This document shows positions 1 through 64,000 of a stretch of DNA of 64,000 bases, in pieces (the stretch's first letter is position 1; each line of letters begins with the position of its first letter). Made by a program: the position numbers and the translations under genes. The stretch is from assembly GCF_003073045.1 (NCBI RefSeq), contig NC_037590.1, forward strand, positions 20,548,449 to 20,612,448. The letters are read 5' to 3'. This DNA comes from Pomacea canaliculata (lineage: Eukaryota > Mollusca > Gastropoda > Architaenioglossa > Ampullariidae). The notes beneath the pieces are model-generated. The model did no database searches. It saw nothing but the letters and a program-made list of their open reading frames with translations, and was not told the origin of the DNA.

Positions 1-285
1 TCGTCTCTTTACAGATGTGTTCACTGTCCAGATGTTTCGTCTCGCTGAATCTCGTACAGAAGATCAGGTTACTTCAGGTGACCCAACACTGAAGCCGAGA
101 ACGATTTGCTGGGGCCTTCCTCCTTCTTATGTCCTTAAGTCTAAGAAAGCAAGTTCGGTAATACTCACCCACGCTCAGCACCTCGTCTCCCTGAACAACC
201 AGGACTGATTTCGCACAGTGGTGAAAGAAAATGGTGCGCCTATAGCGCTACATACTACTAGCTTCGTCCCTCTGAACCGTCGATC
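1..285 (+). other. 5' leader/proximal upstream region of the first EF-hand/WD40 gene
   Basis: This non-coding stretch precedes the start codon at 286. Short blocks such as CACTGAAGCCGAGAA, CCACGCTCAGCA and CTCTGAACCGTC recur in the same order upstream of the second paralogue (about 14560-14730), so the tandem duplication included the 5' leader. There is an in-frame-looking ORF at 17-208, but it is not conserved in the second copy as protein and I do not call it coding. The transcription start is not visible, and the window edge may cut the upstream region. Confidence 0.5.
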
Positions 286-3200
286 ATGCATCCAAAGGAT
301 ATTATCCCTTCGCGGAAACACTCCTGGGCCCTAGCCGACGCTAAAAGTTTCTGTGACATCGACTTCGTGAGCCTGCAGAAGACTCATGAGCTCTTCCTGG
401 CCCCCTGGGGCGGCGCAGACAGAGGTCTGACCAAGCAACAGTTCTGTGAAGTGGTCAAGAAGACTGTGTGCAGCCAAATGACGGACGAAGAAATAGAACT
501 GTTGTATTCTAAGATAAACGCTGGCAGCTTGAAAAAAATCTGCTGGAGTGACTTCATCGACTGCGTGTTCCAGAAGATAGTGGAGCGCGACAACTTCGAT
601 CAGCTTCTTCAAATATCTTCTCTCTTTGAGAATTATTTGAAGTTAGTACACACACGGTACGTTTAGGTTGATCTTCATTTCTAATATAGTTAATACTTAA
701 TATACGGCGATGATTCGTTAGGCAGCAGGTGAAATTCCTTGATAGATGGTACATGCGTGAGTCTAAAAGTGTTTTTGATCGAAATGTCTCTTTAATTGGA
801 GAGGAGGTTCCTTTCAGTCAGTAGGTCCTGCATGGTACATACGGTCTTTGTATGAGCTTATAAGTTTGTCGAGTTTACTTAATAATACTTATTTTGAGTG
901 AATAGGTCTTTATAAATTGCGGTTAGGTCCTTATAAAAAAAAAGATAGTTCCTTATTAGTGCTTTTTGTGTAATGTGCGCTTACATTATTCTTCTCACGC
1001 TCCACACCTCAAAACCTCATCATAGTCCTGTCTGAATCTAAGGTAACATAACTATTGTTGTTTTAAAGGAAGGAGAGGTTTCCAATCGCAGACCTGAAAT
1101 GGGCCAGAAGCGACCATCTGCCCCACAATCGAATTCGTAACAGACGTTGCGTTTATCATGTGTTAAAAAAAAAAAAACAGAAAAGAATGAAAATAAGAAT
1201 AGAAGTATATAATATACCTGCTTTGGGGTGTCAGCTTCATTAGACTAATGCCATGGTTTGCTTGTATACTATTATTTCATGCTTGTTCAAAGACACTTGG
1301 ATCCGATAGTGGCCATCTGCTTTGTTCCTCGTTTGAAGAATACGTCAACGATAATCGACTACACCAGGGGGAAATACTACATGCTCGGAAAGGAAGGTGT
1401 AATTTCAATGTGGACAATGGGCATAAACTTGTTAGGATATCACTGTATTGGAGACTATTACCGAACCACAACCCAAGTAAGCTATGTGGACATGAAAACC
1501 TTGTACCCTTCCTCTCTGGTCGCCATCATCTCTACAGAACGCAACGTCACCTTCTGGGATGTGGGCAGTAAAGGTAAGGCTCAACGAACGTGTTTAAAAT
1601 GTGATGTGAAACAGTTATTTGCTTACATGTTCTTCGCTACTGAACAATCGTTTTGAGTCCAAGTTTTTACAAAACCGGTTTTTAGCTCGCTGAACATTTC
1701 TCAAAACAAATTCAAAGGCGTGCGTAGTTTAGCATGTATTACAACTTCCTGTCGGCAAAGTCGTTAACATTACTGAACCCTCGGCCGTCTATTTTTCAGC
1801 TTTACGACATCGGTCGTCGTTAGTATATAGTATACGTATATAAGTATAGTAAAAGGCCATAGTTATAGTTTTCATAACACCACTGTGCGTCATCATCAGA
1901 CTCCCACATTCTATCCTCCCTCCCACAAAGACAGTCACATACAGATAACGGACGTTCTCCCTCTGTGCTGCTAAGCAGTGGAACTCTCTTCCACATCACA
2001 TTCGCCACTCGGACTCCAAGGTTTAAATTCAAACGCTTTCCGTAAACGTATCTTTTCACTAAGTACTATCCCTGAATTACTCTACTATACTTAACTCCCT
2101 CACAATCTGTCGGTCATGTTAACTATAATGTAACGACTCCATCTTTAAACTGTTCACGCACTTCCACACACCCATTCACACTCATTCAATCATCCATTTA
2201 TGCTTACACCTAACACTAACTCACCCACTTACCAACTAACTGATTCATTCACTCGCATTCACACACACACACACACGAATTCACACATCCCCATTCCTAA
2301 CCCCACCTCCATCCCCACTCACACACCTCACACACTTACTCAGATAGGCTAGCGAATGGACAGAGAGATGTCCTTTTTATCTATTCGGCATATGAGAAAA
2401 GCCTGCTTTGTTTTTCCAGGAATGGAGCGTAAATACTACATCCCGTTGTCTAACTGTCCCACGTGTCTGGAGTACTGGACCGACCTAAACTCTCGCTCAC
2501 GTAGTCTGTTGTTCTGGGGCGACACTGCTGGTGATGTGCATTGCCTCGAGTTCAACGTCAACCGCAAAGGAAGTATTTTTATCAAGTCAGAAACAAAAGA
2601 ATACCTCGAGAAAGTCCACTATCGTGACCTTCTTCGTGGAAAGTTAGTGATACCAGAAGCCAAAATAAAATTGTGCTTCATTTCCTTTTCTGACTAATTT
2701 AAGTCAAGAGTAAAGCTAAGCTCAGTTCTGTTGGCGTATCAGCAAAAAGAGCGGCGAAGGGTTGGTTGTTACAAACATGTTACACATTTATTTTTTATCT
2801 TCTTTAAGGACGCGACCTATCCTGGATTGACTTATTTCATTGACGACGGCTACGCTAGAGGCAGTCTGACTAAATTGTTCGCATGAATTTTTCCCTTTTC
2901 CAAAACTTATTTTAAAAAATAACTAAAAGAAGTAGAAGAAGAATTTAAAGTTGATAACAAAACAAGGATGCAAAAGTCTCTCATTTTGGAGCAACTAATC
3001 ACCTCTAACGAAATCAAGGCCTACCAAACCGCATATTTTTCGTTTTACCAATGGTGGGCTGGTGTTGACAGGGTCTCTGACGTCCGACTGTACAAGATGG
3101 CCAACATAATGAAAGGGTGGGTGAAACAAGTGCTCTATCTGCCGGCCTGGGGCACCTTTATAGCGTGCAGCGAGTGCAACAACCAGCCCGTCTGCTACAG

Positions 3201-6200
3201 CGAATTTCGAGGGAGGAAGAAGCGGAGTTACTACAGTTGTCGCAAGGGCGTGACGAGCATTGACGTCAGCAGGCGGCTGACCATCCTGGTCACTGGCTGC
3301 TTGGACGCTACGGTGCGCCTGTGGAACCTCTTCCTGATGGATTCCTCCATTGGCATCCTGAGGTATGTCTAAGGCATTTTGTCACCCTTAAGAACTTAAA
3401 GCAAAGTGACTAACAGTTATATCGTACTATGAGAAAACATTCTACAAACATTAACATTCACTGTTAAGTAGTTTGAGTAAAGAATAGGAAAATGGGTGAA
3501 GGGAGGAGAGATTGAGCCACTTGTTGCATCAAAAAAAAAAATATATAATAATAATAATAACATTAACAACAGGACTTATATATTTCTAAAATTATGTAAT
3601 AGACATGTTTTAACGTTAGATTCTGAAATTGTGCTTTCAGCTTTAATAGTAGTACGTGGGTGCACGTTTGTGTGCGTGTAACATATTTGAATACGTATCC
3701 AGTAAGTTTGTCATTTTTTTTTTTGTCTCCGTCAGTATACGTTCTTCCTGAAAATTCATGACAAAAATTAAGACACCTTTTTAAAATATTTAAATAGAAT
3801 AAACTTTATATCCTTTTTCTTAATGCTCATCAGAAAGTTTTTCAAACTATGCAATGATATACAAACAGTTACAAGTCTGTCCGCATGTGACCTAACAAGT
3901 CATGTCAATAATTAAGTAAAATGTTGTAACGAACTGTAACTGACTGTTCTATAAAAAAATTAAGCAATTACACAAGTTTGAAAAAAACATGTTTTATAGA
4001 CATTCTGTTTCCATTCTTTCTTTATTCCATTTTTTCCTTCTTTCTCGATCCCCTTTTCCCTTGTTCCTTGATGTTTTTAAAGGATCTCACTTCGTAGACA
4101 ATTAATTTGTCCTACACGTCGTCAGAGGTCATCTTCGCTCTATCGTTGCCGTTGCGGTCCGTGACTCTACTGAACACGTCATCAGCCTGGACAAAGGTCA
4201 CACATTGAACGTCTACCATATCTTGACCCACGAGTGCGTCCAGCGGCTGAGCGGACTGTCGACGTCTTTGATGGGCCCTAACCCTGCGTCTTCCTACTTC
4301 TACAACGTGGGATGCAACGAGTTCCTAATGGCTCACACCTCGATTGCCAAGACAGTTCCAAAGCCTTCTTACGCTGAGCAAATAGCTGTTCAATCACACG
4401 ATTTCCCTCTCACTGGCGTGGTTTACAGCTCCGAGTTTCGCAAGGTGAGTCACAAGACGCCAACGACTGGACGTAAGATTCCAGTGACGTGAGACAAACG
4501 TTCCTCACACGCACACACAAGCTTTCATTTCTTGCTCAAAGCGACTCTTTCCTTTGGTGAGGAGGGGATTCAACTGGGGTTTCTCTTACATATTTTTGCC
4601 CGTTAGGCTGTGGTGCATATCAGGTTCAGCTGGTCATTTTGGAAAATTTTATACTGAAATACAAGCACAAGACATATTTTTAAAAACTCTGAATAACAAG
4701 GTCTTACAAAAAGGATTATAGGTGAAAATTAATTCAAACCGTTCCCCAGATTTTGGACTAAACGAAAATTTACCAGGAAATGTGTATCAAAAGTGTTTAT
4801 ATAACATTTTGACAGGAGAGTCATGTACTGAATCAAAAACTAAAGCCAACGAGTCCAAAAAGTGTAAATGTTCCGGTTCCCGTATCGTATCACTCCGACC
4901 AGTAAACACGCGGTTCTGTCTCCTTTAATTTGACCAAACTCCAAGTCAACCTTGATGACCGTTTGGTAATTTGGGATTACGTTAGGTCTAATAGAAAAAG
5001 TTTTTTTTATTGAAAATAAAACACATGCGGTTAAGGTTACTTTAAACAAGTTCTTACGATTTAGCTCCCGTTTGTGTTTACTTTTTACTTAATTATTCCC
5101 ATAATTCAGGGTGACCAGTGCTGCCACACATTGAAATCGTGTCATTTATATTCTTTTGTTGTATCGGGGAATTACGAAGAATTATGAGCATACTTCTGGT
5201 GTCTTTGACCATTACACACAGTCATTGCTTTTGCTTCCGACGCAGTGTGTTCGCTCAAGTCTTCGCATTCTGAAAAGGTTGTGTCTGTTGACGACAGATC
5301 GTCAGTGTTTGTCGAGGTGGCATTATCAAAGTGTGGGACATCTACACGGGGACCGAGACGTTCCAATTTCATCACTTCAGCCCCCGCACTCCGCATAAGG
5401 ACGTGGTGTATGAACCTGAGCACCACAAACTAGAAATCACTGCCCTGGCCATGGACCAGACAGAGAAACGCGTCGTGACGGGGGCTGCCGACGGAACCCT
5501 TAACTTGTGGAACTTCTCCAGCGGCCTCCTTCTCAACCACTACTCCCTGCCCGAAGCGGTCAGCGTCACAGCCATCGTTATGGACAAGGTAAAAGTTGCT
5601 GGGAAAGCGAGGCTCACAGCGATGGTTGCTAGGCAACGCCTAAGATGCTACACAAGGAGATCATGATGTTACCACCAGGCAAACATGCACACATACTTCA
5701 TTTCTCTGGTTTCTATCTTGCCTGTTTATAATGTACATGAAGAGATCACTGCAGGTGATGTAGACCATGATGGCACTACCAATATTATCATTCCACGCTG
5801 CAAAATAGTTCCCAGATGGTCTATCTTCTGCTTTCAGAGGTATATTTACGCAACTGGCTGGCACAAGAAGGTGTACGTCCTCAACACAGAGGAAGAGGCT
5901 CCAACGAACATTTTCAGTCCTTGCGTCATGTGCACAAGGAGGACATTTTGTGCATGATCTTTATTCCCCAAAACATGCTGGTCACTGCCTCCTACGACGG
6001 GGATATCATTGTCGTAGCGCGCGAGACGGGAAACACGATCCTCAGGATAAATGCTTGTCAAAGCCGCTACCCAATAGTAAAAGACATACATGGTAAGGCT
6101 GCTCATATTTTCTATGCAAGTAAAAAATATATATATACTTTTTTTTTAAATAAACTGTGTACCATTTGGTCAACGTGAATAAATATTAGTTCCCACGGGT

Positions 6201-9200
6201 TCCTGCTTTTTTCTCTTTTCTCGTGATTACCTTTTTTATTTTAAGTCTTTGACCAAAAAGAACACCCGCAATCAATTCCTACAGTGTCATTCGGTTAGAT
6301 CACTTTTAGCAATAAAGTGGCTTTTGAATTGGGAGCTGGTTTATTTGTCGCGTTAACATATCCTAAAAGTTCCCTGTCCAACTTAAGCCACACAAACACC
6401 ACTACCACAAGATACAGACAAAATATTTTGATAATTGTTGAACGTTTTTCACGAAAAGGTATATTAACGACACCCACTGACCAGGTGGAACAATACTCTT
6501 GTGAGGAGGAGGACGAGTCATGTGCTGACGTCTTCGACGTGCTGACAGGCCGCTACGTCACACGGGAGGAGAGCGACGCCCAGACTCAGACTTTCGAGAA
6601 CTCTGTGGACGCCATGCTGTTCCTCCACACGCGGCATCCCAACGATGAGAGGACTGCCACCCTCATCACGGCGTGCAATGAAGGGTGGATTCGGGCGTGG
6701 TCACTCCACACCAAGGTGAATTCAGAAAAGACGGAAAGAAAAGAAAAGAAAAGAAAAGAAAAGAAAAGAAAAGAAAAGAAAAGAAAAGAAAAGAAAAGAA
6801 AAGAAAAGAAAAGAAAAGAAAAGAACATTTATTTGGGTCGTGTTCTCATATGTTTATTACGTCTTTTTAATCCAAGGCTGTAGCGGTAGGTATCACAGAA
6901 AGAGAGAGCAAAAATAGAAAAAAAATCATTACATGCATGGCCTGCACACCATCGGAAACAAGATTTCTTGGTATTGTGAACAGATCTGATCCAGATGCAA
7001 AAGTCCCTTAAAGATGTTGTAACTCGCAAAAACCGTTGTACAAACAGCATGTTTGAGAACACCTCATCATGTTGGTCATGATAGGATCCATAAACTAGAT
7101 GTCCAGGATTCATGGAAAATGTTTTTAAACGGGGTAGGACGTAAACATCTATTTATTTGTGTGTGTGTCCCAGGGTGGGCTGCTAGGCCAGTTCGCGGCA
7201 ACAGAAAGAGTGGGAGAAATGGTGTTGGCCATGACGACCGACCCAGAAAACGAGTTCCTCATCACCGGCGACACACTAGGCTACGTTAAGGTGTGGGACC
7301 TGCTCCTCTACTGTAACAGAGAGGCCGAGTCTATTTCGGATGAGGAGCTCAAAGAGCGAGACGACGTTTTCTGGAAGAAATTTTTCTACTTTAGGTCTAC
7401 AGTCTTGAAAGACGAGGTATGAAACAGTGTCACACACTACTGCCAATAAGCTACACTCACTGGGCACAAGTGAGCGTTCCTTTTATATGTTTGTATGTTT
7501 GCTTGTTTGTTTTTTGTTGTTTTTTTTTTTTTTTGTTGTTTCCACCCATATCGTGATACATTAGTTTACTGGAAGGACTTTAAGCATGGATCACCCTTCT
7601 AACATTATCCATCACTCTTTTACGTTGAAAATACATTTAAAACATACATAGGTTAAAAACTCCAAGCGGAAAAATAAACTTTAGGGGTAAAACGCAAATG
7701 ACATAAAATATAGACATAATCTTCTAACGGTTTGATTCAGAGGGTACCGTAATATATGTCTCACAGATACGACAATCGACATTCAAATGCTCGCCAGTAC
7801 AGAAATTTTTCCCTTCGCAACTTTCATCAATGCACTGGTCAGTCGAAGCACAAAAATGTTCTTTTTTAGCTTTAATTCACACTTTCGTCATATGATCTGA
7901 CGGTGTTGACGGTAGGACAAACTACAAACATGATTTTTTCTAGGCAGCGAACGGAAATTACAGTCCACACAAGAGGCCGCCTCCACTAACATCTCAACCA
8001 AAGTCCACACTAAAGATTCCTCGGTTGTTGAACGTGTTCAGGGCAGATCGAGAGGCCATCACCTGCATCACATATGTGGCCAGTAGCGAGCTGATTATCA
8101 CTGGAAGCACTGGGAAAATGGTAGGTAAGAAACATCTGCCTGCCACTAACTAGTTTTATAAATTTAATGCTTAGTATTGCGTCTTGATTTGGAGAATCGG
8201 AATGTTTTACAAAATAATGACCCTTGTTGACCATTTGGTCAATGAATGAATCATCCAATCGATCCAACAACGTTCGGTTGATAAATGAATGAATCTGAGG
8301 TGCAATTCAGCGACCAATCCGCCTGTTGATAATAAAGACGTGATCGACCGGATGAACAATCAGTGAACCAGACCATCATCATCGCCTGCTTTGCCATGTC
8401 GTCGTCAGATCTGACATCGAAGCACTCTTCAAAATCTGTACCTTGGATTTGTTTCTTCACAGGTGCGTTTGTGGCTGTTGAGTGGCCGCTACATCGGCAC
8501 TTGCGGTGACCCCTGGCCCGACCTCATCGGTCCACGGAGGGTGAACGTCGCACTGCGCAGTCTTCCTGTCGACCTGCGGAGGTGTGCATCAGCGAGGACA
8601 TTCAGAGTCACCAATACGGGATCCAGGAGCCGGCTGTGGCAAACCGCCATTTCGCTCATCAAGGAAAATCTTCGAAGATTTCGTCAAGTCTGGAACCATT
8701 TGTTTCCCACCATTCTTTCTGTATTACCTCGTTTTGCATGGCACAGGTAATAAATTGTCTCGGCCTGTACACGGCGTTTTATTGAAACTTCCTTGTGTTA
8801 CAGGACCCCCAAAAAACACCTGCAGTAGCAGACAAAGAATATTATTCTGTGGAGCAAGCTCAGAGAATAGAAGAAGAGAGAGAAACGGTAAAACAATGGT
8901 TATCTTATATATGAATTTTTGAGAGTTTGCTTTTAAAGTCCTCACCGTCCTCACCATCACCAATCCTTTAGCTCTTACTGGTCGTTGGGGCAACTAACGA
9001 TAATACCACAAAGTCCTACTGTTTTCTACTATATGAAGCGGTAAATGAGAGGCCAGTGGATTCTTGTCTGTTCCTGTCTGTTTTTGGTTTTGTTTTTTGG
9101 GTTCTTTTTTTTGTTTGTTTGTTTGTTTTTGTGCTGTGCAAGTCTGTTAACAGCAGCCAGGGTAATAGTATGATCCAATCATTCATTTGCTTCTCTTTCG

Positions 9201-11483
9201 TACCTTCTTGTTGGTGATATATTATCTTCTGTCAGAAATACAAAGAATATCCATGTAGGATCTGATGGACTGTGTTCTCTCTTGCAAGTCACTGATTCAC
9301 GTATTGTATATACGTATAAACAACAGAAGATGGCGATTATAAAATGAAGATGGCCGGTAAACTCAAAATGTTTATTTTAAAATTGAGAGAAAGGTTTTGT
9401 CAGTTCAGATGTGTTTCAGTTAGGTGGTTACTGCTGTTTTCTCCTCTGTTTTGGAGAACACCTCTGGTTTTGAGCCCTCACCTGAGACAGCAGAACATAA
9501 GTATGTGGACTTGGCTCCCTCCCCCCTGTGACATGGATGTTCAGCTAACTGGTTAAGAGGAAAAACTGTTTTATCAATATATTCTCAACAAATAAAAATT
9601 TTCTAAAGATTTTTTTTTTAATTTTGAGGCTAGCATGATCATGCTAAGGAACACAAAACATAGTTTTTTGTCTGGCTCAGCATGAGGCAAGTGTGGAGCT
9701 AGAGGCTGTCAAGGGACAGATCAGCGACATTTTTGTCAGCCCTACCTGGCAAGACCCAAAAAAAAGCAACATACTGGGCTCAACATTCCGGCCTTATCTT
9801 CACCACAGATCAGGCCCAAAATATTCCCATGTGGACATGAACAAGTATTTAACTCAGGTAAGATTGATGGTGTATTTTGGTCCACTTTTGGGGAATTTTT
9901 TTTGAAACAAATAATAAAGAAATTAAACGGTAACGAAGAGAGAACAAAAGGATCTAATCTTCAAATATTAACAAACAAAAAACAAACAAGCAAAAAAAAA
10001 AACAACAAAAAAAAAAAAACCACAGCAGCCAAGCTAGTTGGAGTGACGATGTGGACAATCCACAACTTCTGGCGATAAAATTTCTTCATAGGTTTTTATG
10101 GATCTCTAGTACAGCTGGGACCCAACCGCTACATGCTGAACACAGGCACAGAACTCGGATGACCGTAGATAACCTAGAGGTCCTTGTCTTGAGTTTGGTT
10201 CTAAAATACTGTCCCATATGGTTTCCTTGTGTCATAGATGCGTGGACCGATGTAGACTTTCAGTGGAGATAGCTATGAATGTCCGATCTATTGTTATGGA
10301 AGTTGTATAACAGACGACAAAGCAATTTTTATCACTGTTATTGAGTCCATTAGTGGTTTTATTAATTTTTATTTTAAAAAGCATCAAAACATATCACGAA
10401 TTTCTTAGCTTCTTAGGGTATTCACCAATTTTGTTCTTGGAAGATAAAGTGAGCAATATCTGAATTATCTGATGTTGTTTCTGTGTTTCTCTAATACCTT
10501 TTCTTTCTGTTGGATTGGAAATAAAACGATAGGCAAACTCTTATGTGCACAACTTCTCACGAGCACTAGTTTAATGATTCATGCAAATCAATCAATGGTA
10601 ATGCTAATTATGTAAGCTTTTAGCTTTGCACCTGACGCCTGGCCTCTCACTGGCCTGAGACTTGCCTGACAAGAAGAGACCTGTAATTCTCACCTTCTGT
10701 TAACTTGCAGTGTCCAGCCTACCACATGATGGCTATGCACGACCTTGATGACAATGTAAAAGGTCCCACTCCACGCCCTGGCCAGCTTTTGGATCATCGC
10801 AAGGTCCCCGGGAAGAACGCCAAAAGTACCGTGAGTGCTTCTCATTCCTGCGGAAGGTTTAACACGGAGTCTGAAAAGAAAATGACGACTAACACAAACA
10901 AAAATGTGCATAGCAGGACATGAGCAGAAATATAAGGCCACTTTAAATAAAATGAATAGGTCTTTAACCAAAAGTAAAATTTCATCTTTGTTTGGATAAG
11001 GTGGAAAGTTCTATCTTTCCTAAGTAGTTATTTCTGAGTTTTGAAACCAGTCTTATTCCATTCTCATTGGATATTTTTTATTATTATAATAATAATAATA
11101 ATAACTATGAGCGATAAAGGGAGATTTATGGATGGACTGTCAAAGTAGAGCCTCAGCAGAAATGCCTAAAAGATTTTCTTTTCAATTTAAATTTCTTTTC
11201 CTGGCAGCCTTCATTAAAACAAAGCTCCCGGCGTACTGTAAATGAACGGTGGAAAATAAGTCATTCGGTGGCATTAAACAAAACGAACAACGCCAAGTTA
11301 CCTCCCATTAGGACGGCAGAAGACAGAGTTGCACCCTTGATGAGTGATAAAGTCTTCACGGGTCTCGACACTCAGAATGGTCCAGAATCTCTGATACACC
11401 TGCCATCAGCTGACAACAGCATCAGTCACAGGAAACATCGGAAGCTGTCTTCTAGGAGACAGACAAGATGTGAGCTCCTCTAG
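286..11483 (+). CDS. EF-hand-like/WD40 repeat protein, copy 1 (WDR64/EFCAB8/WDR49/WDY family), 15 exons
   Basis: Exons: 286-656, 1293-1573, 2420-2642, 3072-3362, 4126-4444, 5298-5588, 5838-6092, 6459-6715, 7174-7416, 7944-8120, 8463-8687, 8804-8887, 9681-9857, 10711-10830, 11208-11483 (stop TAG). All junctions are GT-AG and phases agree throughout, apart from one missing base inside exon 7. The product is about 1197 aa. Exon 1 encodes an EF-hand-like N-terminus (motifs FLAPWGG, LTKQQFCEVVKKT, DEEIELLYSKI) whose calcium loop has lost its acidic residues. Exons 2-11 carry about 13 WD-type blades, for example GVISMWTM, VTFWDV, GCLDATVRLWNL, GGIIKVWDI, GAADGTLNLWNF, ASYDGDIIV, NEGWIRAWSL and LGYVKVWDL, enough for two beta-propellers. 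The C-terminus is low-complexity and charged, ending in a segment shared with copy 2 (VALNKTNNAKLPPI). The start is chosen because MHPKD matches MHPED of copy 2. Family members are linked to cilia/testis in other animals; the function here is inferred. Introns hold microsatellites and nothing else recognisable. Confidence 0.85.
5838..6092 (+). other. Frame break in exon 7 of the first EF-hand/WD40 gene
   Basis: The exon opens in frame with a blade reading ATGWHKKVYVLN. After about 5890-5915 the conserved protein continues in another frame (HKEDILCM, ASYDGDIIV). The exon is 255 nt, whereas the equivalent exon of copy 2 is 256 nt (20866-21121), so exactly one base is missing here. Read literally the frame would stop near 5957. 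Either the assembly lacks one base or this allele is broken. I favour an assembly error because the other 14 exons are intact. Confidence 0.7.
6735..6825 (+). repeat. (AAAAG)n microsatellite
   Basis: About eighteen near-perfect tandem AAAAG units lie some 20 bases after the exon 8 donor site at 6715/6716 of copy 1. The run stays open in several frames and gives artificial Lys/Glu-rich ORFs on the + strand and Phe/Leu/Ser-rich ORFs on the - strand. These are not coding. Confidence 0.95.
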
Positions 11484-14400
11484 CAGCTGCAAAACGTAGT
11501 ATCACTTACCTCCCTTGACTGCTACGTCACCGAGCATCGTCTAAAATTGTTCGTCAAAACTTCACTGGGGTGTCTCAAAGAAGCACATTCATTAATTCCT
11601 GTTAAATAAGCTTTTTAAACTTTTTAAATATGTGGTGTTTAGTTAATTAGTAAAAATTATTAATGTCGACGGATAGGATGGCGTTGCACTGCATTCTGAG
11701 TGACGTAAATCGGAATGGAATTTTTACCCGAACAATGTGTGTATAATAAGGCTCATTAGGGTGTGATCCACTATCTTCTCGAAAAGCAGGTTGACGTAAG
11801 TGGTTGCTTCATTGTTTCCTGCAGGAAGAAGGAAAGCCATTTATTGATTGATTTAACACGATACCTTTTTTTTGATTGAGTATTGATCATTTCTAGGGTC
11901 AACACTTAGCTCTTGGTGATCTTAAGTGGCAAAGGTCACGTGATTAGACATGGTTTTGATGTGCTCTTGCTGGGAAGAGGCCTGGCAAAATTGAGAGACT
12001 TTTCAAAGTCTCACCTTTCATGCACTTGGAATTTCAGCTTTCAACAGATAATTTGTCGGAAGTGCTCTATAGTGCAATGTAACTGAATTGCTTAATGTCA
12101 TACACCAGGTCACCAAGTATACGGCAGATATTGTGAATGGATGCACATAAACTTTATGTGGAGCTAACCAATATTGGTTTACTTCTGCTAAGTGCTAGCT
12201 CATTACTGCTGTTGCTTTTTTTTTTTTTTTTTTTTACTTTTTTGCCAATATTTAGGCAATGTATATTGCTTACATTTATTAGTTTCAGAAAATATTGAAG
12301 GGGAGTTTTTTTAAGTATTGATTGTTACATATACACATACAGACCAACTTACTTATGTATTATCTCTTTAAAACCATTAATGTGATTAATGGTAATGCAG
12401 AACATTGAACTACTTTAAAAGGAATAGTTATATTGTGAACGTTATATTCTTATTATACAATGATTTGTTGATTGAACTATTTTGATAATATTCTATGAAT
12501 ATCTGTTTAAATAAACGTTTTTAAACTCACGACCTTTGCTCAGTAGAGAAAGGACTGAATGCAGTTCGAATGTGAGATTAATCTCTCGTGTTCTCGCTCT
12601 ACAATTATCTTTTACTTTCTTAATGTTTATTAAAGTACAGAAGCAAAGAGGAAAAAATAATATCTTTCATAACCATCTACATTCCTTAAATCGTATTCAT
12701 GGACGTTGGCAATTTACTCATGGGCGAAATTGTCCTGACATAAATAGGAATGTAGCCGTTACGCTACTCGACAGGAAGATTATCTACCGATTCATGGTCC
12801 ATTGAGAAGGTGAAGATATTTAAATGATCGTCACAGAGAGAATTCATGAAAATGGGTGTCGTTACACAAACTTTTTGGGGTCAGATAATAAGGCTTAAAA
12901 CATAACTAAAACGAGAAACATAAAACCATTATATCTAATTTATTTGTTAGGTGCAGAAAAAAATCAGTACTGTCTTCAGCTAAGCTAAATCAAGCCCGAT
13001 CTCAAACACATTTACCGTATGTTGGCAACGTAAATGGATATTTTTTGTGTGCATATGAAGTTTATTGTCACTTTGAGTAGAAAACAAAACAATTTTCCCT
13101 AATTTTTTTCTCACGCACGTGTGCATCGCTGAATACAGCTGCGCTCTATGTAACCTTTCAGATCAGCTTTGTAAAAATAAAATAAATTAATGTTAGGTTC
13201 CTTTTATTTTTTTTTCAAGCATTACTGAATTGACAAGTGTGCATGTGTGTATATTTGTGTGTACCGTGTGATCAATGTGTATGTATTGAGCATTATAGCT
13301 TAGATAAAGGATATTGTAGAATCGCCCGCAGCTACATTTTTTATAACTTTTCTTTCTTCTTTTTTTATAAATACATAATAATGATGGGACGTGTGCATTT
13401 ACTTTAGCACGCCACACATTTATGTTGACAGTCGGTAGCTGCATGGGTGGCTCTCTAGATAATGCAAATCTGGCTTTTTGTTTGCTCCCTACTCTATTTC
13501 CATTGACGTCCCAGGGTCACGTGACGCAGAATGCGACTTCGTCGAAAAGTTTCCAAAAAAAAAGTGTACAATTTCGCAGCATAAAAACAATATCATCATT
13601 GAGCGTTAAGATTTTATACTATTAATTACAATGAACACTTGTAAACTCTGAAATGATATCACTGTTTGCGAAATCCTAAACAGTTTGAGTCCGAATTTAC
13701 AGCCTTAAATTTTTAACAAGAGGCGTAACTCTGTATCGGGCCTTTAACGTCATAGGAGAAGAGTTACGTTTCTTGTTCCAGTGCCTGGTATGCCGATTTA
13801 AGAACTACATACTACAGATTTTTAACCTCTAACATGGATACTCCTGCAAAAAGACAACGTTGTTATTGTAGCAACAATATTATATTGAGAGATATATTGG
13901 TTCAGATGGGTTGTATGTAGAAGGTTGTATTTATTCACCGCGATGGATTTTATTGTTTAACCCTGCGCGTAGAGATAGGCCGGCTGCCTCTCAATACTGA
14001 TTCACTTCCGCTCAATGTACTGCTGGCTAATGGGATGAGAGAAATCTTGAGCATCATGCAGGACGTTCCTAAATGTCGTACTCACAATTTGTCGTCATTC
14101 TTGCAATAGGTATGACGCTCCGATTGTTTTGACGTTCTTCCGGCTTCTTTGATCAGTTAGTCGTCTAGTCGTCTGCAACACAGAAGTAGAAAAGCTAGGG
14201 GCAGTAGTCAGTGCTTATCCTTCGTCGTTAGTATTGACTATCAAAATCTTGCTCTCCTGTAGACAAACAAAGAAGAATAGGATGAATAAGATTCTCTTAT
14301 TATCGTCGCAACCAGCAAGTGTGCAAGCAAATAGATCATAGCCTGGACGTAAGAAACTAGAAGAATACTTGCGAGCTTATTGCCAGTTTCTCCCTCAAAA

Positions 14401-14529
14401 AAAGCCATTCGTGTCAACAGAAAACCCTCTTTCCATTCAGAAGCAATGTGCCAGCTGTGTTTTTCTCTGCTCGTCGCCTCGTGATAGAAGTTGTTCTCCA
14501 GTGTTTGGATAGATCGTCTCGTAAACAAG
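11484..14529. other. Intergenic region between the two EF-hand/WD40 paralogues
   Basis: No convincing coding exon is visible. The first kilobase is probably 3' UTR and flank of copy 1. A block around 12180-12210 (AGTGCTAGCTCATTACTGCT) resembles a block at about 28937-28957 downstream of copy 2, so the duplicated unit extends past the stop codon. An AATAAA at 12510-12515 is a possible polyadenylation signal. Poly-T runs (12217-12236, 13207-13217) and short ATA runs are present. Nearer 14530 the sequence becomes the leader of copy 2. Confidence 0.5.
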
Positions 14530-14729
14530 ACTGACTTTATCTCGGATGCTCACAGTCACTGAAGCCGAGAATACATCTCTGGATACTTTCTGCTTTTTAA
14601 GAAGGTTCAGGTTCAGGCTCAGCCACGCTCAGCATCTGAATACCCCACCCCTCCGTCTCACTGAGCCACTGGAGCTGACATTGGAAAATTGTGCCAAGTA
14701 CTACTAACTGTATCTCTGAACCGTCCACC

Positions 14730-17700
14730 ATGCATCCAGAAGACCCTAAACCACCCACTAGTCCTTCGTTTCCCCTGACCAAGCTTAAAAGTTTCATTGA
14801 CCTCGACTTCGACACTCTGAAGGAGACCCACGAGTTTTTCATGGAGCCTTGGGGAGGAAAGGACAAAGGTCTGACCAAGAGCCAGTTCTGCGAAGTGATA
14901 AAGAAGACCATTGGTAGACAGTTTACGAACAATGAAATAGAGTCCTTGTTTGAGAAGACAAATGCCAACTGCACACAAAGGATCTGCTGGAAAGACTTTA
15001 TTGGCTGCATAACTATGGTGCTGCAGTACCACAACTACTTGGAAGAAACTGCCCTCAAGATGCCGATCTTTCGGCCTGAAGTAAAGTTTATTTCTGACAT
15101 GTAAGTACTTAGGTCTATGACAAAATTTCATTCCGTCAGTATATATTTAGGTCAGAGAAGAAGTTGATGTGCATTTGTGCAGGAGACAAAGTTTATTTAT
15201 ACACTGTGTATAAATAGGCATGAGATGAAATTCCTTTCTGGTCAGCACCTAGTCCGAAATAAAGTTTGTTTAAAGTCAGTAGGTATTGAACGCGCTAAAA
15301 TGTTATGCGACACTTCGTGCGCAATGACCGACGACGATATGACGATGACCGAGAGTGTCCTCCGTCCAGTGGTAATACTTACTAGATCTGCTACCATTTG
15401 TGCAGGCCTTTGCCTTGGAAAAATATGTTCTGTGATATCAGGTCCTTCACCACATTGGCCTCATGGGTTTTACTGCCAAAGAGTTCAGTTTTCTTGGATA
15501 AATGAAAGATACTGGAGCAGATAACCTGTTTGTCCTTTCCACACCATGGTAGCACTTCGTTTCCTCTGAAGAGCTGTTCAGTCGGCTGCTGAAAGGTTGA
15601 GATGAACATGTTGCCTTTTTTGTCTGATTGCTATCACTACTTATAAAAAAAGTAAAGGTAACATGTCTTACACCTTTGGCCGTACCACGTCATTACCACT
15701 TCTAAAGAACGGTATTTAAAGGGAGGATCTCCCTCCAAATTTTATCTTCTTTGATTAATCGGGAAGACTCTTCTGAAAAAGTTCTAGGTGGGCAAAGAGA
15801 GTTTTCCAGTCAAAAATCCAAGAGTGTCTTGAAACGATTTCAAAGGCGATCTTCTGCTCTACAGCCGAAAGTACAAACCTCTGTGCTACGGATTTTCTTT
15901 CCGTTGAACGTACACGTACATTCTTAAAAATTATTATTTTTTGCATGTAAAATGAACCTGTCTTCTGAAAGCAGCTCCCGTTGACAAGAGTTTATCTGAG
16001 CAATGCTCCTTCTGCACGTCTACAGACACAGGAAATCCCATAGTAGCCATCTGCTTCGTTCCTACCTTGCGGTTACAGTCCTTGGCAATCGACTACAGCA
16101 GGGGCGGTACTACATGCTGGGAAGGGAAGGTCTTATTTCGATGTGGACATTAAACATGAAACTGTCAGGCTATCGCTGGATCGGATCGGATGGTCGAAGC
16201 AGCTTACCCAAATACTACATCGACATGACAGTCTTGTATCCTTCGACTCTGATTGCTGTGATCTCTACAGAGCGCTGCATAGCTATCTGGGAAATGCACT
16301 CTGACGGTAGGCGCACTGAACATTTCAAGATGCTGCAGCTGTCATCATTGCATACAAATCATACATGGCTAAATTGTGCTTGTGTTGAGTTTGGGTTTTT
16401 TTTTTTTTTTCAAAACAGTTTGTTCTAGTCTGCCTCTTCACCCTCTCCCGCCCATTTTGAAACATTAATAGTCACCGCATGATAAAAGAAGAAAGAAGAA
16501 ATGCAGTAACTATCCGCTTTCTGCGGACACAAATGATATATAATGATAATAAGGGTAGGAATACGGTAAAGCTGTAGTTCTTGACCAACTGTCTTAGCAG
16601 TTATGCAAAATCTGAGTTATGTCTACACACCGTGTCCTGGTAAACACAAACAGATGGACAACAGACAGAGATACCTTATTTGTTTATTGTAATGAGGTTG
16701 AGGAATTCATGCTTTTTTTTTCTCGAGGCATATCACTTAAATACACCATTACCGCGTTGTCTAACTGTCCAACATGCCTGGACTACTGGGGTGACCTAAC
16801 TTCACGCACACGCAACCTGCTGTTCTGGGGCGACACTGCTGGGGACGTGCACTGCCTGGAGTTCAACGTCAACCACAAGGAGGGACTGTTTATTAGGAGT
16901 GAGACGAAAGAAAACATGGTCAGAGTTCACTACACCGACCTCCTCCGTGGCAAGTTAGTGATGCGTCAAGTGAAAATTTACTCGTTGTTTGGTCGTTGTG
17001 CGTGAGAATGGGACTTAAGGGCTAACCCCACAGAAAATGGCGTCAAATTATCTTCCAAGCTAACAGAACGTAACGCTTTCCTTTTGTTACAAAAAAATGT
17101 GCGTGTCGCGAGATTCTTGTTGTTTGTTTGTCTGTTTGATGTGGTTTGATTTGCTTTCACATATTTGTTGGGGCGTAGAGTTTAAATGGATTGCCTTACC
17201 TTCTCTCCATTTAATGCTGCAGCTTCGAGCAAACGTTTTTTGCGACTTACTAACACATAACTTTTTGACCTCTTTCCAGATTGGAAATAGGACATTAAAA
17301 ATATTGTATCTCGCCACTCGAAAATTGTTTCGTCATATTTCCGATAACTAGTATTTTCGAATGAACTAAATAAACCTTCTAAGATTATTTTTCGAATAGC
17401 GCTAACCCAGTCCATAGAGATGTTTGAACACTTAGACAACGACATCAAAGGACGATTAATATCTCTGATCGCAGCGTCTTTTGTAAGATCCAAGTTGACC
17501 TATTACCCCACTTCGCCGTGAGCCGCACTCACCATCAGTTCAGGCTCACCTCAATTATAAAATGGTCAAGCTATAGTTGCCTTCCTGATACCTGTCGGAG
17601 ATGCGGACCCAAAAACCTTCTGTCCATTCGACCCTCGTGTATGAGTTCTGCATTAAAAGAGAGAAAAATGTGGGTGTGGTTCTATTTCTTTCTCTGGTCT

Positions 17701-20700
17701 CAGTGTCTCTCGCTCTTTGCATTGACTATTTTGAAGATCTTACCTTCAATGCCTGGCGATTTCTTTTCTATCACAGTATTGACCCTTGGACAGTTTCTTC
17801 CAGTTTGCACGCAAACCCTTTCAAATATCCCTATAACGAGTCCATTTTACAAGAAGCAGTACGAATTAGTTTTCAGTCTAGTATTGAACTATCATAACAC
17901 ATGAGTGAGAAAAAGTAAAAAGGGTCAGTTTTAAAACGGTCCATGACTCGAATTTCTACAACTAGCACTTTCAGATAAATAACTTGTATTATTTAAAATA
18001 TCCTTTGATCATGAGTATCAGAAGACAAGTGCCCTAGCACTGCTATTGACAAGAAAGTTTAATTACTGATGCTAACATTAAATATGTACAACATCCTTTC
18101 CTGTCCGAGAGGTTAGAACAGTGCATTCTGAGCCGAAGTCATGCACACTGACTGATTCAATACCCATTTGACGTAACGTACTTCGCACAGTTGGTCCACC
18201 TGTAGAATGGGTACCTGACTCCATATAGGGTAGCAGTTGGTAAGACAACTAGGGAGACGAGACAGGCACCGCTCTCACTAAAGGTCAAGTCCTTAGAAAA
18301 ATTAGTGTCTAACATCTCCTTTACCATCTACTGAGGGCACGGCACTTTTACCTTTACTCGATGGAAAATGCTTTACTTTTACCCGATAATCCGGTCTGAC
18401 GGGCTTCAAAGACCGTTTCAAAAATCTCGAACAATGATCTTTGTTATTCTTTCCTTTTAATTTGAATGAAAGTATCTTTAAGCACATTAAGACCTTCCCC
18501 ACATCAAAAACAACCTTAACCCTTGTGACAGTGCATAGTGGTGCTTAAAAAAAGCAATAAACAAACAAGACAAAAAACAAACAAACACGCAACAACTTTT
18601 CGTGACGACTGTTTCACACGGTCACAGGATTTCTGGCGTCAGACTGATCAAGATGGCTGCTATTCACAAAGGTGGGTGATAAAAATAAGATACCTGCCGA
18701 AGTGGGATGCCTTTATCTCGTGTAGCCAGACCAACATCAATTCCCTCTTCTACGGCGACTTTCACGGCAAGCGTGAGTACTACTCATGCCGCACTAGCGT
18801 GCTGTGCTTCGAGTACAGCGTTCAGCTCAACATCGTCGTCACAGGATGTTTGAACGCTACGGTGTTTGTGTGGAACTTCTTCGTGAAGCAGACCCCCATT
18901 TTTAGATTAAGGTATGAGCTTAATTAACCCAAACCTCTCTCCTCGATATTTCTTAAAAACAATTTTCCTGTGACTCATTCTTTACAATTATTCTTGACAT
19001 ATTCTATTGACATATATAATCCCATGTTCTATTTGCCTGACTTGTCTGATTCTGGATGATTTTTTGACTGATTTTTTTTATATTATTATTTCGTTGTTGT
19101 TTAACATCGATCTTTTCACATAATTTTATATTTTTACTTTATTTTACATATTAATGTAAGAACACTAAGTGTGACACTGGGCTATACAAGCTCTTGAATT
19201 ACTATGAAGCAGAGGGTGTTCGCTCACACGTTTACAGTTTAATAATATCCCTTTGGAGGCACATCTATCCAGATGAAAAACGAGTCTTTGTATTTCAGAA
19301 CACTGCAGGGAAGACTGGAAAAAAAAAACAGTAGAAATTTGTGCAATGTAAGACTTTTCATCAAATATGCGATTAATATAATAATTTATTAAAATCTACC
19401 CTTATTAAATTTTTCTCTCATGTGATTAGGGGTCACCATAGCCCTGTCATTGCCGTGGCGATCCGAGAGGCTACTCGGCATGTCATCAGCGTGGACACAG
19501 GACACGCCGTGAACGTCTACAATCTGTTAAACCAGCAGTGCATCCAACGGTTTGGCAGGTTGTCGATGACCGCGCTGGGCGGTCTGCCCACAACCAGCCA
19601 CTACTACAACCCAGCACGTAACGAGCTGACAATGGCCAGCACCACTATTGCCTGGGCTCTCCCTGTTCCTGTCTTTGACGTGCGCTCTGACTATTCCGAG
19701 ATATGCTCGCATGATTATCCTCTCGTTGGCGTTATCTACAGCTCCGAGTTTTGCAAGGTGATGCACCAGGCTTTAGCTAGTCAGCATCGGATCTGGCTGT
19801 CCCAAACTAAGTATGGACAGGGGACATATCTTTCTTATTCACAAAAAACAGATACTTCATTTTTAGCTACAAAGTCTTTATAGAATTTTATCAATTTGCA
19901 GATTTCTGTTCATAAGATTGTCAACTCCCTCAAATGTTCTTTATGCTTTGCAGATGAAAAGACAAATTGTTGTTAAGGCCGTGTCAGCTAGTGTATTCTG
20001 GAAAGATCTACACAAACACTTTCCCATTATATGCACATCCTTGAAAAGTTGTAATTTCGCTGAATTTAGTTGAACTTCCTAACCTGTTTTTAATTCCTTT
20101 TGGGGGTAGGGAAAGAAAGACTGGTTGAGAAAGGGATCTAAAAAATAAAAATATTTTCTTGACAACAGGTCATCAGCGCTTGCCGAGGTGGCTTTATCAC
20201 CGTGTGGGACGTCTACACGGGGACTTCGATTTTGCAGTTTCGTCACTACAGCCGCCGCACTCCGCTAAAGGAGGTAGAGTACGAATCGGACTGTAACAAG
20301 TTAGAACTCACTGCCATAGTCATGGATCAGACAGGGAGACGTATAGTGACGGGGGCTACCGACGGAACGATTAACTTGTGGAACTTCTCCGGCGGCATCC
20401 TCATCAAGAACTACTCCCTGCCCGAAGCGGTCGTCGTCTCCGCCATTGTCAACATCAAGGTAAAACGTCCACAGGCGCAAAAGTAATGCGAAAGGAGATA
20501 GGTAGTAACATCACCTACTTCAGAAGTACGTGTCTCGTCAGGGGCATCAAGACGAGGTCACTTGGAGACAAGGCCTTAGTGTTAATTGTATCAAAATTTT
20601 GGAAATTCTAGAAAAAATGGAAATATAGTGCATAAGGAGACTAATTATTGCTGGGATGGTTACTGTCTTTTTCTCTTCTTTTCTCTTCACCTCACTCTCT

Positions 20701-23700
20701 CCCCACCCTATTTTTCTCTTTCACTCTCTTTTGAAGTGTATGTATATGATGTTCACAATGATGGTGAGATTATGACGACAATAACGTTACCTATACTAAC
20801 ATTCTGCGCAAAAAAAATATATATATCTAAAGCAGTCCTCTATCAGATCTTGATTTCTTTTCTAGGAATTACTTTTTATAACTGGCTGGGATAAGAGAAT
20901 TTACATCATCAATCTGGAATCTAAAAGAGTCGAAGACTCTATTGAGTTTTTACGGCCCATGCATACGGAGGACATTTTGTGCATGACCCTTGTGGAGCCA
21001 GGCCTACTGGCCACCGCCTCCTACGACGGTGACGTCATTGTCATCAAGCGCGACACGGGGAATGTGATCTTCAAGCTCAACGCCTGCCTCAGTCGATACC
21101 CAATAAATAGCCACGATCTAGGTGAAGACGCTACTCAATATCCACCAGAGATAAGCTATTTTTAAAAAAATAAAACCCGAAAAAATAGTGTTAAAGCGAG
21201 GTAGCTAGCAAAGTGTTTGAAGCTGATGATGCCAATAAACTTTTGCTGAGCTGCATACCCTTGATATAGAAATTTTATTGTGTAAATTCTTTTCTTTTAT
21301 CGGCTCGTTTCTCTTTATCTCACTCCATTTACGCCAGTTTTTTTTTAAATCGAGATTACCAGATGCTTATGTCAAACACACATACACTCCTTACCGCTCA
21401 CACTCACATGCGCATACACATTGTGTGTGTGTGTGTGTGCGTATACTTCTTGACAAAAGATGTATGTCAGCAGCTAAGAAAAAAGGACTAAAGAAAAGAA
21501 AAGAGGAGGACGACGACGACGAGGGACGAGTCATGTGCTGACGTCTTCGACGTGCTGACAGGCCGCTACGTCACACGGGAGGAGAGCGACGCCCAGACTG
21601 AGACTTTCGAGAACTCTGTGGACGCCATGCTGTTCCTCCCACACGCGGCAGCCCAACGATGAGAGGACTGCCACCCTCATCACTGCGGGCAATGAAGGGT
21701 GGATTCGGCTGGTCACTCCACAACAAGGTAAACTAATAAATAAATAAATTTGTACCGCTGAGTTTGTCGTATGGATGCAAGCCAAGCTAAACCAACTTTT
21801 AACAATGCAAGAAACGTAAACGTGCGCAAACAGATGACTCCATGACAAACCCTGTAAACAGATGCCACATTGAGAGAAAGAACAGCGTGCCCGAGACGAG
21901 AACTGAACCCAGGACAGCCAACCATCACTGTATCAGTGACAGACGTTAACTGTTACGCCACCCTACCGCCCAAACATTAAAGAAATTCATAGATGAAGAA
22001 ATTAAAGGGCTACACAAGAACGTTTTTCTTTATAATCGGGTTAAATTTATTTTTAAATAATAATCCCCCAAATAGGAGTACATAATTATGCTTAATTTTC
22101 AAGATATTAACTTTCAAACATCGGACATTCTCACCTACCACTAGGAAAGCAGAGGAAAATTACTTTCCGACGCTGAGAGCTCAGGTGCGCACAAGTAGTA
22201 TTTGTAAGAGTGAGTGTGGCTCAGTTCAGCAAATCTGTCTTCAAGTCAAGAAAAAACATCGCTCAGGTTGTCGTGTTCAAAAAGCGATTTTTGCCTAGAA
22301 AATGAAACGGCTGATTTTGGTATACAGCCCTACAGATTTGAACTTTATGTAGAAACTTTGACTGAAGATTTAAAAAAAAAAACAACCTAATAGGTACAAA
22401 CCAAATTCACTCTAAGAACTTGTAAGTAAAATCTTTTCCGGAACAAAACTGAATGGGTGACAATCAGGGTCATTGTTGTATTCTTGTTGATTCTCTGTTA
22501 CTAAAGGGGCGCATTTGAACTAAGTTTTCCCATGTATGTTATTATGAATAAAATATAAACACATTTCATGTATGCGTTTGTCTAATATAAGCTCCTGTAC
22601 ATTTTTTTATTCGATAGTTTATTTCCAGCACTGCATTTCTATTTTATTTATTTTTAGTAACAATTGACTGATTATAATGATTTTTATCATTAAAAATACG
22701 ATCATGTAACGATACACAAATTTGATACATTTGTATCGATGTAAAAAAATAAATATATTTGTTCTTCATTTAGCTGCATGCAAAATTTACTGTATACTTT
22801 CTGTTGCTCGTTTTTGTGTCGCAGGGTGGTCTGCTAGGCCAGTTCGCCGCCACGGAGCAAGTAGGAGAAATGGTGTTGGCCATGACAACCGACCCACAAA
22901 ACGAGTTGCTCATCACCGGCGACACACGAGGCTACGTTAGGGTGTGGGACCTGCTCCTCTACTGTAACAGAGAGGCCGAGTCTATTTCCGAGACGGAGCT
23001 CGAAGCAAGAGACGATGCCTTTCATAAGAAATTCCTCTTCCTTAGGTCTTCATTCTTGAAAGACAAGGTGTGCTACAGTTTTTGATCAGGTGTAGAAAGA
23101 TAACACATCCTAGAGAGAGATGTCCTAGGTCCACCCCATAACCTACGGACGCTGGGAGAGGGAGGTGTTGAAGACGGGCCTTTTATCGGAGCAAGTTATT
23201 TTTGTTAGGACGCTGACGTCTTTTCCTCCTAGCTGCCTCATCCTCCCTAAACCTCTGTAGAATTAGGTACCCATTCCCTACGTACAATGTAATTTAAGCT
23301 ATTTACTCCCATGAAAAAGTAGCTTCTTCTCATTCACGAATCAACACATACTGATTCAAGTAAGAAACATTTTCTAATGTCTTCTCCTTTGGATATATTT
23401 TGAAACACCTTATTTGTTCTTTGGATCTTCTCGTCAAGTCTTCACAGATTTAATGAAGGATAAGGACAAGCTCATTATGAATTTTTCTTTGGTTAGATAG
23501 CAGAAGGTAAGTATAATCGGCACATAAGCGGCCGCCTCCAATGGCGTCTAAGCCGGAGTTGACACTGAAGATTCCACGGCTGTTGAATGTGTTCAGAGCC
23601 CACGCCTTCCCCATCACCTGTATTACATACGTGGCCGACCGTGAGCTGATCATCACTGGAGACCAAGGAAAAGCGGTGGGTGAGGAATATCTGCCTGCTC

Positions 23701-26700
23701 AAGAACAGGTCTCTGTTGGTTTTACTTATTGTTTCGAGTAGACACTGGAAGTAGAAATTCACGGGACACTTTCTTGACCTTTAATTGACATACCTACTGA
23801 ATTGCCCGAGCATTCAAAGCACACTCTGTAGCCTGGATTGGTGCGGTTGATGTTTTTTTGTACTCTTCCCAGGTACGAATATGGCTGCTGAGCGGCCGTT
23901 ACATCGGCACCTGCGGCGAACCCTGGCAAAGCCTCATCAGTCCCCAGCAGAAGATGGTCCAACTGCGTCACCTTCCTAGCGAACTACGGCACTGTCTTTC
24001 AGCGCGAACTTTTAAAGTCATCCAAGTTGGGGCCAAACACCTGCTGTGGGACAAGGCTATTAGACTAGTCAAGCAGCATCTTCGAGGAAGACAGGTCTGA
24101 AGGCATTCTTAGCTTTCTAAAGGGAGAGTTATCAGCTACACAAAAAGAAGGTGTACTTATATGTATACCTAAAATGGATAAGCCCAGATATCAAATCAAG
24201 AACTGGAAGCCAATCACTCTCTTAAATGTGATATATAAGATTGATGCAGCATGCATTATGAATAGAATGAAAAAAGTTTTACCATCTCTTATCCATGAGG
24301 ATCAGTCTGGCTTCATCCGTGGAAGATACCTTGGGGTGATATTAGACTGATATACGATCTGATCTGATATTTAAATGAAAATAACCTAGTTTACTACTAT
24401 GCCTTAGTTGGAGTTTTATGCTTAATGTTCTATATTTCTTTGGATTTAGCCCCCTTTTCTGTTAATGGATCACCACCTTTTATACAAATATTAAATCAAG
24501 TGTGTCAGTGAATGGCACACTATCAGAATGGTTCCAAATTAGAAGAGGATGCAGGCAGGGGGACCCCATCTCGCCTTATTTATTCATTTTGGGAGTAGAA
24601 ATTCTAGCTATTATGATCAGGAAAAACAAATATCTGAAAGGTATAAAAATTCATAACTCTGAAAGTAAAATAGTGCAATATGCAGATGATACAGAACTTA
24701 CGTTGGAAGACGATAGACTCTCTTTGAAGAAACTATAAGCACTTTTGATATATTTGGAAAGATAGAACTAAACACCGAAAAATCAAGTGCAGTATGGCTG
24801 GGGAGTAAATCAAACTCACTGATTAAGTTTTTACCACATTTACAGATGCAGTGGTAATCCAGAAAAAAATTTAAATTCTTGGTCTTTGGTTTACAAATAA
24901 CCTAAAAAACTATAAAATTAAACTACGATAGTAAACTTGCTGAAAATTAGAATTGTGTACAAAATATGGTTAAAGAGACATGTAACTCCATGAGGGAGAG
25001 TAGCAATACTTAAGTCCTTAATTTTGTCAAAATTAGTATACCTGTGGTTACTACTGCCTAACCCTCCAGACTTTATTATAAATGACATACTGAAATTTAT
25101 CTTTAGGTTTGTTTGGAATGAAAAAATGATAAAATTAGTAGAAAAATATCCATTAAAGGGATTCTAAAGGCAAAATAAAACTGCTTAGAATCGCTTAAAG
25201 AGTATGATAAATTTGAATCTCGTCTATTTATATGTGTGTTCATGCGGAAAACGCTGAAGGATTTTAGTAGAATGTTGTGTTTAATAAAAGAAATTACACG
25301 GGACCCTTTTTTTGCTTCCACGAAGTCCCATTCTCCATCACGTGACCCTATGACGTGGGGTTTCCATAGTGAGAACCAAGCCTCGAGAATGTGCTGCACC
25401 CGATTGCCACGAAAAGATGGAAAAGATTCAAAATTTTCTTTTCATCAGTTTCCGAAAGACAGAGCATTACAAGCCTTACACACAGTGTGCGTCATACGAA
25501 TAAACAGACGACGACAAATCTTCGCAATGACCTCAGACACTTCCTGTGCGAGTGACGTCACAAGGAGACTGATGTCACAAGGAGACTCGTCTGCTTGACC
25601 ATCTCGTGAAGCTATCGTGGTTACTCGGCGGAAGGACACAAGGGTCGATTTCACTGGATTTTTTCAATTTTTATAAACATCGGCAACCGAAATAGTGCTA
25701 ATAAGTGTAATTAAGGAGAAACGAATCCATTTATTTCTCCTGTATGCTGCTCTCGTGCTCTGTAATTGTAACTAAATATATTTTTGAAACTTTTGACCGT
25801 CGCCAGAGCCTTATCACAAGCCTTGAGTATCCCTTTAAAAATATCTATGCTGGAGGCATGGGCATACCCGATGTTAAATCTTATGTGAATGCTTTTAAAA
25901 TTATCATGGCTGTGGAAAATAAAGAAAACCAGCCACAGCTGGAAAAAAATCTTTTGTCATCACAAAAATAAAAGGTTATTTGGACAAAGTGGATCATACA
26001 GTTTGCCACTTTATAAATGCAAATAGCTTCTGGGCGGATGTATTAAAAGCGTACATGATATTTGGAGAGAATATAGCGTGAAAAACATGAAGAAACTTTG
26101 TCAGAACCTATCTTTTAGGTAATGACAAAATAACAATTGGAAATAAGCCAATTCTCTGTCTAATCATCTTTGCTTTGTTTTGTGTGAAGAAGGTACCGTG
26201 AAAAATGCCCTGGAGCATTTTTTCGTAAAATGTTTTTCGTGTGTGTTACAGTATAAAGAAAAAGTCACCGGAAAAGAAAAAAAAGAAGAGAAAACGGTTA
26301 GTATTTTCAAAATATTGGTTACCTTATGTAAGACATTCCTTTTTAGTGGTATTCGAACGAATTTTTATTTTTGAAATGGTTGTTATTGTCTACTGTATTT
26401 AGTATTTACATCAGCACCTATTTAGTGAAATGTATTTTCAAAATATCGCTTTTTCCCCGATGTTCTACCATGAATATTACGGGGTTTTATTTTTCAGAAG
26501 TCATCAGAAAGTCTCGACCAGGAGTGGAGGAATCCTAGAAGAAGCAGTATATTGGGCTCAACATATAAACCTAACCTTCACTACAAACCCCGCCCAGCCA
26601 TATTCACCCAGAATAACATCAAGAAGGTGAATATAGTAATTTATATCGGAGTTGCATATGCGACCAAAATATTTAAAACAATCAATAAAGATTCCAAAAG

Positions 26701-28187
26701 ATTCAATCAGAAGCAAAATAACAAAATCATAAGAGGGTGAGCACTTAAACAAATTATGTGCCAGTAACAGTGGACTGGATATAAGGCTTCTCTGGCGCTC
26801 AGTATGGACCGCAAAAAGAGCCGGAACGTCCAGGTGGAATCGTCCATGGAGATCATTAGTCGCAAACAGTAATGAGCCATTAGTCGCGAACGGACGAACA
26901 GATCACTCGTGTCTTATAGTCTATTGTGTTTTCGGATTATTGGCTCTGAGCCGTGGTAAGTGGGAATCAATGACTTTTACAAATAAATAAATAAGTGACA
27001 AACATATTGCAAGTATACAGCTGACATTAAGAATCATTAGCGTGATTTTATTTACATTGGCAGTCGAAGAACCCGTTGAGACCTGACAGCCTACCACTTC
27101 TCGAAATGATAATCGTTGGACTCCAGCAGTACGGATATGTCAATGATATAAGTATTCTAACTGACTGCTTAGAGTACACCATGCAACTATTTCCCAGCGA
27201 GGTGCAGGGCAGCTGGTCCCTGGTCCCCTTCGCGGTCATTGGGTGTTAAGTGATCTGTAATTCTCAGCGACTGTTTTCTTTGCAGTTTCCAGCTTTCCAC
27301 ACGTTGCCCATCTACGACATTCAAGATATACAGAAAATCTCCAAGCCGCGCTTGACATACCGACAGGATGTTCATCAAACCATGATCGTGAGTGTTTTCC
27401 ACCTTCTTGTGCTGTCATTATTGTTAGGGGCACCGGATATTGCCCGCTTGGAGAATGTCTGGACCAACTTACTACACTTGTGACTAACGACAGGGGAACC
27501 CAAATAGCGTCTGATTGTGTGTGTTTGGTGTGTGTGCTGTGTGTGTGTGTGTGTGACAGTGTGTGTGTGTGTGTGCACGGACTGATTCCTTCTCGGTATG
27601 TGGCCAAAACCATGGTAAGTGGGGTGTGAATGGAGGGGAGGTGGGTGGGTAGAGAACTATGACATTCAAGGACAAGCCTGCTTAAGCGAATTGCGATGTT
27701 TAAAAGCAAAAGAACTTGCTAAATTTAAAATGTCCACTTTATTTATTGCACGACATTACCGATAAGAACGTGCTGTGGCGCATGATAGAAAACATTTTGT
27801 ATGAGCTGCGTGTCAGTAGTAGATTCAAAATAGTAAGTGATATCTGCTTTCCAGTTCCATATAGCGACTGACGAACGAACGAACTGCCAAAGTAGAGCTG
27901 AAGTTAAATTGTAGTAAACCTTCTGTTTGAAAAACTGCTTTTATCTTTTTTAAAAATATTTTAACAGCCATTACTGGACGAAAGCCAAAAGTTGTTTCAA
28001 GAAGTCTAGAACGGTGGCATTGAATAAAACGAACAACGCGAAGTTACCTCCCATTGGCCTGAAAAAGCACAGGATCTCTCCGTCGATCAGCGATCAGGTC
28101 TTTGAAGGTCTCAGCAGTCACAGTGGTACCAGCAGTCACCTGCCGTCAATTGACGACCGCAGCGACGATGGGAAAGCTGGTATCTAG
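14730..28187 (+). CDS. EF-hand-like/WD40 repeat protein, copy 2 (tandem paralogue), 15 exons, frame-damaged in the assembly
   Basis: Exons: 14730-15100, 16026-16306, 16728-16953, 18672-18911, 19430-19757, 20169-20459, 20866-21121, 21471-21727, 22825-23067, 23529-23675, 23873-24094, 26252-26296, 26498-26626, 27286-27387, 27968-28187. Exons 1, 2, 6 and 9 have exactly the same length as in copy 1 (371, 281, 291, 243 nt) and intron phases are shared. The EF-hand-like region reads FMEPWGG, LTKSQFCEVIKKT and NNEIESLFEKT. Blades include GLISMWTL, GCLNATVFVWNF, GGFITVWDVY, GATDGTINLWNF, ASYDGDVIVIK and RGYVRVWDL. Exon 8 has three indels, exon 10 has a frame break near its 5' end, and exon 15 is out of frame with exon 14 (in-frame TAG at 28007-28009, while the conserved tail VALNKTNNAKLPPI lies in another frame). 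Intron 11 holds an L1-like relic. It is either a decaying copy or an active gene with assembly errors. The start is by analogy with copy 1; an ATG 39 nt upstream is in frame. Confidence 0.75.
18098..18300 (+). mobile_element. tRNA-derived SINE fragment
   Basis: Within intron 3 of copy 2, a segment with GTAGAATGGGTACCTG, a TAGGGTAGCAGTTGG stretch, a GGGAGACGAGACAGGC stretch and then CTCTCACTAAAGG matches in order the body of the SINE at about 38775-38990 (GTAGAATGGGTATCTG, GTTAGGCAGCAAGAGAG, CTCTCACAAAATTG). GATTCAATACCC upstream resembles a degraded B box. The copy is old and diverged. Confidence 0.5.
21420..21442 (+). repeat. (TG)n microsatellite
   Basis: A short TG run follows a CA-rich stretch at about 21377-21420, just upstream of exon 8 of copy 2. 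It does not contain a gene. Confidence 0.85.
21471..21727 (+). other. Exon 8 of copy 2: near-identical to copy 1 but with three indels
   Basis: From about 21524 the exon matches copy 1 exon 8 (6511-6715) with roughly five substitutions and three small indels in about 204 nt. The indels are one base-level shift at GAGGGACGAG, one extra C in CTCCCACAC, and two bases missing in TTCGGCTGG. The three together restore frame, but internally the reading frame stops at TGC TGA. The exon start after the AG at 21469-21470 gives the required phase and encodes a Lys- then Asp/Glu-rich segment that copy 1 lacks. Confidence 0.6.
21835..21967 (-). mobile_element. tRNA-derived SINE
   Basis: Read on the minus strand, this begins with GGCGGTAGGGTGGCGTAACA, an A-box-like tRNA head. 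It continues with a B-box-like GGGTTCAGTTCTCG and then CTCGGGCACGCTGTTCTTTC. The same body (CTCGTCTCAGACATGCTGTTC) occurs in the plus-strand SINE at about 38563-38757. It is located in intron 8 of copy 2. Confidence 0.65.
24119..26110 (+). mobile_element. L1-like non-LTR retrotransposon relic in intron 11 of copy 2
   Basis: Broken reading frames contain reverse-transcriptase motifs in the right order: NWKPITLLN then DQSGFIRGR (about 24205-24330), RRGCRQGDPISPYLF then EILAIMIRKN and QYADD (about 24540-24690), then a late L1-type GGMGIPDVKSY (about 25853-25890). The catalytic YADD box is still readable, but stop codons and frameshifts separate the blocks, and the endonuclease and ORF1 are not seen, so this is 5'-truncated and inactive. 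It is inserted between exon 11 (ends 24094) and exon 12 (starts 26252) in the same orientation as the host gene. The L1 clade is inferred from the GDP-SPYLF and GG-G-PD motifs. Confidence 0.75.
25236..25700 (+). mobile_element. Inserted fragment with THAP-like zinc-finger coding trace
   Basis: This segment interrupts the L1-like relic. A frame at 25236-25598 contains RMCCTRLPRKDGKDSKFSFH followed directly by QFPKD, and further on RRRQIFAMTSDTS. The spacing of a Cys pair, then F-H-x-F-P-K-D, then R-x-I-F-x-M-T resembles the THAP domain of P-element-type transposases and domesticated proteins. The central Trp and the final C-x2-H pair are not readable in a single frame, so this is at best a degraded fragment. 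It could be from a DNA transposon or a captured host exon. Confidence 0.4.
27518..27577 (+). repeat. (GT)n microsatellite
   Basis: Imperfect GT/TG repeat in the last intron of copy 2. The apparent minus-strand Thr/His ORFs across it are repeat artefacts. Confidence 0.9.
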
Positions 28188-28404
28188 GATTCCATATGAG
28201 AACTCCCCATGCAAAGCGTCCTGCTGCTTACCTCCCTTTGTGGTACAAGGGGTTCACTAAGCCACGACTAATGTGTGGTTGATGAACATCAAAGTACATG
28301 GCTTTTTTCTATAGATGTTGATGAAGAAAAGGAGAGGGGCTGATTTTGTAGACCGAAAGACTGAATATTAAGCACTTTTTTTTGACTTTAAAAGTGAAAA
28401 TTAG

Positions 28405-28775
28405 TATCTTGACTGAACACTAAGATGTATCACTAAAAACTGCTTCGCTGACCACTAAACACTCGTTTGACATAACACTTAAACTTGTCGACTGGGCACT
28501 AAACATATGCTGACTGAACAAAAATCTGTTCAATTCAATACTTAAGCGCTGACCAATCACTAACCACTTGTAAACACTTGTTGGCCAAGCACTCAAAGCA
28601 TGTTGAATGAACAGTGAACACTTGTTGACTAAGCAAAAATAGTTGTTCAGTGACTCTACTAAAAACTGAACAGCTGTTGACGAAACACTAAACAGTTGTC
28701 AACTGAACATTGAACATGTGCTGACTAAAACTAAGCATTTGTTTACTCAGCACTGAAGATGTGTTGACAAAAGTC
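28405..28775 (+). repeat. Degenerate minisatellite with TTGACTGAACACTAAACA-type units
   Basis: Roughly fifteen diverged units of about 22-30 bases repeat the words TGTTGACT, GAACA or AGCA, and CACTAAACA, for example at 28450-28500, 28600-28640 and 28675-28715. Unit lengths vary and no two units are identical, so this is an old tandem array. It lies about 220 bases after the stop of copy 2, probably within its 3' UTR or flank. Confidence 0.7.
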
Positions 28776-29329
28776 CTTGTGATCAGATGAGCAAAATTTT
28801 AGGTTTCATGCAGTCAGGCTCTCTGCTTGCAAGCATGCTGTTGTGCGTGACTGGTAAATAATGATAAAAAGAGAAAATCACGTGACATCCTACGTTAGTT
28901 TGTATAGTAACTCTGTTGGGAAAATACTTCTGTGTAAATGCTAGCTCATTGATGCTGTTATGAAAAAAACATTTCATGACAATATTGAGGGTCTCTATAC
29001 TGTTTATATTTTTTCAAGTCGATATTGTAAAGACTCTCATGTTCTGTAAAGGAAAATGTCAACTTGACAAACATATACAATGGTCATTTATGCGTAGTCG
29101 TTACCGACATATTGTTCGCTAGTTTAGAAAAATTTACTGAAGTATTTAAAGTGTATACATTTATATATTTTTTTAATTTATACATTTATTTTATATTTTG
29201 AAAGTTATATATTCATTACCAAGACATCAAAGGGTGTTTTGATAAAATTTTAAGAATATTTGACTAATTAAAACTTTTAGCCAGTGACTTTTTATCTTAA
29301 TACAGAGAATACTAAATCGTGTCACAAAG

Positions 29330-29526
29330 GACGTTTGCGTGAGCGCACGCGTGTCTGTGTGTCAGAGAGCGATGATTTGAATGAAGGCAAGCACATTTGT
29401 AAAACTCATTCTACATCAATTGACAATGTGTGGATTATGCGAATATAATGTGTGTAAAACACCTTGAGTTCCCCTTCATTCACAAATAAACTTTAATAAT
29501 AATCATCATAATCATAATAATATATT
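29330..29526 (+). mobile_element. SINE-like 3' end with AAT-rich tail
   Basis: The order is a GTGTG/AGAGAG-rich stretch, then GTGTAAAACACCTTGAGTTC, then CACAAATAAACTTTAATAAT and an AAT/ATC-rich tail. A CACCTTGAG block followed by a simple AT-rich tail is a common 3' layout of invertebrate SINEs. The AATAAA at 29485-29490 inside it could alternatively serve as a polyadenylation signal for copy 2. Confidence 0.4.
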
Positions 29527-30081
29527 TATTTTAAATATCTCGCTTCCAAACCCTCCTTTTCAATGTTTTTCATTGTTCATGCCGAACCCGGAGCATGCAG
29601 ACAGAAAGCCGTACTATCTTCTGAACTGTGACTGTTTATTTGGAACGAAAGACATTTGTATATTTACACAATGTATGCACAACCAAGTGAGTGCCTTGTT
29701 CTCTCAATACCACAATTCCTAATATCTTTTCCCTTCCTCTTAATCCCTCTTTATCCTTAGCCACCTATTTATTGCCAGGATTTGCGTACACCCATTGAAC
29801 ACTCGTAGAAAAACACACACACACACACAAATTCATGCTCATACGCACATAATCACATTCTCCGTACATTCATTTATAGTTGCTTCAGTCATCCGCTAAG
29901 ACACATAGACATACTTATCATGTACATAAAACCTTTTTGTCAAAGGCACACAACCTCGGTAGTTCATCTTAAAATGACTAGTGCAGGTGGCAATATGTCC
30001 GTGAGATTTTTGTTTTCTCGGCAAACATTGCGATTGTCAAAAAATGCCTAAAACGCATGCCAACGTGGATCATCCTCGTTT

Positions 30082-33000
30082 TCACAGAACCTCGCAGGGT
30101 CTTGTTCGGGGCTTTTTTATTGGTTTGAAAACTCCAGCTTTGACCGCCTCGTCGAACACAGCCTTTACTCCTCTCATTGTAAGAGCGGAGCACTCGAGGT
30201 ACCTGACAGCCCCTATACGCTGCGCCAGCGTGGAACCCTGCAACATATATATAGTATAGTGTGAGAGGAAACATTAAGTACACGGTCACGTGGTCTAGGG
30301 GCCAGTTGCACAACATGTTCTAAAAAGCAAATTTAGAAAACTTTATTTCTCCTAAGCCAGTATAGATAGGCTTTGAAAGTAGTATTTTCCCCTCTAAACT
30401 TAATTCTTAAATCAGTTCGGTGCTGTTCTAAACTGACAAAAACGTATTAACATGATGACCACGATTATCACAATCAGCCTCGAGAAAGATCTCGAGGTGT
30501 TTATAAACAAACAAAAGACTCGGTGATGAGATTACGATCTCGACAGAATTGTTGAAGAAATTGCGGTGACTACTGACAAAAGCACAGTGCGAAAGTCCTA
30601 GAAAAATAAATATAGTTAGATAGGATGCGAATAGTCAAAATTTAAATACGTTAAATCTTTCAAAATATATTTTTAATTTTTCGTTTTGTTTATTTGTGCA
30701 GGCTGACTGAATGTTTATCTATGTTGTATTAATGCTATTCGCGATTTTATTTAAATAATAACCATAGTAATATTTTCAGTTAGATAATTTGCGATAGTCT
30801 ATGGCTATTTTTATTTCTTAGTCAATGACAAGCTCCTCGGTTTACCATTACCACGACGATATTGTTGACCTGTGCTTAGGCTACTAAAAAAAAAACAACA
30901 ACAACAACAACAAAAAACAAAAACAAAAACAAAAATTAAACAGATAACATTTTATCTGTTTGTTGCACATAAAATTTACTGACGCTGACCGAGAGAAGTA
31001 GCAGTTAGAGAAGTGGTGAACTGTATGCCAAGTTGTTGAAAGGGTTAGGACTTACTGATTCCCATACAACACGTAGCTAGATAATTAAAAGGAAATGCAG
31101 GTCGGTAGACTGCACATAAATTGGTGATCCTACGATATATGTCTTGAGAGTGCAGAAGACAAAAAAGCTCGTTTGCCAAAAATAAACACTTGACCTACAT
31201 CGCGTGGCGACTAATCACGGGAAGCCTGCACCGCGCACTCTTCAACTTCCCGGTGCGAGGCCCAGACTTGCACCACCTGTGCGGTCTGCTAATGTGATCG
31301 TATCTCAAGGGTTCGCCGAGTGCTGACGGGCGGGGATGGAGGATGGGAGGGTGAGAGGGCGCGATGGGAAGTCTGGCCAAAGATCGCGGGCCGTTGAGCA
31401 GCTCCACAAAAGAGGGGAAAGTGGGACACGATGTCTTTGTTATGCTTGCTAGAGTCTGAAGTATTAGTGGCTGAACAGTGTCGAAAATTACTAGGAGAAA
31501 CTCAAACTTCGAGACATAAGGGGTGGAGATGGCGAGTAGGGGTAGGGTGGGGCGAGAAAGTCGACTCATCATTACAACCCGCTTACCGTATACAGGAAGT
31601 CAGATCCTGGAAATTTTCCCTGCTGAGTATATAAATTCCCGATGACGCTCTATCTTTTAAGTTCTAAGCAAATAAGTTTACAACACACGTCAGTAATGGG
31701 GTGTGAAGGGGCTACCCCATACAAAGTACATAATATGTGAACCAGGGCAGCATAAAAGCGCCATGTCACCGACAACAAGCCGTGCTTTATAAAACCTGCG
31801 TCATCGCGTTTTTATCTACTTTTAGCCCTCAGCAGCAGAGAAAGCAAGTCTCCGCCCACTTTTTTATATTTTCTTCAATGACTTGGCATTCTATAGAATT
31901 ATAAATCTAGTCCCGGGCTTCGCCTAAAGTCCCGCTTTATACATTACATTCATGGAAAATTGATCAAAGCAAGCACGCCCTCTGACCTCGGAGTGTGAAA
32001 TGGGTGCCAGGTTCTTGGCTCGCAGCTGTTGCACAGTCTCCTTGTCATCCCGCAGATCCAGCTTGGTGCCGACCAGCAACATGGGCACATCCGGGCAGTG
32101 GTGACGCACTTCCGGGTGCCACTGCACAGCACAGACACACGACTGTTACAATACTCTCCATGGACTGTGTATCGATGGAAGGATTATATAGTTTTATTGG
32201 TGCGACCCATAAAATTTGCATGCATGGTGTAAGCTTGTTGAACCTGTTTGTGCCTTACCTTGTGCTTGATATTTTCGTAGCTGGAAGGACTTATGAGCGA
32301 ATAGCACAAAAGGAACACGTCCTGAAAATAACAAATAAGGACTTGAGAAATATTTACAATTAAAAATATTAATTAAATTAAATTTTCAGATTTTTTAAAT
32401 GAAAACAGCCACAGAGGGATGATGACGATGAACAGCTACTGCTATGTCAGTCCTCACTAAGATAGAGGGTAACGAACTGCTCCAACTAAGCCCAATAGCT
32501 CTCCTACAGATAACTGCACAGATTATGTATTCAATTCAATTCAATTCAATTTAACTTTATTATCTCACTAGGAGAAATTAAAAGACGTGGTAAAACAACT
32601 GGCTGATAATAAAACTTATAATAAAAACTTAATAACAACTTAATTCCACTCAAACTATCATCTCACACAAACACCTGCAGTCCATGTAAATACCCGACTA
32701 AATAAGAAACAACACTAAAACTATATTCACAAAACCACACACCCACACCCTCACACTCACAAATCCTTCCAATACTTATTCAGTAAGACAACAGACTGGT
32801 GTAGAAAACTATAACTGTATAACTGGCAATGACTGATAGGAAATTTCTCTCAGAGTAAATTATTTTATCTTATTGACACCGATCACATCAACAGGAAGGG
32901 GAAAGTGGAAAGGGAATGAAAGTGGTCTCCTAGCATCTTTGTCTTCACGAGAACTGAGACCTACCGTGCCTGGATATGACAGCGGCCGGATGCGGTCGTA

Positions 33001-33176
33001 ATCTTCTTGGCCGGCTGTATCCCACAGCCCCAGCTCGTACAGCTCTCCGTTGACATGCACGTGGGCTATGTCGTTATCAAACCTGTCAACCCAGGTCAGA
33101 GGCGTTACATAAGCGTTCACACTTTTTTTGTCAGCCAAAACACCAAGTCTCTGAACAAATTTATTTTTCTTAGTTC

Positions 33177-33222
<46 letters not shown>

Positions 33223-34063
33223 ATTAAAATTGTAATATTTATCGAACTTTGCACGATAACTTTCAATAAATATTTTGGAATTATTCTGAGAGCTGTGTAA
33301 CAGGGTCCTGCCTTATACTTACACTGTGGGTATGTATTCGCCAGGAAACATTTTCCTTGTGTAACTCATAAAAAGACTTGTCTTTCCAACAGCCCTGAAA
33401 CAAAATGGCAGTAAGAAGTGACACCAGAATAACAGCCTTGAAAATAACAGCATTAGAAGTAGCTCAATAGTTATTGTTAAGTACGGCCCTGTAGAAATAA
33501 TTACATGTTTCGTGAAGAAAAAGCTTCACTCAGCACCTAAGTGCCCAGCCCATTCTTCACGGGATGCTTCTTGAACTACTTTAGCGCCAGACCGTACAAG
33601 GGAGGGATCAAAGCAATAGAGACTTGATGAAAGTAGCTTTCTTCTGTACACTTATGCAATATTGCAGAACCTAGTTGTGTCAGCCATGCAGGCACTTGTC
33701 TTTCTTCTAATGAACACTCGTGTACCACCCTTGCTTCTCATCAAAGTCATGGAGACCTGGTTGGTCCAGCTCGCCGTCAAGAAATGATATAGTCTGTGCA
33801 GATGTTTGGGAACAATGCATGGACTTGCATCCGAGCAGTGGCATAGAGAGATTCGCGCGAGTGGAGTTTGACCCTAAGCAGGAATCGGAAGGAAACACAA
33901 GTGACCTCTCAAGTTCCTAGCCTTTGACCCGATGAAACACAACGCACCTTCGCCAATGCCTTCGTGAGGAATACATCGCAAAAAAAAAAATAAAAATGTC
34001 ATCCAACATAATTTTCTCCACTCACCCATCGCCAACAACCACGCATTTGATGTGTCGCTGCAT
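30082..34063 (-). CDS. Divergent Rac-like small GTPase, six exons, 193 aa
   Basis: Exons (minus strand, 5' to 3'): 34063-34026, 33394-33323, 33082-32965, 32321-32259, 32121-31987, 30237-30082 (stop TGA). All introns are GT-AG, and the exons total 582 nt = 193 aa plus stop. The protein starts [13 protein letters not shown]. It carries the P-loop GDGAVGKTS, switch [23 protein letters not shown] with the catalytic Gln at 62, GTKLDLRDD for guanine specificity and ECSAL. It ends in a basic stretch (KKPRTR) and CaaX box CEVL, predicted to be geranylgeranylated. Compared with Rac1 it has one extra N-terminal residue, Ser for Cys18, Asp for Tyr40, and no Cys178 equivalent. Intron positions match the neighbouring Rac1 gene exactly. 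It should cycle GTP/GDP at membranes; effector choice is probably altered. Intron 2 has a CT microsatellite and intron 5 (1.75 kb) a GC-rich patch at about 31200-31420. Confidence 0.92.
32522..32580 (-). mobile_element. Probable non-LTR or SINE tail with (ATTGA)n repeat
   Basis: Read on the minus strand, a GTGAGATAATAAAGTT segment is followed by four ATTGA-type units. Such pentamer tails typically mark the 3' end of a retroposed element, and the body would extend to higher coordinates (up to about 32860), but I see no coding trace there. It lies in intron 3 of the Rac-like gene. Confidence 0.35.
33181..33217 (+). repeat. (CT)n microsatellite
   Basis: An uninterrupted TC run of about 18 units in intron 2 of the Rac-like gene, followed by TGTGTG. 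Confidence 0.95.
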
Positions 34064-35329
34064 CCCTGATACTGGGAGGCGTTGGGGGAGGGATGGAGGA
34101 AAAGACTGAACGTCGCTGCCTGCCTGTCACAGATGCGTTGACACTACGATGAAGGTCTGTGTGTTTCAGGCTGGGAGGAGATAAAAAAATGAGGGCAAAT
34201 AAAATCATGTCAGTTAAACTACCTCAAGTGGTCACGTCAATGACTAGAATTTATTGATCCTTGAGGAAATCGTACCCCACCAGAGACCTCCAGTAATAAA
34301 CGCCACATAAATCATCAGAATCTTAATAACAAACCAGTTACTCATAATCTCCCACGACACTACTGAACGATGGGTTTGATCCTAAAAAGTTAACATTTCA
34401 ATCAGAAATCACGTGCACACGCACACTGTAGTACTTCTTAAATGTAGTCTAACAATAGCACAATGTTTAATCCATCTCCATCTTTCTCATTCTGCTTCTT
34501 GATTTTCTTTGGACGCGCACATGCAGACACACACGCAGGCGCTCTGGATATCTCAGGCATGTTATAAACGCAAGCAGAAGAAAAAAATCATCTTAACACT
34601 TCAATAAACTTAACGAACATAAACAATAAACAATGTTAAGCCTTTAGTATGATTCACAAGAACATGTGCTATGTTCTTCTGGCTTGGCAAGCCAAGTTAG
34701 CCTCATTCAAACCATGTTGATGTGCACGATATATATTAATAGCATAATTAATCGCTTTTAGGTTCATTTCGCCAGTGTATACATACTATGAGCAAGAACA
34801 AAGGAACTTCGCCGCCCTTACCGTAATTTGTGGCTGTATCTTGATGACAGCTGCTTACATGCACGCACAGGGTGAGAAGTAATGAGACAGCGTCTATATG
34901 AGCTTTATAATTGTGCGCGCGTGCAGCTAAAATTAGACAACTCTGTCATCGCTTTATTTTCAGCCAATCAGAATTCAGAACGCGCTGAAGCCATGTCGTC
35001 AGAATCTCCGTTACTCTCGAGCTCACAAGGAGCCGACAATGTATATTCGTCGTACCGTGAAGTGTGTCACAATGAAACTAAACCATCATGACTGTCGATT
35101 TGGAACATCATAGATATATAAAGACATCAACAATTTATTCAGGAAATCTTGAAATTACTTTTGAACCAGCTGAGGATTGTTTCTCCTTCATGACTTTGCA
35201 TCGTCATTGTGATTGTTTTGTCCATGTTTCAATCACGGGGAGAGGGTAGGTAGAGAAGGGAAGGGGGAGGTGTGTCAGATAGAGCCAGCAGTCGTGTCTG
35301 CTGTGTATGTAATGTGTATAATAGGTATG
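34064..35329. other. Upstream region of the Rac-like gene, no gene seen
   Basis: This holds the presumed 5' UTR and promoter of the minus-strand Rac-like gene. The only longer ORF, 34882-35091 on +, shows no recognisable motif and no splice context, and I do not call it. No transposon signature was recognised. Confidence 0.4.
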
Positions 35330-35334
35330 TGTCG

Positions 35335-36045
35335 GGATGTCAACTCATAGGGCTCCTTCTCTTCTTCCTCCGTGGTATAGGTCCCGTAAGTATGTTGTAA
35401 AGTCCTGTAAGTGTCGTCCACAATAAGGAGGTGGAGATCGTCTCTACTCTTAAGTACCTGGGCACATCTTCGATAGGAGAATTTACTGGCATAACAACAC
35501 TCAAGCTGTCGTGAAGAAGGCTCAAGAGCTCTATTCCTTCTTCCAAAACTTAAATCTTTCTCTGTCTCCCAGCGATTTCTTTAGCTCTTTTGTAGAGCGC
35601 ACATAGAGAGCTGGTCTGTTTTTACAGTAGTTTGTCGGTGAAAGACAAGAACAGCTTACATCGTATATTTACATGCTCCAAAGTCACTGGGACAGCCCGG
35701 AGTGCTTTTTAGAGTCTGTGTAACAGGCAGGCAATTCTGAAAGTGTCTGAAATTCTTCATGATGACAGACATGCTGTGTCGAAAGAATATTTCCAATTTA
35801 CACCGGACCACCAATTCTGTGTACCTGCATGCAGGACCAACAGACTGAAGCTATTCTTTGTTGTTTCAATCCGTCGACTTCTGAATATTAATGTGTGCAA
35901 ATGAATGGAGCTGTTGAACTATGAATGTATGTCTGTTTGGTGGATATAAATAGGTTGTGGTAACATGTATTTTTGTGCTTTCTTATCGAGCTACCACAAA
36001 TTGCCCTAAGGGATAAATAAAGTGTTATCTTATCTTAATAGCATT
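35335..36045 (+). mobile_element. 3' part of a CR1/L2-type LINE, degraded
   Basis: Frame-broken reading gives LKYLGTS, VVKKAQ, a stretch equivalent to FNLSLSPSDFFSSFV, then SLSVKDKNSLHRI, CSKVTG, ILHDDRH and VPACRTNRLKLFFV. This is the usual order of the C-terminal end of CR1/L2/RTE-like reverse transcriptases. It ends with GGATAAATAAAGTG and a TTATC-type tail (36022-36036), consistent with a true 3' end. Stops and indels show it is inactive. The clade assignment is tentative. Confidence 0.7.
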
Positions 36046-36289
36046 CTTGCAGAGTTATCTAAGTTAATTAAGTCAGGTCAAGAGACCCTAAAAATGACAT
36101 TAAATATAAAAAGGACATCTTAAGAACTCTTTGCAGTATTTCATTTTTAACACACTGATACACGTATAGAGTGCTAACATGGTTACTGATAGACAGTTGA
36201 GGGCTTGGAAAATTCCCGAGTCATAGACCCACCTCTGTTCCACCACCCTACTACCCCAAGAAAACACACACACACACACCCACGGAATG

Positions 36290-37350
36290 ACAGTTTGACA
36301 ATTCTTTATTTACGAGGCTGGTAGAATAATCACAGCATGCTTTTTTCATCTAGCCCTCGCCCTAAGAATAAACTGTTATTAAACTAATATAAAATAAGGT
36401 ATAACATCAAAAAAGAATGGAAGGGGAATATGTACAAAGGTGGTAACTATTAATACATGCTGATAGTGGTCATGGAGTCGGGAAGTACATCAAAAGCTGC
36501 AATGCTTTAACATTTATGCACGTTCGTTGTACATCCTGGTACTAGGCTCACCAATCATGGTTAAGATGCTTCAACAGATAATCATGCGTGGCCATAGTAT
36601 TGCAGTAATTCTTGTCGAAAGCAGCTTAGAGAGTTCAGTGAAGATCAGGAGATAGGCAATTGCACAGGACGCTCTCTGAGTATTTCAGGAATGATTGAAA
36701 TAGGTTAATTCTTAGAATGACAATGACATGTGATGTGGATGACATGACTTGTGGATACATTTTTGTGAAGAATAGGGTGCCTCTGGTACGTTTTCTGGGA
36801 AATAATTTTTCTTCGATCATAGCAAGTTATAGTCAAAAGTATTACCTAAGATTTTGTGACTCTGTACTTCCATTATTGGTTGAGTGACGATACGGATATT
36901 TGGAAATGGAGTGGCTATATTTTGTCTCATTTGCCTAGTTTTTGGGGGCTGATTGCCATGTGTTTTAGTTCAGTTCAAGACTGAAAGTCGTTTGCACTTA
37001 ACTGTAAGAAAAACGTGAGTGACTTAGTTGTGGGTTTGTTGTAGTGTCATCTACAAACATCTTACATTGCCGGGAGTTGTAGAGGAAGAAGAGAAAACAT
37101 CTTAAGAAAGAGCCTTATGGAACAGAAATTTTACTCAAGGGGGTCAGATATTAATTGTTTTACTGTGACTCTCGATCGCATAAAGAAATGAAGTGGGGAG
37201 GTGAGTGCATCTGGTACTTAGTCTGTATAATTTAGTTTTCTGATGAGCAGATTATGAACCATAACATCGTAAGCTCTGACAAAGTCTACAGATAAGGCAG
37301 CAGAATATTTATTTTCATGAGCACTGGTCAGACATTTATTCATATTGATG
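36290..37350 (-). mobile_element. Second LINE relic (reverse transcriptase with FVDD), minus strand
   Basis: On the minus strand, starting near 37310, there is VDFVRAYDVMVHNLLIRKL, matching the D-F-x-K-A-F-D-x-V-x-H block of reverse transcriptases. A GSFLRCFLFFLYN block follows, then CKMFVDDTT (about 37045-37075), the catalytic box with Val where Ala is usual. Later comes EVQSHKILGNTFDYNL (about 36830-36880). Stops interrupt all blocks. It lies tail-to-tail with the plus-strand LINE at 35335-36045. Confidence 0.65.
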
Positions 37351-38224
37351 TTTATGTTGCGTGGCAAGAGTCATCACACCCAACAGACTTTGTGTTACAG
37401 CGAAACTAGGTAAGACTGGATTTAATCGTTTTCTCAGACAACTCCCACAGAAAGTGGGAATTACATTTAGTTGCAGTCTTGTTGAGTCGTACAACCTTTT
37501 CAGAGCAGTGAGCCATGACGGTATGTGACCGCCCTCAATAGACGACAGTACACCTGTCACTGTAAATAACTTCTTCAAAAATAAGTAAATAAATAAAGTA
37601 AGTAACTAAGTCGTGCGCGTCGATTTGTTGTTGGAAAACCAGTCTGAGTCAAGGATTGGCGGATATGACACCCTAACGCCACTTGATTCCGGAAGTAGAA
37701 CCAGACGTGACGTATTCGCGCATCTGCCAATGGAGACCTCTATAATAGGTGCCTCAATATTTATCTACTTAGAATTCGTCTCTCAACTAATGGTGGTGAA
37801 AGAGAACTGCCTGAATCTTTGAGTTGAAAGTTCCTGTGTACTGAGACGGATATTTTCCAGTCCACTGACGTTTACAGTCACAAAAATAAAATATTCCCGT
37901 TCTCCATGTTTGTTGTACTCGACACTTACAAAAGCCCTTTTTAAAAACTTAAAATTGGAAGTTTCAGCCGCCAGACTGTAGGTCTCGTTATTTGCTAGAG
38001 ACATTTGTATTTTAAAACTTGAACTCATTATAAGGTGATATATTATAGTTTTTTTCATTACAACATATTCATTCCCAAGATCTGACAACACCCCTTTTGG
38101 CTTTCAAGCTGCGACCTTCTAAATATTAACACGCATAGAACAAGGTCAAACTTATCCAATCATTAGATTATAAAGAGGCCTCAACGCTCAGGCTGTAGCC
38201 TTGACGACATATTCATATAAGTTG
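37351..38224. other. Intergenic, nothing recognised
   Basis: There are short ORFs on both strands without motif or splice context. There is an AAATAAATAAAGTAAGTAACTAAG tetranucleotide-like patch near 37585-37608, too short to be informative. Confidence 0.3.
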
Positions 38225-38559
38225 TCATGAGAGGGAAGAAGGATGAAAATGAGGTCAATGGTCAAAAGGGCAATCGACAAGCCACTTGTGCATACGAAAA
38301 GGCCCTCAACTGTTCTGGACTTTTTTCTGAAGCTCAAGAACTCCTATTTTGCCCTAGTTTACGCAAAGTAAACGTCCTTTATTCCATTACCTGACTGCAG
38401 AAAACATGAACGTCCATTATCGTAACGAATAATCGCTATTCATGGTACTGACATATATACTGGACGCAAAGTTGTAAAGAGAACACGTCGGTTAAGGACC
38501 AGGAAGCAGAATCGAAGCAAGTGAATACCGCTTCTCTACTTTTGCTCTCTTCCTACTCA

Positions 38560-38757
38560 GTCAAGCGGTCCAGTGGTGCTCGGGATAGCGCCTGTCACCG
38601 GGATAGGCTGTCCTGGATTATATATAGGTCTCGTCTCAGACATGCTGTTCTTTCTATGCATTCACACCTTTTCACGTGCCATTTTCTTTGCCATGATATA
38701 TCTTTAGTTGCTGTCTTGGCGTTAAACACCAATTCTCCACTCCCATTCAGTCAATAA
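38560..38757 (+). mobile_element. tRNA-derived SINE (first copy)
   Basis: The tRNA-like head around GGTCCAGTGGTGCTCGGGAT is followed by GCTGTCCTGGATTATA and CTCGTCTCAGACATGCTGTT. The 3' end reads CTTGGCGTTAAACACCAATT. The same body is on the minus strand at 21835-21967, and a noisier version is at about 42745-43015. Confidence 0.65.
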
Positions 38758-38769
38758 TAGATTAATAAA

Positions 38770-38990
38770 AGAGGATAGCGGGTAGAGCGATTGGGTTCGA
38801 ATCCAAAGACACGCACACTACACTGACTACGGTAATCTGTTCGACATCCGTGTAGCCCATCACCAATTGACATTGGTAGAATGGGTATCTGGGTTAGGGA
38901 ATGTTAGGCAGCAAGAGAGAGGAGACTTGCGCAACTCTCACAAAATTGCTGGTCCAAAATAAGTGGGTCTCTTAACTCTTCGATTTCAGC
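38770..38990 (+). mobile_element. Second tRNA-derived SINE with clear B box
   Basis: The head GGATAGCGGGTAGAGCGATT leads into GGGTTCGAATCC (38794-38805), a canonical pol III B box. The body contains GTAGAATGGGTATCTGGG and TGGGTCTCTTAACTC. The related fragment at 18098-18300 and the noisy copy at about 43025-43330 share this body. Confidence 0.7.
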
Positions 38991-41900
38991 GACCGTAAAG
39001 ACACCGCACTACCTTTGTCATAGCATAGATAACATACTTCTGGATTACTGCAAATCTTTGTCTAATATCACCACAGGCCATACATTTGATAGTGCGAAAT
39101 GGAAAAGGACAGAAATATTTTTTAAAATATATGAAATCTGCTATAATTGAAGTGTTATGCAGCATACAGTAGTTTCAATCTGAAATAAGGTATATGTAAT
39201 CAAAGTGTGTACACCTGCACTGTACTTGGGGATCAAGACTGGCTATAGCAGCAATCGTCTGTTTAATTTACGGAACAATTAATCCAAGTAATCAGTCATT
39301 CATTGGCCATCAGCATACTCCCATACTTCTGTCCCCTACATGACAGTGCATGAGGAAACGGGCGTTTCCAGGTCCTGCGGCAGGAAGCATGACAAGCCTT
39401 AGTGACGCCACCAGCTGGTGGACCAGCAGCAACCTGGCGCAGCGCAGTTGTTGTGGCGAAAGATGACTCAGCTTTGGAGTGCATGGATAAGTCCAACTCT
39501 CACCTTTGTATCGCCTGCTCTTCACGAGTTTGGAGGTATCAACTACGAAAGCGAAAAATACATATTTTTAATTCTCACGAACTGATCTTTTCAATTTTGT
39601 TACTGAAGCATCGAGGCGGACATGCGCATGTAAAACATCTAGAACCCGTTTGTTCAGGTTGGTTAGTTATGGACCGTCTTTTTTTTTTGAATATATGTCT
39701 CACCAGCCTGCAAATTTGCTCGTATCCACTTACACCAGCATTCACACACGAGAACCTGCGAACAATTAACCAGTTTAAATATTAAAATCAACTTAACATG
39801 TTATATGCTAATGCTGGTACACACACACATTTCTTCCTTGACAGCAAGTTCTATGAGGTTAAAGAAAAGAGCAGGTTAGGTTTTGGATTGCGGTATAAAC
39901 GTAAAGATAAAATTAAAGACGGTATGCACGTGCATCTAGCTCCCCGTCCCGAAAAAAAATGAGACGCATAAGCAGAGACGACACGAGAATAATCCCTAAG
40001 TGTATAGGTGGAAGACAGACAGCAGGCCTACGCCTAACTCTTCATTTCCTTACTCGATAGCATTAAAATGAAAGCGCACATTGCCTTCCTTTTTACAAGT
40101 GATCCATTCATACAGAGGGTTTCAGTATAACCTAGCTTGAATAATCGTGACATCATCAGATGTCATCTTGGTAATCCAGCTCTGTAAAGTATCTCGAAAA
40201 CATACATATCAAGGGTTTTTACAGCTGTCCCTACTGCCTAGGTAAATGCATGAGGACGCGAAATTTAGTCTGTAATATAATATCTGCTTAACCTCGGCCG
40301 GAAACGGTCGCATCCATTGATGAAATTGAGTCGATGCAATCCCACTGCTTTCTCCTTAAATCAAGCAACTAAATAAACTGAAATCCTTTCTCTATATAAC
40401 CTCAATGCTTTGAGGATCAGAGGCTACGATTCATTTTTTTGTGACTGAGGAGTCGAAATGTAGCTCCTAGCCCCCCAAAGCAGAGCTACAAAGGCAGGAC
40501 CGAGAAACCCACACACAGCCATAAAGCTCGCAAATTATTCGTTAGAGTGGGTAACTTGCTACAAGAGAGGAACTGAGGCTAATGTCATCCGGATACAGAC
40601 ACCTCTTCTCTGTCATGAAAGTATAAATATTTAGTCGGAGCAACACCATTATAATTGGAATGTTTAGCTTTCCGCAATACAAAGGTTAACAGAAATACTG
40701 TTAGCAGTTTGTAGATGTATAGACACAGTAGAAGCGCTAATCGATTAGTTGCATTGATGATCACGCACAGTGACAAGCGAAGAAGAGAAAGAGCGCTCTG
40801 AGAGAAAGAGATCAGCACAACATCCTTATTCAGAGTCAAAAGCAGATGCACTATGTTAGAATTCTATGGATCTTAGAGTTTAGGCTTAGATGATAGAAGT
40901 CTTTTCATAAATGTGGTGTACATTTGAAACCTAATCGTGCACATGGCAGCACATTGAAGGGATACTGGAGCAGATTAGAACAGACGCAACAACACTCATC
41001 ATTACTCTCAGCGGCCGCGTTGAGTAGACATACTACAGTACTGAACCATAAGAACATCATATGTCTGTCTTTGTCTTGTTTACAGCCTGAGGTTATAGAA
41101 ATACCCTTGTAGTAAATAAACGGATGAGTATGAATACTAGCATGCTGATCACCCACCGTTCATTTTAGATGTGGCAGGCTTACATCGAAGGTAGCTGCAA
41201 GTCAATGCGCAAAGTGACAACATGACTGTACGTCGAGGAAAATACACCTAAACATAGCTATGCTCAAATAGCATCACGAAAACACGAGTCATCTCATGAT
41301 GCAACGAATGATCAAGACGGGGATGACATCTCTATATTAAAGAGGATGCGCGATAGATGCAGGATGTATTTACGAAATAATGGGCTAAGACTAGCATAAT
41401 GGGCTAGCTAAAGCCTAAAATGGTTTGTAATTCGTCTCAATGATTATGGTTATTTTGAGTTTTACATGCATGCCGAGTAAACTAGGGGCTGCAATAGGGT
41501 GATCTGGCATGAATTGTGAACAAATAGATGCTCTTAGTATCCTCGCATAACTTCATGAACGCATTCATATGGCACCAGATGTCGTGACATGACAAGATCT
41601 GCAAATTGCAAGTTCCATCTGGTCACAGCAAAAGATAACTATGTTAGTTTTGGCAAAGAAAATAAAGGCGTCGCAGATAAGCGAGGGTCAGGTGGGGTAC
41701 TATCTGCATTTGAAAATAATAGTAGTAGATTATATCATACATAAGGCCTTCTAGAGCTTATTTCGCTAGGCCTCGGTCTTGCCAGCACATCAAAATACAC
41801 CAAACACAAGCAATGAGCAAAGAAATCACAGGCATGATCTTTTAGGGTGAGACTGGCCAATGTGCAAATCGGCTGATGGTGTTGTACATCAAACGCGCGA

Positions 41901-42176
41901 GCAATAGAGAGAGAAACATAAATCAGCGCTCTAGAATTTATGTGCTGTCAAAACTGCTCGTATGTTTCTAGGCTAGTAAGTGGCCCGCGCAGTGTGGTCA
42001 CAAAGACAAACTATAATGATTGGGTTAACTACTTTCTCGTTCTCATAGAAACGACATACAGAATGGACTAAAGAGGCTGAACGTAAGCATAAGGTGAAAT
42101 CAGCGCGCGGGGCCAGGTACAAGGAATACACTTGCTTATGTAATGCAAAAGATACAAAAAATAAATGTGATAAGAA

Positions 42177-42276
42177 NNNNNNNNNNNNNNNNNNNNNNNN
42201 NNNNNNNNNNNNNNNNNNNNNNNNNNNNNNNNNNNNNNNNNNNNNNNNNNNNNNNNNNNNNNNNNNNNNNNNNNNN
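42177..42276. other. Assembly gap (100 N)
   Basis: Exactly 100 N, the conventional placeholder for a gap of unknown size. The flanking sequences are the same ~4 kb segment on both sides, so the true gap may be negative (an overlap). Confidence 0.97.
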
Positions 42277-45200
42277 GTCCATGAGAGGGTGAGGAGAGTG
42301 AAAAAGAGAAGGTACATATGGTGCAAAAAGGCATGACAAATGAAATAGGAACAATCGATTGGTGGCGTAGATGAAAAGACGTCAGCCGCAAATCTGTTCT
42401 GCGATGGGTCATCTTTTTGGAGAGCTCGAATCAATATGTACTACTATTTTTGTCACCATAGTTAACGCCAAAGTATGAACGTGTCCTGGTTAACTTTCAC
42501 ATTTCACCGTGAACTGTCAATGAAGAAAGCAATTTAGATAAATCGTGGCCTCGATTCAGTTCGGTGTCAAGAAGTACAAAAGAAATGCTAGATACATAAG
42601 GTTATCATCGGATTGACTTTGACTAGATAATACATAGACGTCTAAAGGCAGCGCAAAGTTGCTACAAGAGAACACGTCGGTTAAGGACCAGGAAGCAAAT
42701 CGAAGTCAAGTGAATACCGCTTCTCTCTTTTGCTCTCTTCCTACGCAAGCGTCTCAAGGTGGATTGGAGTCATGCAGGGATAGCGCATGTCACCAGCTGA
42801 ATATGTGGTGCCTGTCCTGGATTATAATATGTGGTATCTCGTTCTGTCTCACGACATTGTGAATCCTTCTATATGCATGTATTCCACATCTCTCGACATC
42901 ATTTTCATCACTGCCATTATATCTTATAGGCTTATTATTTGTCTGTCTTTATGGTAGCTCGACGTTTAAAACCACCAATCTCTGTCGTTCACTCCCGTTC
43001 ATTCCAGTCTAATAGATTATATAAAAGAGGTATAGCGTCCACTTGGATGTAAGTAGCGACTTTGCTGGTTCGAACATTCCGAAGCACAGAACACGCACAC
43101 TAACAGGACTACTGAGTGACAGTAAAGTTTGTTTGTACCAACATCCGTGTTAAGCACCGATCACCACCACCAGTTGGACATTGGATACTGCAGGTAAAAG
43201 ATACATGAATGGGTACCTGTTAGGGAATGTTAGTAAGCAGTTCAAGAGAGCGAGTAGACTTGTGCAAACGTCTCACAAATTGCTGGTTGCCGAACACAAA
43301 TTAAGTTGGGTCTCTTAACTCTTTGCGATTTCCACGACCGTAATAACACCAGCACTATCGTTTGATTCATAGATAACATACTTCTGGTTACTAGTACGGC
43401 ACTGACACTCAAGCTTTGTCTAATATTTCACTCCTCCCTGTAATTTGACATCACAGGCCTTACATTTTGATAGTTGCGTGAAATGGAAAAGGACAGAAAT
43501 ATTTTTTAAAAATTATATAAAATCTGCTATAGTTAGTAAGGTTATGCAAGTGTTTAAGCATACAACTAGTATTCCAAATCTGTGAACAGTACATAATGGT
43601 ATTTCGGTGACCAACAAAGTGTGTATAACCTGCACTGACTTGGGGATCTGAATAGAACCCTATAGCAGCATCGTCTGTTCTACATTTACGGAACAATTAA
43701 TGCCAAGTAATCAGTCCATTACATCATGTGCCATCAGTCTTCTCCCATATACTTCCTGCTCCCTAACTGACAGTGCATTGACGAGGAAACGAGGCGCGCT
43801 TCTCCAGGTCCTGCGCAAGACGCATGACAAGCCCTTAGTACGCACACAGCTGGTGGACCCAGCAGCAACCTGCGCAGCGAGGCAAGTTGTTGTGGCAAGA
43901 AAAGATGACTCAGTCTTTGGAGATGCAGGGTGGATTAGGAAAAAACCTCAGCTGGGTCCAACATCTCCTCCTTTTTGCCTAACTTCTGCCTTGCCTTATC
44001 ACGTGAGTTTGGAGGTACAACTACGAAAGCGAAAAATACATATTTTTAACTTCTCACGAAGACTTCATTCCCTTAAATTTGTTATTGAAGCATCGAGGCG
44101 GACATGCGCCTATTAAAACATCTAGAACCGTTTGTTCAGGTTGGTTAAGTACCTATGCCTCTTTTTTTGTAATAGAACCCCGCCACCCCTGCAAATTTGT
44201 CTGTATCCATCTTACACCAGCATTCAGCACACGCGAGAACCATCGGAACAATTAACCCAGTTAAATACTTAAATCAGAACTTACATGTTATGATGGTCTG
44301 CTATTGCTTAATCACACACATGGTGCTTCTTCCTTGATTTAAGGCAAGTTCTATGAGGTAAGAGAAAAGAGCAGGAGGAGGTTTTGGATTTGCGGGTTGA
44401 GGTAAACGTTAAAGGATCGAAAGCCCTTAACAAGGAGAGTGACGGTACACGGAAATTAAGACCGGGAGCATATGGCACTGGTTGCACATGCGTCGCACCT
44501 CCCCCTCCCACGAAAAAGAAATGAGAGCGCATGCAGGACACGAGTATACCTCTAGTTTGTGGAGACGGTGAGGTGGCCACATCCGACAGCAGGCGCTACG
44601 CCTAACTCTTCGTTCACATTACATCGATAAGCTATAAAATTAATGAAGCGCACATTGCCTCCTTTTTACAAGTGAGAGCATTTTCATAAGAGGGTTTCAG
44701 GTATAGACCCTAGCTGAATAATCGGACACCATCGAGAATGTCATCTTGGTAATCCAGCTCTGTAAAGTATCTCGAAAACATACTTATCAAGGGTTTTTAC
44801 AGCTGTCCCTACTGCCTAGGTAATGAGGACGGCGAATTAAGTCTGTAATATAAATCTGCTTAACCCGGCGTCCGCATCCATTGATGAAATCTCAATCGAT
44901 GCATCACATGCTTTCTCCTTAATCAAGCACTAAATAAACTGAAATCCCTTTCTCTATATATACCTCTGCTTTGGGTCCAGGAGCTACATTCCCATTTTTT
45001 TGCGACTGAGGAGTCGAAATGTAGCTCCTGGACCCAAAGCAGAGCTAAGGCAGCCGAGAAACACCACCTAGTCCCAAATTATTCTTTAGAGTGGGTAACT
45101 TGCTACAAAAGTGGCACTGAAGGCTTTAACTGTCCCCAGGATACACACTCTTTCTCTCATAAATATGAGTTTAAGGACAGACACATTATAATTGGAATTG

Positions 45201-46448
45201 TTTCATGTTTCCCAATACAAAAGGTTACAGGAAAACATTGTAAATGTTTGTAGATGTATAGACACAGTAAATCTTTATTTGTGACAGCAGAAACAAAAAA
45301 GAGAAAAGGCGCTCTGAAAACAAGAACAGACATCTCCTGCTTGCCAGAGTCAAAAGCATGCTTACATTCAGAAATTGCTATTTAGAGGGTCTTCTTTTTT
45401 TTTGCTCTTTTCATAAATGTGTACATTTGAAACCTAATACTCAAAACCTTTGAAGGTGATGACTGGGATTGAGAGAGACAGAAAAAAGATATTTTTCTCC
45501 CCGCTGATCACATACCTCTACTGGAACATAGCAAAATCATATTTGTCTTTTTGTTTACAGCCTGTTTGTTAGAGTACCTTTATAGTAAGAAAGGATGTTT
45601 ATGAATCACCTAAGTGCTGTCAACCCTACCTGTTAATTATATACAGATTACCAAGACTGCTAAGACAATCCAAGTCAATGACTGTACTAGGAAAACACTA
45701 AACTACTTCAAATACATCACAACATACACAGTTTACCATTTAAACCTGGGTGACATTTATATGACAAGAAGAGCGCATAGATGCAGGCTGTAATTTTAAA
45801 TAAATGGGCTAACAACAGGTCATTGGGGCATGAGCTAAGCCTAAACATGTTTGTAAAATTTCTCTATGATTTTGGTTATTTTGAGTTTTATGCCATGCCA
45901 GTAATTAAGGCTGCATCATGGTGATCTGCATTATGTGAAAATATGCTTTAGTTACCCATAACTCATAACATTTATATGGCACCATTACATAAAACAAGAT
46001 CCTCCAATTTGCAAGTTCCTTCTGCTACACAAAGAAACTTTATTTGCAAAAAAAAGGCATCGAATAACAATTCAGTTTGCTTGAAAAAAATCTATTTCTC
46101 TTTCCCCATTACTATGCTTATTTTTAAGCCCCCTCCAGTTAAAAAAACAACAAACAAAATACAACCCAATCCCAGGCATGATCTTTTATGGTCAAGGCTC
46201 AATGCGCAACTAGTTTTTGTGTACATTAAAATTGTGAGGCATTAGAAGAAACCCTCAACCACTGCTCTAAAATTGCTTTCAACGTGCTCCGATGTTTGGC
46301 ATAGCTTCACAAAAATAATTTATGGGTTAAAACTTCTTTCTCTCTCTTGCACACATATAAATGGACAAGCCTGACGTAAGCATGTGAATGGGCAGTCAAA
46401 TACACTTTGCTTATTAATGCAAAGATAACACAAAAATATTTGATAAGA
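42277..46448 (+). repeat. Second copy of the ~4 kb duplicated segment
   Basis: This starts at the first base after the gap and runs collinear with 38225-42176 up to GATAAGAA at about 46448, after which only this contig continues into unique sequence. It carries noisy versions of both SINEs (about 42745-43015 and 43025-43330). No coding exon is evident. Confidence 0.85.
44964..45044. repeat. Inverted repeat with ~27-base arms
   Basis: The left arm CTCTGCTTTGGGTCCAGGAG (then CTACATTC) at 44964-44991 is the reverse complement of the right arm ending CTCCTGGACCCAAAGCAGAG at 45025-45044, with a loop of about 25 bases. In the first copy (about 40408-40490) only the right arm is well preserved. Confidence 0.75.
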
Positions 46449-49103
46449 AATATTTGTTCGCTTTGTATCGAAATACTTTTAATACGGTGCACTTCTTAAA
46501 ACACTGGACTGACCTACTGAATGAAGACTTTATTGAATGAACGTTATTAACTTGCAAAGTGACTTTTCCTTATAAAATGGATCTACTTTAGTTTAGTTGC
46601 TGAGCAAACTGGCTGATCAGAAGCAATAAAACAATTTAGCAAGTTTTAAATATCCAGTATTCAGACTAAAAGATCCTATTTTGCTTGAACAACACAAGAC
46701 TGCCGATAAGAATCAGGCCCCAAGGAAAAAACTGGATCCAGGGCTATGTTCAGATTTCGTGTTGAAAGAAGGGGTAGTGGAAAGAAACACTACTTTTAAC
46801 GCTGATAATATTTTAGTCACTTAATTTCTTGCAAATATGCATTATCCGAAAATCTGATTTATCTTGTAGTCCCCATAGATGTTGAATGCACGGTTTATGA
46901 TTTTAACTTACATTGTTTTTTAATCACATGCTGTCAAAATTTTAGCATGAACAAGTCAAATCACTCATGCTTTTCATGGTGAACTACATGGAAAGACAAA
47001 ACATATGCAATACAAAAATGATGGACATTAAATTTCTTCTTTCATTTCAGATTTCTAATTACTTTTTTTATTTATCAAAAGATACATATCATATAAAAGC
47101 GTTTATATTTACAAACACAATGAGACCTTAAAGTTTCTGAACATGCACACATTTCCCTCGCTGAGAAATGTCAATGACAGGAAGAAAACAGGAAAAAGCA
47201 TGCTTTACAATGTAAATGTATGACAAACCAAAACAATATACATATAACACTGTGCACTAGCATAAGCACTATCTAATACCTTATTTGTAATTTATCCCAG
47301 GACAACACATATTTGTGCAAACTTGACCAAGCTTAACATGACATTTCACACCATTTCAGAAAAAACAATAATAATGTAAAATTCAGTCAAATGTGTTTGT
47401 ATAGTTGTGTTGTCTTTATGGGGATGTATCAGTATTTATATGAATGACATTACACTCGTATCACAGAAGTGAGAAAAAAAAAAATCATCATCTAGCATGA
47501 ACAGATAGCTAAGGCCTCTTCAATGCAAGCAATGACGTAGCCAATCAGAATGTTCTTTTTGTGTTCAAATTTATGTTGCTTTTTAGCATGCTGTAGATCA
47601 ATACTTTTGATGAACAGAAAAATATCCATGCATGGTGTTGGATACATATTAAGACGTTTTAAGTAGTCTATTAAAAATAAATCATGCAGGCACAGTAATG
47701 CAGAACCCAAATTAGGCAAAATTTAACTTTACATAAAAAGTGCATGAAAAATATGAAAGCAGAATCATATATTTCAAATTTCTAAGAACATTATCATAAA
47801 AAGGCAAATGCAAAACTAGGTTCCCACCCAACCCACCCTGCGCCTGAAAACTAAAGGCAACATAAAAAAAAATTCTTAAAAATGAAAGACCCAAAAATTA
47901 ACTGATCTCCAGGACCAGATTAAAAAAAAGTACTCAGCATAAACAGGCTCTGTCATACAATAATGAAACGGATAAATGCTATCTGATGCTCACTTTTCTT
48001 CAACCCCCCTCAATATTCTTAATTCTTAAGGTTTTCCCAAGAAGTCTCTGGGATACTTTTGCTAAATTATTTTTGAAACAAAAACGTCACACAAATTGGA
48101 ATACTTCTAAATGTAGTTAAACAAAATCACAGAAGTCGTAACAAGCAAACATAAGGCAAGTGGGGAACCTTTTACTCCCCCCACCCCTCCAGAGATATCT
48201 ACAACCATCTTCGAGTTGAATTCTAAATTTTATTTCCAAGATTCATAAGATTTGAACTCTTGACGAAAATATTGTATCATACAGGCAGATGACTGGTAAT
48301 TTTTCACAGAAAAGACTAAAAATGTTTTGAGACAAACTGCTGAAGGCAAGCTCATTCAGCGAGACTAATAATTGGCCCCACATTGTAAGGTAACAGGCAC
48401 TGATATTTACCGAGAAAATTAGTCCTCCAAATATGAAAAGCACTCATTGCTTCTTAAGCAATTTTGTATCCTTTACTGGCAATGCCCTTCCACAGACTAT
48501 GACCAGACTAAGAGTAAACATGACATCATCTTGACCTGGAAATGACCAGTTTCTTACGCAGGCAAAAGCTGACTTCAGCTGGAAAGTTAATAAGCAAGAA
48601 AAACATTAACGCCTTTCTCGGACAAAAAAAATAAATAAAAGCCCCACTGCCCCCCCCCCCCAAAAAAACCTATAGCTTCTAACATTTTCATTTACAAATG
48701 GTTTTAATCTTAGATTACTTGTGCATTATACAGAAACTGCTGTTAAATAGCTCACACAATTTTCACAATGTAAAATGTTTACCAGCATTGTTAAGCAGCA
48801 GACTGCATTCTTAGACTTGTTTCTCACTTCCAAAGCAAACAACTAATGGATAATCATAATTCATGCCGAAGTTTCTTTCCAGGATGACTGCAAAACCTAT
48901 TGTCTTGTAACTGAAATCTCTCCCACCTCATTTCCATCCTCTTTCCTTTTTCTTTTTTGGCACGATGTCACGTTACACCTGGGGTTGTGATACATCAAAA
49001 CTGAAACAATTCCAGATTCAAAAGGTTATAAAATGTACATATATTTTCACTGCTTCAACTTTTCTCATAGTATAATTAAATTTGTATCTTCATCCTGTAT
49101 GAT
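46449..49103 (-). other. Probable long 3' UTR and downstream flank of Rac1
   Basis: There is no coding exon on either strand. The region lies immediately downstream of the Rac1 stop codon and is AT-rich and low in repeats. Minus-strand AATAAA signals occur, for example opposite TTTATT at 46529-46534; which one is used cannot be decided. It contains one copy of a 54-base repeated word (48448-48501). Confidence 0.4.
48448..48501 (+). repeat. 54-base dispersed repeat, copy A
   Basis: This is the same as 51437-51490 except for two substitutions: core AATTTTGTATCCTTTACTGG and CCCTTCCACAGACTATG. Copy A lies in the Rac1 3' region and copy B in the Rac1 intron between exons 3 and 4. The flanks are not similar. 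Confidence 0.85.
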
Positions 49104-61184
<12,081 letters not shown>

Positions 61185-62260
61185 AATGTCATCGTTCTAA
61201 TCGTGTAAATGCAAAGGTTCTCTCCTCCACCCCCTTGCCTACAAGCATATTCTCATCTTTTGTCATTTTAACAAGTGCCGTTGTTTGGTGGCTGGATATA
61301 GCTTCAGTCTGTGGTAGCACAATGTTATCCAAACATTGAGGTTCATAGATCATACAAATAATTTCTCTGTAAAAGGGGCAGTTTTTAAAAGGAGGTAGTA
61401 GAAAGCTCCTCAATTAGGGTGAAAGACTAGCAGCCTGCAAAGAAAAATAACTTGTAGATGCCTTCTTTTTTAGGGGGAGGGGGGAAGGGTATCTGTACCA
61501 GAATATCTCTTTATTAAAACATTTTGGTGTTTGCCAGTTATCTTGTCACTGAAAAACCAGTCAGTAAATTTGATGGCCTGAAATATGTTGGTAGGTTTTT
61601 CAGCTTTGCATCTGGTGTGCCTCTACTTCGATAAAAAAAATAATAAACTTTCCAATCATGTAAATATAGATAAATCTGATTATAGTTGTTATTTTTAAAG
61701 CAAAGAGAAGGGGTATTGTCACAGTTTCTGATGAAGGTGATCTGAAATTTCGAACCTTTCTGTTTTTGATAGATTGTATCCACTTGCAAAAGAAGTTTGA
61801 TATTGTGAGTATTGGTGAGATTTCAGAAGCATGAAAGCAAATCTCTGCTTCCATGGGCATATTAGAAACTTTAATGTTGTGTTTGCAGAGCACATCCTAA
61901 TGATGCTCCCCCATCCCCCGATTCACTGCTGGCTCATGTGGAAAGTTAAAAAGATGCACATTGAAATATTAATTACTTCAGATATGTGAAAGCTATTATT
62001 CTCCGTAGCAGGAAATAATATTTCAGGACCTTTTTCTTTTTAGCCATTCAACTTGCAGCCCAACAAAGCTCTCACCTCCAAGCATTTGAGAATTAAAACG
62101 AAAAGCATGTAAGAATGAGTGATTGTGAGAGAAGGGGGAGATAGAAATGATTCATGTTGTGTACCTATGTAAATGCCGTTTAAAATCAGATATAAGCCAA
62201 GCATACTCCCTTCATTAGTGTATGTTTGTCAGCAAACATACTCAAATAAAGATTAAAGGA
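61185..62260 (+). other. Probable WDR13 3' UTR
   Basis: Non-coding sequence directly after the WDR13 stop. AATAAA at 62245-62250 is a good candidate polyadenylation signal and would give a 3' UTR of about 1.1 kb. No other gene is visible. Confidence 0.5.
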
Positions 62261-64000
62261 GAGAAGCCTGTCATTAGGTGATTTTATGGTCCATAGTAGA
62301 AAGCAATATCAATATATTTTCATACATCTTTATCTATAGGAGGAATAAGCTGTGCAATATGTAGTGCAATATGATGTTTGTACATTTAATTTTTTTAATT
62401 GCACATTTCTATTAAAAAAGTAAATGGTAATTATATGTTGAGTTTCTGAGTTATGGCATGTGCAGATTTGATAGTTAAGATAGATGTTTTGTTCAGCCAT
62501 ACCCTTTCTATAAATGGGAATTTGTACACATGGTTCTATTCTCCCTAAAGAGATGCAGGCCTTGCCATATATAATTATCATAAAACATCTTGACTGTTAG
62601 AGAAAAAAATGCCTGCACTCATGCACACAGGAATTTTATAAACAGCAAGCAAAGATGCTTAGAACAGATACACTTTATTTACTGGTTTGGAATGTTAGAT
62701 GTGTAGTCTTGCAAGGTGTATTGGAGTGGGGAGGGGAGAGACGATGGATTTTGAAAACAAGTGACAAAATACCATTACAAATAAACCGTATACATGCAGG
62801 CCTCCATGTAAAGAGATGTGAATTTCCTGGGGGGTGGGGGGAAGTTATTAAAACTGACAATGATTTAAAAAAAAAGCTAATCTGTAATACATTATAAAAT
62901 GGTTTTGTTTCGTACACAGAGTTGAACACAGCTGTAATAGATGAACTGATATGTTTTGCATTACTGTTGAGATATGCAATAGATACTTATCACCACCACC
63001 AAGTTGTATGAGCATTGTATCAAATAGACAGTATACATGGTGAAATATCTGTGCCTTTCTTTGTGCACCTGCCATAGAAAGCAAAACAATCTGTGCTAGT
63101 TTGTTCTACTTGAGGCAGCTGGATAGGTCATATTACTTGCAAACAGCAGGCCTATATGGTCTCTTTATAAAGCTGTTAAAATAACTGATTATTTTTAAAT
63201 CCAGACAGTTGAATTCACACAAACAAAAGCTGAAAAATAGTAAAATTTATAATAAGGTAGTACTTCTACATTACACTTTATAGTACACTTTGTACTTTAT
63301 AGCAAGTGGCATTTCTCATAATCAAATTTAAATATATTTAACACAGATATATCTATTTTTTTCTTTAATTCCAAGTAACTGATGAACAATTTTTGTTGGA
63401 TCACAGTAAAATCTCATCCATGACAAATTAAAAGGCAAATATCTGTCTTACCTTACTTTGGCTAAGTAAATGTTTGCAAGAAAACAGATGAATGTGGAAG
63501 TTAAGGCATGTAAATGCAGCTTTCACCATCCACTTGATATGGTATCTTTCGTTGTTTGCAGCTGCAGCTGTTGTTAATATTTATCTCTCTAATAATATAC
63601 AATGCAAACTTAGATACAGAACTGATAATATCAATATTTTGTGGTATACAGCATTGATATTACATTCTACGGGAAAAAAGTGCCAAGTATCTAGAAGGTA
63701 ACAGCTACTACTGGACAGCTGCTACTGTTAACTGATAAGGTGTGCTCAGCCACACCACAGTCTGTTTAAAACTGATGGCCTAGGTTTACTTCCTGTCTAG
63801 TCATTTATGCTTCCACTCTCGTTTTGATTTTCTGCTCTCAAGAAATTTTGAATCTTTGCAAAAGAAGTTTCAAAAAACTACTTATGTTAAATGCCTGTTG
63901 GAGCTAAGAACAATTTAAAGAACCCGAAAATGATTAATGGAGAGACTGAAAATAATGCTTAATGTTATCATGTCTTTGATATGATGCACAAAATGTTAAG
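62261..64000. other. Flanking sequence, nothing recognised
   Basis: AT-rich sequence with short shadow ORFs on both strands. There are no conserved motifs, splice-bounded exons or transposon signatures that I can identify before the window ends. Confidence 0.4.

What the first reader, a model, noticed from the sequence alone, without database searches (positions are those of the whole stretch)
30082..34063. Rac-like GTPase with Asp in place of Rac1 Tyr40 and other key changes
The gene has intact nucleotide-binding motifs and catalytic Gln, and all six exons are open. The effector loop reads FDND instead of FDNY. In Rac and Cdc42, Tyr40 is needed for binding CRIB-type effectors such as PAK, so this protein probably cannot use them. 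It also has Ser for redox-sensitive Cys18 and lacks the palmitoylated Cys178, while keeping a CaaX box (CEVL). It looks like a Rac paralogue retuned for different partners.
Basis: partly seen in the sequence, partly recalled or inferred. Interest (0 to 1): 0.75.

Follow-up and report, generated by a model that had tools for sequence, protein, structure and literature searches.

The report
Snail Rac1 duplicate with altered effector face
Next to its normal Rac1 gene the apple snail carries an old, intact second copy in which a key contact for switching on partner proteins is changed from tyrosine to an acid, and other snails share this change, so it looks like a long-kept Rac rewired to different partners.

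Summary
The protein equals a named Pomacea canaliculata protein. Asp40 is no error or private oddity: proteins from Littorina, Nucella and Babylonia and five unnamed contigs (one degenerate) have Asp or Glu there, and group together with (100/99) and without (99.1/100) the effector-loop columns. New here: the canonical Tyr40 Rac1 lies in the same window (54017-49104), same strand, with all five introns at identical positions and phases. The gene is an old tandem Rac1 duplicate, distinct from the snail's own Mtl and Cdc42. Of twelve conserved positions changed across the group, eight lie at 20-52, around sites reported for PAK-CRIB, NOX2 and the WAVE A site; Phe37, Trp56 and most of switch II stay. 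Most likely a membrane-anchored, normally cycling Rac uncoupled from PAK-type effectors. No binding or expression was measured.

The parts
34026..34063 (-). Asp40 Rac gene, coding exon 1 ([13 protein letters not shown])
   Evidence: donor GT; P-loop start
33323..33394 (-). coding exon 2 (AVGKT, Ser18, alpha1, switch I start)
   Evidence: AG/GT borders
32965..33082 (-). coding exon 3 with FDND (Asp40 codon GAC 33072-33070), Trp56, DTAGQ (Gln61), Ile67
32259..32321 (-). coding exon 4
   Evidence: AG/GT borders
31987..32121 (-). coding exon 5 with TKLD (G4) and the Rho insert region
   Evidence: AG/GT borders
30082..30237 (-). coding exon 6 with ECSAL (G5), basic tail, CaaX box CEVL, stop TGA
49104..54017 (-). 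canonical Rac1 (Tyr40, Cys18, Cys178, CIVL): exons 54017-53983, 53071-53000, 52607-52490, 50567-50505, 49688-49554, 49259-49104; parent copy of the tandem pair, same five intron positions and phases

Best explanation
The gene is an old head-to-tail tandem duplicate of Rac1, kept in caenogastropod snails. SHOWN: intact GTP-binding and catalytic motifs; Rac-type Trp56; basic tail and CaaX box; Asp/Glu at position 40 in every member of a well supported group; a neighbouring canonical Rac1 with the same intron layout. INFERRED: the protein cycles between GDP and GTP like Rac1, is geranylgeranylated (Leu at the last position; rule recalled) and held at membranes, is loaded by Rac-type exchange factors, but when GTP-bound no longer engages CRIB effectors such as PAK, probably not the p67phox/NOX2 arm either, while Phe37/Trp56/switch II partners remain possible. 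It would thus be a Rac output channel without the PAK branch, working beside ordinary Rac1.
For: Gene and motifs. Group with acid at 40: eight proteins, 100/99 in a 120-row tree; with P0234 nine, 99.1/100 after dropping positions 36-44. Four named species fall in three caenogastropod orders. In the eight, P-loop 8 of 8, DTAGQ 5 of 5 and switch II 16 of 18 positions are invariant. Tandem pair with identical intron positions and phases; 124 of 192 residues identical; pS 0.79 (saturated), pN 0.22. Own Mtl and Cdc42 exist elsewhere and lack the GDG intron. Y40C in Cdc42 raises the PAK1 Kd above 1000 nM (PMC9241073, passages); Rac1 G12V/Y40H is described as defective in activating PAK1 yet forms broad lamellae, F37L binds PAK1 and does not change cell shape (PMC4610213, passages). 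T25, N52 and Q74, all changed here, are reported close to the PAK1 CRIB on Rac3 (PMC8625570, passages). A27K Rac cannot bind the NOX2 complex (PMC8353492, passages); the eight have M, Q, E or H at 27.
Against: No biochemistry or expression data were seen. The mutants at 40 in the papers are Cys or His, not Asp. Protein trees cannot place the group: by the AU test, origin inside molluscan Rac1 (p 0.20), as sister of Pomacea Rac1 (0.12), outside all Racs (0.63) and with RhoG/Mtl (0.42) all stay open, and two weaker measures (bp-RELL 0.04, c-ELW 0.04) speak against the sister-of-Pomacea-Rac1 tree. Pomacea departs from its relatives at 26 (Lys), 41 (Ile), 42 (Ala), 45 (His), and has Asn39 like P0104 where six have Ser. 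The clustering of changes was tested after the list had been seen and depends on window and cut-off.
Confidence: 0.62

Rival explanations
1. Acid 40 is tuned to one or a few snail CRIB effectors that changed with it, so CRIB signalling is narrowed, not lost.
For: Asp38 and Thr35 are kept in 8 of 8; D38A is reported as very harmful for Cdc42-PAK1 (PMC9241073, passages); the residue at 40 stays acidic (Asp 7, Glu 1) rather than drifting.
Against: No candidate partner was looked for; loss of Tyr40 is severe for PAK1 in the published case.
Confidence: 0.15
2. A fast-evolving duplicate under relaxed constraint, on the way to loss, without a specific function.
For: Long branches; 64% identity between Pomacea and Littorina copies against 96.9% between Pomacea Rac1 and Patella Rac1. 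P0234, a close relative of P0104, has a broken G3 box (DTGGQ).
Against: Intact G boxes in eight proteins, four of them from named species in three orders; the same replacement classes at 25, 40 and 67 in all eight; four unnamed relatives come from contigs of 1009-1454 bases holding whole proteins, most likely spliced transcripts (inference).
Confidence: 0.12
3. A divergent gastropod orthologue of Mtl/Mig-2/RhoG rather than a Rac1 duplicate.
For: AU test does not reject grouping with RhoG and Mtl (p 0.42); bivalve Mig also has six exons, bivalve Rac five (PMC4669188, Results part 1 read).
Against: Pomacea has its own Mtl with Tyr40 on C14, lacking the GDG intron and the intron before Trp97; this gene shares all five introns with Rac1, which lies beside it; identity 65% to human RAC1 against 60% to RHOG and 61% to an Mtl.
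Confidence: 0.05

Closest known systems
Rac1 (canonical Rac, here window 54017-49104)
   Same: Fold, G boxes, Gln61, Trp56, Thr35-Val36-Phe37-Asp38, CaaX box, all five intron positions
   Different: Position 40 Asp for Tyr; changes at 20, 21, 25, 27, 41, 52, 67, 74; one extra residue near the N-terminus; no Cys178; 68 of 192 residues changed
Laboratory effector-loop mutants Rac1 Y40H and Cdc42 Y40C
   Same: Tyr40 removed with Phe37 kept; predicted loss of PAK (PMC4610213, PMC9241073, passages)
   Different: A natural gene found in three snail orders, with acid not Cys/His, and with a set of further changes around the same face
Mtl/Mig-2/RhoG
   Same: Rac-like Rho GTPase; six exons in bivalves (PMC4669188, Results part 1)
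   Different: Own Mtl present elsewhere with Tyr40 and another intron layout

Membership tests
Rac subfamily (by descent and fold) | Ras-type G domain with G1, G3, G4, G5 motifs, Thr35 and Gln61 | tested here: met
   Pfam Ras E 1.2e-48; motifs 8 of 8
Rac subfamily (by descent and fold) | Closest solved relatives are Racs; Trp56 (recalled as the Rac/Cdc42 exchange-factor discriminator) | tested here: met
   best PDB sequence matches are Rac1 and Rac3; Foldseek top 3th5 Rac1, TM 0.84/0.92, from a model of pLDDT 80.5 with poorly defined switches; W56 8 of 8
Rac subfamily (by descent and fold) | Placed inside Racs by protein phylogeny | tested here: inconclusive
   AU tests leave all four constrained placements open
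Rac subfamily (by descent and fold) | Gene structure and locus shared with Rac1 | tested here: met
   same-strand neighbour, five of five introns same position and phase; Mtl and Cdc42 differ
Rac subfamily (by descent and fold) | CaaX prenylation cysteine and basic tail | tested here: met
   Cys189 8 of 8; 5-8 Lys/Arg in the last 18 residues; prenylation itself not tested
CRIB-binding Rac/Cdc42 GTPases | Aromatic residue at position 40 | tested here: not met
   Asp in Pomacea, Asp/Glu in the group; Tyr or Phe in 158 of 159 others once P0234 is counted with the group
CRIB-binding Rac/Cdc42 GTPases | Nucleotide-dependent binding of PAK/WASP-type CRIB domains | not testable with these tools
   needs a pulldown
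Mtl/Mig-2/RhoG | Orthology by locus and intron layout | tested here: not met
   separate Mtl on C14 with other intron layout

The most novel reading that the evidence does not exclude
The duplicate is a natural one-sided Rac: it keeps the surface used at the tight D site of the WAVE regulatory complex (V36, F37, W56, Y64, R66, L70 in 8 of 8) but has altered the PAK/NOX2 face and part of the A-site face (25, 27, 41, 52). Since activation of the complex is reported to need both sites, it could hold WAVE complexes at membranes without firing them, acting as a built-in brake or primer for ordinary Rac1 that blocks the D site or lowers the Rac1 dose needed. Snails would thus have split the Rac1 output between two neighbouring genes.
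Probability: 0.15. Interest if true: 0.8.

Novelty: new variant of a known kind. Interest (0 to 1): 0.58.

Why it matters
Single-residue effector-loop mutants (Y40, F37) are laboratory tools to separate the branches of Rac signalling. Here a lineage appears to have fixed such a separation in a second gene and kept it across three snail orders; in Pomacea it lies side by side with an almost unchanged Rac1. That offers a natural test of which Rac outputs can be detached from PAK, and of how an extremely conserved effector surface can be rewired after duplication.

Tried and rejected
Sequencing error or one-species oddity: rejected, relatives share the acid. Mtl/RhoG orthologue: rejected on locus and introns, though protein trees do not reject it. 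Redox (Ser18) and palmitoylation (Cys178) loss as defining traits: rejected. Codon selection tests: not done, I found no source of orthologous coding DNA among the collections; Rac1 versus this gene is saturated at silent sites. Three protein searches each scored only 7988-7991 candidates that share most words and listed 120, so absence of the group from other gastropods is not shown. Literature: ten searches, several with lists cut short (for example 12 of 10,236); no listed title or abstract start concerned this snail gene or an acidic residue 40 in a Rac; the library lacks most subscription papers. The promoter/terminator scan is for bacteria and was of no use. Flanks of the window (L009, L010; 7461 and 6561 bases) gave no Rac-like match at E 1e-3.

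Full report
WHAT IS THERE. The minus strand at 34063-30082 holds six open coding exons with AG/GT borders that join to 582 nt and 193 aa. Pfam gives Ras (E 1.2e-48). [quoted passage not shown] The genome has 440 Mb in 24 contigs. Gly12, Lys16, Thr17, Thr35, Asp57, Gln61 and TKxD are intact in this protein and in all seven relatives examined with it.

NOT A ONE-OFF. Among 164 proteins fetched by the first two searches a pattern scan found seven with Asp and one with Glu at position 40; the third search added a ninth, P0234, with Glu and a damaged G3 box, read by eye. Named sources are Pomacea canaliculata, Littorina saxatilis, Nucella lapillus and Babylonia areolata, which lie in three orders of Caenogastropoda. 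A tree of 120 single-domain proteins puts the eight on one side of a branch with 100/99 support (the tool warned of long branches and of a bootstrap not yet settled). Since the eight had been picked by position 40, the tree was redone with 49 rows, without positions 36-44 and with RAC1, CDC42, RHOG, RHOA and an Mtl: the nine still group at 99.1/100. In the 160 other Rac-like proteins of the column comparison position 40 is Tyr 154, Phe 4, His 1 and Glu 1, the last being P0234. These 160 were fetched for likeness to the query, so they are not a random sample of Racs.

THE PARENT IS NEXT DOOR. A Pfam match at C1:20600914-20601054 is window 52466-52606. Reading that region shows the canonical Rac1 on the same strand, 54017-49104, with FDNYSANV, Cys18 and Cys178. 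Exon lengths are 35/38, 72, 118, 63, 135 and 156 nt in the two genes, and all five introns fall at the same positions and phases. DNA similarity is confined to five blocks of 33-142 bases at 68-85%, whose coordinates fall on exons 1, 2, 3, 5 and 6. Pomacea Rac1 is 96.9% identical to Patella Rac1, while the duplicate is 63.5% identical to Pomacea Rac1: after duplication one copy stayed almost frozen and the other moved fast. Silent sites are saturated (pS 0.79; pN 0.22). The snail's own Mtl (C14) and Cdc42 (C2) have Tyr40 and run through the P-loop to PTV in one exon, without the intron after GDG. Own-genome search gives 61 matches; those of 85-98% identity are the exons of this gene itself, so no second near-identical copy was seen (the tool says that counts are lower bounds). 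The exons of 11 other Rho-type genes read at this place (Rac1, L006, L011, L016, L031-L035, L037, L038) all have Tyr; other Rho-type matches were not read.

WHAT THE TREE CANNOT SAY. With positions 36-44 left out, AU tests accept the group inside molluscan Rac1 (p 0.20), as sister of Pomacea Rac1 (0.12; but bp-RELL 0.04 and c-ELW 0.04 are marked against it), outside all Racs (0.63) and with RhoG/Mtl (0.42). Descent from Rac1 therefore rests on locus and introns, not on the protein tree. Whether the copies of the other species also lie beside Rac1 was not seen.

WHERE THE CHANGES LIE. Of 108 positions (3-178) that are at least 95% constant in 159 other Racs, twelve are changed in seven or eight of the eight: 20, 21, 25, 27, 40, 41, 42, 52, 67, 74, 165, 172. 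Nine Fisher tests were made, three stretches at three cut-offs, all after the list had been seen. For 20-52: p 0.0013, 0.0026 (8 of 29 against 4 of 79) and 0.055 at the 90, 95 and 98% cuts. For 23-55, the stretch named for the WAVE A site: 0.046, 0.081 (6 of 29 against 6 of 79) and 0.66. For 56-70: 1.0 each time. So clustering is suggestive, not proved. Published contacts: T25, N26, M45, N52 and Q74 lie close to the PAK1 CRIB on Rac3 (PMC8625570); A27 is needed for the NOX2 complex (PMC8353492, which also reports C18S as redox-inert); CYRI-B touches N26, N39, S41 and N52 and is said to clash with Lys at 27 (PMC7955166); the WAVE A site uses 23-25, 26-37 and 38-55, with bonds to T24/S41, N39, D38/F37 and N52, partly to the backbone; the D site uses V36, F37, N39, W56, Y64, R66, L67, L70 (PMC9481577). 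In the eight, V36, F37, D38, W56, Y64, R66 and L70 are unchanged, L67 is Ile, N39 is Ser in six. All these papers were read in passages only.

MECHANISM. Published mutants without Tyr40 lose PAK1: Cdc42 Y40C has Kd >1000 nM (PMC9241073, passages); Rac1 G12V/Y40H is described as defective in activating PAK1 but makes broad lamellae, whereas F37L binds PAK1 and leaves cell shape unchanged (PMC4610213, passages). The snail protein combines a lost Tyr40 with a kept Phe37. The best reading is a normally cycling, probably prenylated Rac that no longer feeds PAK-type effectors and keeps Phe37/Trp56 partners. The bolder reading, that it occupies the WAVE D site without the A site, follows from the report that both sites are needed for activation and that the D site binds about 40-fold more tightly (PMC5614565, passages); it is inference, and several A-site residues remain (T24, G30, F37, D38 in 8 of 8, E31 in 7 of 8).

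STRUCTURE. The AlphaFold2 model has mean pLDDT 80.5, pTM 0.80, with low confidence at 27-38 and 62-64, the switches. Foldseek's best match is Rac1 3th5. The model says nothing about effector choice.

EXPRESSION. Not measured. Four unnamed relatives come from contigs of 1009-1454 bases that hold whole proteins; in Pomacea the coding exons span 3982 bases, so these are most likely spliced transcripts (inference). The name 'isoform X2' suggests a model with transcript support (inference).

VERDICT.

Noticed in passing
window 286-6178 and 14691-19883, + strand: Two similar series of ORFs with WD-repeat-like pieces look like tandem copies of one gene; of five ORFs scanned there two had WD40 matches, below the cut-off.
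   Followed up: partly
window 58343-58690, + strand: ORF with a WD40-like match (Beta-prop_WDR5 E 1e-07, below the curated cut-off).
   Followed up: no
within window 41973-42434: A run of unknown bases in the assembly; ORFs there read X.
   Followed up: no
L038 (G000:C2:45009150-45009450) and L018: Another Rac-like exon pair with FDNY and GFPSEYVPT; the P-loop part shows a stop, so it may be a decaying copy.
   Followed up: partly
L033, L034 (G000 C8 and C4): Rho-type genes with unusual loops PTCFDSYSGE and PTVFANYASE, both keeping Tyr at position 40.
   Followed up: no
protein P0104 and P0234: Both have Glu at position 40 and Cys in place of Rac1 Glu62 (GQCDYD / GQCKYD); P0234 also has DTGGQ and looks degenerate.
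   Followed up: no
window about 33180-33220: GA dinucleotide run in the intron just upstream of the exon with FDND.
   Followed up: no
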